DNA from: Nocardioides marinisabuli
GTDB taxonomy: Bacteria; Actinomycetota; Actinomycetes; Propionibacteriales; Nocardioidaceae
Direction: 5' to 3'
NCBI RefSeq assembly: GCF_013466785.1
Contig: NZ_CP059163.1
Location: 3,658,001 to 3,722,000, forward strand
Length of the DNA: 64,000 nt
The notes under the pieces are model-generated. The model had not been told where the DNA came from, did no database searches, and was given only the letters and a program-made list of their open reading frames with translations. The position numbers and the translations under genes are program-made. Positions within the stretch are counted from its first letter, which is position 1. Every line of letters begins with the position of its first letter. Below are positions 1 through 64,000 of this stretch, piece after piece.

Positions 1-86
1 GCATCACCACGCTGCGCGAGGACCCGGCGACCGGCGACCGGCGCGTCGAGGTGCTCGGCGACGTGCGGCACCTCGACGCGCCCTGA
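1..86 (+). CDS. C-terminal tail of an unidentified protein (partial)
   Basis: An open frame enters from the left edge and stops with TGA at 84-86, giving 27 residues that end in VRHLDAP. The charged tail (REDPATGDRR) carries no recognisable domain, so no function can be assigned. It converges on the SGNH lipase gene, whose stop lies about 10 bases downstream. The rest of the gene is outside the window. Confidence 0.5.
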   Translation, partial: ITTLREDPATGDRRVEVLGDVRHLDAP

Positions 87-96
87 GGCGTGGGCC

Positions 97-1122
97 TCAG
101 CGTTGCTGGCGGGCCCGCCACCGCTCGATGTCGACGCCCGCCCGGTCGGCGGCCCGTCGGGCCCGGCGGCTGTCGAGGTCGGGTGCGTGCACCACGGCGG
201 GCTCGATGCCGGCGTCGAGGTCGGCGTACGGCCGCTGGCTGCGGGCGATCTCGGCGGCCGGGACCCGGCGCTCCCCGGTGGGCCGGGCGGTCCCGGCGGG
301 CACCTGGGCCTCGACGGCGGGCAGGTACCCCTGGGCGTGGCCCGGGACGTTGGGGTGGTAGCTCTCGACGACCGGGTAGGACAGGCCGTTGAGCCACTCG
401 GTGTCGGCGCACACCGCGTGGCCGACGAAGCGGCTGGTCGGGTCGGCGAAGCCGAGGCCCTGGGCCGAGGCCTGCTCGCGCAGCCGCTGGTTGAGGAGGT
501 CGGCGGTCGCGTTGAGCTGGGCGCGCTCGGAGGCGGAGAAGAAGGTGAGCGCGTTGCAGTCCTCGTCGCCGAAGACGCGCGGGTAGCCGGCGACCACCAC
601 GCGCGCCTGCGGTGCACGGGTGCGGATCTGGGAGTAGAGCGTGGACAGCCGCCCGGGCAGGGTGGTGTTGATGAAGCTGCGCGCCCCGTCGACGGCCTTC
701 GTGCAGCTGGCCATCCACCACGGCGTGGCACAGGTGGTCAGCACGTCGGCGAACCCGGCGTCGTTGCCGCCCACCGAGATGGTGACGTAGGCGGTCGAGG
801 CGCTGAGCGCGCCGAGCTGGGCCGCGGTCACGTCGGCCACCACCGCGCCCGAGCACGCGCGCAGGTCGAGCGAGTAGCCGCGACGGGCCGCCAGCAGGCT
901 GGGGTAGGCCCTGGTCGAGCGCAGGCAGTCGGTGCCGTCGGCGACGTAGGAGCGGGTTCCGGTGCCTGAGGAGTAGGAGTCCCCGAGGGCGACGTACGAC
1001 GGCCCGGCCTGGTCGGCGGAGACGGCCGGGGTCGTGGGACCCGCGGGGGAGAGCAGGGCGCCGAGGACGGCGAGGGGCAGGGCGGCGCGCCGGAGGGCGC
1101 GGCCGGTGGGACGAGCAGCCAC
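97..1122 (-). CDS. Secreted SGNH/GDSL-family lipase or esterase
   Basis: This 341-residue protein belongs to the SGNH hydrolases that include secreted Streptomyces lipases. A signal peptide (RRAALPLAVLGALL, cleavage near residue 36) is followed by block I GDSYSSG (47-53, nucleophile Ser49), block III GGND (118-121) and block V YHPN with the catalytic His256. Six cysteines (66, 90, 131, 140, 189, 238) fit three disulfides, as known in this family. It should hydrolyse ester lipids outside the cell. The last ~70 residues are Arg/Ala-rich and charged, beyond the usual domain. The GTG start sits directly before the signal peptide. The gene is divergent from the YwqG-like gene across a 186-base gap that holds a perfect palindrome. 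Confidence 0.88.
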   Translation of the reverse strand: MAARPTGRALRRAALPLAVLGALLSPAGPTTPAVSADQAGPSYVALGDSYSSGTGTRSYVADGTDCLRSTRAYPSLLAARRGYSLDLRACSGAVVADVTAAQLGALSASTAYVTISVGGNDAGFADVLTTCATPWWMASCTKAVDGARSFINTTLPGRLSTLYSQIRTRAPQARVVVAGYPRVFGDEDCNALTFFSASERAQLNATADLLNQRLREQASAQGLGFADPTSRFVGHAVCADTEWLNGLSYPVVESYHPNVPGHAQGYLPAVEAQVPAGTARPTGERRVPAAEIARSQRPYADLDAGIEPAVVHAPDLDSRRARRAADRAGVDIERWRARQQR

Positions 1123-1157
1123 GTGAGACTTCCGATCCGAGACAGGGTCACCCCGAT

Positions 1158-1171
1158 GTGACCCGGGTCAC
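1158..1171. promoter_or_regulatory. 14-bp perfect palindrome in a divergent promoter region
   Basis: GTGACCCGGGTCAC reads the same on both strands and lies in the gap between the divergent lipase and YwqG-like genes, 36 bases upstream of the lipase start. It could be an operator for either gene. No regulator is encoded next to it, so the binding protein is unknown. Confidence 0.35.
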
Positions 1172-1308
1172 CCATAGGTACCACACGGGGTATCGAGGGC
1201 CGGGTCGCGCGCAGGGCCGAGCCGGACCCGGGTGGGTGACAGGGGGGCCGCCCGCTGCGATGCTGGGCCGCCCGTGCGGCACCGGTCCGTGCGTGGGAGG
1301 GGAGCGGC

Positions 1309-2157
1309 GTGGGCTACGCGGAGGCGCTGGACGCGCTGGTGGAGGCGGCACCACCCGGCTCGGGGGTGCGTTCGCTGCTGCGCCCGTGTGCGGCCGGGCT
1401 GGTCAGCGAGGACACCGAGCGCACCGGCGTCCTGCGCCGGCGTACGCCGGTGGCGCCGCCCGTGACCGGCTCCTACGTCGGGGGGCACCCCTTCCTGCCC
1501 GACGACGCCGAGTGGCCCCGCGACCCGGACGAGTGGCCGATGCACTTCGTGCTGCAGGTGGCCTTCGCCGACGTGCCCGCCCTGCCGGGCTTTCCGCGCG
1601 AGGGGCTGCTGCAGATGTTCGTGCGTGACGACTCGACCCACGGGCTCACCTTCGACGACACCGCCGGGACCCGCGGTCTGCTGTGCCGCTGGTACGACGC
1701 CGCCGCGCTGGCGCGACCGGTCGAGGTGACCTCCACGACGCCGGTCTTCACCAGCGACGACTCACCGCTGGCCGACCCGCAGCACCCGGTGGCGCTGGAG
1801 TTCACGTCCATCTGGTCGCTGCCGCTGGGCTGGGAGAACCTGGCCGACGACGTGGCGGCCGCCCCGGAGGCGTTCGCCGCGCTCGAGGAGCTGCTCGAGA
1901 CCCGCGAGGACCTCGTCGAGGCGCTCGAGCAGGCCGTGGCCGAGCACGGTCGGTGGAGCGGGGTCCACGTCGGCGGCTGGCCGTCGTTCGTGCAGGGCGC
2001 CCCCGACGTGCCGGCGTACGGCTCCTCGCAGCTGCTGGTCGGCATGGCCGGCGGGCTCTTCGAGTGGGGCGACGTCGGCAACGCCCACCTCTTCGGCGAC
2101 CCCGAGGCCCTGGCCGCGGGTGACGTCTCGCGGCTGTGGTGGGAGTGGGCGAGCTGA
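1309..2157 (+). CDS. YwqG-like protein (DUF1963)
   Basis: The 282-residue product matches the DUF1963/YwqG pattern: a hydrophobic FVLQVAFADVP stretch followed by PREGLLQMFV near residues 80-110, and the late VGGWPSFVQ motif near 222-230. The molecular role of this family is not established. The GTG start at 1309 follows a purine-rich GGGAGGGGAG. The end overlaps the downstream nucleotidyltransferase gene by about 20 bases, which suggests coupled translation. Confidence 0.8.
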   Translation: MGYAEALDALVEAAPPGSGVRSLLRPCAAGLVSEDTERTGVLRRRTPVAPPVTGSYVGGHPFLPDDAEWPRDPDEWPMHFVLQVAFADVPALPGFPREGLLQMFVRDDSTHGLTFDDTAGTRGLLCRWYDAAALARPVEVTSTTPVFTSDDSPLADPQHPVALEFTSIWSLPLGWENLADDVAAAPEAFAALEELLETREDLVEALEQAVAEHGRWSGVHVGGWPSFVQGAPDVPAYGSSQLLVGMAGGLFEWGDVGNAHLFGDPEALAAGDVSRLWWEWAS

Positions 2158-2810
2158 GGGTCCCGCTCGTCCGCAGCCCCGCGGAGCAGGCCGAGGACGA
2201 GGCGTTCCTGCGCCTGTACGGCGAGTGGGCGCCGCTGACGCCGGGCGAGATGGCCGCCGAGATGGCCGGCTTCGACCGGCCGTGGTGGGTGGTCGGCGGC
2301 TGGGCGGTGGAGGCCGCGACCGGGTTCCGGCGCGAGCACGAGGACCTCGACGTCTCGATCCTGGCCTGCGACGTGCCGGCCCTCGTCGAGCACCTGCGCG
2401 GGCGCTGGCACGTCTGGAACAACGCAGGCGGGGTGCTGCGGCCGCTGGGGGAGCGGTGGACCGACGTCGAGGACCCCGCCAGCCAGCTGTGGCTGCGCGC
2501 GAGCGCGGCGGACCCGTGGGTGGTCGACGTGCCCCTGACACCGGACCGCGACGGGCGCTGGACCCACAAGTTCCTGCCCGGTGAGGACGCCCGGGTCGAG
2601 GACGTGACGTGGCTGGCCGACGACGGCATCCGCTACCTGGCGCCCGAGATCGTGCTGTCCTACAAGGCCCGGCTCGGGCGGGCCAAGGACGACCCCGACC
2701 TGGAGGCGTGCCTGCCGGTGCTCACGTCCGCGAAGCGGGTGTGGCTGTGGCGGGCGGTCGAGCAGACCGCGCCGGGCCACCCGTGGCTGGATCGTCTCCA
2801 GCAGCCCTAG
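2136..2810 (+). CDS. Nucleotidyltransferase-fold protein (ANT(2'')/AbiEii-like)
   Basis: The 224-residue protein carries the pol-beta nucleotidyltransferase signature: GGWAV (residues 54-58) followed by HEDLDVSI (68-75), whose two Asp residues would hold the catalytic metal. This resembles aminoglycoside 2''-adenylyltransferases and the AbiEii group. Substrate cannot be told from sequence. Three in-frame GTG codons (2136, 2139, 2145) compete for the start, and all overlap the preceding gene. Its stop codon overlaps that of the IS481-family remnant on the other strand, so the mobile element abuts the gene exactly at its end. Confidence 0.72.
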   Translation: MVGVGELRVPLVRSPAEQAEDEAFLRLYGEWAPLTPGEMAAEMAGFDRPWWVVGGWAVEAATGFRREHEDLDVSILACDVPALVEHLRGRWHVWNNAGGVLRPLGERWTDVEDPASQLWLRASAADPWVVDVPLTPDRDGRWTHKFLPGEDARVEDVTWLADDGIRYLAPEIVLSYKARLGRAKDDPDLEACLPVLTSAKRVWLWRAVEQTAPGHPWLDRLQQP

Positions 2811-3040
2811 GTGTTCTCCCCTTGGAGGTTGGGTACGCGGTCTGCGGTTGTTCTGCCGGCCAGTGAGGTGTTGCGTCGGTGGTGATTGCAGGTGTGGAGG
2901 AAGCCGGGGAAGGCTGCAGCAGTCCCTTGTGACTCGGAGAGGTAGGGCTGGGCGTTGGCATTCCTCGACATGGTGCGGTCGAACCGTTCGACTTTGCCGT
3001 TGACGGAGCCCCGCGGGGTGGTGGGCTTTGAGGTGGTCCT
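2807..3040 (-). pseudogene. IS481-family transposase, 3' fragment
   Basis: About 75 codons encode the C-terminal part of the rve integrase-type catalytic domain. NGKVERFDRT is the glutamate-bearing motif of the DDE triad, followed by AQPYLSES, FLHTCNHHRRNTSLAG and the terminal VPNLQGENT typical of actinobacterial IS481 transposases. Everything upstream, including the first two Asp residues, is missing. The frame runs without a stop into the preceding IS256 remnant. Confidence 0.8.
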
Positions 3041-3074
3041 CGGTGCCCTACTCGCCGCTCTGGATGGCGACGCG

Positions 3075-4260
3075 CGGACCGGTATCCATGCCGGTGTGAG
3101 CAGCGCCATGGATTCTTTTGAGAGGTAGCGGCGGTCGCCAGCGATCCACCCGTCGTGCATGTCGATCAGTACCGCGCCGACGAGCCTGATCACAGCAGCG
3201 CGTTGGGAAGATCCTCACGACCCGGCTGCGGCGCTTTATCTCCTCGTTGACCCGCTCGAGCGGGTTGGTCAACGAGATCTTGCGCCAGTGCGCCTTCGGG
3301 AAGCCGGTGAAAGCGAGCCCTTCGGCCTTGGCCTGGTCCATCAGCGGCCCGACCGTCGGGAACGAGGCAGCGAGCTGGTCGCGGACCTCGTCCCAAGCGT
3401 CGCTGACCGCCTCGGGATCGGGTTGGGCGAAGATCGTCCGGAAGATCGCGGCGACCATGTCGGCGTGGGTCTTGGGCGCGCGGGCGAGCAGCTTGCGGGC
3501 GAAATGGACCCGGCACCGTTGGTGCGCAGAATGCTGGGAGGACCGCATCAACGCGGCCACGAGACCAGAGTGCTGATCGGCGATCACCAGCTGCACCCCG
3601 CCCAGGCCTCGCTGCCTGAGGGTGAGCAGGAACGCGAGACCCAGCACCTCGCGGCTGCCGTCGGCGGCGATCCCGGTGGCCACCACGACCGCCATCGACA
3701 CAACCTGGCCGCCCTTGTCGGGCTTGTTGCGCACATGGAGGTAGGTGACGTCGAGGTAGACGTACAGAAACGGCGCGTGGTTCAGGGGTCGGGTGTGGAG
3801 GCGCCGACGGGCTGATCGAGGTCCTCGGAGATCCGGGAAACCTCGGACTTGGAGATCCCGGAGTCTGCGCCTAGCGCGACCACGAGGTCGTCGACACTGC
3901 GTGTGCTGACGCCGTGGACCTAGGCCTCCATCACGACCGCGTACAGCGACTGATCGATCCGGCGACGGGACTCAAGGATGGCGGAAATACGAGCCCTTGC
4001 CGAGCTGGGGGATCTTCAGCTCGATGTCGCCGGCCTTGGTGGCCAGCAGCTTAGGGCGGGTACCGTTGCGTATCGGTGACACGCTCGCCGGTGCGCTCGT
4101 AACGCTCCGCGCCGATTACGCCCGCGGCCTCGAAGTCGACGAGCTCTTGGAGCACGGTGCGCACCGACTCGCGAATCAGGTCGACACCATCGCCGGTGCG
4201 GAACGCCTCGAGCCGCTCGGGCCAGGGCTGTGTCGCGTGCGGGGTTCGGTGGGGGCTCCA
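3075..4260 (-). pseudogene. IS256-family (Mutator-like) transposase, degenerate
   Basis: Segments recognisable in successive frames include VLQELVDFEAAG, IGAERYERTGERV, RRRIDQSLYAVVMEA, GADSGISKSEVSR, VYLDVTY (first Asp), GGVQLVIADQHSG (second Asp), HWRKISLTNPLERVNEEIKRR (catalytic Glu, frame 3048-3734) and GDRRYLSKESMALL. At least four frameshifts and an in-frame TAG (near 3920) interrupt the gene. About 16 residues between EVLGLA and LLTLRQRGL are deleted relative to intact relatives. The N-terminus is also lost. Confidence 0.85.
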
Positions 4261-4660
4261 TCAGACTCGGCACGCGACACTGTTCACGTTGTTGGTGATG
4301 AGGCGCATCGCCCCTGAGGCTGCCCGGAGCAAGGCCAAGACGAACCTAAATTGAGCCGAGCGCGCCTGCTACGGCAAGCGGCAGGACCCGCCTGTGCCCG
4401 AGGTGCCGCCTCCCCGCGCGTGAAGCGAGCCCCGTCGCCCTGATTGTGGCGGGTCGATCGCGCGTGCTCCCCTGGGGCGCAGGCTCTTGGCAGAGTGCTC
4501 TGCGTCCTTTCAAGACCCCCGGTTCGGTGGCTCTGACCGGGGGTCTTGTCGTGTGTGGTGGGGGCACGGTGGGTGAGGCCCGGCGGGTGGGGGCACCGCC
4601 CGGCTCCGGCACAGGGCGCTCGAGTGAGGAGTCGGCCCCCGCTGCAGGAACCTGCGCGCC
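4261..4660. other. Gene-free stretch with a strong hairpin
   Basis: I see no convincing gene here. It contains a 6-bp hairpin (GCAGAG/CTCTGC near 4490) and the 13-bp perfect inverted repeat listed separately. It links the IS remnant to the 3' end of the large SGNH hydrolase gene. Confidence 0.4.
4511..4548. terminator. 13-bp perfect stem-loop, terminator-like
   Basis: CAAGACCCCCGGT at 4511-4523 pairs perfectly with 4536-4548 across a 12-base loop. No run of T follows on either strand, which is common for actinobacterial terminators. It lies about 110 bases past the stop codon of the minus-strand SGNH hydrolase gene. Confidence 0.5.
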
Positions 4661-6835
4661 TCAGGAGCAGGACATGAGTCGCTGCCACGGGTCGGGCTGG
4701 ACCTGCTCGCCCGCGGAGGAGCAGGTGGACTGCGCGGACTTCAGGTCGCTCAGGGTCGTCTGGTCCCGGGTGCCCAGGGTGGAGGTGGAACCCATCCTCC
4801 CGGCTGGCGCGGGAGCGGTCCGGGGATACCGGTAGAACTCCCACGAGGGGAAACGGTCGGCCGTGAGGTTCACGTTGAAGGTCGGACCGGCGGCACGCAG
4901 CCGTACGGTCGCGTTGATGCGCCCGAAGTCCTTGGGGTTCCAGCCCTCCCAGGAGTTGATGGCCGACACGCTGAGAAGCAGGTCTTCGCCCGACCTGGCC
5001 ACGGACACGTAATTCACCTTGGACTCGTCGCTGTCGCTGATGCTCGAGGCGTTCGGGACGACTTCGATGGGGAAGGCGTTATGGCAGACCAGGTTTGTGC
5101 TGTTCCAGACGAACGTGAAGCCGACGGCGCAGGAGCGGTGGACATAGATCCCGATCTCCCCGGTGGCGGTGTCCCAGGCGACTCCGACCTTGGAGGAGGC
5201 GTACGGGTTGTCATCGAAGCTGCGGTGGTCACCGATGGCATCATCAAAGCTGCTCTTGTTGGCAATGAACCCGCGTGAGACGACGATGCCGCGGTCCGTG
5301 CCGGGCGCGACCTGTGTTGTGAGCATCCGGTCGCCGTCGTCGGCCACCCTGTCGAAGTAGCGATTGCGGGCAAGCAGGTGGTTGTAGTTGTTCTGGTAAG
5401 GCAGCACCCAAGGCGGTGCGGTCTGGTCGGGTCCCTCGCCGCCATAGCGGGAGGCGACGACAATGTAGTAGCGGCAGAACTCCGTGACGTACTCCTGCGT
5501 CCAGGTGGTCTTGCTGCCGAGATTCCACTGCACCAGTTGGTAGGCCGACCTCCCGGGGGGCAGAGGCCCACACTCGTTGGCTGCGACGGAGTAGACGTGG
5601 TAATCGTCGGCCCCGGCCACCGGATCCCATTGCAGCGTCACCGTGTACGGGCGGTCGGGATTGGCGGTGGCGCGGAGGTTCGGGACGACATCGAGCGGGG
5701 CCGCGGTCGCTGATCCGGCGGGGGACCGGGTGCTGGCGTAGGTTCCCCGCTCCGTCTTTACAGCGAAGGCGATCGTGTGTCCGGCGGGGACCATCTTCTC
5801 CGTCCAGGAATCCGCACCGACGGGGTACGGGTACGCCTTGAAGCTCTCGCCGAGCGTGACGTCGCGGCTGTAGAGCGTGTAGCCACCCGCGCCGAACACG
5901 TGCGGCCAGGACACGACGAGCTTGCGACCGCTGCGAGCGACGGACACGGTTTCCGGAGCCGCAGGGGTGAGGTCCGCGGGCAGACTGGACGGCACCGCTC
6001 CGTAGTAGTTGCCGACGCCAAAGTCGCCGCGCAGCCGGTCGGCGAACGCCTTGGCGATGACCGCCTCGCCGCGCACGTTGGGATGGAGTCCGTCGTAGCT
6101 GTCGATCGACTGGTCGTACGCCGAGGCGAGATTCACCAGTTGAACGGGCGAGGTGCTCGTGGACAGGCTCGACAGGGCGCTTGGCAGCAGCGAGTTGTAC
6201 TGCAAGATCTTCTCGGGGAGGGCCGGCTGGCTCGCCAGCGCGCTCCGCTGCGGGACGTTGGCGACCAGGATCCGGATGTTCGGCTTGGCGGCGCGGGCGT
6301 TCTTGATCAACTCCCGCAGGCTCGACACGGTCCCCGCGGGATCGCTGACTCCCCACGCGAGGTCGTTGAAGCCGAGTTCGACGAGCAGGTAGTCCGGCGT
6401 GTAGGTCGACACGTTGGAGGCGATCTCCCACTTCGCCTGAGCCATCTGCCAGCCCCACTGAGCCAGGTGCTGGCTGTCTGAGAAGGAGACCCCGGGGCGG
6501 TAGGCGCCGGTGTGTACCGGTGCTGGAGAGACGTCCGGCCAGCCCGCCGGATAGGCGGCCGGCAGCTTCGTGGTGCCCGTCCAGGGGCCGACGAACTCTG
6601 AGGTCACCCCAGAGTTCGTCAGGTGCTTCTTGAGCCGATACCGCCACGTGTAGTCGCCCTCGAGGCCCTGACTGATCGAATCGCCGACGACCATGATGCG
6701 CGGCGCTGAGAGCGAGACGGGCACGATGCGGTCGGCGACGACCGGTCGTACTAGGCCCGACGCAGCGAACAGCGCGAGCAGCGCGACGAGCAGCGGGAGG
6801 CGGGTGAGGAAGCGGGCGACGACGAGACGCACCAT
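4661..6835 (-). CDS. Large secreted SGNH hydrolase with fibronectin-like repeats
   Basis: The chosen start (6835) gives 724 residues beginning MVRLVVARFL, a classic signal peptide. An upstream in-frame start would add 20 residues before the signal and is unlikely. The N-terminal third is an SGNH hydrolase: VVGDSISQG (block I), GFNDLAWG (block III, with Asn) and DGLHPN (catalytic His). The middle contains two stretches resembling fibronectin type III folds (VSWPHVFGAGGYTLY; LQWDPVAGADDYHVY). The C-terminal ~250 residues are unfamiliar and end in a Cys-containing tail (STCSSAGE...MSCS). GC content looks lower than in flanking genes. With an IS wreck on one side and a jetD fragment on the other, it is probably part of a transferred segment. 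Confidence 0.8.
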   Translation of the reverse strand: MVRLVVARFLTRLPLLVALLALFAASGLVRPVVADRIVPVSLSAPRIMVVGDSISQGLEGDYTWRYRLKKHLTNSGVTSEFVGPWTGTTKLPAAYPAGWPDVSPAPVHTGAYRPGVSFSDSQHLAQWGWQMAQAKWEIASNVSTYTPDYLLVELGFNDLAWGVSDPAGTVSSLRELIKNARAAKPNIRILVANVPQRSALASQPALPEKILQYNSLLPSALSSLSTSTSPVQLVNLASAYDQSIDSYDGLHPNVRGEAVIAKAFADRLRGDFGVGNYYGAVPSSLPADLTPAAPETVSVARSGRKLVVSWPHVFGAGGYTLYSRDVTLGESFKAYPYPVGADSWTEKMVPAGHTIAFAVKTERGTYASTRSPAGSATAAPLDVVPNLRATANPDRPYTVTLQWDPVAGADDYHVYSVAANECGPLPPGRSAYQLVQWNLGSKTTWTQEYVTEFCRYYIVVASRYGGEGPDQTAPPWVLPYQNNYNHLLARNRYFDRVADDGDRMLTTQVAPGTDRGIVVSRGFIANKSSFDDAIGDHRSFDDNPYASSKVGVAWDTATGEIGIYVHRSCAVGFTFVWNSTNLVCHNAFPIEVVPNASSISDSDESKVNYVSVARSGEDLLLSVSAINSWEGWNPKDFGRINATVRLRAAGPTFNVNLTADRFPSWEFYRYPRTAPAPAGRMGSTSTLGTRDQTTLSDLKSAQSTCSSAGEQVQPDPWQRLMSCS

Positions 6836-7081
6836 CAGGGACTCCCGAGACTGAAGTGGATGACCGGAGTCGGAGCATAGAGCCTCTTGAGGCAAAGGGG
6901 ACAGACCTCGCCGACGACGGCGTCCTGACTCGGCCCGAGGCGCCCGGATTTACGTTTCCGGAGGACGGGTTGGGGTCGCAGATCTGAGTTGTACTGACCG
7001 GGTTGAACCAGTCGAAGCAATACTTTGCACCCACAAGCAGGTGTTGCGACGACCGGTTAATTTCGCCCTGGGCGCCGCGGT
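6836..7081. other. Gene-free junk-like stretch between SGNH gene and jetD remnant
   Basis: No frame here resembles a known protein apart from a short minus-strand stretch reading TILHSDRGAQ at about 7069-7098, which recalls the HSDRG motif of IS3/IS481 transposases. It is too short to call. The region looks like the join between successive insertions. Confidence 0.3.
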
Positions 7082-7372
7082 CTGAGTGCAGGATCGTGCC
7101 GACCGGAGTGGCTCGGCCACCTGCCGTGGGCCGGCACGGTCCGCGTCCGGTGCTGGGGCGACATCGACACGCACGGGTACGCCAGCCTTGCACGGGTACG
7201 TAGGGCGGCTCCGTATACCGAGAGCGTCCTGATGGACCTCGACACGCTGCTGACGCACCGGAAGTTCTGCGCCAGCGCGCCGAAGCAGGCCACCGGCGAG
7301 CTGACCGAGCTCACCGTCGACGAGGCCCGCCTTTGTGAGGGGCTGTGGGCCCGAAGGCCTCTTGGTGAGTGA
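7082..7372 (+). pseudogene. jetD remnant (Wadjet system nuclease subunit, C-terminal Toprim part)
   Basis: A frame without an obvious start translates to EWLGHLPWAG, then WGDIDTHGYASLARVR, then SVLMDLDTLLTHR and TGELTELTVDEARLCEGLW, ending at TGA 7370-7372. This is the conserved core of the DUF2220/DUF3322 C-terminal domain of JetD, the topoisomerase/primase-like nuclease of Wadjet defence systems, including the acidic DxD of GDIDTHG. Only about 90 of roughly 380-400 residues survive. The N-terminal domain and the last part of the Toprim domain are gone, and no jetA, jetB or jetC is present. It is a relic of a lost defence island. Confidence 0.75.
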
Positions 7373-7450
7373 TGGTTGCTGTGGTAGCTCCACACCTCAC
7401 CGGAAGCCTTCACCCATGTCCGGACGCCGCGCCTTTCCTAACCTCCGTGG

Positions 7451-8257
7451 TCAGCACACCTGCGTCTGCGTCGACACGACGTGCTCGAGGAGGTCGAGGG
7501 TGTCCTGACCCCGGTGACCGGCGTCGTCGTACAGCCCGGGCGAGCCCGGCCGTTCCCGCACGCGCAGCGCCTCCCTGGCCACCCGGTGCCAGCGGACGTC
7601 GAGGTGGGCCAGGACGTGCCGGCCCGCGCCGCTCTTGGAGGTGAGCTCTCCTCGGGTCAGCAGGTGGTGCAGCCTGGCGCAGCCCAGCACCGTCCAGGCG
7701 ACCGCGTCGTCCTGCGTGCCCACCGCTACCGGTCCCTCCGCGGTCAGCTGCTCGAGCAGGGAGCGCCAGTAGGTGTCGAGGTTGTCGCGGGTGAAGCGGG
7801 CCAGCTGCGCCGGGTCGGTCCGCACCGTGGGCAGGTGGCCCCGGACGACCACGGGTCGCTGGGCCAGCTCGTGCCACGTCACGGGGTTGATGTCGGTGCC
7901 TCCGCCCGGCGAGAAGACGCCCTGGTACTGGACCGGCCGGGGCCCCAGGGTCGTGGGATCGGCGGTCAGGTCGTCGGTGGTGCAGTGGAAGCCGTCGTAC
8001 GCAGGGGCAGGGTGTCGTGCCGAGGTCGCCCGGTGCGCCTCCTCGAGGAGGTCGAGCTCCGCACCTCGCGGCAGCTCGTGCCACACGCTGACGAAGTCGA
8101 CGTCGCTGCCGGCGAAGAACTCGCCCCAGCCCAGCGAGCCGTGCAGGAACAGCCCGACGAGGCGGCCTGGGAGCCGCCCGTCGACCTCGTGCAGGTAGGT
8201 CTGGGTGAGGTCCGCGACGGGGCGGGGGAGAGGGGCCACGACAGCAAAGGTAGGCAC
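7451..8257 (-). CDS. Aminoglycoside adenylyltransferase-like nucleotidyltransferase (DUF4111)
   Basis: The 268-residue protein has LHGSLGWGEFFAGSDVDF: Gly40-Ser41 and Asp52/Asp54 form the nucleotidyltransferase active site seen in ANT(3'')-type enzymes. The C-terminal helical half (LDTYWRSLLEQL, VLGCARLHHLLTRGELTSKSGAG) matches DUF4111 found in AadA. It may adenylylate an aminoglycoside or another hydroxylated small molecule. I chose the GTG at 8257; a GTG at 8239 is also possible. The frame stays open far upstream but there it is only the shadow of the VOC and GyrI-like genes. Confidence 0.75.
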   Translation of the reverse strand: MPTFAVVAPLPRPVADLTQTYLHEVDGRLPGRLVGLFLHGSLGWGEFFAGSDVDFVSVWHELPRGAELDLLEEAHRATSARHPAPAYDGFHCTTDDLTADPTTLGPRPVQYQGVFSPGGGTDINPVTWHELAQRPVVVRGHLPTVRTDPAQLARFTRDNLDTYWRSLLEQLTAEGPVAVGTQDDAVAWTVLGCARLHHLLTRGELTSKSGAGRHVLAHLDVRWHRVAREALRVRERPGSPGLYDDAGHRGQDTLDLLEHVVSTQTQVC

Positions 8258-8280
8258 TCGCGGTGCCTCGCCGTGCCACC

Positions 8281-8286
8281 TAGGGT
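8281..8286 (+). promoter_or_regulatory. Leaderless-type -10 hexamer of the VOC gene
   Basis: TAGGGT ends 7 bases before the ATG at 8294. The spacing implies transcription starting at or next to the start codon. Confidence 0.5.
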
Positions 8287-8293
8287 GCTGGGC

Positions 8294-8686
8294 ATGGCCT
8301 CTCGTGTCGCCAACATCTGCGTCGACGCCCACGACCCCGTAGCCCAGGCTCGCTGGTGGGAGCAGGTCCTCGACGACTTCCACGTCGTGCCCGACGGCGC
8401 CTGGGGCGACGACGAGGCGGAGCTGCGCGGCCCCGGTGGTCGATGGCTGGAGTTCCTGCGCGTACCGGAGTCCAAGACCGTCAAGAACCGGATGCACCTG
8501 TGCCTGCGCCCGGTCGGGACGACGTGCGACGCCGAGGTCGAGCGCATCGTCGCGCTGGGGGCCAGCGTCGTCGACGACCGTCGGGGGATGGCCGACGGCG
8601 GCTGGGTGGTGCTGGGCGACCCCGAGGGCAACGAGTTCTGCGTGCTGTCCACCAGCGCCGAGGACGCCGGCATCAGCCAGGCGTAG
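8294..8686 (+). CDS. VOC-family (glyoxalase-like) protein
   Basis: This 130-residue single-domain protein shows the vicinal oxygen chelate pattern: an opening VANICVDAHDP, ARWWEQVLD, WLEFLRVPE in the middle, MHLCLRP, and the closing VVLGDPEGNEFCVL. Members act as dioxygenases, glyoxalases or ligand-sequestering resistance proteins. Nothing in the sequence selects one. It is divergent from the adenylyltransferase gene with only 36 bases between them and is followed after 12 bases by the GyrI-like gene. Confidence 0.82.
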   Translation: MASRVANICVDAHDPVAQARWWEQVLDDFHVVPDGAWGDDEAELRGPGGRWLEFLRVPESKTVKNRMHLCLRPVGTTCDAEVERIVALGASVVDDRRGMADGGWVVLGDPEGNEFCVLSTSAEDAGISQA

Positions 8687-8698
8687 GGCTGGGCTGGC

Positions 8699-9313
8699 AT
8701 GGACAAGGTCGACCTCAAGCGCACGATCGCCACCTACCGGGCACCCCGGGGCCGGTTCGAGGTGGTCGACGTGGCGACGGCGACGTACCTGGCGGTCGAC
8801 GGGCACGGCGACCCCAACACCTCGGCCGACTTCACCGGCGCGGTCGCGGCGCTCTACCCGGTGGCCTACCGGACCAAGTTCGCCAGCAAGCGCGACCTCG
8901 GCCGCGACTACGTCGTGCCACCGCTCGAGGGCCTGTGGTGGGCCGACGACATGGCGTCGTTCACGTCGAGGCGGGACAAGGCTCGGTGGCACTGGACCCT
9001 GCTGCTCGTGCTGCCGGACTGGATCGACGAGGCGCTCGTCGACGCTGCGTTGCAGCAGGTCGGCGCGGGGGACCGGCCGGAGCGCCTCGACGACGTGCGC
9101 CTCGAGACGCTGAGCGAGGGGCGGTGCGTGCAGACGCTGCACGTCGGACCGTTCGACGAGGAGGCGGAGGTGCTGGAGCGGATGCACGCCGACATCGCCG
9201 AGCGCGGCCTGCGGATGACGGGCAGGCACCACGAGATCTACCTGAGCGACCGGCGACGGACGGCGCCCGAGAGGCAGCGCACCATCCTGCGACAGCCCGT
9301 CCGCCCCGCCTGA
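8699..9313 (+). CDS. GyrI-like small-molecule-binding protein
   Basis: The 204-residue protein fits the GyrI/SbmC-like fold used to bind small molecules: YLAVDGHGDPN near residues 29-39, PLEGLWWADD near 75-84, and CVQTLHVGPFDEEAEVLERM near 142-160. The final ISLD-type segment is HEIYLSDRRR. No DNA-binding domain is present, so it is a stand-alone binding or hydrolase-type protein. It sits 12 bases after the VOC gene and probably shares its transcript. Confidence 0.78.
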   Translation: MDKVDLKRTIATYRAPRGRFEVVDVATATYLAVDGHGDPNTSADFTGAVAALYPVAYRTKFASKRDLGRDYVVPPLEGLWWADDMASFTSRRDKARWHWTLLLVLPDWIDEALVDAALQQVGAGDRPERLDDVRLETLSEGRCVQTLHVGPFDEEAEVLERMHADIAERGLRMTGRHHEIYLSDRRRTAPERQRTILRQPVRPA

Positions 9314-9754
9314 CTACTCGGGGACCGCGGTCTCGATGCAGTGACGTGCTCGGTCGACCAGGTCGTCGATCTCGAGGCCGTACGTCGGCCCGTCCGTGCC
9401 GGCGTACGCCGTCAGGTGGCCGGTGGCGCGCTCGAGCAGGCGCTGGGCGCCGGTGGGGTTGCCGCGCCGGGCGTGCGTGAGGCCGACGCAGAGCTGGGCC
9501 AGGCCCTGCCACAGCGGCCGCTCGGCCTCGGGGCAGTCCTTCCAGCGGGCCTCGAGGACCTCGTGCGCGGAGAACGGTCGACCGACGTCGAGTAGCCCAC
9601 GCGCGGCGGCGAGCGTCTCGAGCGGCGGCAGCGGGTCCTCCGAGACCGGCTCGACGCCGACGGTGTCGTAGGGCAGCGGTCGTCCGAGGGCATCGCGGGG
9701 CCGAGCCTGTCGAGCTCGCCCGTCGTCGTCGCGGTCGCGTCCGGTCGAGGTCAT
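9314..9754 (-). CDS. DUF309 family protein
   Basis: The 146-residue product has the DUF309 core: PFSAHEVLEARWKDCPEAERPLW, LAQLCVGLTHARRGN and GAQRLLERA. The His-Glu motif in AHEVLE is characteristic and may bind a metal, but the role of the family is unknown. Its ATG overlaps the stop of the glycoside hydrolase gene (ATGA), so translation is probably coupled. It is the last gene of a four-gene minus-strand series starting at 12504. Confidence 0.85.
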   Translation of the reverse strand: MTSTGRDRDDDGRARQARPRDALGRPLPYDTVGVEPVSEDPLPPLETLAAARGLLDVGRPFSAHEVLEARWKDCPEAERPLWQGLAQLCVGLTHARRGNPTGAQRLLERATGHLTAYAGTDGPTYGLEIDDLVDRARHCIETAVPE

Positions 9755-10842
9755 CTGTCGACCCTAGCCGTCGGGGACGGGCGCCCGGAGAGCCAATCGC
9801 GCAGCGCGTGGTAGACCGGCTTCGGCTGCATCGTGGTGCTCATGATCCCGTAGCCGCCCTGGTGGTCGTCAGTGCCCGGCTCCGCGCGCGCCGCGTAGAG
9901 GAACACCTTCTCGACGAAGGGGTAGCGCCGTGCCGTCTCCGTCAGGGCCGCCACCGTGTGGGCAGCCTGGTCGGCCTCCGTCACGCCCTTGGCCCAGGCG
10001 GGCTCGGAGCCCGTGTTGGGGTGCGAGGACCATCCGAGCTCGGTCAGCCACAGCGGGGACTCCACGCGGTAGCGCTGCATGAGATCGTGGACGGCGCCGA
10101 GGTGGGCGAACTGCCAGGGGTGCGTGCCGTCGCCGTCGAGCGGACCGGTGTCCGCGGGCACCTGGTACGGGTGGGTGGCCATGACGTCGAAGTGCCCGGT
10201 GGCCCCGGCGCGGTAGGTGCGCTCGATCCACTCGACGTCGTTGTGCATCGTGCCGCCGTAGACGACCTGGACGCCGTCGGCGCCCGACCGGGCCCGGGTG
10301 GCCTCGTACGCCGCCCGCAGCAGGTCGGTGTAGGTCTCCGGGGTCGCCCCGGCCAGGAAGTCGGCGGAGTTGGGCTCGTTCCAGACCTCCCAGGCCTGCA
10401 CCTTGCCCGCCCAACGCTCTGCCGCCCACCCGAACGCCTCGCCGTAGTCACGGGCATCGCGGGGCGCGGAGCGCTCACCGGCGCTGGGAACCGCCCACGC
10501 GGGGGTCAGCCACAGCGTGCCGAGCACCCTCAGCCCCCGTGCGTGCGCCATCGAGACGACCCGGTCGACGAGCCGAGGTCCCCAGGCGTCTGGGTCGATG
10601 GGGCCGGGGGAGCCCTGGAGCATCGCCCACGAGACGTCGAGCCGCACCCACGTGGCGCGCATCTCGACCAGCCGGTCCAGCAGTGCCGCCCGGTCGTCGT
10701 CGGTGTAGTGGTCCCACGTGCCGTGGAACTGGACCCCGACTTCCAATGGCGTCAGGTGTCGGGCGGCGTCCATGGCGGCCACGGTAGCCAGGCTCGATGC
10801 AGGGGAGGTCGTGTGCCCGGGCGTTGGGTCTGCAACAGCCAC
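9751..10842 (-). CDS. Glycoside hydrolase, clan GH-A type
   Basis: This 363-residue TIM-barrel hydrolase keeps both catalytic glutamates: acid/base Glu156 in WNEPN and nucleophile Glu268 in TELGW. LEVGVQFHGTWDHY and the ATWVRLDVSW strand precede them. It resembles GH39/GH5-like cellulase-superfamily enzymes, but the sugar substrate cannot be told. No clear signal peptide is visible: the first ~23 residues are hydrophilic, and an internal ATG at residue 24 (MDAARHL) is a credible alternative start. It overlaps the DUF309 gene by 4 bases. A 64-base gap with an AT-rich dyad separates it from the APH-like gene upstream. Confidence 0.8.
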   Translation of the reverse strand: MAVADPTPGHTTSPASSLATVAAMDAARHLTPLEVGVQFHGTWDHYTDDDRAALLDRLVEMRATWVRLDVSWAMLQGSPGPIDPDAWGPRLVDRVVSMAHARGLRVLGTLWLTPAWAVPSAGERSAPRDARDYGEAFGWAAERWAGKVQAWEVWNEPNSADFLAGATPETYTDLLRAAYEATRARSGADGVQVVYGGTMHNDVEWIERTYRAGATGHFDVMATHPYQVPADTGPLDGDGTHPWQFAHLGAVHDLMQRYRVESPLWLTELGWSSHPNTGSEPAWAKGVTEADQAAHTVAALTETARRYPFVEKVFLYAARAEPGTDDHQGGYGIMSTTMQPKPVYHALRDWLSGRPSPTARVDR

Positions 10843-10853
10843 CCAGTTCCACG

Positions 10854-10875
10854 TTACTTGACATAATGTAAGTTA
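10854..10875. promoter_or_regulatory. AT-rich imperfect dyad upstream of the glycoside hydrolase gene
   Basis: TTACTTGACATAATGTAAGTTA is an imperfect inverted repeat and the most AT-rich spot for several kb. It lies 12-33 bases upstream of the glycoside hydrolase start and is a candidate operator or core promoter. Confidence 0.35.
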
Positions 10876-10906
10876 TCGGCGATCCAGTGAAAGCACCGAG
10901 AAGTGG

Positions 10907-11737
10907 TTAAAGGAGGTGGACCCACTGGTCGAATCGCTGTCGCAGCACTTGCGGTGTGATGTGTGGCCGGCCGACACCGCTGTAGTTCTCTGCCCAGCCT
11001 TCGACGCTCGTGGCCGCCAGCGCGGCGGCCTGCAGGTCCCAGGCACCCACATCACGACAAGTGTGCTGTGTTTGCCGTTCGTACTCGGCAAGGAACACGT
11101 CGGCGGCCTCCACAGACCCCAGCAGCACCAGGTCCTGACGGCACCACGCCAGGTCGACGCCACGCGGTGCTTGCCTGGCGCCTGACCAGTCCACCACTCC
11201 GGTCAGCGTGTCGCCCACCCACAGTGTGTTGCCGCTCCAGAAGTCGTAGTGCGTGAGAACCAGCTCGCTCGTGTCCAAGGACACCCACTCGGAGCGTGCA
11301 CGGTCTGCAAGGTCCGAGTTCCCGGCAGGCGGCGCCCCTGGAGCCTTCCGGAGAGTCTCAGCCTTCTGTGTGTGGATGCGTGCCAGCGCGCGCGCCAGCT
11401 CGACCGCCAGCAGCTCCAAGGGAAGGCTAGGTGCCGGCGGACCGCCTGGCCGGTACAGGCTGACGAGGACGGGCTGCACCCGATCCAGGTCGTGCTCGAC
11501 CAGGACCGGCACCAGGTCCCCCAGCGCCTCGAGCCTGGCCGACACCTCGACCTCGCGTGCCGGTGCTGCGTCGCCGGGCGGGAACATGCGAACGACGTAC
11601 GGCGTCCCTGCCTCGTCGACGGTCAAGACCGTGACGGCGTGCTGACCGCCGCCGAGTCGCCGAACGGGCGTCAGTGCCCGCCCGAGAAGCATCTCCGCCT
11701 CAAGGGCCACCACCTGATCGGTGCGCTCCGGCTCCAT
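10907..11737 (-). CDS. Aminoglycoside phosphotransferase (APH/choline kinase-like) family protein
   Basis: The 276-residue kinase-fold protein has the APH catalytic loop HYDFWSGN (His163, Asp165, Asn170) and the metal-binding VVDWSGA (Asp183). The N-lobe includes RRLGGGQHAVTVL and VVRMFPP. Many members phosphorylate sugars, choline or other alcohols rather than antibiotics. Its first base is the last base of the upstream ComB-like stop codon region (TGATG), implying coupled translation and a shared transcript. Confidence 0.8.
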   Translation of the reverse strand: MEPERTDQVVALEAEMLLGRALTPVRRLGGGQHAVTVLTVDEAGTPYVVRMFPPGDAAPAREVEVSARLEALGDLVPVLVEHDLDRVQPVLVSLYRPGGPPAPSLPLELLAVELARALARIHTQKAETLRKAPGAPPAGNSDLADRARSEWVSLDTSELVLTHYDFWSGNTLWVGDTLTGVVDWSGARQAPRGVDLAWCRQDLVLLGSVEAADVFLAEYERQTQHTCRDVGAWDLQAAALAATSVEGWAENYSGVGRPHITPQVLRQRFDQWVHLL

Positions 11738-12504
11738 CAGCCGGCCTCGCGGAAGGCGTCGCCGACAAGTCCGGGCACGACGCGGGAGGCATCGACGTCA
11801 GCGGCCACGGTGACGTCGTCGGCGAACCCCTTGGACGCCAGCTCGCGCCCGCCGACACAGTCGCGCATCGTCGCTGCGAGCTGGCCGACCGTCGACGTCC
11901 ACAGCGCGGCGGCCGCACGTGCCTCAGGGCTCATCTCGTCGTCGTACCCGAGCTCCGACAGGACGCTCAGCACCGCGCCGGCGCCCAGGTGGTCCTCCAG
12001 AGCAGGTCGCAGCGAGTCGTCCTGGTGCCATCTCTCCCCTGCGGCGACCACCGTGACCGACCGGCCTGCGGTGATCTCGTGAGCCAGGCGTCGGCCCACT
12101 GCGCTCGCGTTGCGCAGGCAGCCGATCAGCACCTGGGTCCCGGCGCCCTGCAGCGCAGCCGAGATGGTCGATCCGTTCGGCGAGGGCAGCACCAGTCTCG
12201 GCACCGGCTCGCAGGTCAGCAGCCCGGCCGGCGACAGGGACGGCGCCGGTACGCCGTCGCCACGGGCGGCCTCGAGGCGACCGACCGCGAGCGTGGCGTC
12301 CTGCTGCTCGGCGTACGCCGCGGCGCGGGCGTCCTTCCAGGCGAACGGCAGCACGTGCATCCCGCGTTCGACGGCGATCGTCACCGACGTCGAGAAGCTC
12401 AGCACATCGACGACGACGCTCACGTCGGCGGACGCGGCGGCAGCGCCCACGGGACCCCAGTCGAGACGGACGGCATGGTCGCGCTGACCGAAGATCTCGT
12501 CCAC
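11737..12504 (-). CDS. ComB-like 2-phosphosulfolactate phosphatase family protein
   Basis: The 255-residue protein matches the ComB family: VVDVLSFSTSVTIA (Asp33), SPNGST (108-113), GERW (156-159) and SLRPALEDHLGAGA (164-177). ComB removes phosphate from 2-phosphosulfolactate in archaeal coenzyme M synthesis. Bacterial homologues without ComA or ComC neighbours, as here, probably act on another phosphorylated acid. The start is GTG at 12504 with TAGGGT exactly 6 bases upstream. It leads the series ComB, APH, glycoside hydrolase, DUF309. Confidence 0.8.
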   Translation of the reverse strand: MDEIFGQRDHAVRLDWGPVGAAAASADVSVVVDVLSFSTSVTIAVERGMHVLPFAWKDARAAAYAEQQDATLAVGRLEAARGDGVPAPSLSPAGLLTCEPVPRLVLPSPNGSTISAALQGAGTQVLIGCLRNASAVGRRLAHEITAGRSVTVVAAGERWHQDDSLRPALEDHLGAGAVLSVLSELGYDDEMSPEARAAAALWTSTVGQLAATMRDCVGGRELASKGFADDVTVAADVDASRVVPGLVGDAFREAG

Positions 12505-12510
12505 GACCGC

Positions 12511-12516
12511 ACCCTA
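12511..12516 (-). promoter_or_regulatory. Leaderless-type -10 hexamer of the ComB-like gene
   Basis: On the minus strand TAGGGT ends 6 bases before the GTG at 12504. Confidence 0.5.
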
Positions 12517-12557
12517 ACCGGGACTCCCCCGGGCCGATCGGCAGCTGCGGAAAGTTC

Positions 12558-12573
12558 TCGAAAATGTTTTCGA
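12558..12573. promoter_or_regulatory. SOS-box-like palindrome upstream of DUF222-HNH gene
   Basis: TCGAAAATGTTTTCGA has 7-bp perfect arms around TG. It differs from the mycobacterial LexA box pattern TCGAAC-N4-GTTCGA only at the two symmetric inner positions. It lies 54 bases before the ATG at 12627. Confidence 0.5.
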
Positions 12574-12626
12574 CGAGGGCCCTCTGAGCAGGCCGGACTG
12601 TCGGTGCTGGCTGCTTGGATGAAGTC

Positions 12627-13895
12627 ATGAGCACGACGACCCGGCACCCCCTCGCCGAGGCCGTCGCGCGTGTGCACTCGGCCCTCGACCAGGTGGCCGA
12701 GACACCCACCTGGTCGCTGAGCCAGTCGGGCACGGCCGACCTGCTGACCGACCTCGCGCGGGCCCAGTCGCGGTTCGCCGAGCTGCAGGCGCGCGTGCTC
12801 GCGCACGCCGACACGGTGGCCGTCCAGGAGCGCTCGGCAGCCCCGTCGGTCGCGGTCTGGTTGGCCAACGCCACGATCACGACCAAGCGTGACGCCGTGC
12901 GTCAGACCCGCTTCGCCGCCGCACTGAGCCGGTACGACGTGCTGCGGGGAGCCCTGGGCGCCGGCGACCTCAACCTCGAGCAGGCCCAGGTCGTGGCCCG
13001 GGCGCTCGACGAGCTGCCCGACGACCTCGACGCCGGGGTCCTCGCCCAGGCCGAAGCGGCCCTGGTCGGCCTCGCCCGCGTCCACGACGCCAAGGCGCTG
13101 CGCGTGCTGGGCCGCCGCATCCTCGACGTCGTCGCCCCCGAGGTCGGCGAGGCGTGGGAGGCCGAGAAGCTGGCCGAGGAGGAGCGCGAAGCCGATCGCA
13201 CCGCGTCCTTCCGGATGCGCGACCAGGGAGACGGCCGCACCCGCGGCAGCTTCACGATCCCGACCCTCGCGGCGGAGATGCTGCAGAAGGTGCTGATCGC
13301 CTACGCCTCCCCGCGTCGCGACGACCGGTCCGGGGCCGACGCGGCCGACGCGGCAGACGCAGGCGACACCGAGCAGGTGCGCAAGCCCTCCCGGTCGCGG
13401 TGGGGCCGGGCGTTCGTCGAGCTCGTCGAACGCCTCGACCCGCGCGACCTGCCCCGCAGCGGCGGCGTCAACGCTGCGGTGGTCGTCACCATGACCACCG
13501 CGACCCTCGGCGGCGCACTCGCCGCCGCGACCCTCGACACCGGTTCCCGCATCTCCGCCGGGACCGCTCGTCGGCTGGCCTGCCAGGCAGGGCTGCTGCC
13601 GGCGGTGCTGGGTGGCGACAGCGAGATCCTCGACCTGGGCCGCACGCGGCGGTTCTTCTCCGGTCCCCAGCGCATCGCCATGACCGTCCGTGACGGCGGC
13701 TGCACGGCGCTCGGCTGCGACGCACCGGCCGGCATGTGCGACGCCCACCACGAGGACTTGTGGTCCCACGACGGGCTGACCGACCTGGGGCGAGGTCGGT
13801 TGCTCTGCGGTCACCACCACCGTCGCGCCCACGACCCCGCCTACGAGACCAGGGTCGTCGAGCGCAACCAGGTCGAGTTCCACCGTCGGACCTAG
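12627..13895 (+). CDS. DUF222 / HNH endonuclease (13E12 repeat family)
   Basis: The 422-residue protein combines an N-terminal DUF222 region (ADLLTDLARAQSRFAELQARVLA near residues 35-58) with a C-terminal HNH nuclease domain (GGCTALGCD, MCDAHHEDLWSHDG, LLCGHHHRRAHD). The two Cys of TALGC and the His pairs fit the zinc and metal sites of HNH enzymes. Such genes are multicopy in actinobacteria, and several M. tuberculosis 13E12 members are in the LexA regulon. I chose the ATG at 12627 over 12615 because the longer form adds only MDEV. Residues 235-245 form an Ala-Asp run (DAADAADAGD). Confidence 0.88.
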   Translation: MSTTTRHPLAEAVARVHSALDQVAETPTWSLSQSGTADLLTDLARAQSRFAELQARVLAHADTVAVQERSAAPSVAVWLANATITTKRDAVRQTRFAAALSRYDVLRGALGAGDLNLEQAQVVARALDELPDDLDAGVLAQAEAALVGLARVHDAKALRVLGRRILDVVAPEVGEAWEAEKLAEEEREADRTASFRMRDQGDGRTRGSFTIPTLAAEMLQKVLIAYASPRRDDRSGADAADAADAGDTEQVRKPSRSRWGRAFVELVERLDPRDLPRSGGVNAAVVVTMTTATLGGALAAATLDTGSRISAGTARRLACQAGLLPAVLGGDSEILDLGRTRRFFSGPQRIAMTVRDGGCTALGCDAPAGMCDAHHEDLWSHDGLTDLGRGRLLCGHHHRRAHDPAYETRVVERNQVEFHRRT

Positions 13896-13904
13896 ACCGA
13901 CCTC

Positions 13905-13910
13905 TACCGT
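13905..13910 (+). promoter_or_regulatory. Leaderless-type -10 hexamer of the NUDIX gene
   Basis: TACCGT ends 6 bases before the ATG at 13917, in the short gap after the DUF222-HNH stop. Confidence 0.5.
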
Positions 13911-13916
13911 CACGGC

Positions 13917-14375
13917 ATGGCCGTTGACCGCTCCTTCATCCGGGTGAAGGCGATGCTGCTCGCGCCCGATGGCGCAGGCACTGCGCACGCCGTCAGCCTG
14001 AATCCGCCCACCACCGAGAACCCCCTGGGCTACCACCGCCTGATCGGTGGCAGCGTCGAGCTCGGCGAGACGCACAGGCATGCCATCCGCCGCGAGGTGC
14101 GTGAGGAGCTGGGAGCCGACGTCCACGACCTCGAGCTGCTCGAGGTCGTGGAGAACATCTTCGTCATCGACGGCGTGGTCGGGCACGAGGTCGTCTTCGT
14201 GCACACCGGACGGCTCGATCCCCTGCCGGCCACGACCGGCGCCACACTGATGGAGAGCGACGGCAGCGTCGTCCCGGTGGTGTGGCGGTCACTGGACGAC
14301 GAGACCGAACCACTGCCCCTCTATCCCGGCGTCGCGGGCGGGTGGGGCGCCCGCCTACGCCGTCGCCTGCGCTGA
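13917..14375 (+). CDS. NUDIX hydrolase
   Basis: The 152-residue protein holds a complete Nudix box at residues 45-67, GGSVELGETHRHAI then RREVREELGA, fitting Gx5Ex7REUxEExGU with metal-binding Glu63/Glu64. It hydrolyses a nucleoside diphosphate linked to some moiety; the substrate is undetermined. LGYHRLIGGS just before the box resembles MutT-like cleansing enzymes. Its 3' end overlaps the convergent membrane protein gene by 21 bases. Confidence 0.87.
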   Translation: MAVDRSFIRVKAMLLAPDGAGTAHAVSLNPPTTENPLGYHRLIGGSVELGETHRHAIRREVREELGADVHDLELLEVVENIFVIDGVVGHEVVFVHTGRLDPLPATTGATLMESDGSVVPVVWRSLDDETEPLPLYPGVAGGWGARLRRRLR

Positions 14376-14735
14376 CCGGCCCGCTCGGTGCCACGCCATC
14401 AGCTGGCGCACTGCCAGCGCGCCTGCCTGCCACGCCAGGTAGGACGGCGTGGCGACCACCACGGCGACACCGAGCGTGAGCAGCCACGGCGTACCGCCGT
14501 CGACACCGGCGAAGATCCACGCCCACAGCGCGACCGCGGCCACCCAGGGAGCGATCCAGACGACCGCTTCAAGTCGCCGGACGAGGCCGTCGCGCGCGTA
14601 CGCCGCCGCCAGGAACGCGCTCGCCGACACCACGTAGATCGACGCCAGGGCTGCCAGCGGCCACGTGAGCACGGCGAGGGCGGCGAGGAAGACGGCGCCT
14701 GACACGAGGTTGCCCAGCAGGATCGGACGGTCCAT
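14355..14735 (-). CDS. Small four-helix membrane protein, unknown function
   Basis: The 126-residue protein is almost wholly hydrophobic, with membrane segments at roughly residues 5-22, 26-46, 58-75 and 83-105 and a short basic C-terminus. I recognise no family. The ATG at 14735 overlaps the phosphatase stop (TGATG), so it is co-translated with the tyrosine phosphatase and probably with GrpB upstream. Confidence 0.7.
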   Translation of the reverse strand: MDRPILLGNLVSGAVFLAALAVLTWPLAALASIYVVSASAFLAAAYARDGLVRRLEAVVWIAPWVAAVALWAWIFAGVDGGTPWLLTLGVAVVVATPSYLAWQAGALAVRQLMAWHRAGRSAQATA

Positions 14736-15484
14736 CACCCGTCGCTCCCCCGCAGCCGCCCGGCCAGCCGCCGTCGTGCGTCGGGGCCGACGCCCGCCGC
14801 GTCCAGGTAGCCGACCACGTCGAAGGTGGCGCACCACTCCCGCAGGGCCGGGCGCCGGTCGGCGAGGGCGTGGTCGAGCTCGTCGGCCTCCCAGGCCTCG
14901 TCGGGCAGGTCGGGTGTCCACTGTCCGCTGCTCGTGTCGTAGGCCAGGGTGTGGCCGCGGTGCTCGGCCGCGCCGCGGAACCCACGCTCGTAGTTGGCGA
15001 CGACGCCCTCGACGTCCACGCCGGCCAGGACCAGCAGCAGCGAGCCGACCATGCCGGTGCGGTCGCGGCCGCCCGCGCAGTGCAGCAGCACTCCCCCGTC
15101 GGCCTCGGCGACCGCGAGCACGGCCCGGGCGATCTTGTCGGGGTAGCGCTCCAGATTGGGGGTCCACGACCTTGGATGGTCGAGCCACGGCCCGCACTCT
15201 GTCAGGAACTCCTCGTCGTAGGGATCCTCGGTCGGCGCGTGCACCACCTCGACGTCCTCGGGCGCCACGGCCTGCTCCCGCTCGACCGCGTTGCGCAGGT
15301 CGACGACGCGGCGCAGGCCCGCAGCCCGGGCGTCCGCCCAGCCCTGGTCGGTGATCTCGTCGGGCGCACCCGAGGCCCACACCACGCCGTGCGCCGTGCG
15401 TCCGCCGCCCGTCAGCGGGAGACCGCCGAGGTCGGCCAGGTTGCGCGCACCCTCCCAGCCCGGCGCGCTCGGTGTCGTGCTCAC
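14735..15484 (-). CDS. Tyrosine-protein phosphatase (dual-specificity type)
   Basis: The 249-residue protein has the CX5R active-site loop HCAGGRDRTG (Cys136, Arg142) and an upstream Asp-containing stretch TEDPYDEEF that may supply the general acid. The opening (ARNLADLGGLP) matches the MptpB/IphP group of secreted or lipid-active phosphatases of actinobacteria. No signal peptide is visible. It overlaps GrpB by 4 bases and the membrane protein gene by 1, forming a three-gene operon. Confidence 0.88.
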   Translation of the reverse strand: MSTTPSAPGWEGARNLADLGGLPLTGGGRTAHGVVWASGAPDEITDQGWADARAAGLRRVVDLRNAVEREQAVAPEDVEVVHAPTEDPYDEEFLTECGPWLDHPRSWTPNLERYPDKIARAVLAVAEADGGVLLHCAGGRDRTGMVGSLLLVLAGVDVEGVVANYERGFRGAAEHRGHTLAYDTSSGQWTPDLPDEAWEADELDHALADRRPALREWCATFDVVGYLDAAGVGPDARRRLAGRLRGSDG

Positions 15485-16098
15485 GACGGACCGTCCAGCA
15501 GCCCGGTGGCCGCGAACGCGCGGGCGTAGATCTCGCGGACGACCTTCTCCTTGCGGGCGTTGTACTGCATCGAGTGCTCCCCCGCCGCTCGCGCCGCCTC
15601 GGCGGCCTCGCGCTTGGCGCGGGCGTAGAGATCACGCTCGTCGGGGTTGCCGCGCAGCCAGTCGCGGAAGATCCGGTGCTTGACCGGCTCCGGCGCGTCG
15701 GGGCCGAAGACGTGCAGGTGGCAGCGCGGGTGGGTGTGGCGCAGCACCCGGTGCTCGAACCACCACGGCTCGCGCACCCGCAGCTCGAAGCCGTGCGCCT
15801 CCAGCGCCGGCACGTACGCCGCCTCGTCGGCGGCGTCGGCGACCACCAGGTCGATGTCGATGACCGGCTTGGCGGCCAGCCCCGGCACCGACGTCGAGCC
15901 GATGTGCTGCAGGTCCAGGACCCGCCACCCGAGGGCCTGGCGCACCCGGCCGGCGAGGTCGTCGAACCAGCCGGACCAGCGCTCGTCGGGCTCCTCGACG
16001 TGCACCTCGCGGGCGGGTCCGGCACCGGGCACGTACATGGTGGAACCGGGCGGCACGGGCGGGTCGTGGAAGGTCACGATGTCGTGGCGCGAGGGCAT
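15481..16098 (-). CDS. GrpB/UPF0157 family nucleotidyltransferase-fold protein
   Basis: The 205-residue protein carries the GrpB hallmark IGSTSVPGLAAKPVIDIDL (residues 66-84), a nucleotidyltransferase-like GS...DxD site, and the later HVFGPDAPE and RDWLRGNPDERDLYARAKR motifs. The biological activity is not established. TACTCT ends 6 bases before the ATG, marking this as the first gene of the GrpB, phosphatase, membrane protein operon. Confidence 0.87.
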   Translation of the reverse strand: MPSRHDIVTFHDPPVPPGSTMYVPGAGPAREVHVEEPDERWSGWFDDLAGRVRQALGWRVLDLQHIGSTSVPGLAAKPVIDIDLVVADAADEAAYVPALEAHGFELRVREPWWFEHRVLRHTHPRCHLHVFGPDAPEPVKHRIFRDWLRGNPDERDLYARAKREAAEAARAAGEHSMQYNARKEKVVREIYARAFAATGLLDGPS

Positions 16099-16104
16099 CC
16101 TCGG

Positions 16105-16110
16105 AGAGTA
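16105..16110 (-). promoter_or_regulatory. Leaderless-type -10 hexamer of the GrpB gene
   Basis: TACTCT on the minus strand ends 6 bases before the ATG at 16098. Confidence 0.5.
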
Positions 16111-16250
16111 GGCGACCGAGCGCCAGCGAACGTGAGCGACATCATGTGGTCGCCGGGTTGGGTTGCCCTGCTATGGGCCCCACACTGGTACATGCAGGCA
16201 CCTGGTGGAGCCTGCGGACACTGAACCCGATCACACCCAAGGAGGTGCGC

Positions 16251-16349
16251 ATGACCACCATCATGACCCTGTTCCGTCGCTTCGACTCCGAGATCCTCGA
16301 GGCGTTCGTGCCGTGGCACCAGCGCACCTGGGACCGCACCGGTCGCTGA
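16251..16349 (+). CDS. 32-residue microprotein
   Basis: A very strong ribosome-binding site (AAGGAGGTG, 4 bases before ATG) precedes a short frame starting MTTIMTLFRRFDSE and ending WDRTGR. It contains an aromatic/amphipathic core (FVPWHQRTW). A 14-bp terminator stem follows 18 bases after the stop, so this is a complete monocistronic unit in miniature. A longer frame beginning at 16146 has no comparable start signal. The product matches no family I know; it may be a small regulatory or stress peptide. Confidence 0.6.
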   Translation: MTTIMTLFRRFDSEILEAFVPWHQRTWDRTGR

Positions 16350-16367
16350 TCCACGGATGTGAGACGC

Positions 16368-16400
16368 ACGGCCCCCGACGCACACAGCGTCGGGGGCCGT
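16368..16400 (+). terminator. Strong stem-loop terminator after the microprotein gene
   Basis: A perfect 14-bp GC-rich stem (ACGGCCCCCGACGC with its complement) encloses a 5-base loop ACACA. It would also serve the convergent alpha/beta hydrolase gene ending at 16435. Confidence 0.7.
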
Positions 16401-16434
16401 CGTGCGTCCGGACCCCGGGGGTCGTGTCGTGGTC

Positions 16435-17229
16435 TCAGCCGGCGCCGAGGAAGGTGCGCAGGGCCGAGACGAAGGCCTCGGGCTTCTCCGAGTGCACCCA
16501 GTGCCCGGCGCCCTTGATCGTCACCTGCACCGTGCGCGGGAAGAGCCGCTCCATCTCCTGCTCGGCGTCGGCGGTGACGTAGCCGGAGCGCTCGCCGGCC
16601 ATCCACAGCACCGGGTGGTCGAAGGTCGACTCGACGTGGGGGAAGTCGCCGATGGCGGCCAGCTCGTCGCGCAGCAGCCCGAGGTTGGCCTGCCATGCGA
16701 AGCCGTCGCTGCTGGAGCGCAGGTTCTGCAGCAGGAAGCCGCGCACCCGCTCGTCGGGGATCGCCTCGGCCAGCGCCTCGTCGGCGTCGCTGCGGCGCGC
16801 GAGGCCCGAGAGCTCCAGGGTGGCCAGGCTGCCGAGCAGGTGCTCGAACTCCCCCGCCCCCTCGCTGGGCGCCGGGGAGATGTCGACGACCACGAGCCGC
16901 TCGACCAGCTCGGGGTGGCGCAGCGCCAGCAGCATCGCGACCTTGCCGCCCATCGAGTGGCCCACCACGTGCACCGGGCCGTCGGCCGCGAACGACCCGG
17001 TCAGGTGCTCGGCGACCCGGTCGGCGGTCTCGGCGTACGAGAACGTCTCGGTCCACTGGGAGCGGCCGTGGTTGGGCAGGTCGACCAGGAGGCTGCGGAA
17101 GTCGGGGGCCAGCGCCTTGGCGATCTGGGCGAAGTTGCGGCCCTGGCCGAAGAGGCCGTGCAGGAACACCACCCGCGCCCCCGCCTCGCCGACCTCGGTG
17201 CTGTGGATGGCGGCCTTCGTCTCGCTCAC
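16435..17229 (-). CDS. Alpha/beta hydrolase (YbfF/ABHD11-like esterase)
   Basis: The 264-residue protein has VVFLHGLFGQGRNF (oxyanion region), LVDLPNHGRS, the nucleophile elbow GHSMGG (Ser92) and GAGHWVHSEKPE with catalytic His243. The NHGRS and HSMGGK pattern is that of the YbfF/ABHD11 esterases acting on acyl esters or acyl-CoA. The start is GTG, with TAGCCT 6 bases upstream. It faces the LysR gene, also minus strand, 41 bases upstream. Confidence 0.87.
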   Translation of the reverse strand: MSETKAAIHSTEVGEAGARVVFLHGLFGQGRNFAQIAKALAPDFRSLLVDLPNHGRSQWTETFSYAETADRVAEHLTGSFAADGPVHVVGHSMGGKVAMLLALRHPELVERLVVVDISPAPSEGAGEFEHLLGSLATLELSGLARRSDADEALAEAIPDERVRGFLLQNLRSSSDGFAWQANLGLLRDELAAIGDFPHVESTFDHPVLWMAGERSGYVTADAEQEMERLFPRTVQVTIKGAGHWVHSEKPEAFVSALRTFLGAG

Positions 17230-17235
17230 GCGCCC

Positions 17236-17241
17236 AGGCTA
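17236..17241 (-). promoter_or_regulatory. Leaderless-type -10 hexamer of the alpha/beta hydrolase gene
   Basis: TAGCCT on the minus strand ends 6 bases before the GTG at 17229. Confidence 0.5.
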
Positions 17242-17270
17242 GGGGCCCGGGTCGTCAGCGCTGCGGCCGG

Positions 17271-18161
17271 TCAGCCGCGCGAGGCCTCGATGGCGATGGA
17301 CAGCAGCTCGGCGGCCGCCTCGGCCAGCCGCTCCTCGCCCCGCCAGACGCAGGTCAGCGGGCGGCCCAGGTCGAGCTCGGTGGGCACCGCGACGAGCCGG
17401 CCCAGCTCGAGCTCGGCGCGCACCGACATGCCCGAGACCACCCCGGGGCCGACGCCGGCGGCCGCGGCCCCGACCAGGGCGGCGGTCGAGGTCGCCTCCA
17501 GCGCCACCTCGGGGTCCGAGCCCAGGGCGGCGTCGAAGGTGCTGCGGGTGCCGCTGCCGCTCTCGCGCAGCACCCAGCGCGCCCCTCGCAGCTCGGCGCG
17601 CGTCAGCGGCGTACGCCGTCGTGCCCACGAGTGCCCCGGCGCCACGACGACGACCAGGCGGTCGTGACCGACCCCGGCGCGAGCCAACCCGGCCGGGAGC
17701 CGGGCCGACTCGATGAAGCCGATGTCGGCCTCCCCGGCCCGCACCGCGTCGGCCACCGTGTCGCTGTTGACGACCTTGAGCACCGGCTGGACCTCGGGTC
17801 GGCGCTGGTGCAGCTCACCGAGCCAGCGCGGCAGCAGGTACTCCGCCACGGTCAGGCTCGCCGCCACGGTGACGCCGGCGCTGCGCCGGCCGGTGAGGGC
17901 ACCCATCGAGGCCCGCATCGTGTCGGCCGCGTGCAGCACCCCCCGCGCCCACGAGACCACCGCCTCGCCGTCGGTGGTCATCCGCGACCCACGGGCCGAG
18001 CGGTGCACGACCGCGAGGCGCCAGCGGCTCTCGAACTCGCGCACCCGGGCGCTGGCCGCGGGCTGGGAGATGCCCCGCTGGGTGGCGGCGGCGCTGAGGC
18101 TGCCGGTCTCGGAGACGGCGACGAGCAGCCGCAGCGTCTCGAGGTCGAGGTCCGGGGTCAT
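17271..18161 (-). CDS. LysR-family transcriptional regulator
   Basis: The 296-residue protein has the N-terminal winged helix of LysR regulators (residues 4-62: LETLRLLVAVSETGSLSAAA, then ISQPAASARVREFE) and a C-terminal periplasmic-binding-like effector domain beginning VTVAASLTVAEYLLPRWL. It is divergent from the YeiH-like transporter gene across 92 bases that hold a LysR-type dyad. By analogy with CysB/YeiE-yeiH pairs it probably controls that transporter in response to a small ligand. Confidence 0.88.
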   Translation of the reverse strand: MTPDLDLETLRLLVAVSETGSLSAAATQRGISQPAASARVREFESRWRLAVVHRSARGSRMTTDGEAVVSWARGVLHAADTMRASMGALTGRRSAGVTVAASLTVAEYLLPRWLGELHQRRPEVQPVLKVVNSDTVADAVRAGEADIGFIESARLPAGLARAGVGHDRLVVVVAPGHSWARRRTPLTRAELRGARWVLRESGSGTRSTFDAALGSDPEVALEATSTAALVGAAAAGVGPGVVSGMSVRAELELGRLVAVPTELDLGRPLTCVWRGEERLAEAAAELLSIAIEASRG

Positions 18162-18167
18162 GATCCC

Positions 18168-18173
18168 AGCCTA
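18168..18173 (-). promoter_or_regulatory. Leaderless-type -10 hexamer of the LysR gene
   Basis: TAGGCT on the minus strand ends 6 bases before the ATG at 18161 and overlaps the dyad at 18170-18187, consistent with autorepression. Confidence 0.5.
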
Positions 18174-18187
18174 TGCCCAGCCATAGG
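18170..18187. promoter_or_regulatory. LysR-type operator dyad
   Basis: CCTATG and CATAGG (6-bp perfect arms, 6-base spacer) lie between the divergent LysR and YeiH-like genes, right upstream of the LysR start. Confidence 0.5.
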
Positions 18188-18253
18188 CACAGGTGATGAC
18201 CCGCTCGGTCCTGCCCCCTACTCCCCTGCGGTCGAGGCGCGCATCGTGGACGC

Positions 18254-19261
18254 GTGACGACGACTCATCCCGGCCACCTCGGCCACCCCACCCGCCCGGC
18301 CAGGACAGCCCTGGCAGCCCGCGCCGTCGTGCCGCTGGCGGCCGCCCTCGCGGCCGTCGGGGTCAGCAGCCGCCTGCCGCTGCTGGGTCCGCTGCTGGTG
18401 GCGCTGCTCATCGGCGCCCTGGTGGCCAACACGCGCCTCGGCTCCCACCGGCTGCTCGACGGGCACGCCGCGCTGACCCGGCTGCTCCTGCGGCTGGGGG
18501 TGGTGGTCCTCGGCCTGCGCCTGCCGCTGGCCGACATCGTCTCGATCGGCGTGAGCGGCGTCGTGGTCGTGGTGGTCACGGTGGGCGCCACCTTCTCGTT
18601 CACCCGGTGGGCGGGGGCCCGGATGGGTCTCGACCGCGGGTTCGTCACCCTGCTCGCAGCCGGGTTCTCGATCTGCGGCGCCGCCGCGATCGCGGCCGTC
18701 GACGACGCCGTGCGGGCCCGGGAGAAGGACGTCGCGCACGCGGTGGCGCTGGTGACCGTCTTCGGCACGGCCATGATCGTCCTGGTGCCCTGGGCCGGTG
18801 CCCGCCTGGGCCTCACCACCGAGCAGGCGGCCGTGTGGGCGGGCGCCAGCATCCACGAGGTGGCCCAGGTGGTGGCCGCGGCCTCGGTGGTCGGCAGCGG
18901 TGCGGTCGCGGTGGCCATGACGGTCAAGCTGGGGCGGGTCGCGCTGCTCGCCCCGACCTACCTGGTCGCGGCCCGCGGCAGCGGCGCCGGGGGTGGCGTG
19001 GGGGTCGCGCTGGTGCCCTGGTTCCTGGTCGGCTTCGTGGCCATGGTGGCGCTGCGCTCGACCGGTCTGCTGCCGGCGCCCGTGCTCGCCGGGGCCGAGC
19101 ACGTCACCACGCTGCTGCTGGCCGCCGGCATGTTCGGCCTGGGCCTGGGGATGAGGTTGCGCGAGCTGTGGCCGATCCCCCGGCAGCGGCTGCTGCTCGC
19201 CACCGTCTCGACGACCGTCGCCGCCGGGACGTCCTTGGGCCTCGTGCTCGCCCTCGGCTGA
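18254..19261 (+). CDS. YeiH/YadS-type putative sulfate exporter family membrane protein
   Basis: The 335-residue protein is a polytopic membrane protein with about ten hydrophobic segments. It fits the conserved family formerly called Cons_hypoth698: LLVALLIGALVAN, LLLRLGVVVLGLRL, AAGFSICGAAAIAAVD and WAGASIHEVAQVVAAA. Members are annotated as sulfate or related anion exporters, though transport has rarely been shown. The start is GTG at 18254. Control by the divergent LysR is likely. Confidence 0.85.
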   Translation: MTTTHPGHLGHPTRPARTALAARAVVPLAAALAAVGVSSRLPLLGPLLVALLIGALVANTRLGSHRLLDGHAALTRLLLRLGVVVLGLRLPLADIVSIGVSGVVVVVVTVGATFSFTRWAGARMGLDRGFVTLLAAGFSICGAAAIAAVDDAVRAREKDVAHAVALVTVFGTAMIVLVPWAGARLGLTTEQAAVWAGASIHEVAQVVAAASVVGSGAVAVAMTVKLGRVALLAPTYLVAARGSGAGGGVGVALVPWFLVGFVAMVALRSTGLLPAPVLAGAEHVTTLLLAAGMFGLGLGMRLRELWPIPRQRLLLATVSTTVAAGTSLGLVLALG

Positions 19262-19456
19262 GGCGGCAGCACCCCGGTCCCGGCTCGGGTAGTCCGTTCG
19301 GGCCATGCCCCCATCCCCCGTCCTGGGGATATCGCATCCTTGGTTGGGGACACGCGGCGCGTTCGCCCGTCAGCGCGTCCTCGCGTGTCTACCTTCGTGG
19401 TGTGGACCGGGAGCCAGGGGTGGCTCCCTGGAGGTCCGTTCACCAGGAGCAGCACC

Positions 19457-19615
19457 ATGTGGGACACCGTCCAGCACGACCAGCCCGGCAGCATCCACCT
19501 CTCGCACGACCGGCCCTGCCAGCGCTGCGGGCACGGCATGCACGTCTACCTCGCCTGCGACAGCGGCTGCGACTGCCAGCCGCTCGCGGCGCCGCAGCGC
19601 CTCGTCGACGCCTGA
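19457..19615 (+). CDS. 52-residue Cys-rich protein, putative zinc binder
   Basis: An AGGAG site 9 bases before the ATG introduces a short frame MWDTVQHDQPG with CQRCGHGMHVYLAC then DSGCDCQP. Five cysteines and several histidines arranged as CxxC and CxxxCxC suggest a structural zinc site. The function is unknown. It ends 2 bases before the convergent PhoD-like gene's stop. A longer frame from 19340 lacks a start signal. Confidence 0.6.
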   Translation: MWDTVQHDQPGSIHLSHDRPCQRCGHGMHVYLACDSGCDCQPLAAPQRLVDA

Positions 19616-19616
19616 C

Positions 19617-21272
19617 TCAGACGTCGACCGCGGCCACCCGCCGCCAGAGCGGCCGGTCGTGGTCGCCGTCGACGACCACCCCGGTCGACCAGGTCAGCCG
19701 CAACCCCTCGGGGCGGACCTCGAGGGTGGCCAGCAGGTTGTCGAACCACGGGCCGTGGGTCATCCGCCAGTGCAGCGGCGACGGCGGCACCCGGCGCCCG
19801 AGCAGCCGCCCGACCGGCCGGGCCCGGCCGCGCGAGGCCAGGCGCACGCCGGCCCGGACGACGTGCGGCAGCGGGTTGCGGATCGGCGAGCAGACCGCCT
19901 GCAGGATCCGGCTGGCGGCGCTCGGCCCGCCCGCCGGCTGGGCCTCGATCAGGTAGCTGTGGTGGACGTCGCCGGAGAGGAACGTGATCGTGCTCGGCGC
20001 CCGGCCCCGCCGCCCGGTGGCCACGTCCCGCACGATGCCCCCGACCTGGGCGAAGCCCTCCTGGTAGGCCGCCCAGTGCTCGATGTCGAGCACCCGGCGC
20101 ACCCACTCCCCCACGACCGCGCCCGGCCGGCCGAGCAGCCCGCCGGCGACGGCCTCGACAGCTGCTTCGACGTGGTGCAGCCCCGGCGAGAGCAGGAAGG
20201 GCAGCGAGGTGCCGACCAGCAGGTGGTCGACGTCGCCGCGCAGCTGGTCGTCGAGCCAGGCCATCTCGTCGTCATCGATCATCGAGCGGCGCTCGTCCTC
20301 GAGCACCCGCGCGGCCCGGGAGTCGACGACGACCAGGCGCGCCTGGGTGTCGAAGTCGCGGGCGAAGCTCCACCGGAACGACGTGGGCTCCTTGTCGGCC
20401 CGCTCGACGACCGCGTCGATCTCGTCGCTGAGGTCGAGCTCGTCGGGGCCCTCGTGGGCCGCGACGCGCTGCCACAACCGGTCCTCGGCGCGGCCCCGGG
20501 CGTCGAGGTTGCCCAGGTGCTGGTGCACCCAGTACGCCGCGAGCCCGCCGACGATCCGGTCGCGCCACCAGTCGGTGGCCCACATGTCACGGCGCCAGCT
20601 GGCGCTGGTGTTCCAGTCGTCGCGGATGTCGTGGTCGTCGAAGATCATCGCGCTCGGCAGGGTCGAGAGCAGCCAGCGGTTGGCCGGGTCGCTCCACGCC
20701 AGCCGGTAGATCTCGGCGTACTCCTCGTAGTCCTGCAGCTCCCAGCCCGGCGGTTGCGCGGGGTCGCGGCGCGCGGCGATGAAGTCGCGCATCGCCTCGC
20801 TGGTCTCGTCGGCGTAGACCTGGTCGCCGAGCAGCAGCAGCAGGTCGGGCACCGTCTCGTCCCCGGTGCCGGTGAGCCCGGCCAGGTGCAGGGCGTAGGT
20901 GCGCAGCGCGTCGACCCCGAACTGCGCGTGGGTGGCCTCGTCGTGCGGGACGCTGACCCGGCAGGACCCGAAGGCCAGCCGCAGCGGCCGGCCCGGCTCG
21001 AGGGTGCGGATCGTGGAGGGAGGGTACGGCGAGCCCGCCTCGGGCCAGACCTGCTCGCCGTCGACCTCGACGGTGTACGGCGTCGTGCTGCCCGGCTCGA
21101 GGCCGCCGACCTCGACGAGCGCGTAGTGGTGCCCGTGCACGGCGAACGTGCGCGCACTGCCCGAGCGGTCCCCCGCCCGGACCGCCACCACGCCGGCCGA
21201 CACCGTCTCGACCCACACGGTGGCCGAGTCGGTGTCGCCGTGGCGCAGCAGCGGCCCGAGCAGCAGGCTCAC
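19617..21272 (-). CDS. PhoD-like alkaline phosphatase D family protein
   Basis: The GTG at 21272 gives 551 residues. Metallophosphatase motifs are present: FGSCR (101-105), LLLGDQVYAD (148-155), FDDHDIRDDWN (211-221) and LSGDVHHSY late in the protein. A short N-terminal beta domain (ATVWVETVSAG) precedes the catalytic part, as in PhoD. No Tat signal is visible, unlike canonical secreted PhoD, so it is probably cytoplasmic. The start overlaps the alcohol dehydrogenase stop (GTGA), so the two are translated together. Confidence 0.85.
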   Translation of the reverse strand: MSLLLGPLLRHGDTDSATVWVETVSAGVVAVRAGDRSGSARTFAVHGHHYALVEVGGLEPGSTTPYTVEVDGEQVWPEAGSPYPPSTIRTLEPGRPLRLAFGSCRVSVPHDEATHAQFGVDALRTYALHLAGLTGTGDETVPDLLLLLGDQVYADETSEAMRDFIAARRDPAQPPGWELQDYEEYAEIYRLAWSDPANRWLLSTLPSAMIFDDHDIRDDWNTSASWRRDMWATDWWRDRIVGGLAAYWVHQHLGNLDARGRAEDRLWQRVAAHEGPDELDLSDEIDAVVERADKEPTSFRWSFARDFDTQARLVVVDSRAARVLEDERRSMIDDDEMAWLDDQLRGDVDHLLVGTSLPFLLSPGLHHVEAAVEAVAGGLLGRPGAVVGEWVRRVLDIEHWAAYQEGFAQVGGIVRDVATGRRGRAPSTITFLSGDVHHSYLIEAQPAGGPSAASRILQAVCSPIRNPLPHVVRAGVRLASRGRARPVGRLLGRRVPPSPLHWRMTHGPWFDNLLATLEVRPEGLRLTWSTGVVVDGDHDRPLWRRVAAVDV

Positions 21273-22300
21273 GGCTCCAGGAGCACCTTGATCGCGCGTC
21301 GCTCGTCCATCGCCTGGTAGCCCTCGGCGACCTTGTCCATCGGCAGGGTCAGGTCGAAGACCTTGCCGGGCTCGATGCTGCCGTCGAGGACCAGGCCGAG
21401 CAGGTGGGGCAGGTACTCGCGCACCGGGGCCATGCCCCCGGCGAGGCCCACGTTCTTCTGGAACATCCGGCGCACCGGCAGCTCGACGCCGTGGGGCACG
21501 CCCACGAAGCCGACGGTCGCGCCGGGGCGGGCGACCGCGAACGCGGTGCCCATCGCCTGGTCGGTGCCCACGCACTCGAGCACGGCGTCGGCGCCGATGC
21601 CCTCGGTGATCTCCTTGATCGCCGCGGCGCCCTCCTTGCCGCGCTCGGCGACGACGTGGGTGGCGCCGAAGGCGCGCCCGATCGCCTGGCGGGGCTCGTG
21701 GCGCGACATCAGCACGACCTTCTCGGAGCCCATCTGGGCCGCGGCCAGCACGCCGCACAGGCCGACCGCGCCGTCGCCGACGACCACGGTGGTGCCGCCG
21801 GGGCGCACCTGCGCGGCCACGGCCGCGTGCCACCCGGTGGGCATCACGTCGGAGAGCGCCATCAGGTGCGGCACCAGCGCCTTGTCGGGGCCCTGCTCGC
21901 CCACGTCGGGGACGACGACGAGCGTTCCGTCGGCCTGCACGACGCGGGCGTACTCGCCCTGGCCGCTGCTGGTCATGCCGAGGTTGACGCAGGCCGACTG
22001 CATGCCGGCGCGGCAGTGGGCGCAGGTGTTGTCGCAGTGGTCGAAGGGGACGACGACGAAGTCGCCTACCTTGACCTGGCGCACGTCGTCGCCGACCGCC
22101 TCGACGACGCCGATGCACTCGTGGCCGATGGTGTCGCCGGCGGTGATGTCGTTCTCGCCGCGGTAGGGCCACAGGTCGGAGCCGCAGATGCACGCGCTGG
22201 TCACGCGCACGATGGCGTCGGTGGGCTGCTGGATCGTGGGGTCGGGCACGTCGAGGGAGAAGCGGATGTCACGGGTGCCGTGGATGGTGGTGGCTCGCAT
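21269..22300 (-). CDS. Zinc-dependent alcohol dehydrogenase family protein
   Basis: This 343-residue medium-chain dehydrogenase has the catalytic zinc site CICGSD (Cys39) and GHECIG (His60-Glu61), the structural-zinc cysteines CDNTCAHCRAGMQSAC, and a Rossmann VVGDGAVGLCGVLAA. Its close relatives are glutathione-independent aldehyde or threonine-dehydrogenase-like enzymes; the substrate is unknown. It is translationally coupled to the PhoD-like gene downstream. Confidence 0.87.
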   Translation of the reverse strand: MRATTIHGTRDIRFSLDVPDPTIQQPTDAIVRVTSACICGSDLWPYRGENDITAGDTIGHECIGVVEAVGDDVRQVKVGDFVVVPFDHCDNTCAHCRAGMQSACVNLGMTSSGQGEYARVVQADGTLVVVPDVGEQGPDKALVPHLMALSDVMPTGWHAAVAAQVRPGGTTVVVGDGAVGLCGVLAAAQMGSEKVVLMSRHEPRQAIGRAFGATHVVAERGKEGAAAIKEITEGIGADAVLECVGTDQAMGTAFAVARPGATVGFVGVPHGVELPVRRMFQKNVGLAGGMAPVREYLPHLLGLVLDGSIEPGKVFDLTLPMDKVAEGYQAMDERRAIKVLLEP

Positions 22301-22372
22301 GCCCCGAGCATGGCATCCGTCACCCCCGCCCGCCTCCCCCGGCGTGGCGACCTCGCGGCGGTGTGACGCTAT

Positions 22373-22384
22373 CTCACATGTGAG
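22373..22384. promoter_or_regulatory. 12-bp palindrome in the promoter of the HTH-MurA gene
   Basis: CTCACATGTGAG is a perfect palindrome directly upstream of the TACCGT hexamer at 22386-22391. Its position between -35 and -10 fits repression by the XRE domain of the gene's own product. Confidence 0.5.
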
Positions 22385-22385
22385 T

Positions 22386-22391
22386 TACCGT
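22386..22391 (+). promoter_or_regulatory. Leaderless-type -10 hexamer of the HTH-MurA gene
   Basis: TACCGT ends 7 bases before the ATG at 22399. Confidence 0.5.
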
Positions 22392-22398
22392 CGTCAGC

Positions 22399-23952
22399 AT
22401 GAGTGACGACGCACGCAGCAGCGAGGGTTCCGAGGGCTACAAGGGCCGTATCGGCAACCTGATCCGCGACGCCCGCAAGCACCGTGGCCTGACCCAGCAC
22501 CAGCTGGCCGAGCTGCTGGCGACCAGCCAGAGCGCCATCAACCGCATCGAGAAGGGCCACCAGAACCTCTCGCTCGAGATGCTGGCCCGCATCGGCGCCG
22601 CCCTCGACTCCGAGATCGTCGCCCTCGGTGCCGGCCCCACCCACCTGCGCATCCAGGGCCCCACCACCCTGTCCGGCTCGATCGAGGTCAAGACCTCCAA
22701 GAACGCCGGTGTCGCGCTGCTGTGCGCCTCGCTGCTCAACCGGGGCCGCACCACGCTGCGCAAGGTCGCGCGGATCGAGGAGGTCAACCGCCTGCTCGAG
22801 GTCCTGGGCAGCCTGGGCGTGCAGACCCGCTGGCTCAACGAGGACAACGACCTCGAGATCATCCCGCCCAAGGAGCTGCGCCTCGACGCGATCGACGAGG
22901 CCGCCGCCCGCCGTACCCGCTCGGTGATCATGTTCCTGGGCCCGCTGCTGCACCGCGCCGAGACCTTCGACCTGCCCTACGCCGGCGGCTGCAACCTCGG
23001 CGAGCGCACCGTCGAGCCGCACATGTCGGCGCTGCGCCCCTTCGGCCTCGAGGTGAAGGCGACCGAGGGCAGCTACCACGCGGTCGTCGACCGGGCCGTC
23101 GAGCCGGTGCGTCCGATCGTGCTGACCGAGCGCGGCGACACCGTCACCGAGAACGCGCTGATGGCCGCGGCGCTGCACCCGGGCACCACCGTGATCCGCA
23201 ACGCCTCGTCCAACTACATGGTCCAGGACCTGTGCTTCTACCTGCAGCGCCTCGGCGTGCAGGTCGAGGGCGTGGGCTCCACGACGCTGACCGTCACCGG
23301 GCGCACCGAGATCGACGTCGACATCGACTACGCCCCCTCCGAGGACCCGATCGAGGCGATGTCGCTGCTGGCGGCCGCCATCGTCACCGGTTCCACGATC
23401 ACCATCCAGCGGGTCCCCATCGAGTTCCTCGAGATCGAGCTGGCGACCCTGGAGGAGATGGGCTTCGGCTACGACCGCTCCGAGGAGTACGTCGCCCGCA
23501 ACGGCCGCACCCGCCTGGTCGACATCACCACCCGGCCCTCGGCGCTCAAGGCACCCCTCGACAAGATCCACCCGATGCCGTTCCCGGGCCTCAACATCGA
23601 CAACCTGCCGTTCTTCGCGGTGATCGCCGCGGTGGCGCAGGGCCAGACGCTGCTGCACGACTGGGTCTACGAGAACCGGGCGATCTACCTGACCGAGCTG
23701 ACCAAGCTCGGCGCCCAGGTCAAGCTGCTCGACCCGCACCGGGTGATGATCGAGGGGCCCACGCACTTCTCCGGCACCGAGATCGTCTGCCCGCCGGCGC
23801 TGCGCCCGGCCGTGGTGATCCTGCTGGCGATGCTGGCCTCGAAGGGCACCAGCGTGCTGCGCTCGACGTACGTCATCCACCGCGGCTACGAGGACCTGGC
23901 CGAGCGGCTCAACGAGCTCGGCGCCAACATCGAGACCTTCCGCGACATCTGA
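22399..23952 (+). CDS. XRE helix-turn-helix fused to MurA-like enolpyruvyl transferase
   Basis: The 517-residue protein has an XRE-type HTH at residues 20-72 (LIRDARKHRGLTQHQLAELL, SQSAINRIEKG). A full-length UDP-N-acetylglucosamine 1-carboxyvinyltransferase fold follows. MurA active-site residues are all present: Lys101-Asn102 (SKNAG), Cys198 in GGCNLGER with Arg203 five residues on, and Asp401 (GLNIDN). MurA makes the first committed peptidoglycan precursor from PEP and UDP-GlcNAc. The fusion suggests an enzyme that also binds DNA, perhaps its own promoter. Whether it is the essential MurA or a paralogue cannot be decided from this window. Confidence 0.88.
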   Translation: MSDDARSSEGSEGYKGRIGNLIRDARKHRGLTQHQLAELLATSQSAINRIEKGHQNLSLEMLARIGAALDSEIVALGAGPTHLRIQGPTTLSGSIEVKTSKNAGVALLCASLLNRGRTTLRKVARIEEVNRLLEVLGSLGVQTRWLNEDNDLEIIPPKELRLDAIDEAAARRTRSVIMFLGPLLHRAETFDLPYAGGCNLGERTVEPHMSALRPFGLEVKATEGSYHAVVDRAVEPVRPIVLTERGDTVTENALMAAALHPGTTVIRNASSNYMVQDLCFYLQRLGVQVEGVGSTTLTVTGRTEIDVDIDYAPSEDPIEAMSLLAAAIVTGSTITIQRVPIEFLEIELATLEEMGFGYDRSEEYVARNGRTRLVDITTRPSALKAPLDKIHPMPFPGLNIDNLPFFAVIAAVAQGQTLLHDWVYENRAIYLTELTKLGAQVKLLDPHRVMIEGPTHFSGTEIVCPPALRPAVVILLAMLASKGTSVLRSTYVIHRGYEDLAERLNELGANIETFRDI

Positions 23953-23966
23953 GGCCCGGGGCGGGT

Positions 23967-23972
23967 GATACT
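23967..23972 (+). promoter_or_regulatory. Leaderless-type -10 hexamer of the GDPD gene
   Basis: GATACT ends 6 bases before the GTG at 23979. Confidence 0.4.
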
Positions 23973-23978
23973 GCTCCG

Positions 23979-24833
23979 GTGACCTCTGCGGCGACTCCCC
24001 CGACCACGGGCTTCGCCTACCTGGACCGGGTGCTCGACCCACCCGGGTCGGTGCTCGCGCTCGCGCACCGCGGCGGTGCCTTCCACCCCGAGATCGAGGG
24101 GCTGGAGAACACCGTCGCGGCCTTCGAGCACGCGGTGGCGCTCGGCTACGCCTACCTCGAGACCGACGTCCACGTCACCCGGGACGGGGTGCTGCTGGCC
24201 TTCCACGACAGCGTGCTCGACCGGGTCACCGACCGCAGCGGCGCGATCGCCGACCTGACCCTGGAGCAGGTGCGCGAGGCCAGCGTGGGTGGCCGCGAGC
24301 AGGTGCCGACGCTCGCCGAGCTCTTCGAGCGCTTCGAGCACGCGCGCTTCAACATCGACATCAAGTCCGAGGGCGCGGTCGCGGCGCTGGCCGACTTCGT
24401 CTCGGCGCACGACGCCTGGGACCGGGTGCTGGTCGGCTCCTTCTCGCCGCGCCGGCTCGCCACCTTCCGCCGGCTGACCCGGGGCCGGGTGCCGACCTCG
24501 GCCCACCCGTGGGAGGTGCTGGCCTTCCGGCTGCTGCCCAGCGCCCGGCTCGCCCGCGCCCTGACCCGCGGCCGGGTCGCGGCGCTCCAGGTCCCGCACC
24601 GGCGCCGGCTGCCGGTCGTGCGCGGGCGCTCGGTGCGCGTGGTGACGCCCGGCCTCGTGCGCCGCGCGCACGCGGCGGGCACCCACGTGCACGTGTGGAC
24701 GATCGACGAGCCCGCGGAGATGCAGCACCTCCTCGAGCTGGGCGTGGACGGTCTCTTCACCGACCGCACCGACGTGCTGCGCGCCGTGCTCACCGAGCGC
24801 GGCCAATGGGAGGGAACCCGAGATGACGTCTGA
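23979..24833 (+). CDS. Glycerophosphodiester phosphodiesterase family protein
   Basis: The GTG at 23979 gives 284 residues. GDPD motifs are clear: AHRGG (His30, Arg31), ETDVHVTRDG (Glu61, Asp63), AFHD (His76), FNIDIKS in the middle and WTIDEPAEM late, with VDGLFTDRTD at the end. It hydrolyses glycerophosphodiesters to alcohol and glycerol 3-phosphate. No signal peptide is visible. It overlaps the MFS transporter gene by 11 bases. Confidence 0.87.
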   Translation: MTSAATPPTTGFAYLDRVLDPPGSVLALAHRGGAFHPEIEGLENTVAAFEHAVALGYAYLETDVHVTRDGVLLAFHDSVLDRVTDRSGAIADLTLEQVREASVGGREQVPTLAELFERFEHARFNIDIKSEGAVAALADFVSAHDAWDRVLVGSFSPRRLATFRRLTRGRVPTSAHPWEVLAFRLLPSARLARALTRGRVAALQVPHRRRLPVVRGRSVRVVTPGLVRRAHAAGTHVHVWTIDEPAEMQHLLELGVDGLFTDRTDVLRAVLTERGQWEGTRDDV

Positions 24834-26208
24834 GAGCACCGCGTCCACGACGCCCGCCGCGGGGGCGCGTCCCCCGTCGGGAGGGCGGCCCCGCTTCGGC
24901 TGGCCGGTCTACGCGTGGGGGCTGTGGGACTGGGGGTCGGCGGCCTTCAACGCCGTCATCACCACGTTCGTCTTCAGCGTCTACATCACCTCCGACTCCT
25001 TCGGGCCCGACGCCGACACCAACCTGGGCTGGGCACTGGCCGGGGCCGGGCTGCTGGTCGCGCTCTTCGCCCCGATCACCGGCCAGCGCGCCGACCGCTC
25101 GGGGCGCCGCGGCTTCTGGCTGGCGGTCAACACCATGCTGGTGGTGGCGGTCTCGGCCGCGCTGTTCCTGGTCGAGCCGTCCGAGGAGTACCTCTGGCTC
25201 GGTCTGGTGCTGCTGGCCAGCGGCAACATCTTCTTCGAGTTCGCCTCGGTCAACTACAACGCGATGCTCAACGAGATCTCGACGGCCAGCACCATCGGCC
25301 GGGTCTCGGGGCTCGGCTGGGGCCTGGGCTACATCGGCGGCATCGTGCTGCTGCTCGTCGTCTACTTCGGCCTGATCAGCCCCGACGTCGGGCTCTTCGG
25401 CATCACCAGCGAGAACGGCATGGACGTGCGGGTCACCATGCTCGTGTGCGCCGTGTGGACCCTGGTCTTCTCGCTGCCGGTGCTCATCACCCTGCGCGAC
25501 GACAAGGCGCAGCGCACCCCGCGCGGCCCGCGGGTGGGCATCGTGGCCTCCTACCGCCACCTCTTCGCGATGGTCGGCGACCTGTGGCGCACCGACCGCA
25601 ACACCGTGCGCTTCCTGCTGGCCTCGGCGGTCTTCCGCGACGGCCTGGCGGGCGTGTTCACCTTCGGCGGAGTGCTCGCGGCCGGCACCTTCGGCTTCTC
25701 GGCCGGCGGCGTGATCATCTTCGGCGTCGCCGCCAACGTGGTGGCCGGGCTGGCCACCATCGGCTTCGGGGTGCTCGACGACCGGATCGGGCCCAAGCGC
25801 GTCATCGTCTTCTCGCTGGTCTGCATGATCGGCGCGGGGCTGGCGGTCTTCGCCCTCAACGCCGGCGGCAGCACCATCTTCTGGACCTTCGGGCTGCTGC
25901 TCGCGGTCTTCGTCGGCCCCGCCCAGAGCGCCTCGCGCACCTTCCTGGCGCGGCTGATCCCCGAGGGCCACGAGGGCCAGGTCTTCGGCCTCTACGCCAC
26001 CACCGGGCGGGCGGTGAGCTTCCTGGCCCCGGCGGCCTGGTCGATCTCGATCGCCGTCGGCGCCGCCGTGACCGGGGTCACCGACAACGACGACGCGCAG
26101 TACTGGGGCATTCTCGGCATCCTGCTGGTGCTGCTGGTGGGCCTGCTCCTGCTGCTGCCGGTGCGCTCGGGCGTGCGCGAGGACTCCGCGCTCGTGCAGC
26201 CCTCCTAG
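24823..26208 (+). CDS. MFS transporter, UMF1 (Atg22-like) family
   Basis: The 461-residue protein has about twelve membrane segments. The opening VYAWGLWDWGSAAFNAVITTFVF and the motif-A-like ITGQRADRSGRRG, plus NIFFEFASVNYNAMLNEIS, place it in the UMF1/Atg22-like group, some members of which export amino acids. The substrate is unknown. It begins inside the GDPD gene, so the two are co-translated; it may handle a GDPD product or substrate. Confidence 0.83.
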   Translation: MTSESTASTTPAAGARPPSGGRPRFGWPVYAWGLWDWGSAAFNAVITTFVFSVYITSDSFGPDADTNLGWALAGAGLLVALFAPITGQRADRSGRRGFWLAVNTMLVVAVSAALFLVEPSEEYLWLGLVLLASGNIFFEFASVNYNAMLNEISTASTIGRVSGLGWGLGYIGGIVLLLVVYFGLISPDVGLFGITSENGMDVRVTMLVCAVWTLVFSLPVLITLRDDKAQRTPRGPRVGIVASYRHLFAMVGDLWRTDRNTVRFLLASAVFRDGLAGVFTFGGVLAAGTFGFSAGGVIIFGVAANVVAGLATIGFGVLDDRIGPKRVIVFSLVCMIGAGLAVFALNAGGSTIFWTFGLLLAVFVGPAQSASRTFLARLIPEGHEGQVFGLYATTGRAVSFLAPAAWSISIAVGAAVTGVTDNDDAQYWGILGILLVLLVGLLLLLPVRSGVREDSALVQPS

Positions 26209-26247
26209 CGGCGCTCGTCAGGGGTCTCACCCCCCGCGGCGATTGCC

Positions 26248-26273
26248 GGAATCTTTGCGTCCTCGCTACCGTT
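26248..26273 (+). promoter_or_regulatory. SigR-type (ECF sigma) promoter of rbpA
   Basis: GGAAT (26248-26252) and GTT (26271-26273) are separated by exactly 18 bases, the spacing and sequence of SigR promoters in Streptomyces. rbpA is a known SigR target there. Confidence 0.65.
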
Positions 26274-26330
26274 GAACACTTCGAGAGCGCGACTGCGAGC
26301 GCACGAGGACGACAGGACTGGAGGTGCCTC

Positions 26331-26717
26331 ATGGCAGAGCGCACGCTACGAGGAGCACGGCTCGGAGGCCAGAGCTTCGAGGACGAACGCGGCATCGAGT
26401 TCGCGGCGCGCCAGCAGGTGGGCTACCGCTGCCCGCAGGCGCACGAGTTCGAGATCACGATGTCGGTCGAGGCCGAGGTCCCGGCGGTGTGGGAGTGCCC
26501 GCGCTGCGGCGCCGAGGCCGAGAGCACCTCGGGGATCGAGCGCGAGGTGAAGGCGGAGAAGCCCGTGCGCACGCACTGGGACATGCTGCTGGAGCGCCGC
26601 TCGGAGAAGGAGCTCGAAGAGATCCTCAAGGAGCGCCTCGACCTGCTGCGCGGCGGCCAGATCGGCCCCGCCCACCTGCACAAGGCGAACGCGAAGAAGC
26701 GCGCCGCGCGCACCTGA
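26331..26717 (+). CDS. rbpA: RNA polymerase-binding protein RbpA
   Basis: The 128-residue protein matches RbpA throughout: MAERTLRGARLGGQS at the N-terminus, CPQAHEFEITMSVEAEVP and CPRCG in the core beta domain, and a C-terminal sigma-interacting helix THWDMLLERRSEKELEEIL. RbpA binds RNA polymerase and group I/II sigma factors and stabilises open complexes in actinobacteria. The ATG at 26331 follows GGAGGTG, a strong ribosome-binding site. The upstream SigR-type promoter suggests induction by thiol stress. Confidence 0.95.
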   Translation: MAERTLRGARLGGQSFEDERGIEFAARQQVGYRCPQAHEFEITMSVEAEVPAVWECPRCGAEAESTSGIEREVKAEKPVRTHWDMLLERRSEKELEEILKERLDLLRGGQIGPAHLHKANAKKRAART

Positions 26718-26729
26718 GCCGGCTGTGAG

Positions 26730-27272
26730 CTAGTCGGAGGGGTCCTCGGACCCGTCCACCACGTCGCCCCGGACCACCGGCCCCGAGCCCGGTCCGGGGC
26801 GTCGTGCGTCCCCGGGGTGGGTGCCGTGCCCGCTGCCGGGTCGGCTGCCGGGGCGGGGGAACCCGACCGGCACCAGCCGCGCGGCCACCGCCCGGGTCAG
26901 CAGCCCGCGGAAGAGCGGGCGGGTCACGGGCAGCACGAGCAGCAGGCCGAGCGCGTCGGTGACGAAGCCCGGGGTCAGCAGCAGCGTGCCGCCGACCAGC
27001 ACCAGTCCCCCGTCGGCGAGCTCCTTGGCCGGGACGCCGCCGCGCGCCAGCGTGTCGGTCAGGGCCCGCCAGGCCCGCGCGCCCTCGCGTCGTACGACGA
27101 CCGCGCCGACGACGCTGTCGAGCACCAGCAGCAGGATGGTCCAGCCCGCGCCGATGACCTGGCCGACCTGGATGACCATGTAGAGCTCGAGCAGCGGGAG
27201 CCCGACGAAGAGCACGAGCAGCACCCAGCCCAGCCCTCCTCGTCGACGCGGGCCTGCTGCGGGGTGGCTCAT
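26730..27272 (-). CDS. FxsA family membrane protein
   Basis: The 180-residue protein has the FxsA pattern: two N-terminal membrane helices (WVLLVLFVGLPLLELYMVIQV), GWTILLLVLDSVVGAVVVRREG, then GLVLVGGTLLLTPGFVTDALGLLLVLP. FxsA is a cytoplasmic membrane protein named for suppressing F-plasmid exclusion of phage T7 in E. coli; its normal role is unknown. It overlaps the ppm1 gene by 4 bases. Confidence 0.87.
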   Translation of the reverse strand: MSHPAAGPRRRGGLGWVLLVLFVGLPLLELYMVIQVGQVIGAGWTILLLVLDSVVGAVVVRREGARAWRALTDTLARGGVPAKELADGGLVLVGGTLLLTPGFVTDALGLLLVLPVTRPLFRGLLTRAVAARLVPVGFPRPGSRPGSGHGTHPGDARRPGPGSGPVVRGDVVDGSEDPSD

Positions 27273-28102
27273 CGGGATCCTCCGTGGGTGCCGTGGGTGT
27301 CGTGGGTGTCGTGGGTGGTGCTGCTCTGCGGGGTCGGGCGGCGGCGCAGCAGCCGGAGCGCCTGCTCGCGGCGCTCGGTGAGGCCCCAGGCGGTGATCCG
27401 CTTGAGCGACTCGACGGCGACCGCGCCGCTCATCTTCGAGTCACCGCGCACCCGCTCGACGAACTCGATGGGTACCTCGCGCACCAGCAGCCCGGCGCGC
27501 AGCGTGCGCACGACCAGGTCGGTCTGGAAGACGTAGCCGGTCGAGCGCACCGAGGCGAGGTCGATCCGCTCGAGGGTGGAGCGGCGGAAGAGGCGGTAGC
27601 CGGCCGTCGCGTCGCGCACCTGCACCCCGAGCAGGGCCCGCACGTAGAGGTTGCCGCCGCGCGAGAGCGCCTCGCGGCGTCGCGGCCAGTTCACCACCGA
27701 GCCGCCCGGCACCCAGCGCGACCCGATCACGAGGTCGGCGGGCGCGGCGGGGTCGTCGAGCGCCTCCAGCAGCCGGTGCAGCTGCTCGGGCTGGTGGGAG
27801 CCGTCGGCGTCCATCTCCCCGATGACCTCGTAGCCCTCCTCGAGGGCCCTTGCGAAGCCGGCCCGGTAGGCCGCGCCCAGCCCCTCTTTGGCGGTGCGGT
27901 GCAGCACACCGACGCGCGGGTCGGCCGCGGCGAGCTGGTCAGCGATCCGGCCGGTGCCGTCGGGCGAGCCGTCGTCGACGACGAGCACGTCGATGCCGGG
28001 CTGTGCAGCGTGCAGCCGCCCCACCACCCAGGCCAGGTTCTCGGCCTCGTCGTAGGTCGGCACGACCATGACCACGCGGGCCCCGGTCTCGGCGCGGCTC
28101 AC
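27269..28102 (-). CDS. ppm1: Polyprenol monophosphomannose synthase
   Basis: The GTG at 28102 gives 277 residues of a GT-A fold family 2 glycosyltransferase: VVMVVPTYDEAENL, the nucleotide-binding VVDDGSPDGTG (41-51), EMDADGSHQPE with the metal-binding DAD, and IGSRWVPGG. It transfers mannose from GDP-mannose to polyprenyl phosphate for lipoglycan and protein O-mannosylation. In M. tuberculosis it is fused to Lnt as Ppm1; here the two are separate but share a GTGA overlap. The C-terminus ends in a Thr-His-Asp repeat tail (HDTHDTHGTHGGSR) unusual for the family. Confidence 0.9.
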   Translation of the reverse strand: MSRAETGARVVMVVPTYDEAENLAWVVGRLHAAQPGIDVLVVDDGSPDGTGRIADQLAAADPRVGVLHRTAKEGLGAAYRAGFARALEEGYEVIGEMDADGSHQPEQLHRLLEALDDPAAPADLVIGSRWVPGGSVVNWPRRREALSRGGNLYVRALLGVQVRDATAGYRLFRRSTLERIDLASVRSTGYVFQTDLVVRTLRAGLLVREVPIEFVERVRGDSKMSGAVAVESLKRITAWGLTERREQALRLLRRRPTPQSSTTHDTHDTHGTHGGSR

Positions 28103-29700
28103 GGCTGCTCCGCCATCGCGTCGGCTCCTCGTCGTGGCGGCGGGGTGGCGCCGCCGTCGTGGGTGGGTCGACCGTCCCCGGCCGCGCTGCGTCGCAGGCG
28201 GCGGGTCCGGCGCGCGCGACTGTACGGGAGCAGGGAGGCGGTCAGGGTCAGGAGCGTCAGACCCACCGCGACCTGCCACGGGAACCGGTCCATCCGCACC
28301 GCCGGGGTGAGCCCCTCGTGCAGCGCCAGCTCCTCGACCAGCACCTCGGTCTCCTGGATGCCGGCGGTCGCGACGACCTCGCCGTCGGCGCCGATCACGC
28401 CGGTGACGCCGTTGGTGGAGGCCACGACCGTGGCGCGGCCGGTCTCCAGGGCGCGCAGCCGGGTCATCGCGAACTGCTGGTCGACCTGGTCGGAGAAGAT
28501 GAAGGTGGCGTTGGAGGTCTGCACCGTGAGCAGCTCGGCGCCGCGGCCGACCTGGTCGTAGATCGCGTCCTCGTAGGCGACGTCGAAGCAGATCGCCCCG
28601 GCGACCTCGGTGCCGGCGATGCTCAACGGCTCCTTGCCGGTGCCGACCAGCATGTCGCGCTGGATGCGGGCCAGGTCGCCGAAGGCCAGCTCGAGGGGGG
28701 TGCCGCGGAACGGGATGAACTCGCCGTAGGCGACCGGGTGGCGCTTGGTGTAGCGCTCCCCCGCCCCCGTCACCGGGTCCCACACGATGCCCTGGTTGAG
28801 CACCGCCCCCGGAGGTCCGTCGACCAGGGCACCGACCAGGACCGGCACGCCGATGGCCTCGGTGGCCCGCAGGATGCCGGCGTTCGTGCCGGCGTCGCGG
28901 AACGGGTCGGTGGCCGTGGAGTTCTCGGGCCACACGACGAAGTCGGGCGCCGGGGCACGCCCCGCGGCGACGTCGTCGGCGAGGTCGACCGTGGCCTGCA
29001 CGTGGTTCTCGGTGACCTGGCGGAAGTCGTAGAGGATGTCGTTGCCGGGCCCCGGCACGTCGCCCTGGACCACCGCCACCGTCACCGAGCCGGTGGCGGG
29101 ACTGCTCCAGGGCAGCGCCACCGCCGCGCCGACCGCCGCGACGACCGCCGCCAGCGTGCCCAGGGCGACCAGACGCGTGCGGCCGGACGAGACCAGCACC
29201 GCAGCGAGCGCCGCGCCGGCGAGCGCGAGCAGGAAGGTGACCCCGGCCATGCCGACGTACGGCAGCGTGGCGGCGACCGGGGTGTCGACCACGGCGAAGC
29301 CCAGTCGGCCCCAGGGCATCCCGCTGAAGGGCCAGCCGCTGCGCCACACCTCCATGGAGACCCACGCGGTGCCGACCCACAGCGGCCACGCCGGCAGCCG
29401 GGTCAGCAGCGCCACGGCGCTGCCGAGCAGGCCGTAGAAGAGCGCCTGGACGGCCGAGAGCCCGAGCCAGGCGGCCAGGGCGACGGTCGTCATCCAGTAG
29501 ATGTGCACGTAGTAGAACCCGACCCCGAAGGCCAGGCCGACGGCGAAGGCGCGGCGCAGGCCCAGGCCGCGGGTCAGCAGCGTGTGCGCGGCGACCGCCA
29601 GCGGCACGAGCACCGGGACGAGGACGGGCACGGCGAACGGCTCGTAGGCCATCGCCAGGAGCACGCCGGCGAGCAGGGCGAGGACCAGGCGCTGGGGCAC
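28099..29700 (-). CDS. lnt: Apolipoprotein N-acyltransferase
   Basis: The 533-residue protein has five to six N-terminal membrane segments followed by a periplasmic nitrilase-like domain. The catalytic Glu (FVVWPENS), Lys (YTKRHPVAYGEFIPF) and Cys (GAICFDVAYE) are all present, and a final membrane helix (VAVGLTLLTLTASLLPY) closes the fold. It N-acylates the lipoprotein N-terminal cysteine. The partner Ppm1 gene follows with a 4-base overlap. The GTG start at 29700 has TAGCCT 6 bases upstream. Confidence 0.93.
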   Translation of the reverse strand: MPQRLVLALLAGVLLAMAYEPFAVPVLVPVLVPLAVAAHTLLTRGLGLRRAFAVGLAFGVGFYYVHIYWMTTVALAAWLGLSAVQALFYGLLGSAVALLTRLPAWPLWVGTAWVSMEVWRSGWPFSGMPWGRLGFAVVDTPVAATLPYVGMAGVTFLLALAGAALAAVLVSSGRTRLVALGTLAAVVAAVGAAVALPWSSPATGSVTVAVVQGDVPGPGNDILYDFRQVTENHVQATVDLADDVAAGRAPAPDFVVWPENSTATDPFRDAGTNAGILRATEAIGVPVLVGALVDGPPGAVLNQGIVWDPVTGAGERYTKRHPVAYGEFIPFRGTPLELAFGDLARIQRDMLVGTGKEPLSIAGTEVAGAICFDVAYEDAIYDQVGRGAELLTVQTSNATFIFSDQVDQQFAMTRLRALETGRATVVASTNGVTGVIGADGEVVATAGIQETEVLVEELALHEGLTPAVRMDRFPWQVAVGLTLLTLTASLLPYSRARRTRRLRRSAAGDGRPTHDGGATPPPRRGADAMAEQP

Positions 29701-29706
29701 GGGCCC

Positions 29707-29712
29707 AGGCTA
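29707..29712 (-). promoter_or_regulatory. Leaderless-type -10 hexamer of lnt
   Basis: TAGCCT on the minus strand ends 6 bases before the GTG at 29700. If used, lnt has no 5' leader, and the structured DNA at 29713-30025 lies outside the mRNA. Confidence 0.5.
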
Positions 29713-30025
29713 CGGGGCGGACCGACGGGGTGCAGAGGGGCGGGAGGATCCGCCGGCGCCTTCGGTCCAGCCCGGTGCACGACCGGCTGCCGTGGCGGGC
29801 TGTTGTCTAGGGGGCTGGGGATCCTCCCGCGCCCGCTCCCGCGGGGCGGACCGACCTCCGCGAACAGTGTCGGACAGGTGTTTGGCACCCCACCCTCCGA
29901 CACGGCCACTCGGACGTCGGTCCGCTCGCCACGACCTGCACGAGCGGACGGCTCACACTGGCCCGGGGCGCCGAGGAGTGTCAAGAAGCCCCTGACCTGC
30001 ACAGACGATTAAAACCGCAGGTCAG
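29713..30025. other. Structured intergenic region with three inverted repeats and a direct repeat
   Basis: This non-coding stretch lies between lnt and tetR. A 14-bp direct repeat (CGGGGCGGACCGAC at 29713-29726 and 29842-29855) flanks an 11-bp inverted repeat (CGGGAGGATCC at 29741-29751 and its complement at 29819-29829). A second stem pairs 29867-29874 (GTGTCGGA) with 29896-29903 around an inner GGTG/CACC hairpin. A third pairs 29992-30000 (CTGACCTGC) with 30017-30025. It could be a small RNA gene, a miniature element or a terminator array. Confidence 0.4.
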
Positions 30026-30061
30026 CACGGGTGTGCTCCGAGGCCGAAAGGGCCGGGAAAT

Positions 30062-30667
30062 CTAGACCGGTGGCGGCGTGTCGCCCCCGACACGCCGGGC
30101 GTCGGCGCCGAGCAGCCGCAGCGCCAGCACGGCGTACTGGTCGGCGAGGTCGGGGAGGGCGACCGGCCCGGCCGGGTCGAACCAGCGGGCGACGCCGCTG
30201 CACATCTCCAGCAGCGCCCGCCGCGCGACCGCGGCGGACTCCACGGAGAACGCGCCGGTGGCCAGCCCCTGGTCGATGACCTGCTGCCAGGCGCCCTCGT
30301 AGCGGTCCCGCAGGGCGACCACCTCGCGGCGGCGCTCGGGCGACAGCGCGTGCACCTCGTCGTCGACCACCCGGGTCTCGAGCGGACGCTCGGCGTGGCT
30401 GGTGACGTGCAGGCGCACCAGGGCGCCCAACCGCGCCGTCGCGCCGGCGTGGTGGGCGAGGACGTCGTCGGCGGCCGCGACGAGCCGCTCGAGGCTGGCG
30501 CGCATCAGCTCGACCAGCAGGTCCTCCTTGGTGCCCATGTAGTGGTAGAGCGTGGCGCTGGACAGCCCGGCGTGCTCGGCCAGCTGGCGGATGCCGGTGC
30601 CGTGGAAGCCGCGCTCGGCGAAGAGCTCGAGCGCCGCGCGGCGCACGCGCTCGCCGGTGGGGGTCAT
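30062..30667 (-). CDS. TetR-family transcriptional regulator
   Basis: The 201-residue regulator has the TetR HTH at residues 6-52 (RRAALELFAERGFHGTGIRQ, GLSSATLYHYMGTKEDLL) and an all-helical ligand domain. FHGTGIRQLAEHAGLSSATLYHYMGTKEDLL resembles regulators of acyl-CoA or steroid catabolism such as KstR2. It is divergent from an enoyl-CoA hydratase/acyl-CoA ligase operon with a palindrome between them, so it most likely represses that operon and responds to an acyl-CoA. Confidence 0.87.
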   Translation of the reverse strand: MTPTGERVRRAALELFAERGFHGTGIRQLAEHAGLSSATLYHYMGTKEDLLVELMRASLERLVAAADDVLAHHAGATARLGALVRLHVTSHAERPLETRVVDDEVHALSPERRREVVALRDRYEGAWQQVIDQGLATGAFSVESAAVARRALLEMCSGVARWFDPAGPVALPDLADQYAVLALRLLGADARRVGGDTPPPV

Positions 30668-30673
30668 GGGCCT

Positions 30674-30679
30674 ATGCTA
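30674..30679 (-). promoter_or_regulatory. Leaderless-type -10 hexamer of tetR
   Basis: TAGCAT on the minus strand ends 6 bases before the ATG at 30667. Confidence 0.5.
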
Positions 30680-30683
30680 TCGG

Positions 30684-30699
30684 TCGATCGATCGATCGA
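30684..30699. promoter_or_regulatory. TetR operator candidate (TCGA repeat palindrome)
   Basis: TCGATCGATCGATCGA, a 16-bp perfect palindrome, lies just upstream of the tetR -10 and 41 bases before the enoyl-CoA hydratase start. One bound TetR dimer could control both directions. Confidence 0.5.
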
Positions 30700-30740
30700 A
30701 CGGCCACGCCCCGCGTGGCCCCGGAGCAGGGAGGACGCCG

Positions 30741-31502
30741 GTGCAGCCGGTCGAGTACCACCACGACAGTGCCGCGGGCCAGGGCGTGGCCACCATCCAC
30801 CTCAACCGCCCCGAGCGGCTCAACGCCGTCGACGAGGCGCTGACCCGGGGCCTCGCTGCCGCGCTCGAGCGCGCGCTTGCCGAGGGGGCGCGCGCGGTGG
30901 TGCTGGCCGGGCGGGGGCGTGCCTTCTGCGCCGGCCACGACCTCAAGGCCGAGCCCCCGACCGAGACGCCGCTGCAGACGCGTGAGCGCCTGGAGGAGAT
31001 CCAGGACGTCACCCGCCTGGTGCGCCGCTTCCCCGGCCCGGTGGTCGCCGCGGTGCACGGCTACGCGCTGGGTGCCGGGTGCGAGTTCGCGCTGGCCTGC
31101 GACGTGGTGGTCGCCGCCGAGGACGCCGCCTTCGGGTTCCCCGAGGTCTCGGTGGGCCTCTCGGTCACCGGTGGGGTCTCCCGGCTGCTGCCGGTGCTGG
31201 TCGGCTGGGCGCGGGCCAAGGAGCTGCTGCTGCTGGGAGAGCGGGTCTCGGGCGCCGAGGCCGCCGCGATGGGCCTGGTGGCCCGCGCGGTGCCGGCCGG
31301 CACCCACGAGGAGGTCGCGCTCGACCTGGCGCGGCGGATGGCCCAGCGCCCCGCCCTCGCGCTCTCGCTGGCCAAGAAGGTGCTCGACGGCGGTCTCGAC
31401 TCCACGATGGAGGAGGCGATGGGCCGCGAGGTCGAGCACGCCGTGCTCACCTCGCTCTCAGGCGAGGGCGAGGCGCCGCGCGAGGGGTTCGGCCGTGGCT
31501 GA
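30741..31502 (+). CDS. Enoyl-CoA hydratase/isomerase family protein
   Basis: The GTG at 30741 follows CAGGGAGG and gives 253 residues of the crotonase fold. RAFCAGHDLKAE and GYALGAGCEFALACD form the oxyanion hole, and FGFPEVSVGLSV carries the Glu at the usual catalytic position. It would hydrate or isomerise an enoyl-CoA. It heads an operon in which each later gene overlaps the previous one. Confidence 0.87.
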   Translation: MQPVEYHHDSAAGQGVATIHLNRPERLNAVDEALTRGLAAALERALAEGARAVVLAGRGRAFCAGHDLKAEPPTETPLQTRERLEEIQDVTRLVRRFPGPVVAAVHGYALGAGCEFALACDVVVAAEDAAFGFPEVSVGLSVTGGVSRLLPVLVGWARAKELLLLGERVSGAEAAAMGLVARAVPAGTHEEVALDLARRMAQRPALALSLAKKVLDGGLDSTMEEAMGREVEHAVLTSLSGEGEAPREGFGRG

Positions 31503-32985
31503 GACGCTGGTCGAGCACCTCGACGAAGCAGCCGGCCGGCACCCCGACCGGCCGGCGTGGACCTTCGACCTGGGCGCCGACGACCGCACCACCTGGTCCT
31601 TCGCCGAGGTGGCCGGGGCCAGTGCGGCGTACGCCGCCGCCCTCGCGGCCCGCGGCGTGGGCGCGGGCGACCGGGTGGGCGTGATGACCGGCAACAGCGC
31701 CGACTCGCCGTTGCTGTGGCTCGCGCTGCAGCGGCTCGGGGCCGCCAGCGTGCCGCTCAACGTGCGCTACCGCCACGACGACCTGGGGCACGTGCTCGCC
31801 GACTCCGGTGCCCGGCTGGTCGTCGCCGCCGAGGAGCACCACGACCTGGTGCGCAGCGCCGTCGACCTGACCGGCGGCGTCGAGGTGCTCTCGCCGGCCG
31901 ACCTGCAGGCGCACCGCGACCCGGCGCCGTCGTCGATCGCCGGCCGCGTCGACCCCGACGCGGTGGTCAACGTGCAGTACACCTCCGGCACCACGGGCCG
32001 GCCCAAGGGCTGCCTGCTCACGCACCGCTACTGGACCACCCTCGGCGGCTCGATGGTCACGGAGTTCCCCCACCTCGGCCCCGACGACGTGATGCTCACC
32101 GCCCAGCCCTTCCACTACGTCGACCCGCAGTGGAACGTGGCGGCGGCACTGATGGCGGGGGCGCACCTGGTGGTGCTCGACGGCTTCCACCCCTCGACCT
32201 TCTGGGCGAAGGTGCGTGAGCACGACGTCACCTACTTCTACTGCCTGGCCTCGATGCCGACCCTGCTGCTGCGGATGCCGCCCGACCCGCACGAGCGCGA
32301 CCACCGGGTGCGCGCGGTGCAGTGCTCGGCGATCCCGCCCGCCCTGCACGCCCAGCTCGAGGCCCGCTGGGGCGTCGGCTGGTACGAGGCGTTCGGGATG
32401 ACCGAGACCGGGGCCGACATCCGCGTCGGCGCCGAGGAGCACGCCGCCCTCGTCGGCACCGGGTGCCTGGGCCGGCCGGCCGCGCACCGCGAGGTGCGCC
32501 TCGACGAGCAGGGCCAGCTGTGGCTGCGCGGGCCCGGGATGATGCTGGGCTACCTCGGCCTCGACTCCCCCTTCGACGCCGAGGGCTGGTTCCCCACCGG
32601 CGACCTGGCCCGCCTCGACGACCACGGCCGCGTCTACCTGACCGGCCGGCTCAAGGACATGATCCGCCGCAGCGGCGAGAACATCGCCGCGGTCGAGGTC
32701 GAGGAGGTGCTGCTCGCGCACCCGGCCGTGCGCCTGGCCGGCGTCGTGGGCGTGCCCGACGACGTGCGCGGCGAGGAGGTGATGGCCTTCGTCGTCGCTC
32801 CCGGCGCCGACGAGCACGAGCTGGCGCGCTGGTGCGAGGAGCGGCTGGCGCCCTTCAAGGTGCCCAGCCGCTGGGCGCTGCGCGAGGAGCTGCCGCTGAC
32901 GGCCTCCCACCGCGTCGAGAAGGCGGTGCTGCGCGCCGAGGCGGCCCGCACCGCCGCGCCGGCACCCCGGGGAGGCTCCCGGTGA
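31495..32985 (+). CDS. AMP-forming acyl-CoA ligase (class I adenylate-forming)
   Basis: The GTG at 31495 gives 496 residues. ANL-superfamily motifs are present: P-loop YTSGTTGRPKGC, YEAFGMTETGAD, the ATP-binding TGDLARL, the hinge LKDMIRRSGENI and the C-terminal lysine in HRVEKAVLR. The pattern is close to CaiC-like ligases for carnitine or short branched acids. It would activate the acid that feeds the enoyl-CoA hydratase. It overlaps that gene by 8 bases. Confidence 0.87.
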   Translation: MAETLVEHLDEAAGRHPDRPAWTFDLGADDRTTWSFAEVAGASAAYAAALAARGVGAGDRVGVMTGNSADSPLLWLALQRLGAASVPLNVRYRHDDLGHVLADSGARLVVAAEEHHDLVRSAVDLTGGVEVLSPADLQAHRDPAPSSIAGRVDPDAVVNVQYTSGTTGRPKGCLLTHRYWTTLGGSMVTEFPHLGPDDVMLTAQPFHYVDPQWNVAAALMAGAHLVVLDGFHPSTFWAKVREHDVTYFYCLASMPTLLLRMPPDPHERDHRVRAVQCSAIPPALHAQLEARWGVGWYEAFGMTETGADIRVGAEEHAALVGTGCLGRPAAHREVRLDEQGQLWLRGPGMMLGYLGLDSPFDAEGWFPTGDLARLDDHGRVYLTGRLKDMIRRSGENIAAVEVEEVLLAHPAVRLAGVVGVPDDVRGEEVMAFVVAPGADEHELARWCEERLAPFKVPSRWALREELPLTASHRVEKAVLRAEAARTAAPAPRGGSR

Positions 32986-34595
32986 AGGCCGACCTGCTGC
33001 TGACCAACGCCCGGGTGCGCACCCTCGAGGGCCCCGGTCGCGACCGGGTGGCCCGCAGCGTCGCGATCTGGCGCGACCGGGTCGTTGCGGTCGACGACGA
33101 CGTCGCGGCCCACCGGGTCCTCGACCTCGACGGTGCCGTCGTCGTGCCGGGCTTCCACGACGCCCACAACCACATGGCCTGGTTCGGGCAGTCCCTCACC
33201 GAGCTCGACCTGCGCCTGCCCTCCCTCGAGGCCCTGTACGACGCCGTGGCCGAGCGGGCGCGCGACCTCCCGCCCGACGCGTGGGTCGTTGGCGCGGGCT
33301 ACGACGAGAACAAGATCGGCGCCCACCCCGAGCGCGACGCCCTCGACCGCGCCGCCGGTGGGCGGCGGGTGTGGCTGCGCCACACCTCCGGTCACATGTG
33401 CGTGGTCAACAGCGCCCTGCTGGCCGATCTGGGGCTCTCGGAGGCCGCCGTCGAGGTGCCGGGCGGGCGGGTCGTCGTCGACGCCGCTGGGCGTCCCACC
33501 GGGCTGCTGCAGGAGCAGGCCCAGCACCTGGTCAACGACCTGGTGCTGCCCTACCCGGTGGCCGGGCTGGTCGAGGCGATCGAGCGGGCCGGGCAGGTCT
33601 ACCTGAGCCAGGGGCTGACCTCGGTGGTCGAGGCCGGCGTCGGCGGGGGCTGGATCGGCCGCAGCCCGGTGGAGGTGGCGGCCTACCAGGAGGCGCGCGC
33701 GCAGGGGCGGCTGCCGCTGCGGGTCGAGCTGATGGTGGCTGCCGACGCGCTGCGCCCGCTGGAGGGGCACGCCGACGACGACCTGGGCCTGGGCCTCGAC
33801 CTGGGCATCCGCACCGGGCTGGGCGACGACCGGCTCCGGCTGGGACCGGTGAAGATCTTCTCGGACGGCTCGCTGATCGGGCACACCTGCGCGCTCACCG
33901 ACGAGTTCGCCGACACACCGGGCGAGAAGGGCTACCTGCAGGACGACGCCGACGCGCTGCGCGATCGGATCCTGGGCGCGCACCGCTCGGGCTGGCGGGT
34001 GGCCGCGCACGCGATCGGCGACGCGGCCATCGACCTGGTGCTCGACGCCTACGAGGAGGCGCAGCGGCGCTGGCCGCGGCCCGACGTGCGGCACCGCATC
34101 GAGCACTTCGGGGTCTCGCGGCCGGACCAGGTCGCCCGGGCCGCCGCCCTGGGGGTGGTGCCGGTGCCGCAGGGCCGGTTCGTGGGTGAGATCGGCGACG
34201 GCATGCTGCGCGCGCTCGGGGCCGAGCGCGCCTCCTGGATCTACCGCTACCGCTCGCTGCTCGACGCGGGGATCGTGGCGCCGGGCAGCTCCGACCGGCC
34301 CGTGGTCGACGGCACTCCCCTGCTGGGCATCCACGACATGGTCAACCGGCGCACCGACTCGGGCCGCGAGTGCGGTCCCGAGGAGGCGATCACCGGCCTG
34401 GAGGCCCTCACGGCCTACACGCTGGGCTCGGCGCACGCCTCGCACCAGGAGCACGACCGGGGCACGATCGCGCCGGGGAAGCTGGCCGACCTGGCCGTCC
34501 TCGACGACGACCCCGCGACGGTGTCCCCCCGGGTGATCCGCGACCTCACCGTCCTGCGTACCGTCCTGGGAGGAGAGGTGGTGTGGGAAGCATGA
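32982..34595 (+). CDS. Amidohydrolase family protein (YtcJ-like)
   Basis: The GTG at 32982 overlaps the ligase stop (GTGA) and gives 537 residues. The metal-binding HxH lies in PGFHDAHNH; later YtcJ-type motifs include LRHTSGHMCVVNS, KIFSDGSLIG, AAHAIGDAAIDLVLD, RHRIEHFGV and the terminal GTIAPGKLADLAVLD. Members hydrolyse exocyclic C-N bonds in amides and related compounds. In this operon it could release the acid that the ligase then activates. Confidence 0.87.
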   Translation: MKADLLLTNARVRTLEGPGRDRVARSVAIWRDRVVAVDDDVAAHRVLDLDGAVVVPGFHDAHNHMAWFGQSLTELDLRLPSLEALYDAVAERARDLPPDAWVVGAGYDENKIGAHPERDALDRAAGGRRVWLRHTSGHMCVVNSALLADLGLSEAAVEVPGGRVVVDAAGRPTGLLQEQAQHLVNDLVLPYPVAGLVEAIERAGQVYLSQGLTSVVEAGVGGGWIGRSPVEVAAYQEARAQGRLPLRVELMVAADALRPLEGHADDDLGLGLDLGIRTGLGDDRLRLGPVKIFSDGSLIGHTCALTDEFADTPGEKGYLQDDADALRDRILGAHRSGWRVAAHAIGDAAIDLVLDAYEEAQRRWPRPDVRHRIEHFGVSRPDQVARAAALGVVPVPQGRFVGEIGDGMLRALGAERASWIYRYRSLLDAGIVAPGSSDRPVVDGTPLLGIHDMVNRRTDSGRECGPEEAITGLEALTAYTLGSAHASHQEHDRGTIAPGKLADLAVLDDDPATVSPRVIRDLTVLRTVLGGEVVWEA

Positions 34596-35221
34596 TCATG
34601 CAGACCCAGGAGGACCACCCACTGGTGGAGGCCGCCGCACTGGCGGCCGACCAGCTGGCGCTGGTGCGAGAGATCTACGACGAGGCGTTCCCGGCCGACC
34701 TGCGGGTCCCCTTCGGCGACCTGTTGGCCGACCGGCTGCTGGTGCGCCTGGACCCCGACGGCCGGCCCGAGGGCCTGGCGGTGGTGCGCGCGCTGGGCAC
34801 GACCGGCTGGACGTTCCTGCGCTACTACGCGGTGGGCGCGCGCGGCGGCGGCACGGGCTCGGCGATGCTCGACCAGCTGGCCACGCTGCTGGCCCGCGAG
34901 GGCGGTGCGCTGCTCGTGTGGGACGTCGAGGACCCCGACGAGCCCGGCCTGGACGCCGAGCACGTCGAGGAGCACCGGCGGCGCATCCGCTTCTACGAGC
35001 GCAACGCCGGCGAGCTCCTGCCGGTCGTCGACTACCGGCCCCCGCACGACGGCGACCTGGCCGGCCACGCCCCCCCGATGCGGCTGATGTGCCGCACGCT
35101 GGGTGCCTGGGTGCGCCCGCCGGTGGCCGACATCGTGCGGGTGGCCTACGAGCACCGCTACGGGCTGGCCGGCGACCACCCCGTCGTACGACGGACCCTG
35201 GAGGCGAGCGCGCTGCCCTGA
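34592..35221 (+). CDS. GNAT-like acetyltransferase, putative
   Basis: The ATG at 34592 overlaps the amidohydrolase stop (ATGA) and gives 209 residues. FLRYYAVGARGGGTGSAMLDQLATLL resembles the acetyl-CoA-binding motif A of GNAT enzymes, and IRFYERNAGELLPVVDY the motif B region. Overall similarity to characterised GNATs looks modest. It closes the enoyl-CoA hydratase operon and precedes the KamA-like gene. An AblB-like role (acetylating beta-lysine) is a guess; it is shorter than typical AblB. Confidence 0.6.
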   Translation: MIMQTQEDHPLVEAAALAADQLALVREIYDEAFPADLRVPFGDLLADRLLVRLDPDGRPEGLAVVRALGTTGWTFLRYYAVGARGGGTGSAMLDQLATLLAREGGALLVWDVEDPDEPGLDAEHVEEHRRRIRFYERNAGELLPVVDYRPPHDGDLAGHAPPMRLMCRTLGAWVRPPVADIVRVAYEHRYGLAGDHPVVRRTLEASALP

Positions 35222-35298
35222 GGGTCGACGGAGGTCGACGAAAGATCTTCCGGCGTTTCGTTCGACAGGCCGCAGATCCTTCTGGCATCGTTGCTCCC

Positions 35299-36765
35299 AT
35301 GAGCATCGAGACCTCCATCGCGTCCCTGGTCGAGGACGCCACCGGGCAGCCCTACCCCTACCGGCGCGCCGAGCTGGTCGAGCCCGACTGGACCCGCTTC
35401 CCCGGGTGGCGCGACGTCACCGCGGAGGAGTGGGCCTCGGTGCAGTGGCAGCGCGCGCACTGCGTCAAGAACGTGCGCCAGCTGCGCGAGCTGATGGGCG
35501 ACCTCGTCGACGAGCGGTTCTACGCCGACCTCGAGCGCGACCAGGCCGAGCGCGCGACCATGTCGATGCTGGTGCCGCCGCAGATGATGAACACGATGGT
35601 GCCGCACGTGGAGCCGGCGGGCCCGGGGTCGCTCACCGAGGCGTTCTACGCCGACCCGGTGCGCCACTACATGCTGCCGGTCTTCTCCGACCGCCGCACC
35701 GACTGGGCCTCGCACCCCCACGCCACCCGCGACTCGCTGCACGAGCACGACATGTGGGCCACCGAGGGCCTGACCCACCGCTACCCCACCAAGGTGCTCG
35801 CCGAGCTGCTCCCGACCTGCCCGCAGTACTGCGGGCACTGCACGCGCATGGACCTGGTCGGCAACTCCACCCCGACGATCGAGAAGCTGAAGTTCGCCGG
35901 CAAGCCGAACGACCGCATCGGGGACATGCTCGACTACCTGCGCCGCACGCCGTCGGTGCGCGACGTGGTGGTCTCCGGCGGCGACGTGGCGAACATGCCG
36001 TGGCCCCGCCTCGAGGCCTTCCTGACCTCGGTGCTGGAGATCGAGAACGTGCGCGACATCCGCCTGGCCACCAAGGCCCTGGTCGGCCTGCCCCAGCACT
36101 GGCTGCAGCCCGACGTGGTCGAGGGGATGAGCCGGGTGGCCGGCACGGCCCGCGCCCGCGGGGTGTCCCTGGCCATCCACACCCACGCCAACCACGCCCA
36201 GTCCGTCACTCCCCTGGTGGCCGAGGCCTCGCGCGCGATGCTCGACGCCGGTGTGCGCGACGTGCGCAACCAGGGCGTGCTGCTCAACGGCGTCAACGCC
36301 GACCCGCACGCGCTGCTCGACCTGTGCTTCTCGCTGCTCGACGGCGCGCAGATCATGCCCTACTACTTCTACATGTGCGACATGATCCCGTTCTCGGAGC
36401 ACTGGCGGGTCTCGGTCGCCGACGCCCAGCGCCTCCAGCACCACATCATGGGCTACCTGCCGGGCTTCGCGACGCCGCGCATCGTCTGCGACGTCCCGTT
36501 CGTCGGCAAGCGCTGGGTGCACCAGCTCGCCGACTACGACACCGAGCGCGGCATCTCCTACTGGACCAAGAACTACCGCACCTCCATCGAGGCCGACGAC
36601 GCCCAGGCGCTCTCGCGCACCTACGAGTACTACGACCCGATCCACACGCTGCCCGAGGCCGGCCAGCGCTGGTGGGCCGAGCACGGCCGTCTCGACGAGT
36701 CGGCGCTCAAGGCCGCCGAGGTGGCCGAGGCGTCGCGTCGTACGGCGGCGCTGCAGGCCTGGTGA
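35299..36765 (+). CDS. KamA-family radical SAM aminomutase (lysine 2,3-aminomutase-like)
   Basis: The 488-residue protein has the radical-SAM cluster motif CPQYCGHC (Cys174, Cys178, Cys181), followed by RDVVVSGGDVANM and a C-terminal CDVPFVGKRW. The last corresponds to the PLP-lysine and Asp region of lysine 2,3-aminomutase, though the glycine-rich PGGGGK of the clostridial enzyme is altered and one residue shorter. It probably moves an amino group from C2 to C3 of lysine or another amino acid. An Lrp regulator lies convergent downstream. Confidence 0.85.
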   Translation: MSIETSIASLVEDATGQPYPYRRAELVEPDWTRFPGWRDVTAEEWASVQWQRAHCVKNVRQLRELMGDLVDERFYADLERDQAERATMSMLVPPQMMNTMVPHVEPAGPGSLTEAFYADPVRHYMLPVFSDRRTDWASHPHATRDSLHEHDMWATEGLTHRYPTKVLAELLPTCPQYCGHCTRMDLVGNSTPTIEKLKFAGKPNDRIGDMLDYLRRTPSVRDVVVSGGDVANMPWPRLEAFLTSVLEIENVRDIRLATKALVGLPQHWLQPDVVEGMSRVAGTARARGVSLAIHTHANHAQSVTPLVAEASRAMLDAGVRDVRNQGVLLNGVNADPHALLDLCFSLLDGAQIMPYYFYMCDMIPFSEHWRVSVADAQRLQHHIMGYLPGFATPRIVCDVPFVGKRWVHQLADYDTERGISYWTKNYRTSIEADDAQALSRTYEYYDPIHTLPEAGQRWWAEHGRLDESALKAAEVAEASRRTAALQAW

Positions 36766-36799
36766 TCAAGGCCTGGTGGCCGCGTGGGACGGGCCGGGC

Positions 36800-37276
36800 T
36801 CAGCCCGGCTCGTCCTCGACGGTCCCGGTGACCGGGCGGTTCTCGTAGTACGTCGTCAGCACGATGGTGGTGCGGGTCGAGACGTTCGCGGCCGCCCGCA
36901 CCCGGGCCAGCAGGTCCTCCAGCGCCGCCGGGGAGGTGCAGCGCACCAGCAGCACGTAGGACTCCTCCCCCGCCACCGACCAGCACGACTCGATCTCCTC
37001 GATGTGCTCCAGGCGCGCGGCGCAGTCGTCGGGCTGCGAGGGGTCGATGGGGCGGATCGAGATGAACGCGGCCAGCGGCACGCCGATCTCGGCGTGGTTG
37101 ATGGTCGCGCCGTAGCCCTGGATCAGGTCCCGCTGCTCGAGCCGCTTGACCCGCTGGTGCACCGCGGAGGTCGACAGGCCGGTCGCCCTGCCCAGGTCGG
37201 TGAAGGACATCCGGCCGTCGCGGGCCAGCAACGACAAGATCTTGCGGTCGGTGGGCTCCACGGCAGGCTGGTTCAC
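36800..37276 (-). CDS. Lrp/AsnC-family transcriptional regulator
   Basis: The 158-residue protein has an N-terminal winged HTH (DRKILSLLARDGRMSFTDLG, LSTSAVHQRVKRLE) and a C-terminal RAM ligand-binding domain (IGVPLAAFISIRP, WSVAGEESYVLLVRC). Lrp regulators sense amino acids. Lying next to the aminomutase gene, it may sense lysine or beta-lysine. TAGGCT ends 6 bases before its GTG. Confidence 0.9.
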   Translation of the reverse strand: MNQPAVEPTDRKILSLLARDGRMSFTDLGRATGLSTSAVHQRVKRLEQRDLIQGYGATINHAEIGVPLAAFISIRPIDPSQPDDCAARLEHIEEIESCWSVAGEESYVLLVRCTSPAALEDLLARVRAAANVSTRTTIVLTTYYENRPVTGTVEDEPG

Positions 37277-37282
37277 GGCGTC

Positions 37283-37288
37283 AGCCTA
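37283..37288 (-). promoter_or_regulatory. Leaderless-type -10 hexamer of the Lrp gene
   Basis: TAGGCT on the minus strand ends 6 bases before the GTG at 37276. Confidence 0.5.
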
Positions 37289-37338
37289 GACCTCGTCCCG
37301 CGGCTGCGTCCGGCCGCCGGGGCTGCAAGACTGCGCGA

Positions 37339-38271
37339 GTGACCCAGCAGCCCGGCCGCCTGATGCTCCTCGACACCGCCTCGATGTACTTCCGTGCCTT
37401 CTTCGGGGTGCCCGAGATCCTCGCCCCCGACGGCACCACGCCGGTCAACGCCGTGCGCGGGCTCCTGGACTTCATCACCCGCCTGGTCGACGAGTACCAG
37501 CCCAGCGACCTGGTCTGCTGCTGGGACGACGACTGGCGCCCGCAGTGGCGCGTCGACCTGGTGCCGACCTACAAGGCGCACCGGGTCGAGGAGGAGGTCG
37601 AGACCTCTCCCGACGTCGAGGAGGTGCCGGACCCGCTCCAGGTGCAGATCCCGATCATCCGCGACGTGCTGGCCGCCTACGGCATCAAGGTCGTCGGTGC
37701 CCCCGAGGCCGAGGCCGACGACGTGATCGGCACCCTCGCCACCGGTGCCGGCCAGCCGGTCGACATCGTCACCGGCGACCGTGACCTGTTCCAGCTCGTC
37801 GACGACGAGGCCGACGTGCGGGTGCTCTACATCGCGCGCGGGGTGGGCAGGCACGAGCGGGTCGACAACGCGTGGGTGCGCGCCAAGTACGACGTCGACG
37901 CTGCGCAGTACGCGGACTTCTCGACCATGCGCGGCGACGCCTCCGACGGCCTGCCCGGGGTCAAGGGCGTCGGCGAGAAGACCGCCGCGACGCTGCTGGC
38001 CCGCCACGGCGACATGGCCGGCATCATCGCCGCCGCCGAGGACCCGGACTCGGGGATGGGCCCGGGGCCGCGGGCCAAGATCAAGGCGGCGGTCGACTAC
38101 CTGGCCGTGGCGCCCGAGGTCGTCGCCGTGCGGCGCACCCTCGACCTCGACCGCACCGGCTTCGCCCTGCCCCGCTCCCCCGCCGACCCCGACCGGCTCG
38201 CCGAGCTGGCGGCCCGGTGGGGTCTGGAGAGCCCCGTCGAGCGCCTGAACGCGGTGCTGGCCACCCTCTGA
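37339..38271 (+). CDS. 5'-3' exonuclease (DNA polymerase I N-domain type)
   Basis: This 310-residue stand-alone protein has the FEN/PolA nuclease motifs: LMLLDTASMYFRAFF, PTYKAHR, GAPEAEADDVIGTLA, DIVTGDRDLFQLV and a helix-hairpin-helix GLPGVKGVGEKTAATLL. It resembles Rv2090, the separate 5'-3' exonuclease encoded near helY in mycobacteria. Acidic metal ligands are all present. The GTG start at 37339 has AAGACT 6 bases upstream. Confidence 0.9.
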   Translation: MTQQPGRLMLLDTASMYFRAFFGVPEILAPDGTTPVNAVRGLLDFITRLVDEYQPSDLVCCWDDDWRPQWRVDLVPTYKAHRVEEEVETSPDVEEVPDPLQVQIPIIRDVLAAYGIKVVGAPEAEADDVIGTLATGAGQPVDIVTGDRDLFQLVDDEADVRVLYIARGVGRHERVDNAWVRAKYDVDAAQYADFSTMRGDASDGLPGVKGVGEKTAATLLARHGDMAGIIAAAEDPDSGMGPGPRAKIKAAVDYLAVAPEVVAVRRTLDLDRTGFALPRSPADPDRLAELAARWGLESPVERLNAVLATL

Positions 38272-38292
38272 CCGCCGCCCGGGGCGAGCTAG

Positions 38293-41136
38293 CTACTCCT
38301 CGGTGACGCCGGAGTAGGCCACGACGCCGCGGCGCATCGAGCCGATGGCCTCCCGGGCGGTACGCCGCACCGGTGAGTCACCGGCGGCGTCGGCGACCTG
38401 GCCGGCGAGGTCGAGGAGCTGCTTCATCCAGCGCACGAAGTCGCCGGCGGCCAGCTCGCTCTCCCCGAGCACGTCGTCGAGGTCGTCGCCCTCGCACCAG
38501 CGGTAGGCGATCCAGGCGAAGCCCAGGTCGGGCTGGCGCAGGTAGTCGAGCTTGTGCTCCTTCTCGAGCCGGTCGAGGTCCCCCCACAGCCGGATCATCG
38601 AGCCGATGGCCTCCTTGGTGGCCCCGCCGGGCACCCGCGGCGACGAGGCGTCGTCGGGGCGCCGGGCCTCGAAGACCAGCGTCGACAGCGCGGCCGCCAG
38701 CCCCGACGGAGTGAGGCTGTCCCACACGCCCAGGCGCAGCGACTCCGCCGCGACCAGGTCCATGTCGGAGTAGAGCCGGCGCAGGTGCATGCCCTGCTCG
38801 GTGACCACCGCGTCGGCGCCCTCGTCGCTGAGGTAGCCCAGCGCGGTCAGCACCTCGCAGACCCGGTCGAACTGCCGGGCCACGGTGTTGGTGCGCTGCT
38901 CGACGCGCCGCTCGAGGGTGCGGGCGTCGCGCTCGAGCTTGAAGTGCCGCTCGGCCCAGCGCGAGTGGTCCTCGCGGTCGGGGCACTCGTGGCAGGGGTG
39001 GGTCTTGAGCCGCCGGCGCAGCTCGGAGACCTCGCTCTCCCAGGCGCTGGGCTCCCCGCTGTGCGCCCGACCCGCCGCCTTGGCGCCCTTGGGGCCCTGG
39101 CGCAGGTGACGCGGCGGCAGGTCGCGCGTGCGCATCCGCAGCTGGGCGGCGAGGTCGCGGCGCATCTGCGGGTTGCGGGCGTTGAACGAGCGCGAGATCT
39201 TCAGCCGGGTCAGGGCCTGGACCGGCTCGGGGAAGTCGATCATCGCCAGGCGGCGCGACTGCTTCTCCAGGGTGACGACCAGCGGCCGCGGCCCCTCGGG
39301 CGACCAGCCCGGGTCGACCACGACGGCGTACCCGGCGAACTTGCCGGTGGGCACCTCGATCACGTCGCCGGGCTTGAGCAGCCGCAGCGACTCGATCGCC
39401 TCGGCGCGCCGGTCGTCCCGGCGGGCCTTGCTGGCGCCCTTCTCGACGTCGCTGATGCGGCGGCGCAGCCCGGCGTACTCCATGAAGTCGCCGAGGTGGC
39501 ACTGCGCGGCCTCGGCGTAGCCCTCGAGCGCGTCCTCGCTCTTGCGCAGCTGGCGGGCGAGCCCGACGACGGCCTTGTCGGCCTGGAACTGCGCGAAGGA
39601 CTGCTCCAGCAGCTCGCGCGCGGTGTGCCGCCCGAACTGGTGGACCAGGTTGACGGCCATGTTGTACGACGGGCGGAACGACGAGCGGAGCGGGTAGGTG
39701 CGCGTCGAGGCCAGCCCCGCCAGCTCGCGCGGGTTCATGCCGGGCTGCCACAGCACGACCCCGTGTCCCTCGGTGTCGAGGCCGCGGCGACCGGCGCGAC
39801 CGGTCAGCTGGGTGTACTCGCCGGGGGTGATGTCGGCGTGCGTCTCGCCGTTCCACTTCGAGAGCTTCTCGATGACCACGGTGCGCGCGGGCATGTTGAT
39901 GCCCAGCGCGAGGGTCTCGGTGGCGAAGACGACCTTGCACAGGCCGCGCTCGTAGAGCTCCTCGACGCACTGCTTGAAGGCCGGCAGCATGCCGGCGTGG
40001 TGGGCGGCGACGCCGCGGGTGAGGCCGTCGAGGAAGTCGTGGTAGCCCAGGACGTGCAGGTCCTCGGCCGACAGGTGCGAGCACGCGTTCTCGACGTAGG
40101 CGAAGATCTCGTCGCGCTCCTCCGGCTTGGTCAGCCGGATCCCCGCGTTGAGGCACTGGGTGACCGCCGCGTCGCAGCCCACGCGGCTGAAGATGAAGAC
40201 GATCGCGGGCAGCAGGCCCTCGCGGTCGAGGCGGTCGATGACGTCGGCACGGCTGGGGATCCAGACCTTGCGCCCGTTGCCGACCTGCTTCGCGCCCTGG
40301 GCCGGGCCCTTGCGCCCCGGCTGGGAGCGCCCGCGCGGCGAGCGGCGGTCCTTGAGCCGCGAGGCGGCCCAGTCGTCCCGGGCGACCTTGAGGAGGTCGT
40401 CGTTGACCGGGGCACCCTCCTTGACGAAGCCGGCGGCGGCGTCGACGTCGGAGGAGGCGAAGAGGTCGAGCAGACGACGCCCGACCATCACGTGCTGGAA
40501 CAGCGGCACCGGCCGCTTCTCCTCCACGATGGTGGTGGTCTCGCCGCGGACGGTCTCGAGCCACTCGCCGAACTCCTCGGCGTTGGAGACGGTCGCGGAC
40601 AGCGAGACCAGCGCCACCGACTCGGGCAGGTGGATGATGACCTCCTCCCAGACCGCGCCGCGGGAGCGGTCGGCGAGGTAGTGCACCTCGTCCATCACCA
40701 CGAAGCCCAGGCCCATCAGGGTCGAGGAGCTCGCGTAGAGCATGTTGCGCAGCACCTCGGTGGTCATCACCACGACCGGTGCCTCGCCGTTGACGGTGTT
40801 GTCACCGGTCAGCAGGCCCACCTGGTCGGCGCCGTAGCGGTCGACCAGGTCGTGGTACTTCTGGTTCGACAGCGCCTTGATCGGGGTGGTGTAGAACGCC
40901 TTGCGCCCCGTGGCCAGAGCCAGGTGGATGGCGAACTCCCCCACGATCGTCTTGCCCGAGCCGGTCGGGGCGGCCACCAGCACGCCGCGCCCCTCCTCGA
41001 TCTCGCGGCAGGCCTGCACCTGGAACTCGTCGAGGGGGAAGGAGTAGAGGTCCCGGAAGTCCTTGAGCACCGGGTGCTCGCGGGTACGCCGGAACTGCGC
41101 GTACCGCTCCGACGGGGACAGCTCGTCGGTCGTCAT
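38293..41136 (-). CDS. helY: DEVH-box helicase HelY (Ski2-like)
   Basis: The ATG at 41136 gives 947 residues; the frame stays open upstream but lacks homology there. Motifs: Walker A APTGSGKT, motif Ia TTPIKALSNQK, DEVH box VVMDEVHYL, SAT SLSATVSN and motif VI QLTGRAGRRG. A C-terminal DSHCT domain ends in VAYSGVTEE. Ski2/Mtr4-type helicases unwind RNA or DNA. Its place downstream of tatC and near pafBC matches mycobacterial gene order. The start has TAGGTT 7 bases upstream. Confidence 0.93.
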   Translation of the reverse strand: MTTDELSPSERYAQFRRTREHPVLKDFRDLYSFPLDEFQVQACREIEEGRGVLVAAPTGSGKTIVGEFAIHLALATGRKAFYTTPIKALSNQKYHDLVDRYGADQVGLLTGDNTVNGEAPVVVMTTEVLRNMLYASSSTLMGLGFVVMDEVHYLADRSRGAVWEEVIIHLPESVALVSLSATVSNAEEFGEWLETVRGETTTIVEEKRPVPLFQHVMVGRRLLDLFASSDVDAAAGFVKEGAPVNDDLLKVARDDWAASRLKDRRSPRGRSQPGRKGPAQGAKQVGNGRKVWIPSRADVIDRLDREGLLPAIVFIFSRVGCDAAVTQCLNAGIRLTKPEERDEIFAYVENACSHLSAEDLHVLGYHDFLDGLTRGVAAHHAGMLPAFKQCVEELYERGLCKVVFATETLALGINMPARTVVIEKLSKWNGETHADITPGEYTQLTGRAGRRGLDTEGHGVVLWQPGMNPRELAGLASTRTYPLRSSFRPSYNMAVNLVHQFGRHTARELLEQSFAQFQADKAVVGLARQLRKSEDALEGYAEAAQCHLGDFMEYAGLRRRISDVEKGASKARRDDRRAEAIESLRLLKPGDVIEVPTGKFAGYAVVVDPGWSPEGPRPLVVTLEKQSRRLAMIDFPEPVQALTRLKISRSFNARNPQMRRDLAAQLRMRTRDLPPRHLRQGPKGAKAAGRAHSGEPSAWESEVSELRRRLKTHPCHECPDREDHSRWAERHFKLERDARTLERRVEQRTNTVARQFDRVCEVLTALGYLSDEGADAVVTEQGMHLRRLYSDMDLVAAESLRLGVWDSLTPSGLAAALSTLVFEARRPDDASSPRVPGGATKEAIGSMIRLWGDLDRLEKEHKLDYLRQPDLGFAWIAYRWCEGDDLDDVLGESELAAGDFVRWMKQLLDLAGQVADAAGDSPVRRTAREAIGSMRRGVVAYSGVTEE

Positions 41137-41185
41137 GGCCCCCAACCTACGTGAGGCCGCGAACCCGACCGTCAGCCCCGCCCCG

Positions 41186-42067
41186 TCAGCCCAGCACGTG
41201 CAGCGCGGCCGGCACGGCCTCGATCTCCAGCGGCAGCGCACCGAAGCGCTCGCCGTCGGCGTACGCCACGATCCCGGGCGCGCTGACCCGCACCCGCCGC
41301 ACCCGGTGGTGCTCGTAGGCGGGGTGGGAGGCGACGGTGCCGGAGAACAACCGGGGATAGGTGCGCACCAGTGCCGGCTTGCTCATCGGCCGGATCACCA
41401 CCACGTCCAGCAGCCCGTCGTCGAGCAGGGCGCCCTCGGTGATGCGCAGGCCCCCGCCGAAGGAGGGCCCGTTGCCGACCGAGACCATCATCGCCTCGAG
41501 CTCGACCGTGGTGCCGTCGAGCTCGAGCACGTACGGCAGCGGGGTGAAGGTGCGCAGCTCGGAGACCGTGGCCAGGTTGTAGCGCATCTGGCCGCGGGGC
41601 CAGGTCATCGTGTTGGCCCGCTCGTTGACCACCGCGTCGAAGCCGGCGCACAGCACCGTGACGAACCAGCGCGAGCCGCTGCGGGCCAGGTCGACCGGGT
41701 GGCTGAGCCCGCCCAGGACCGCCGCTGCGACGCGGTCGGCGGCCTGCGCGGGGTCGCGTCGGGGCAGGTCGAGGTAGCGGGCGACGTCGTTGCCGGTGCC
41801 GGCGGGCACCAGTCCCAGCGGGGTGCGGGTGCCGGCGAGCACCTGCGTGGCCAGGTGCACCAGCCCGTCGCCACCGACGACGACGAGCGCCTCGACCCCG
41901 GCGGCCACCGCCTCGGCCGCCAGGTCGGCGGCCTCCGCTGCGTCGCGGCCCTGCAGGTCGCGCACGGACAGCCCGGCGGCCCGCAGCCGCGGCAGCGCGG
42001 CGGCCCGGGCCCGGGCGCCACGTCCCCGGCCCGCGGTGGGGTTGGTCAGCAGCGCGACCTCGCGCAT
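41186..42067 (-). CDS. Diacylglycerol/lipid kinase (YegS/Rv2252/BmrU family)
   Basis: The 293-residue protein has the lipid kinase motifs LLTNPTAGRGRG, VVVGGDGLVHLATQ (nucleotide-binding GGDG) and GLVPAGTGNDVAR, with a C-terminal beta domain containing DGLLDVVVI and YADGE. Family members phosphorylate diacylglycerol or sphingoid lipids; Rv2252 is the mycobacterial example. It lies 2 bases after the upstream unknown gene, in one operon with tatC. Confidence 0.9.
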   Translation of the reverse strand: MREVALLTNPTAGRGRGARARAAALPRLRAAGLSVRDLQGRDAAEAADLAAEAVAAGVEALVVVGGDGLVHLATQVLAGTRTPLGLVPAGTGNDVARYLDLPRRDPAQAADRVAAAVLGGLSHPVDLARSGSRWFVTVLCAGFDAVVNERANTMTWPRGQMRYNLATVSELRTFTPLPYVLELDGTTVELEAMMVSVGNGPSFGGGLRITEGALLDDGLLDVVVIRPMSKPALVRTYPRLFSGTVASHPAYEHHRVRRVRVSAPGIVAYADGERFGALPLEIEAVPAALHVLG

Positions 42068-42069
42068 GC

Positions 42070-42507
42070 TCAGCCGCGTCCGGGGCCGGCGTCGCGGCCG
42101 ATGCGCAGCAGCACCGAGTAGTGCTCGGGCGAGGCGCCGACGGCCTTGGCGAGGCGGCTGAGCGCGTCGAGGGCCAGGTCGGCGTCGACGGCGGTGCCGG
42201 GCACCGCCAGGGTCAGCGGCGAGACCTCGTCGGCCAGCAGCAGCACCTGGCCGTGGCGCCAGGCGAGGTGGGCCCGGGAGCGGGACTGGTCGTCGAGGAC
42301 CGGGCGCGGGTAGGCCTCGTCCACCGCCAGCAGGTCGCAGGGGTGCTGCTCCTGCTCCCCGTCGCCCGCCAGCAGGCCGCTGACCCGGTGACCGGTGCGC
42401 AGCCCGGACCCCGCGCTCCAGGTGACGTCGTGCTCGCCGAGCCACTCGGGCAGGTCGAAGGGGTCGACCTCGCTCAGCGCGCCGGGCGCGTGGTCGGGGG
42501 CGCTCAC
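42070..42507 (-). CDS. Conserved-position protein of unknown function
   Basis: The GTG at 42507 overlaps the tatC stop (GTGA) and gives 145 residues. The N-terminal part has FDLPEWLGEHDVTWSAGSGL and HRVSGLL, then CDLLAVDEAYPRPVLDDQSRS, and LLLADEVSPLTLAVPG. It looks like a cytoplasmic protein without membrane segments. I recognise no named domain. The tight linkage to tatC and the lipid kinase suggests a shared transcript rather than a shared function. Confidence 0.75.
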   Translation of the reverse strand: MSAPDHAPGALSEVDPFDLPEWLGEHDVTWSAGSGLRTGHRVSGLLAGDGEQEQHPCDLLAVDEAYPRPVLDDQSRSRAHLAWRHGQVLLLADEVSPLTLAVPGTAVDADLALDALSRLAKAVGASPEHYSVLLRIGRDAGPGRG

Positions 42508-43343
42508 AGGGGCGAGGCCTCGTCGGGCGAGAGCCCGGCGTTGATCTTGCGCTTGGCACGACGGCGGTCGTTGAAGCGGGCGATGATCTCGGCGACGAAG
42601 AACAGCAGCACCATCGGCACCGCCATGAAGGTCATGGTGAAGGGGTCGGCCGAGGGCGTCGCGACGGCGGCGAAGATGAAGATGCCGATGACCACCCAGG
42701 GCCGGTGCTTGCCGAGGCTGGCGCCGGAGACGACGCCGGCGAGGTTGAGCAGCACCACGAAGACCGGGATCTCGAAGGCGATGCCGAAGACCAGCAGGGT
42801 GCGGGTGAAGAACTGCAGGTATTCCGAGAACTCGACGATGTTGACGATGCCCTCGGGGTTGAAGCCGATCAGGATCTCCAGGCCCTTGGGCAGCGTGAGG
42901 TAGCCGAGCATGATGCCGCCGAGGAACAGCGGACCGGCGATGGCGGCGAAGACCCGCGTCCACTTGCGCTCGTGGGGGTGCAGGCCCGGCAGGATGAACG
43001 CCCAGATCTGGTAGAGCCACACGGGGCTGGTGGCCACCAGCGCGGCGAAGCCGCAGAGCTTGAGGTAGAGCAGCAGACCGCCGCCCGCGCCGCTGGTCGA
43101 GGGGAAGGTGACCTCGTCACCGAGCTTCTCCCGGGCGCTGTTGTAGGGCCCGAGCACCAGGTCGAAGAGCTGGTCGAAGAAGAACAGCGCGACCGCGACG
43201 GCCAGGACCAGGGTCAGGGCGACCTTGAGGACCCTGGCCCGCAGCTCGCGCAGGTGGTCCGACAGCGCCATCCGCCCGTCGGCTCCGACAGGGTGCATCG
43301 GCTTGCCGATGAAGAGCTTGGCGATCCCGGAGATGGTCGACAC
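42504..43343 (-). CDS. tatC: Sec-independent translocase TatC
   Basis: The 279-residue protein has six membrane segments and TatC hallmarks: ALSDHLRELRARVLK at the N-terminus, SPVWLYQIWAFILPGLHPHERK and the late PSADPFTMTFMAVPM. TatC recognises twin-arginine signal peptides and, with TatA, exports folded proteins. It lies 46 bases after tatA on the same strand. Confidence 0.95.
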   Translation of the reverse strand: MSTISGIAKLFIGKPMHPVGADGRMALSDHLRELRARVLKVALTLVLAVAVALFFFDQLFDLVLGPYNSAREKLGDEVTFPSTSGAGGGLLLYLKLCGFAALVATSPVWLYQIWAFILPGLHPHERKWTRVFAAIAGPLFLGGIMLGYLTLPKGLEILIGFNPEGIVNIVEFSEYLQFFTRTLLVFGIAFEIPVFVVLLNLAGVVSGASLGKHRPWVVIGIFIFAAVATPSADPFTMTFMAVPMVLLFFVAEIIARFNDRRRAKRKINAGLSPDEASPL

Positions 43344-43389
43344 GAGGGCAGGGGCGTATCAGGCGGCGGCGCTGGGTGGGTCCGGCTGC

Positions 43390-43686
43390 TCAGCCGTGGT
43401 GCTTGTCGGCGGAGGGCGAGGTGCTGCCCTCGGGCGCGGCCTCGGTGGTGCGGGCCGGCGGCAGCTCGGTGGGCGTGGGGTCCGGGGTCACCGTGGCCTG
43501 CGCGTCCTTGGCGTCGTCGTCCTTGTCGTCGTCGCGCAGACCCTTGGTCTCGGACTTGAAGATGCGCAGCGCCTGACCCGTGCCACGGGCGAGCTCAGGC
43601 AGCTTGGCGGCACCGAACACGATGATGACGATGGCCAGGATGACCAGCCACTCAGCACCCTGGGGCATTCCGATCATGGGGGTCAT
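43390..43686 (-). CDS. tatA: Twin-arginine translocase subunit TatA
   Basis: The 98-residue protein has the single N-terminal membrane helix (WLVILAIVIIVFGA), the hinge and amphipathic helix AAKLPELARGTGQALRIFKSE, and an acidic, low-complexity C-terminus (RDDDKDDDAKD). It forms the pore-lining oligomer with TatC. The ATGs at 43686 and 43674 are both plausible starts. Confidence 0.94.
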   Translation of the reverse strand: MTPMIGMPQGAEWLVILAIVIIVFGAAKLPELARGTGQALRIFKSETKGLRDDDKDDDAKDAQATVTPDPTPTELPPARTTEAAPEGSTSPSADKHHG

Positions 43687-43759
43687 GGAGCTTCACTACC
43701 TTCTGTTGTCTGGGCATCGCACGCGGACGGCTCGGCCGGCGGGCGCGAACGTCTTCATG

Positions 43760-44776
43760 CTACGTGAGTTGTTCGTAGAGACCGAGCGTCCGGGTTGCCT
43801 CGGCGAGGAACGAGTCGGTGAACTCTTCGGGGCGCACCAGGCGGGCGTGCGGGGCCAGGCGCAGCAGCAGCCGGGTCAGCCAGCGCTCGTCGGCGACCAG
43901 GAGGTCGACCTCCCAGGCGGCGTCGGGCCCCTCCCCCAGGGCGCGGACCTCCTCGACGGGGTAGTAGTCGACGACCCAGCGCGCCGGGGCGGCGAGCCGC
44001 AGCGTGGCCACCGTGGTGCTGCTGGAGCGCGCGAAGAGCCCCTCGGACAGGTCGCGCGGCGGCTCGGGGTCGGTGGTGGTCGCGGAGTCGAGGACCTCGG
44101 CGGAGCTGATCCGGTCGAGGCGGAACAGCCGCGGCGCCTCGGCGCTGTGGCAGTAGGCGTCGAGGTAGCTCCAGCCCTGGCCGGTCACGACGCCCCGCGG
44201 GTCCACCACGCGCTCGGACTCCTCGTCGCGCGCGGGCACGAAGTAGGTCAGGCGCACCTGCCGGCCGGCCGTGGTGGCCTCCTGGAGGCGCCGGGCCAGC
44301 AGGGCGGTGTCGACGTCGGCACCGTCGCGGCCCGGGTCGATGCGCGCGGAGACGGCCTCGGCGGCGGCCGCCTCGAGCTTGGCCAGGGCCCGGTCGACGA
44401 CCTGGCGGGTGTCGGGGCTGGCCCCGTTGCGCAGCGCGCGCAGCGCCACCACGACGGCGCTGGCCTCCGTGGGGGTCAGCCGCATGGGGCGGGAGAGGTA
44501 GTCGGCGTTGGAGATGCGGATGACCCCGTCGCCGCCCGGGTCCTCGAGCGCGTCGAGGTCGACGTCGATCAGGTCGTCGGGGTAGCCGCCGGGGAGCCCG
44601 CACATGAGCAGGACCTTGAGGTCCTTGAGCAGCTGCTGGGGGCTGACCCCCAGGGCCGCGGCGGCCTCGTCGAGCCGCACCGACTCGCGGGCGTGCAGGT
44701 AGGGCACCAGGGTCAGCAGGCGCGCGACCTGGTCCTTGGCGCCCGAGGCCGGGGGCCGGGCGGTGGGCTCGCTCAC
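43760..44776 (-). CDS. pafC: WYL-domain regulator PafC
   Basis: The GTG at 44776 overlaps the pafB stop (GTGA) and gives 338 residues: an N-terminal winged HTH (LHARESVRLDEAAAALGVSPQQLLKDL), a WYL domain (VRLTYFVPARDE, WSYLDAYC, RLFRLDRI) and a C-terminal WCX segment. PafB and PafC act as a heterodimeric activator of DNA-damage genes in mycobacteria, independent of LexA. It lies upstream of tatA as in M. tuberculosis. Confidence 0.93.
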   Translation of the reverse strand: MSEPTARPPASGAKDQVARLLTLVPYLHARESVRLDEAAAALGVSPQQLLKDLKVLLMCGLPGGYPDDLIDVDLDALEDPGGDGVIRISNADYLSRPMRLTPTEASAVVVALRALRNGASPDTRQVVDRALAKLEAAAAEAVSARIDPGRDGADVDTALLARRLQEATTAGRQVRLTYFVPARDEESERVVDPRGVVTGQGWSYLDAYCHSAEAPRLFRLDRISSAEVLDSATTTDPEPPRDLSEGLFARSSSTTVATLRLAAPARWVVDYYPVEEVRALGEGPDAAWEVDLLVADERWLTRLLLRLAPHARLVRPEEFTDSFLAEATRTLGLYEQLT

Positions 44777-45759
44777 GACGCCTCCCCCGCGCGTGCCTCG
44801 AGGGTCGTGCGCAGCCGCGAGACGACCTCGGCGCGCAGGCTCGTGGGCTCCTCGACGACCACGGCGCTGCCGTGGCCCAGCACCTCGTCGGCCAGGCCCA
44901 GCGCGCTGCGGGTCAGCACCACGCGGTCCCAGGTGGTGGCGTCGTCGGGCCCCACGACGTCGGTCTCGATGCTCTCCGCGCCGCGGCGCAGCAGGTGGCC
45001 GGCGCCGCGGCGCACCAGCAGCACCGCCTGCTCGGGCGCCGGGGTGGGTGCCAGGCGGCGGGTCAGGGCCTGCAGGTCGGTGCCCGGCGGCACGTCGTAC
45101 GCCGCCGCCGGACCGGTGCGCCGGGCCTGGCCCTGCACACGCGAGAGCCGGAAGACCCGCTCCTCGCCCCGGTCGGTGTCGAGACCCACGACGTACCAGC
45201 GCCCGGCGTGGCGCGCCACGCCCCATGGCTGCAGGTGCCGGGTGGTGACCTCGGTGGAGGAGGCGGTGCGGTAGTCGAACTCGACCGCGCACCGCTCCTG
45301 GGTGGCCTCCCAGAAGACTTCGAAGGAGGGCTCGTCGGCGCTGAGCCGGGGCTCGACGATGTCAAGGGCGCTCACGTCGACCTCGACGCCGGCCGCGGTC
45401 AGCTTGCGCACGGCGTCGGTGGTGGCCTCGGCCAGCCGGGCGTGCTGCCAGACCCGGGTCGCCAGGCCGATCACGGCGGCCTCGTCGGCCTCGAGCTCGA
45501 TCGCGGGCAGCCCCAGCTGCTCGGGCTGGATGCGGTAGCCGGGCTCGTCGTCGAAGTAGGCGTCCATGTGGCCCACCTCGATCGGGACGCCGAGGCTGCG
45601 CAGCTCCTCCTTGTCGCGCTCGAACATCTTCTCGAACGCCTCGTCGGTGGAGCCCGGGTAGAGGATCGAGCGGATCCGCTGCTTGGGCACGAAGTGCCGC
45701 TGCACGAGCAGCATGATGAGCAGGTTCATCAACCGCTCGCTCTTGCGGACCGCCGCCAT
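44773..45759 (-). CDS. pafB: WYL-domain regulator PafB
   Basis: The 328-residue protein opens with RKSERLMNLLIMLLVQRHFV, an HTH that binds DNA (FVPKQRIRSILYPG), followed by a WYL domain (VEFDYRTASS, WGVARHAGRWYVVGLDTDRGE) and WCX. It partners with PafC. A GAGGAGG ribosome-binding site lies 6 bases before the ATG, unlike most genes in the window. Confidence 0.93.
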   Translation of the reverse strand: MAAVRKSERLMNLLIMLLVQRHFVPKQRIRSILYPGSTDEAFEKMFERDKEELRSLGVPIEVGHMDAYFDDEPGYRIQPEQLGLPAIELEADEAAVIGLATRVWQHARLAEATTDAVRKLTAAGVEVDVSALDIVEPRLSADEPSFEVFWEATQERCAVEFDYRTASSTEVTTRHLQPWGVARHAGRWYVVGLDTDRGEERVFRLSRVQGQARRTGPAAAYDVPPGTDLQALTRRLAPTPAPEQAVLLVRRGAGHLLRRGAESIETDVVGPDDATTWDRVVLTRSALGLADEVLGHGSAVVVEEPTSLRAEVVSRLRTTLEARAGEAS

Positions 45760-45807
45760 GCCACCCCTCCTCGTGCTCTCGTCCGTGCCTGCTGGGTCCC
45801 CGACCTG

Positions 45808-46908
45808 CTACTGCGCGGCGGGGCTCTCGGTGTCGCCGGGCGCGCTGGGCTCCTCGGAGACCGCCGGGCTGGGGGCCTGGGGCTCCTCCTCGCCGAGCTC
45901 GGCCTCGGCCTCCTCCTGCGCGGCCTGCTCGGCCTCGTCGGCCGCTGCCGGACGGGGTGCCACGCCGAGGATGTCGACTAGGAAGTAGATCGTGTCGGTG
46001 CCCTTGATCTTGGCCGACTCGTTGCCCTCGGCGCCGTAGCCCAGCTCAGGCGGGATGGCCAGCCACACGCGGCTGCCGACGGTCTGGCCCGACAGTCCCT
46101 GGATCCAGCCGTCGACGAAGCCGCCCTGGCCCAGGACGCCCACGATCGGGGTGTCGCCGAAGCTGCTGTCGAAGGGCTTGGGCTTGGCGTAGACCGAGCC
46201 GAGGTAGTCGACCATCACCGAGTCGCCCTTGCGCACGACGGGCCCGCCGCCCTCGACGACGGTCTCGACCTGCAGCTCACCGGTGGGCTTGGGGATGCCC
46301 TTGAAGAGCATCGACTCCGGCAGCCCGTCGTCGTCGAGGACCAGGTCGGGGGCGATGCCCTCGCCCTCCTCGGCGTAGGGCACGTCGACCGGGGTCGGGC
46401 CCATCACGTCCATGACCAGCAGCAGCGGGTCCTTATTGTTGATGTTGAGCGCGGCGTTGCCGACCTCGCCGAACAGCTCGGAGGACTCGAAGCCCACCGC
46501 GACGCGGTCGCCGACGCTGCGACCCGACAGCGCCTCGGAGAAGACCTCGGGCAGCTCCCCCGAGCCCAGGTCGAGCACCTCGGGCGCGGCGTCGGCGTAG
46601 GTGCTGAGGGCGGTCGACTCGTCGAAGCCGTTGCTGAGCAGGTACTGCACCAGCACCGGCGAGTCGTCCTCGAGCTCGACGCCGTCGCCCTCCTCGAGGA
46701 CCTCGACCTCGATGCCACCGGTCGCGTCGACGTCCTCGGTCCACTCGACCTGGGGCTCCTCCCCGACCTCGCCGGTGACCTCCACCGAGGAGACCACGCT
46801 GCGCACGTCGTCGGAACCGTCCGACCCGCAGGCCGCCAGGGCCGGGATCAGCAGGGCAGGTACGAGGAGGGCCGTGGGCCGTCCGGGGCGTCGCAACACC
46901 GGCAACAT
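45808..46908 (-). CDS. FKBP-type peptidyl-prolyl isomerase, lipoprotein with two FKBP-like halves
   Basis: The 366-residue protein has a lipobox (LIPALAAC) with Cys27 as the acylation site, so it is anchored on the outer face of the membrane. The C-terminal FKBP domain is canonical (VRKGDSVMVDYLGSVY, FDSSF, VDGWIQGLSGQTVGSRVWLAIPPELGYG, DTIYFLVDILGV). The N-terminal half repeats a weaker version (VLVQYLLSNGF, FSEALSGRSVGDRVAV, PLLLVMDVMGPTP) missing aromatic active-site residues. A Glu/Ala-rich tail follows. It assists folding of exported proteins. It lies between pafA and pafB. Confidence 0.88.
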   Translation of the reverse strand: MLPVLRRPGRPTALLVPALLIPALAACGSDGSDDVRSVVSSVEVTGEVGEEPQVEWTEDVDATGGIEVEVLEEGDGVELEDDSPVLVQYLLSNGFDESTALSTYADAAPEVLDLGSGELPEVFSEALSGRSVGDRVAVGFESSELFGEVGNAALNINNKDPLLLVMDVMGPTPVDVPYAEEGEGIAPDLVLDDDGLPESMLFKGIPKPTGELQVETVVEGGGPVVRKGDSVMVDYLGSVYAKPKPFDSSFGDTPIVGVLGQGGFVDGWIQGLSGQTVGSRVWLAIPPELGYGAEGNESAKIKGTDTIYFLVDILGVAPRPAAADEAEQAAQEEAEAELGEEEPQAPSPAVSEEPSAPGDTESPAAQ

Positions 46909-47019
46909 CCTTCACATCACGAGACTCGGAGGTGGTCACCTGCGCCTGCGCCGGTGACCCCGAGCACCTTATCGGCCCGGCCCAGGCCCCCCTCCCCTGG
47001 CCCGCCGGGGCGCGTCGGG

Positions 47020-48381
47020 CTACATGCCCTCGATCAGGCGCTGGACCCGGTCGTCGTAGGCCTTGAACGGGTCCTTGCACAGCACGGTGCGCTGGGCCTG
47101 GTCGTTGAGCTTGAGGTGCACCCAGTCGACGGTGAAGTCGCGGCGCCGCTCCTGGGCGCGGCGGATGAACTCGCCGCGCAGCCGCGCGCGGGTGGTCTGC
47201 GGGGGCACCGACTTGGCCTCGAAGACCTTCAGGTCGGTGGTCACGCGCGCGACCTGGCCGCGCTTCTCGAGCAGGTAGTAGAGACCGCGGCCGCGGTGGA
47301 TGTCGTGGTAGGCCAGGTCGAGCTGGGCGACGCGGGCGTGACCCAGCGGCAGGCCGTGCTTGGCGCGGTAGGCCTCGATCAGCTTCCACTTGATGACCCA
47401 GTCGATCTCGCGGTCCACCAGGCCGAGGTCGTCGGACTCGACGGCCTTGATGGTGCGCTCCCACAGGTCGAGGGCCTGCTCGATGACCGGGGTGCTGATC
47501 TGGCGCCGGTCGACGAAGTCGCGGGCCTTGGCGAGGTACTCGCCCTGGATCTCCAGGGCGCTGGCCTCCCGGCCGTTGGCCAGGCGCACCTTGCGCCGAC
47601 CGGTGGTGTCGTGGGCGATCTCGCGGATGGCGCGGATCGGGTTCTCCATCGTGAGGTCGCGCATCACCACGCCCTCCTCGATCATCCGCAGCACCAGGTC
47701 GCAGCTGGCGACCTTGAGCATCGTGGTGGTCTCCGACATGTTGGAGTCACCCACGATGACGTGCAGGCGCCGGTACTTCTCGGCGTCGGCGTGCGGCTCG
47801 TCGCGGGTGTTGATGATCGGTCGCGACCGGGTGGTGGCGCTGCTGACGCCCTCCCAGATGTGCTCGGCGCGCTGCGAGACCGAGTACGACGCGCCCCGCG
47901 GGGTCTGGGTGACCTTGCCGGCCCCCACGATGATTTGGCGGGTGACCAGGAACGGGATCAGGATGTCGGCCAGCCGCGAGAACTCGCCGGCCCGGCCGAC
48001 CAGGTAGTTCTCGTGGCACCCGTAGGAGTTGCCGGCGGAGTCGGTGTTGTTCTTGAACAGGTAGATCTCACCGGCGATGCCCTCGTCGTGCAGGCGCTGC
48101 TCGGCGTCGAGGAGCAGCCCCTCGAGGACCCGCTCACCTGCCTTGTCGTGGGTGACCAGCTCGGTGATGTCGTCGCACTCGGGCGTCGCGTACTCCGGGT
48201 GGCTGCCGACGTCGAGGTAGAGCCGGGCCCCGTTGCGCAGGAACACGTTGCTGCTGCGGCCCCAGCTGACGACCTTGCGGAACAGGTAGCGCGCCACCTC
48301 GTCGGGGCTGAGCCGTCGCTGCCCCTTGAACGTGCACGTGACGCCGTACTCGTTCTCGATCCCGAAGATCCGACGGTCCAT
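47020..48381 (-). CDS. pafA: Pup-protein ligase PafA
   Basis: The 453-residue protein starts [14 protein letters not shown], where the first Glu of the glutamine-synthetase-like fold binds metal, and continues with [38 protein letters not shown] and [23 protein letters not shown]. PafA links the C-terminal Glu of Pup to substrate lysines using ATP. TAGTGT ends 6 bases before the ATG, so it has its own promoter after prcA. It is homologous to Dop in the same locus. Confidence 0.96.
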
Positions 48382-48387
48382 GTGTGA

Positions 48388-48409
48388 ACACTACGACCAC
48401 CTTGGTCGT
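48388..48409 (-). promoter_or_regulatory. pafA promoter hexamer with adjacent dyad
   Basis: TAGTGT (48388-48393, minus strand) ends 6 bases before the pafA ATG. ACGACC at 48393-48398 and GGTCGT at 48404-48409 form a 6-bp dyad overlapping its upstream edge. This may be a pafA operator or the 3' hairpin of prcA. Confidence 0.4.
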
Positions 48410-48429
48410 CGTGGGGGGACCTCCGGGAC

Positions 48430-49200
48430 TCAGGGGGCGACGGGCGGCTCGTCCCCGTCCCCCGGTGCCGGGGCGGCCGGGGCGGTCGGGGCGGCAGGGG
48501 CGGCCGGGCGGGCGAGCACCGTCTGGATCCGCGAGGGGCTCAGCCGGCTGAACTTGCGGGGCTGGGTGCGGGTGCGGTCGAGCACCGCGACCTCGAGGTC
48601 CTCGGCCGCGATGGAGCGGTCCTCGGTCTCGTTGTGGCCCAGGGCCGCCACCGCCAGCGCCAGGGCGCTGTCGAGGTCGGCGTCGGGACGGTAGTGCTGC
48701 TGGAGGTAGCCCGCCACCGACTCGGCCGCGCCGCCCATGACGGCGTACTGGTGCTCGTCGGCGACCTGGCCGTCGTAGGTCAGCCGGTAGAGCTGGTCCT
48801 CGGCGCTGCTGCGGCCGATCTCGGCGACGAAGAGCTCGACCTCGTAGGGCTTCTCCCCGCCGCTGGAGAAGATGGTGCCGAGCGTCTGGGCGTAGGCGTT
48901 GGCCAGGCCGCGCCCGGTGACGTCGCGCCGGTCGTAGGCGTAGCCGCGCATGTCGGCGAGCCGGACGCCTGCGATGCGCAGGTTCTCGAACTCGTTGTAG
49001 CGGCCCACGGCAGCGAAGGCGATGCGGTCGTAGATCTCGGAGACCTTGTGCAGGGCCTGCGAGGGGTTCTCGGAGGCGAAGAGGATGCCGTCGGCGTACT
49101 GGACCGCGACGACCGAGCGGCCCCGGGCGATGCCCTTGCGCGCGAAGTCGGCCCGGTCCTTCATCAGCTGCTCGGGCGAGACGTAGAAGGGAGCGCTCAT
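48430..49200 (-). CDS. prcA: Proteasome alpha subunit PrcA
   Basis: The ATG at 49200 ([23 protein letters not shown]) gives 256 residues; an in-frame GTG at 49212 would overlap prcB and is less likely. The Ntn-hydrolase fold lacks a catalytic Thr, as expected for alpha subunits. [29 protein letters not shown] and LYRLTYDG match PrcA. The tail is low-complexity Pro-Ala rich ([13 protein letters not shown]). It caps the PrcB rings and gates entry, opened by the ARC C-terminus. Confidence 0.95.
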
Positions 49201-49204
49201 CGGC

Positions 49205-50050
49205 TCAGGCACCTCCGGTCAGCGGGGCGTGGGGTCCGTCGGGCCGGCCCATCCGGCCGGCGATGACGCGTTCGGAGACCTCCGCGACGCGCTCCTCCTC
49301 GACCGTGCGACCGCCCTCGGCGGTGATCAGGTGCACCATCGGGAAGATCCGCCGCGCCACGTCGGGGCCACCGGTGGCGGAGTCGTCGTCGGCGGCGTCG
49401 TAGAGCGCCTGGACCGCCAGGGTCACCACGTCGTCCTCGTCGAGGTCGGGGCGGTAGAGCTTCTTCAGGGCGCCGCGCGCGAAGAGCGAGCCGGAGCCCA
49501 CGGCGTGGTAGCCGGTCTCCTCGTAGCGCCCGCCGGTGACGTCGTAGCTGAAGATGCGACCGGCCGCGACGTCGACGTCGTAGCCGACGAAGAGCGGCAC
49601 CACGGCCAGGCCCTGCATGGCCATCCCCAGGTTGCCGCGGATCAGTGCCGAGAGCCGGTTGGCCTTGCCGTCCATCGACAGCCGGGCGCCCTCGATCTTC
49701 TCGTAGTGCTCCAGCTCGGTCTGGAACAGCCGCACCAGCTCGACGGCCAGGCCCGCGGTGCCGGCGATGCCGGCGGCGGAGTACTCGTCGGTGGCGAAGA
49801 CCTTCTCGATGTCGCGCGAGGCGATGATGTTGCCCATCGTGGCCCGGCGGTCACCGGCCAGCAGCACGCCGCCGGGGTACGTCGCGGCCACGATCGTGGT
49901 GCCGTGCGGGGCCAGCTCACCGGCCTGGCCGGGCGGCAGCGAGCGGCGCCCGGGCAGCAGCTCGGGCGACTGGGAGGCCAGGAAGTCGGCGAAGGATGAG
50001 GTGCCGGGCTGCAGGTAGGCGGCCGGCAGACGGGGGTCCCCCACGCTCAC
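49205..50050 (-). CDS. prcB: Proteasome beta subunit PrcB
   Basis: The GTG at 50050 overlaps the pup stop (GTGA) and gives 281 residues. A 50-residue propeptide ends in GELAPHG, after which Thr51 ([21 protein letters not shown]) becomes the catalytic N-terminal nucleophile once processed. Lys (DRRATMG region) and the later [12 protein letters not shown] motif fit. PrcB provides the proteolytic chamber of the 20S core. Confidence 0.96.
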
Positions 50051-50244
50051 TGGCCGCCCTTCTGGATGAAGGACTTCACGAAGTCCTCGGCGTTGGACTC
50101 GAGCACGTCGTCGATCTCGTCGAGGATGTCGTCGATGTCGTTGTCGAGCGCCTCCTTGCGCTCGGCGACATCGGTCTCCGGGGCGGTCTCGACCGTCTCC
50201 TCGGTCTCCGTCGACTTGCGCGGCTGCTTCTGCTCCTGGGCCAT
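50047..50244 (-). CDS. pup: Prokaryotic ubiquitin-like protein Pup
   Basis: The 65-residue, strongly acidic and disordered protein ends in GGQ. Its helical C-terminal half ([23 protein letters not shown]) docks on the ARC coiled coil. The terminal Gln must be deamidated to Glu by Dop before PafA can use it. TAGGGT ends 6 bases before the ATG. Confidence 0.97.
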
Positions 50245-50250
50245 GCTCCG

Positions 50251-50256
50251 ACCCTA
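50251..50256 (-). promoter_or_regulatory. Leaderless-type -10 hexamer of pup
   Basis: TAGGGT on the minus strand ends 6 bases before the ATG at 50244; it probably drives pup-prcB-prcA. Confidence 0.5.
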
Positions 50257-50311
50257 GCCGAGCGTGCCGACTCCGCACGCGGGTCCTCGCCCTGCGACAC
50301 GCCGCGACGGG

Positions 50312-51820
50312 TCAGCGGGTCAGCGCGGTGAAGAGCTCCTCGGCGCTGGTGCAGCGGTCCATGAGCTCGCCGACGTGGGCCCGGCTGCCACGCAGCGGGT
50401 CGATCGTCGGCACCCGCTGCAGCGACTCGCGCCCGGGCAGGTCGAAGATCACGGAGTCCCACGAGGCAGCGGCCACCGCGTCGGGGAACTTCTCCAGGCA
50501 GCGGCCGCGGAAGTAGGCCCGGGTGTCGGTCGGGGGGTCGTGCATGGCGTCCTCGACCGAGGCGTCGTCGAGCAGCCGCTCGATGCGCCCCGCGCCGACG
50601 AGGCGCTGGTAGAGGCCCTTCTCGGGGCGGATGTCGCTGTACTGGTAGTCGATCAGCTGGAGCTTGGCGTCGTCCCAGGCCAGACCGTCGCGGTCGCGGT
50701 ACTGCTCGAGGAGCTTGAGCTTGGCGACCCAGTCGAGCTCGCCGGCCAGCGACATCGGGTCGCGCTCGAGCCGGTCGAGCACCGACTCCCAGCGGGCCAG
50801 GACGTCGAGGGTCTGGGCGTCCGCGTCGGCGCCGAGGCGGTCCTCGACGTACTTGCGGGCCAGGTCGAGGTACTCCAGCTGCAGCTGGACGGCCGTCAGG
50901 CGGCGTCCGTCGCGCAGGGTGAGCAGGTGGCCCAGGCCCGGGTCGTGGGAGACGGCCCGCAACGCGGCCACCGGCCCCTCCAGGCTCAGGTCGGGGCCGA
51001 TGAAGCGGTCCTCGATCATCGCCAGCACCAGCGCGGTGGTGCCGACCTTGAGGTAGGTCGAGACCTCCGCCAGGTTGGCGTCGCCGATGATGACGTGCAG
51101 GCGCCGGTACTTCTCGGGGTCGGCGTGCGGCTCGTCGCGGGTGTTGATGATCGGGCGCTTGAGCGTCGTCTCCAGGCCGACCTCGACCTCGAAGAAGTCG
51201 GCGCGCTGGCTGATCTGGTAGCCGTGCTCGCGCCCGTCGGCCCCGATGCCCACCCGGCCGGCCCCGCAGACGACCTGGCGGCTGACGAAGAACGGGGTCA
51301 GGTGGTGCACGATGTCGGCGAACGGGGTGGAGCGGCGCATCAGGTAGTTCTCGTGGGCGCCGTAGGAGGCGCCCTTCCCGTCGGTGTTGTTCTTGTAGAG
51401 CACGATCGGCCCGCCCCCGGGCAGCTGGCCGGCACGACGGGCCGCGTCGAGCATCACCTGCTCGCCCGCCTTGTCCCAGCGCACCACGTCGAGCGGGGTG
51501 GTGACCTCGGGGGTGGCGAACTCGGGGTGCGCGTGGTCGACGTAGAGCCGCGCACCGTTGGTGAGGATGACGTTGGCCAGGCCGAGGTCCTCGTCGGTGA
51601 GCTGCGAGAGGTCGGCCACCTGGCGCGCCATGTCGAAGCCGCGCGCGTCGCGCAGCGGCGTCTCCTCCTCGAAGTCCCAGCGGGCCCGCCGGGCCCGGAC
51701 CGTGGCGCTGGCGTAGGCGTTGACGACCTGCGACGAGGCCACCATCGGGTTCGCGTTGGGCTGTCCGGGCACGGAGATGCCGTACTCGACCTCGGTGCCC
51801 ATCACCCGTCTCACACTCAT
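50312..51820 (-). CDS. dop: Pup deamidase/depupylase Dop
   Basis: The 502-residue protein opens with [14 protein letters not shown] and contains [58 protein letters not shown] and the inserted loop region around [16 protein letters not shown] that distinguishes Dop from PafA. It deamidates Pup-Gln and removes Pup from substrates. The ATG has TAGGCT 6 bases upstream, back to back with the methyltransferase promoter. Confidence 0.96.
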
Positions 51821-51826
51821 GCCACG

Positions 51827-51832
51827 AGCCTA
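51827..51832 (-). promoter_or_regulatory. Leaderless-type -10 hexamer of dop
   Basis: TAGGCT on the minus strand ends 6 bases before the ATG at 51820, 18 bases from the divergent methyltransferase hexamer. Confidence 0.5.
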
Positions 51833-51850
51833 CGCGGCCACGCCCCGCCG

Positions 51851-51856
51851 TAGGCT
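51851..51856 (+). promoter_or_regulatory. Leaderless-type -10 hexamer of the methyltransferase gene
   Basis: TAGGCT ends 6 bases before the ATG at 51863. Confidence 0.5.
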
Positions 51857-51862
51857 CGCCGC

Positions 51863-52489
51863 ATGAGCCTGTGGGAGGAGCGCGTCCTGCCGCGCCTGGT
51901 CGACCGCGTGCTGTCGACCGGGCCGGTGCAGCAGCTGCGGGCCGCCACCTGCACCGGCCTGCACGGCCGGGTGCTCGAGATCGGCTTCGGGTCCGGGCTG
52001 AACCTCCCGCACCTGCCTGCGGCGGTCACCTCGCTGGAGGCCGTCGAGCCCTCCGACCTCGCCTGGGGCCTCTCGCAGCAGCGCCGCGACGAGGCGGGCG
52101 TCCCGGTGCGCCGGGTGGGTCTCGACGGCCAGCGCCTCGACGCACCCGACGCGGCGTACGACGCCGTGCTGTGCACCTTCAGCCTGTGCACGATCCCCGA
52201 CGCCGAGCTGGCCGTGCGCGAGGTGCACCGGGTGCTGCGCCCCGGTGGCCGTCTGCACCTGCTCGAGCACGGCCGCTCCCCCGACGACCGGGTGCGCGCC
52301 TGGCAGCACCGTCTCGAGCCCCTCCAGCGCCGGGTCGCGGGCGGGTGCCACCTGACCCGGGACCCGCTCCGGCTGGTGGCCGACGCCGGCCTGCACCTCG
52401 AGGAGAACGAGGAGCGCTACCTCCCCGGCCCGGCCCTGGCCCGGCCGTGGGGCTACGGCTACCGCGCCGTGGCCACCCGCCCCGCCTGA
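51863..52489 (+). CDS. Class I SAM-dependent methyltransferase
   Basis: The 208-residue protein has the SAM-binding motif I VLEIGFGSGLNLPHL, then VEPSDLAWGLS, FSLCTIPD (motif IV) and VLRPGGRLHLLEHG, a UbiE/phospholipid-methyltransferase-like arrangement. The target is unknown. It is the only plus-strand gene inside the minus-strand proteasome locus, splitting arc from dop, and ends at a complex repeat shared with the arc 3' side. Confidence 0.85.
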   Translation: MSLWEERVLPRLVDRVLSTGPVQQLRAATCTGLHGRVLEIGFGSGLNLPHLPAAVTSLEAVEPSDLAWGLSQQRRDEAGVPVRRVGLDGQRLDAPDAAYDAVLCTFSLCTIPDAELAVREVHRVLRPGGRLHLLEHGRSPDDRVRAWQHRLEPLQRRVAGGCHLTRDPLRLVADAGLHLEENEERYLPGPALARPWGYGYRAVATRPA

Positions 52490-52500
52490 CCGGCGCCAGC

Positions 52501-52590
52501 CGACCAGTCACTTCCGCACCACCGAGCAGTCACTTTCGCACCGAACCGGGTGCACAAGTGACTGGTCGATGGTGAAAAAGTGACTGCTCG
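52501..52590. repeat. Four-copy AGTCACTT inverted-repeat cluster (bidirectional terminator candidate)
   Basis: Two forward copies (CCAGTCACTT near 52504, GCAGTCACTT near 52527) and two inverted copies (near 52556 and 52578) pair in more than one way. 52501-52513 is a perfect complement of 52556-52568; 52523-52536 of 52577-52590. An inner GCACC/GGTGC stem (52538-52542, 52549-52553) closes the tip. It lies between convergent genes. Confidence 0.65.
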
Positions 52591-52600
52591 TGGTTGCGGC

Positions 52601-54370
52601 TCAGAGGTACTGGCCGGTGTTGGCGACGGTGTCGATGGAACGACCGGGCTCGGTGCCCTGCTTGCCGGTGATCAGGGTGCGGATGAAGACGATCCGCTCG
52701 CCCTTCTTGCCCGAGATCCGCGCCCAGTCGTCGGGGTTGGTGGTGTTGGGCAGGTCCTCGTTCTCCTTGAACTCGTCGACGCAGGCCTGCAGCAGGTGGC
52801 TGACGCGCAGGCCGCGCTGCTCGTGGTCGAGGAGGTCCTTGATCGCCATCTTCTTGGCCCGGTCGACGATGTTCTGCAGCATCGCGCCGGAGTTGAAGTC
52901 CTTGAAGTAGAGGACCTCCTTGTCGCCGTTGGCGTAGGTCACCTCGAGGAAGCGGTTCTCCTCGGTCTCGGCGTACATGCGCTCGACCGTGGCCCGGATC
53001 ATCGCGTCGACGCAGGCCTGGCGGTCCCCGCCGAACTCGCTGACGTCGTCGCTGTGCAGCGGCAGGCTGGCGGTGAGGTACTTGCTGATGATGTCGCGCG
53101 CCGACTCGGCGTCCGGGCGCTCGATCTTGATCTTCACGTCGAGCCGGCCGGGGCGCAGGATCGCCGGGTCGATCATGTCCTCGCGGTTGGAGGCACCGAT
53201 GACCAGCACGTTCTCGAGCAGCTCGACGCCGTCGATCTCGCTCAGCAGCTGCGGGACGATGGTGTTCTCGACGTCGGAGGACACCCCGCTGCCGCGGGTG
53301 CGGAACAGCGAGTCCATCTCGTCGAAGAACACGATGACCGGGGTGCCGCTGCTGGCCTTCTCCCGCGCCCGCTGGAAGACCAGGCGGATGTGGCGCTCGG
53401 TCTCACCGACGTACTTGTTGAGCAGCTCGGGGCCCTTGATGTTGAGGAAGTACGACTTGCCCTCGGCACCGGTCTTGGCGGCCACCTTCTTGGCCAGCGA
53501 GTTGGCCACGGCCTTGGCGATCAGCGTCTTGCCGCAGCCCGGGGGGCCGTAGAGCAGCACGCCCTTGGGCGGCTTGAGCTCGTGCTCCTTGAACAGCTCG
53601 GGGTAGAGGTAGGGCAGCTCGACCGCGTCCTGGATCGCCTCGATCTGGCCGGTGAGGCCACCGATCGACTCGTAGGCGATGTCGGGGACCTCCTCGAGCA
53701 CGAGCTCCTCGACCTCGGACTTCGGGACCTTCTCGTAGACGTAGCCCGCACGGCTGTCGAGCAGCAGCGAGTCGCCGGCGCGGATCGTGTCGCCGCGCAG
53801 CGGCTCGGCTAGGCGCACGACGCGCTCCTCGTCGGCGTTGGCGATGATCAGGGCCCGCTCGCCGTCGGCGAGCAGCTCCTTGAACATCACGACCTCGCCG
53901 ACCTGCTCGAAGTCGAGGGCCGCGACGACGTTCATCGCCTCGTTGAGCATGACCTCCTGGCCGCGGGTCAGGGCGTCGAGGTCGACGCCCGGGCTCACCG
54001 TGACGCGCAGCTTGCGCCCGCCGGTGAAGACGTCGACCGAGTCGTCGTCGTTGCGGGCCAGGAAGGTGCCGAAGCCGGCCGGCGGCTGGGCCAGCCGGTC
54101 GACCTCCTCCTTGAGCTTGGTGATCTGGTCGCGGGCCTCGCGCAGCGTCTGGGCCAGCCGCTCGTTCTGCGAGGTCACGGCGGCCAGCGAGCGCTGGGCG
54201 TCGCTGAGGCGCATCTCCAGGCCCCGGGACGACCCGGGGCTCTCGCCGAGACGGCGGCGCAGGTCGGAGACCTCGGCCTCCAGGAAGCGCACCTGGTCCA
54301 GCAGCTCTTCCGGGCTGCGACCGGACGGGCGGGAACGACCCGTGCTCGAGTTGCCATCGGACGTCGACAT
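52601..54370 (-). CDS. arc: Proteasome-associated AAA ATPase ARC/Mpa
   Basis: The 589-residue protein has an N-terminal coiled coil (residues ~20-95) that captures Pup, OB domains (~96-235), Walker A GPPGCGKT (275-282), Walker B VIVFFDE (345-351), sensor IGASNR, and the C-terminal GQYL that docks into PrcA. It unfolds pupylated proteins into the core. Unlike its neighbours it has a short leader: TAGGGT at 54396-54401 and AGGAGGT about 8 bases before the ATG. Confidence 0.96.
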
Positions 54371-54484
54371 CAGCGCACCTCCTGTGTGGAACTCGACCCT
54401 ACCCGCGACGCTGCATCAGGGAAGAGGCTCGCCGGGAGGCGGCGCAGATTTGCCGGGCCGGGCCGCGGGGGCCCGGCCGGTGTC

Positions 54485-55519
54485 TCAGTCCTCGGGCGCG
54501 GGCTCCACCGGCAGCCCCGGCGGACGCGGGCCGGAGTAGTCGGGCCCGTAGGCGCCGGGAGCCGGGCGACGGGTCTTGCGCAGCGGCTTCTGGCCGGGGG
54601 CCAGGCGGCGGGCGGTGACCAGGAAGGCGGTGTGGCCGATCATCTTGTGGCCCGGACGCACCGCGAGGCCCTCGACGTGCCAGTCGCGCACGAGGCTCTC
54701 CCACGGCTGCGGCTCGGTGAAGCCGCCGTGGGCGCGCACCGTCTCCACGAAGCGGGAGAGCTGGGTGGTGGTGGCCACGTAGGCGCACACGATGCCGCCG
54801 GGCACCAGGGCACCGGCCGCGGCGTCGAGGCACTCCCAGGGGGCGAGCATGTCGAGGATGATGCGGTCGCAGCGCTCGCCCGAGGTCGGCAGCGCCTCGG
54901 CGAGGTCGCCCAGGGTGAGCTCCCAGGCGGGGTGGGTCTGGTCGGCCGGGGCGCCGAAGAACTGATTGACGTTGCGGCGGGCGACGTCGGCGAACTCCTC
55001 GCGGCGCTCGAACGACGACACCCGGCCCCAGGGGCCCACCGCGCGCAGCAGCGAGCAGGTCAGGGCGCCGGAGCCGACGCCGGCCTCGACGACGCGCGCG
55101 CCGGGGAAGATGTCGGCCATCGCGACGATCTGGGCGGCGTCCTTGGGGTAGACGACCGCGGCGCCGCGCGGCATCGAGACCACGAACTCCGAGAGCAGCG
55201 GACGGAAGACCAGGTACTCCCCGCCGGCCGAGCTGGCCAGCGTGAAGCCCTCCTCGCGCCCGATCAGGTCGTCGTGCTCGAGGTGGCCCTTGTTGGAGAA
55301 GAAGCGCTTGCCGGCGACCAGCTCGAAGTTGTGCTTGCGGCCCTTGCTGTCGGTCAGGCGCACCCACTCCCCCTCGCGCAGCGGGCCGCGGTGCACCCCC
55401 GACCAGGCCTCCGCCGGCACGTCCGGGTACGCCGCACCCGTCTGCTGCTCGGCCCCGGCCGGCTGGTCGGCGTCGGTCGTCGGGGCGTCGTCCACGGTCG
55501 GGTTCTGCTGCTCAGGCAC
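54485..55519 (-). CDS. trmI: tRNA (adenine-N1)-methyltransferase TrmI
   Basis: The 344-residue protein has VRLTDSKGRKHNFELV, VYPKDAAQIVAMADIFPG, the SAM motif VVEAGVGSGALTCSLL and IILDMLAPWECL, as in TrmI, which makes m1A58 in the tRNA T-loop. The first ~35 residues are Gln/Thr/Ala-rich and disordered. The GTG start at 55519 has TAGGGT 6 bases upstream. It stands upstream of arc in the common actinobacterial order. Confidence 0.93.
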   Translation of the reverse strand: MPEQQNPTVDDAPTTDADQPAGAEQQTGAAYPDVPAEAWSGVHRGPLREGEWVRLTDSKGRKHNFELVAGKRFFSNKGHLEHDDLIGREEGFTLASSAGGEYLVFRPLLSEFVVSMPRGAAVVYPKDAAQIVAMADIFPGARVVEAGVGSGALTCSLLRAVGPWGRVSSFERREEFADVARRNVNQFFGAPADQTHPAWELTLGDLAEALPTSGERCDRIILDMLAPWECLDAAAGALVPGGIVCAYVATTTQLSRFVETVRAHGGFTEPQPWESLVRDWHVEGLAVRPGHKMIGHTAFLVTARRLAPGQKPLRKTRRPAPGAYGPDYSGPRPPGLPVEPAPED

Positions 55520-55525
55520 GGCCGA

Positions 55526-55531
55526 ACCCTA
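55526..55531 (-). promoter_or_regulatory. Leaderless-type -10 hexamer of trmI
   Basis: TAGGGT on the minus strand ends 6 bases before the GTG at 55519. Confidence 0.5.
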
Positions 55532-55546
55532 GGCCGCGGCCCCGGC

Positions 55547-56692
55547 TCAGCGCGATTCGCGAAAGGCCCGGTCGACGTCGTCGGTGGCCAGCACACCGTA
55601 GACGGAGCCGTCGGGCTGGACCAGGAGGTACTCGGCGGCCGGGGTGGAGGTGATGGCGCGCACCAGCTCCTCGCCGGTGATCCCCACCGGCAGGCGCAGG
55701 CCCGCCTCGAGGCTGCGGGCCACGCTGGAGGTCGGCACCCACGGCCGCCGCTCCAGCGGGGTGGCCAGCAGCGCCGCCTCGCTGACAAGACCGACGGGCT
55801 CGCCCGTGGGCCCCTCGGTGACGATGCCGCCGGCCTGGGCGTCGTTGGCTCGGCGCACCGCCTCGGCGAGCGGCAGCTCGGCCGGCACGCTGAGGGTGCG
55901 CCGGGCGAGGTCGCGCGCGACCAGGGACGGCAGCCGCGCCCGCAGCCGGGCCGAGGTCATCGCGGCGCTGGCGCCGCTCCACAGGAACATCGCGATGACC
56001 AGGACGAGCACGAAGTCGAGCAGGTCGGGCGGGTCGCCGGTGACCTGCTCCTGCACCAGCGGCCAGACGAGCACGGCGACGGCCGTCGCCCGCCCGCCCC
56101 AGCCGGCGACCAGGGTGCCGCGGTGGGGGTTGCCCGTGGCGCCCCACACGACCGACTTCAGGACCCGGCCGCCGTCGAGCGGCAGGCCCGGCACCAGGTT
56201 GAGCACCCCGACCAGCAGGTTCGCCACGACCAGGCCCTCGACGGCCAGCAGCAGCAGGCCCTCCGGGGTGACCGGGCGCAGCGCGAGCGCGGCCAGCCCG
56301 ACCGCGATGGAGGTGAGCGGGCCGACGACCGCGATCGCGAACTCCTCGCGCGGGCGGCGCGCCTCCCCCTCGATCGCGGTCATCCCGCCGAGGAAGTGCA
56401 GCGTGATCGAGGAGATGGTGAAGCCGAAGCGCCGGGCCACGACCGCGTGGGAGGCCTCGTGCAGCAGCACGGAGCCGTAGAGCAGCACCGCGAACGCCGC
56501 GCCGGCGACGTACTTCAGCGCACCGAGGCCCGGCTGGACCTGGTCGACCACCGGTGCGACCAGCACCGCGATGAGCCCCGCGACCAGGAACCAGGAGGTC
56601 GAGACGAGCACGTCGCTGCCGGCGATGGTGCCGACCTTGAGGGTTCCCGGCGGACGTGGCGACGAGCCGGGCTCGGACGGGCTCGAGGACAT
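55547..56692 (-). CDS. Site-2 protease (M50 family) with CBS domains
   Basis: The 381-residue membrane protein has the zinc motif HEASH (His78, Glu79, His82) in a membrane segment and the third ligand in LVPGLPLDGGRVLKS. Six or so hydrophobic segments precede a cytoplasmic pair of CBS-like repeats (RRTLSVPAELPLAEAVRRAN, GEELVRAITSTPAAEYLLV). Such proteases cut membrane substrates; CBS domains often sense adenosine nucleotides. It is the homologue of the M50 gene placed next to trmI and arc in other actinobacteria. Confidence 0.88.
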   Translation of the reverse strand: MSSSPSEPGSSPRPPGTLKVGTIAGSDVLVSTSWFLVAGLIAVLVAPVVDQVQPGLGALKYVAGAAFAVLLYGSVLLHEASHAVVARRFGFTISSITLHFLGGMTAIEGEARRPREEFAIAVVGPLTSIAVGLAALALRPVTPEGLLLLAVEGLVVANLLVGVLNLVPGLPLDGGRVLKSVVWGATGNPHRGTLVAGWGGRATAVAVLVWPLVQEQVTGDPPDLLDFVLVLVIAMFLWSGASAAMTSARLRARLPSLVARDLARRTLSVPAELPLAEAVRRANDAQAGGIVTEGPTGEPVGLVSEAALLATPLERRPWVPTSSVARSLEAGLRLPVGITGEELVRAITSTPAAEYLLVQPDGSVYGVLATDDVDRAFRESR

Positions 56693-56698
56693 TCCTCG

Positions 56699-56704
56699 AG
56701 GCTA
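56699..56704 (-). promoter_or_regulatory. Leaderless-type -10 hexamer of the M50 protease gene
   Basis: TAGCCT on the minus strand ends 6 bases before the ATG at 56692. Confidence 0.5.
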
Positions 56705-56752
56705 TCCGACCCCCGTGCGACGCCTTCTGCGCGCCCTGTCGGAGGCGGCGCC

Positions 56753-56758
56753 TAGGGT
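56753..56758 (+). promoter_or_regulatory. Leaderless-type -10 hexamer of the RecB-like gene
   Basis: TAGGGT ends 6 bases before the ATG at 56765. Confidence 0.5.
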
Positions 56759-56764
56759 CGCGCC

Positions 56765-57676
56765 ATGAGCCAGACGTCCCCCGGGCCCGCCCCCTCGCCG
56801 GTCCCGTCACCGGCCGAGCGGGTCTCGACGCCCGTCGACGGCGTCGAGGTCGTCGGGGCCCTCTCGCCCAGCCGGGCCGGCGACTTCGTGACCTGTCCGC
56901 TGCTCTACCGCTTCCGCACCGTCGACCGTCTCCCCGAGCCGCCGTCGGCCGACGCGACGCGCGGCACCCTGGTCCACAAGGTGCTCGAGGACCTCTTCGA
57001 CCTGCCGGCCGCCGAGCGCACACCGCAGCGTGCCGCCGCGATGCTCGAGCCCACCTGGGAGGCGCTGGTGGAGGCCGAGCCCGGGCTGGCCGAGCTGTTC
57101 GCTCCCCCGGAGCACGGCGGGCCGCCGCTCGACCTCGCGCACTGGCTGGCCTCGTGCCGCACCGTGCTCGAGCGGTGGTTCACGCTCGAGGACCCCACCC
57201 GCCTCGAGCCCGCCGAGCGGGAGCTGTACGTCGAGACGGTGCTCGGGTCGCGGCTGCTGCTGCGCGGCTTCGTCGACCGGCTCGACGTGGCCCCCGACGG
57301 GGCCCTGCGGGTCGTCGACTACAAGACGGGTCGCTCCCCCGCGGTCGGCTTCGAGCAGCGGGCGCTGTTCCAGATGAAGTTCTACGCCCTGGTGCTCTGG
57401 CGGACCCGGGGCGTGGTGCCGTCGCTGCTGCAGCTGGTCTACCTGGGCAACGGCGAGATCGTGCGCTACCGCCCCGACGAGGACGACCTGCTGGCCACCG
57501 AGCGGCGCGTCGAGGCGATCTGGGCGGCCATCAGCACCGCCCGCGAGAGCGGCGAGTGGCTGCCCAACCGGGGGCGGCCGTGCGACTGGTGCGCTCACAA
57601 GGCGATCTGCCCCGCCTGGGGCGGCACCCCGCCGCCGCTACCGGAGCCGGCCCAGGAGAAGACGCAGGCGTCCTGA
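56765..57676 (+). CDS. RecB-like PD-(D/E)XK exonuclease with Fe-S cysteines
   Basis: The 303-residue protein has GTLVHKVLEDLF, the catalytic GFVDRLDV and VVDYKTGR (Asp, Glu/Asp, Lys of the PD-(D/E)XK site), and QMKFYALVLWR. Four cysteines in the Cas4/AddB arrangement, Cys44 (FVTCPLLYRF) and CDWCAHKAIC near the C-terminus, are set to bind a 4Fe-4S cluster. It probably processes DNA ends. It is divergent from the M50 gene, as in related genomes. Confidence 0.88.
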   Translation: MSQTSPGPAPSPVPSPAERVSTPVDGVEVVGALSPSRAGDFVTCPLLYRFRTVDRLPEPPSADATRGTLVHKVLEDLFDLPAAERTPQRAAAMLEPTWEALVEAEPGLAELFAPPEHGGPPLDLAHWLASCRTVLERWFTLEDPTRLEPAERELYVETVLGSRLLLRGFVDRLDVAPDGALRVVDYKTGRSPAVGFEQRALFQMKFYALVLWRTRGVVPSLLQLVYLGNGEIVRYRPDEDDLLATERRVEAIWAAISTARESGEWLPNRGRPCDWCAHKAICPAWGGTPPPLPEPAQEKTQAS

Positions 57677-57682
57677 GTCGGT

Positions 57683-58321
57683 TCAGAGCTCCTGGCGCTG
57701 GGCCCACACCGCGGCCTGGGTGCGGTCGACGACCCCGATGCGCGAGAACGCGGAGGTCAGGTGGGCCTTGACGGTCCGCTCGCTGATCTCGAGCCGGCGC
57801 GCGATCTGCTTGTTGGCCAGGCCGTCGCGCACCAGGCGCAGGACCTCGACCTCGCGCGCGGTGAGCTGCGGGCGTGACGTGGCCGACCGGGCCCCGAGCA
57901 GCGCCCGGGCGGCCTTGGGGTGGATCGGCGACTCGCCGCGCGCGACGGCGCGGATGCCGGACAGCACGTCGTCGGGGTCGGCGTCCTTGAGCAGGTAGCC
58001 CACGGCGCCCGCGTCGAGGGCGTCGATGATGCGCTCGGCGTCGGAGAAGCTGGTGAGCACCAGCACGTCGACCCCCGGCATCTCCGAGCACACGCGCCGG
58101 GTGGCGGTGACCCCGTCGACCCCGGGCATCTGCAGGTCCATCAGCACCACGTCGGGCCGGACCTCGCGCACCACCTCGACGGCACCGTCGCCGTCCCCGG
58201 CCTGACCGACGACGCTGATGTCCTGCGTGGAGGCCAGCAGCTGCGCCAGCCCCGCGCGGATCACCGCGTGGTCGTCGACCAGCACGACCCGGATCGGCAC
58301 CGGGCCGCCCGGCGCGCTCAC
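57683..58321 (-). CDS. NarL/LuxR-family response regulator
   Basis: The 212-residue regulator has a receiver domain with Asp16/Asp17 and phospho-acceptor Asp62 (VLMDLQMPGVDG), the conserved Lys in YLLKDAD, and a C-terminal LuxR-type HTH (LTAREVEVLRLVRDGLANKQIARRLEIS). It overlaps the kinase gene by 4 bases, so the two form a two-component system. Confidence 0.93.
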   Translation of the reverse strand: MSAPGGPVPIRVVLVDDHAVIRAGLAQLLASTQDISVVGQAGDGDGAVEVVREVRPDVVLMDLQMPGVDGVTATRRVCSEMPGVDVLVLTSFSDAERIIDALDAGAVGYLLKDADPDDVLSGIRAVARGESPIHPKAARALLGARSATSRPQLTAREVEVLRLVRDGLANKQIARRLEISERTVKAHLTSAFSRIGVVDRTQAAVWAQRQEL

Positions 58322-59637
58322 CGGCGCACCTCGAGCCGCACGGTCGTGCCCTCGCCCGGCGCGGAGCGCACCTCGAGGCGACCGCCGGCGTCAGTCACCA
58401 GGCTGCGCAGGCCGGTGAGCCCGAAGTGCTCGGGGCCGCGGCTGCAGTCCTGGTCGAAGCCGATGCCGTCGTCGACGACCTCGAGGAGGCTCCCGTCCCG
58501 GTGCCCCCGCACGGTGACGGCGAGGGTGGAGGCCTCGGCGTGCCGCACCGTGTTGCGCACCGCCTCCTGGGTCACCCGCCACAGCATGGTGACCTCGGCC
58601 CCCGGCGCGTCCTCGACGTCCTCGACGCTGAGCGAGGCGGTGATCCCGGCCGCGCTGACCGGGGCGAGCAGGTCGGCGATCGCCGAGGCCAGCCCCTTGC
58701 CGTGCAGGTCGGGGGGGTGGATCTCGGCCAGCAGCGAGCGCAGCGAGCGCAGGCCGTCGCGCAACGAGTCGCCGGCGCTGGTCAGCCGGGCGCGCGCCTC
58801 ACCGGGCACCTGGGGGTCGCGCGCCACCGCGGAGAGCGAGAAGGCGGTGCCCGCGAGGTCCTGCACGACGCCGTCGTGCAGGTCACGCGCGATCCGGCGA
58901 CGCTCGGCGTCGGAGGCCGACATCGCCGCCTCCAGCAGCCGCTCCCGCTCGCGGCCGGCGCGCCGTACCTGCATGGTCAGCAGCCCCAGCATCACCGCCG
59001 AGACCAGCGAGAGCAGCACCAGCGGGCCCAGGGTGATCCAGCGGAAGGAGCCGAAGATCTCGCTGCGGCTGGCCTCGAGCCCGTCGAGGGCCCAGTAGGC
59101 CACGAAGAGCACCGGCTCCCCGCTCGGCGTCTCGATCCGGGTGTAGATCTTGACCAGCCCCTCCTCGTCGCCGTTGCGGTCGAGGCTGCGGGCGGACGTC
59201 GGGTCGGCCAGCTCCGAGCCGGTGCCGCCCTCCTCGAGGACACGGCGCTGGGCGGTGCTGAGGGAGTAGCGCTCGCGGCTGACGACCGGCAGCACCTCCG
59301 GGTCGTCCTGGCTGTAGATCAGGGTGCCGTCGGTGGCGAAGAGGTCGACGCTCTCGACGTCGCGCGCCTGGAGCAGGTTCGGCGCCTTGCGGAAGAACTT
59401 GTCGTAGGCGCCCGGCTTGCCGGTGACCAGGCCGTTGCCGACGTACGGTTCGGCCGTGGTCTGCGCCAGCAGCTCGCTGACCGACTCGGCCTGGGCCCGC
59501 GCGGCGTCGGTGGCCGCGTCGTCGGCGATGACGTTGGTGGCCACGAAGATCGCCCCGACCAGCACCGCGCTCACGGCCACGAACAGGAAGACCGGGCTGC
59601 GCACCCAGGTCGTGCGGCTCGAGCCGATCGTGCTCAC
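58318..59637 (-). CDS. Membrane sensor histidine kinase (HisKA_3/NarX type)
   Basis: The GTG at 59637 gives 439 residues: a first membrane helix (FLFVAVSAVLVGAIFVATNV, ~16-35), an extracytoplasmic sensor segment of ~150 residues, a second helix (ITLGPLVLLSLVSAVMLGLL), the H-box RRIARDLHDGVVQDL and the ATPase domain with EAVRNTVRHAEA and VVDDGIGF. The external domain is not a family I recognise. It overlaps the small secreted protein gene by 4 bases, hinting that this protein takes part in signalling. Confidence 0.9.
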   Translation of the reverse strand: MSTIGSSRTTWVRSPVFLFVAVSAVLVGAIFVATNVIADDAATDAARAQAESVSELLAQTTAEPYVGNGLVTGKPGAYDKFFRKAPNLLQARDVESVDLFATDGTLIYSQDDPEVLPVVSRERYSLSTAQRRVLEEGGTGSELADPTSARSLDRNGDEEGLVKIYTRIETPSGEPVLFVAYWALDGLEASRSEIFGSFRWITLGPLVLLSLVSAVMLGLLTMQVRRAGRERERLLEAAMSASDAERRRIARDLHDGVVQDLAGTAFSLSAVARDPQVPGEARARLTSAGDSLRDGLRSLRSLLAEIHPPDLHGKGLASAIADLLAPVSAAGITASLSVEDVEDAPGAEVTMLWRVTQEAVRNTVRHAEASTLAVTVRGHRDGSLLEVVDDGIGFDQDCSRGPEHFGLTGLRSLVTDAGGRLEVRSAPGEGTTVRLEVRR

Positions 59638-60065
59638 CCGTTGAAGGTCACGTCGCCGCGACAGACCTCGTCGCTGTCCTTGTTGCCGGCCCGGAAGGTG
59701 ATCTCGTCGGGACCGCTGAAGTCGAGCATGGAACGGCTGATCCGGAAGGAGCGGTCGGCGTCGCGCGCGGTCACGGTGCCCTTGGCCGACACGTCGTCGT
59801 TGTGCTTGAGCTTCCAGCGCCACTCGTCGGTGTCGTCGCTGAAGACGGCGGCGATCACGGTGAGGCTGCCGTTCTCCTCCTGCTGCACCTTGAGCTTCCA
59901 GGTGCTGCTCGGCGACTCCTTGCAGGGCCCCTCGGCGACGACGTTGGCCTTCTTGGCCTGCGCGGGCGCCGGGGACACCAGGGCAGCCGCCGCGACGGCC
60001 ACCGCCGCGGGCAGCGCGAGGCGGGCGGCCCACCCGCGGGAGGTGCTGCGCTCGGGGTGGCTCAT
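59634..60065 (-). CDS. Small secreted protein of unknown function
   Basis: The 143-residue protein has a Tat- or Sec-type signal peptide (RGWAARLALPAAVAVAAAAL, cut near APAQA-K). The mature part has two cysteines (GPCKES, DEVCRGD) and an alternating beta pattern (TWKLKVQQEENGSLTVIAAVF, DEWRWKLKHN), suggesting a small disulfide-bonded beta domain. No family was recognised. A GAAGG site lies before the ATG. The 4-base overlap with the kinase gene suggests it is a partner or target. Confidence 0.75.
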   Translation of the reverse strand: MSHPERSTSRGWAARLALPAAVAVAAAALVSPAPAQAKKANVVAEGPCKESPSSTWKLKVQQEENGSLTVIAAVFSDDTDEWRWKLKHNDDVSAKGTVTARDADRSFRISRSMLDFSGPDEITFRAGNKDSDEVCRGDVTFNG

Positions 60066-60393
60066 GGTCGCCTTCAGGGTCTGCGGGCCGCGTCGACGCG
60101 GCGCTCGGGTGGGTCGTCACAGGATCGCACGCACAGTGACCGGACGACCAGGGAAACCCGGTTGGAACCTCGGTCCCGGCCGTGCTCGGCACCGCCACCA
60201 CCCGACCGCTGGGCGGTCGGGCGCCGCTCGTCCAGGGTGGGACGTGGTGGCGCTGTCGAGCACGGCCGGTACGGCGGGTCAGGTGCCCTGGTCCCGTCGT
60301 TCCGAGTGGTCCCAGACTGCTCCCGCGGGGGTGCGGGCCGCCATCGTCCGCTGGTACTAGTACCCCCGGCGCACAGGAGGGCAGGGACCAGGG
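60066..60393. other. Non-coding region with nested inverted repeats
   Basis: No gene is evident. GGCCGTGCTCG (60178-60188) pairs with 60257-60267, enclosing a 9-bp stem with a 3-base loop (60201-60209/60213-60221). GGTACTAGTACC at 60354-60365 is a perfect 12-bp palindrome. The region lies upstream of the secreted protein/two-component operon and past the HAD phosphatase stop. Confidence 0.45.
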
Positions 60394-61074
60394 TCAGGGC
60401 AGCAGCATGGCGGCCAGGTCCTGCGGCGCCAGGCCCTCCAGGGTGGGGCGCAGCACCCGGCGCGGCCCCTCGAGGACCGGCACGTGGTTCTCGACCACCA
60501 GCACGGTGCAGCCGGCGGCCGCGGCGGACTTGGCGCCGGTGTTGGAGTCCTCGATCGCCACGCAGTCGGCCGGGTCCACCCCGAGGGCGGCGGCGGCGGT
60601 CAGGTAGGGCTCGGGGTGCGGCTTGCCCATCTCGACCTTGTCGCCGGTGACGATCACCCGGAACGTCTCGGGCGGCAGGTGCGCGAGGATCGGCGCGACG
60701 AAGCGCTCGTAGGACATCGTCACCAGCGCGCACGGGATGCCCGCCTCGACGGCCGCCAGCAGCAGCTCACGCGCACCGGGCACCCACGGCACCGCCTGCT
60801 CGACGCGGGCGACGACCCCGTCGAGGAGCTCCTCGACGATCTGCTCGGGGGTCCGGTCGATGCCCATGTGCTCGCGGATGTAGCGCCCCGAGGCGAGCAG
60901 GTCGTTGCCGACCAGGTCGAGGGCCTGGGCGCGGGTCCAGGTGCCGCCGTACCGCTCGGCGAGCGCGAACTCGGTCTCGATCCAGTAGGGCTCGGTGTCG
61001 ACCAGGGTGCCGTCCATGTCCCACAGCAGGGCTGCGGGCCGGTGGGTCGCACGGTCGGAGCCGGTGCCGGGCAC
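60394..61074 (-). CDS. HAD-superfamily phosphatase (beta-phosphoglucomutase-like)
   Basis: The GTG at 61074 gives 226 residues. HAD motifs are present: LLWDMDGTLVDTE (nucleophile Asp and acid Asp), LVTMSYERF (motif II Thr/Ser), GDKVEMGKPHPEPYL (motif III Lys) and CVAIEDSNTGAKSAAAAG (motif IV). It lies 2 bases after the metH stop and is probably co-transcribed. Substrate unknown. Confidence 0.87.
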   Translation of the reverse strand: MPGTGSDRATHRPAALLWDMDGTLVDTEPYWIETEFALAERYGGTWTRAQALDLVGNDLLASGRYIREHMGIDRTPEQIVEELLDGVVARVEQAVPWVPGARELLLAAVEAGIPCALVTMSYERFVAPILAHLPPETFRVIVTGDKVEMGKPHPEPYLTAAAALGVDPADCVAIEDSNTGAKSAAAAGCTVLVVENHVPVLEGPRRVLRPTLEGLAPQDLAAMLLP

Positions 61075-61076
61075 GC

Positions 61077-64000
<2,924 letters not shown>

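Follow-up and report, generated by a model that had tools for sequence, protein, structure and literature searches.

A jetD fragment of the type I Wadjet family, very probably non-functional, in an insertion-sequence mosaic of Nocardioides marinisabuli

The jetD fragment and the IS nest around it

The window, that is, the whole stretch of 64,000 nucleotides analysed here (C1:3658001-3722000), belongs to the single-contig, 4,170,026-base genome of N. marinisabuli. Near its left end it carries a short piece of jetD among the remains of several insertion sequences (IS). The features are given below in order of position.

2799..8278: whole extra segment relative to the genomes G099 and G027, about 5.5 kb; its flank matches are adjacent in both
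2804..3002: IS481 left end, same element kind and orientation as the right end, at CTAG; 88% to L043 1696-1894
3048..3734, minus strand: truncated Mutator-family transposase; PF00872, 1.2e-54, profile positions 175-358 of 379
4661..6835, minus strand: open SGNH/GDSL hydrolase gene inside the insert, 724 aa; PF13472, 7.8e-15
7039..7082, minus strand: IS30-like element end (GEINRSSQHL) that adjoins the IS3-like scrap; 33 bp match L026 at 97%
7061..7372, plus strand: open frame holding the jetD remnant, with no ATG, GTG or TTG before 7232
7083..7105, minus strand: IS3-like transposase scrap (VGTILHSDRG), inner border approximate; 7039-7105 matched to L025, DNA identity 82%
about 7106..7345, plus strand: jetD remnant, mid-Toprim (GDIDTHG...SVLMDLDTLL...LTVDEA), about 80 codons; PF09983, PDLC00530 and tblastn with the JetD of genome G117
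7345..7473: IS481-family right end, with the 3' end of jetD fused to it; 93% to L043 2680-2808
7451..8242, minus strand: nucleotidyltransferase-like gene, 263 aa, its 3' end running into the IS481 end; AadA_C, 7.3e-4, under the cut-off

The original prediction had placed a fragment of the JetD Toprim core here, and this identification was confirmed. The motifs GDIDTHG, SVLMDLDTLL and LTVDEA were present in the translation of 7082-7372 (plus strand), and the HMM search that had been proposed for it gave a significant match to Pfam JetD_C (PF09983; 59.8 bits, with the cut-off at 22; 2.8e-16 for the 7061-7372 frame). The same frame matched the PADLOC type I JetD (JetD1) profile PDLC00530 at 4.6e-26 over positions 279-361 of 391. 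Thus 83 of the 391 positions remain and about 79% of the profile is uncovered, so that a complete JetD, with its N-terminal domain and the whole Toprim domain, was not found. In the Toprim core, about 83 residues of the remnant aligned with the G117 JetD at 50% identity, and weak matches were obtained to the solved MksG/JetD chains 8b7f (1.6e-4), 7til (2e-3) and 8q72 (3e-3). The frame had been described as one of 90 codons; an open frame is indeed there, but it has 103 codons (7061-7372, beginning after a stop at 7058 and closing with one that ends at 7372), and jetD homology covers only about 7106-7345 of it. The 15 or so codons before the jetD part come from the mobile-element scrap 7039-7105, and the 8 or so after it from the IS481 end. 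In tblastn with the G117 JetD, homology to intact JetD proteins stopped at 7345, where the IS481 end starts; the left border is approximate, since the same match begins at 7088, inside the scrap. The first ATG, GTG or TTG of the frame, at 7232, falls within the Toprim core. The remnant was the only JetD_C match in the genome, and when the frame was searched against the genome, the two further matches were at chance level (E 0.05 and 4.5), indicating that the jetD part is single-copy.

The wrecked IS elements reported beside the fragment were also found, the IS3-like/IS30-like scrap lying 5' of it and the IS481 end 3' of it. The names IS3-like and IS30-like at 7039-7105 are those we presume from motifs. 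In L026, an IS30-like transposase frame follows the matched 33 bp, and a junction of the same kind occurs in L026 and L028, both from other genomes; we read it as an IS30-like end set within an IS3-like transposase. The IS481 ends resemble those of L043, an element of G099 whose transposase matches LZ_Tnp_IS481. Both ends of this element are present in the window, in the same orientation, whereas its middle (L043 1895-2679) is absent and 4.3 kb of other DNA lies between the ends. Three more distant IS481 copies with both ends were found elsewhere in the genome. All four of the compared IS481 copies have CTAG at both borders, whereas the window has CTAG at the left and CTGC at the right; the pair of ends may therefore come from a single copy whose middle was exchanged or from two separate copies. 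The two window ends show no matching target duplication, which could be due to later mutation.

The Mutator-family transposase is presumably of the IS256 type, and by eye, more broken pieces follow it up to about 4280. The stop codon of the nucleotidyltransferase-like gene falls inside the IS481 end. A longer frame was listed at 7410-8279 (minus strand); by eye it appeared non-coding, and 7451-8242, read in a different frame, is the likely gene.

The same region in related genomes and the origin of the fragment

In G099 (L069), matches to window positions 1230-2798 (86.5%) and 8279-8678 (85%) lie 37 bases apart, and in G027 (L111) the same flank order was found with 36 bases between, indicating that the segment 2799-8278 is either extra here or lost in both relatives. 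The IS ends favour a gain over a loss, the direction being unproved. The island JetD proteins of G027 and G099 are nearly identical, so that the two genomes may be closest kin and may count as one observation. Six further genomes, picked because they matched the left flanking gene, were compared with window positions 1-12000. Five of them (G201, G150, G200, G074 and G078) matched in the left flanking gene only and G060 also in 43 bp at 8608-8650, none of which gave usable synteny. The DNA of 7410-9320 gave scattered single-gene matches only among 59 genus genomes. The nucleotidyltransferase-like gene is missing from the same place in G099 and G027. A GyrI-like gene (8699-9313; window 8679-9304) was also absent between the same neighbours in these two genomes; the stretch thus seems to gain and lose genes.

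Relatives of the frame were taken from the genus genomes because a scan of the genome contig collection with a 96-residue frame gave 76 pattern matches, none of which was confirmed as a relative. At 1e-5, 18 of 215 genus genomes matched, the own genome included. A wider search of the order at E 1e-18 or better returned the own genome and G117 alone (2/391), and six plasmid records held relatives, with identities of at most 50%. Beside jetD, PADLOC recognized JetC in G099, G213 and G117, and JetA in the first two of these.

The jetABCD island of G099 (L036, about 1317-13173) shares its JetD family with the remnant, with 72% DNA identity over 7153-7324. However, it has full-length JetA, JetC and JetD and lies at another locus, and the matching place is empty in the own genome: the island's flanks adjoin there at C1:2234729 and 2234732, 1.43 Mb from the remnant, indicating that this island was never at that place or left it cleanly. 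We therefore rejected this island, which belongs to a different and cleanly empty locus, as the source at the remnant locus. The left flank of the island had 53 matches in the own genome, mostly at 75-86%, and a short sequence at the left border (L036 about 1320-1460) lies behind many of them; ARAGORN found no tRNA gene in that stretch. G099 also has a second full-length jetD (L037 8701-9840; G099:C1, about 2032700-2033839; PDLC00530, 3.7e-132). The frames upstream of it on the same strand were judged by eye too short or unlike jetABC, and one of them we take to be transposase-like.

The fragment had been taken as the trace of a defence island, now without jetABC. The absence of jetABC was upheld: in tblastn with 12 JetA/B/C-like proteins from five loci (five confirmed by profile, the other seven identified by size and operon place only), the window gave no jetA, jetB or jetC match below E 0.16, and the remnant thus does not share an operon with jetA, jetB and jetC as in Wadjet type I. 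A former defence island, however, found no support. PADLOC detected no defence gene cluster among 18 neighbours (8 of 14 picked upstream and 10 of 20 downstream) and two insert frames, one of which (7410-8279) is probably the wrong coding frame; the five genes nearest the insert and the 7451-8242 gene were covered by the Pfam scan only. Weak partial matches appeared in two genes, to SspA/DndA (best 7.3e-9) and to PDC-S07 (1.6e-6, partial). The neighbour proteins that matched SspA/DndA are presumably cysteine-desulfurase-like. Comparison with related genomes, suggested earlier as a way to find an intact jetABCD at this locus, gave instead adjacent flanks in G099 and G027 and, in G099, a jetABCD elsewhere.

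Two routes could lead to the same end state, a dead jetD remnant in an IS nest. The jetD piece may have been already broken on arrival, carried in an IS mosaic that recombination between IS copies had moved, to which we give just under an even chance. The piece is bounded by IS junctions on both sides, and the unlike flanks suggest that the two IS481 ends may stem from different copies; however, the mosaic was not found a second time, and the jetD part is single-copy. The other route, that of the original prediction, is a whole jetABCD operon at this locus that was worn down on the spot through IS insertion and deletion, which we hold to be somewhat less probable than not. The jetD relatives sit in operons (in G099, G117 and G213, profiles identified JetA and/or JetC next to jetD), and the insert has IS ends and genes missing here in two relatives. 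However, the lack of jetA, jetB and jetC in the window and of a defence cluster among the scanned neighbours, the absence of the insert from G099 and G027, and the position of the G099 island at another, cleanly empty locus all count against it. It is very doubtful that the IS481 ends would bound a unit movable in trans by a resident IS481 transposase, with the SGNH gene and defence-gene scraps as its cargo.

A separate jetA-jetC locus

The genome has a jetA-jetC locus of its own, of the MksFEB-like kind, at C1:3236306-3242084 (L067 6307-12085), 0.42 Mb from the remnant; a jetB/mksE would be expected between its two genes. Its JetA matched PDLC00464 (9.8e-190), and its JetC matched PDLC00517 best (1424 bits, against 405 bits for PDLC00512). 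With the Wadjet-type JetC (PDLC00512) and JetA (PDLC00457) profiles, this locus was the only strong match in the genome. JetC relatives at 1e-30 or better, Wadjet-type JetC included, occurred in 126 of 209 genus genomes. No JetD_C match was obtained at the locus. Among 20 fetched MksB-like loci, the own one included, tblastn with five JetD proteins (flanks of at most 1.5 kb) found jetD in one. In that locus (L109 377-1243, genome G190), upstream of the MksB-like gene there is a jetD-like stretch on the other strand, which counts against a clean rule that MksB-like loci are without jetD. The own jetA-jetC locus could be a condensin without a nuclease.

The remnant might then be the lost jetD of this very locus, which has JetA and JetC in a genome whose only JetD_C match is the remnant. 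We consider this highly improbable. PDLC00530 was the best JetD profile for both the remnant and the G117 JetD (JetD proteins of relatives were profiled for G117 and for the solo copy of G099 only), and the best profile for the G117 JetC was PDLC00512, whereas that of the own JetC is PDLC00517; the remnant is therefore probably not the missing nuclease of the locus. The single jetD among the 20 MksB-like loci, within the short flanks searched, argues in the same direction.

The state of the fragment and its meaning

In the Toprim core, the remnant is like Wadjet type I JetD (PDLC00530; PF09983; also called MksG), but the N-terminal domain, the region of the first Toprim Glu and the RLEQE end are all missing, and jetABC does not lie beside it. 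In the nine intact JetD frames of relatives, which are 345-422 aa long, the stretch that matches the remnant is preceded by a Glu in motifs such as VVVEN and followed by RLEQE; both regions are missing from the remnant. In C. glutamicum MksG, E236 and D279 are reported to bind Mg, E236A and D279A drastically impaired activity, and E349 and E351 are alternatively proposed as nucleophilic residues (PMC10123090). If these residues map to the JetD motifs as we assign them, only the D279 region would be left in the remnant.

The remaining frame is open, with a coding-like G+C by codon position (0.69/0.53/0.90), so that decay of the frame itself is unseen, which counts against reading it as dead. 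However, its openness is weak counter-evidence, as open frames are common in the window DNA (81 of at least 80 aa over 16 kb). We regard it as extremely unlikely that the short frame would still be made and active, whether as a partner in JetD dimers, as an inhibitor or otherwise: its 103 codons remain open, but it has no usual start codon before 7232, the codons flanking the jetD part are IS-derived, and the only strong jetC and jetA matches of the genome belong to another subfamily. We are highly confident that the remnant, set in an IS mosaic, derives from a type I Wadjet jetD gene and no longer functions. The jetD DNA would have come in with, or into, the IS nest; successive insertions and deletions would then have erased the rest of the gene, and the fragment would now be without function.

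The jetD fragment is thus a real but very probably dead piece of a known gene, an ordinary genetic relic. In itself it is of little importance, being a further case of a defence gene in decay within rearranged, IS-rich DNA. It does call for caution with automatic defence finders, which could merge the jetA-jetC locus and the jetD scrap into one Wadjet system. Such a merger would mislead, because the scrap is very probably dead and its best profile comes from another subfamily than those of the locus.
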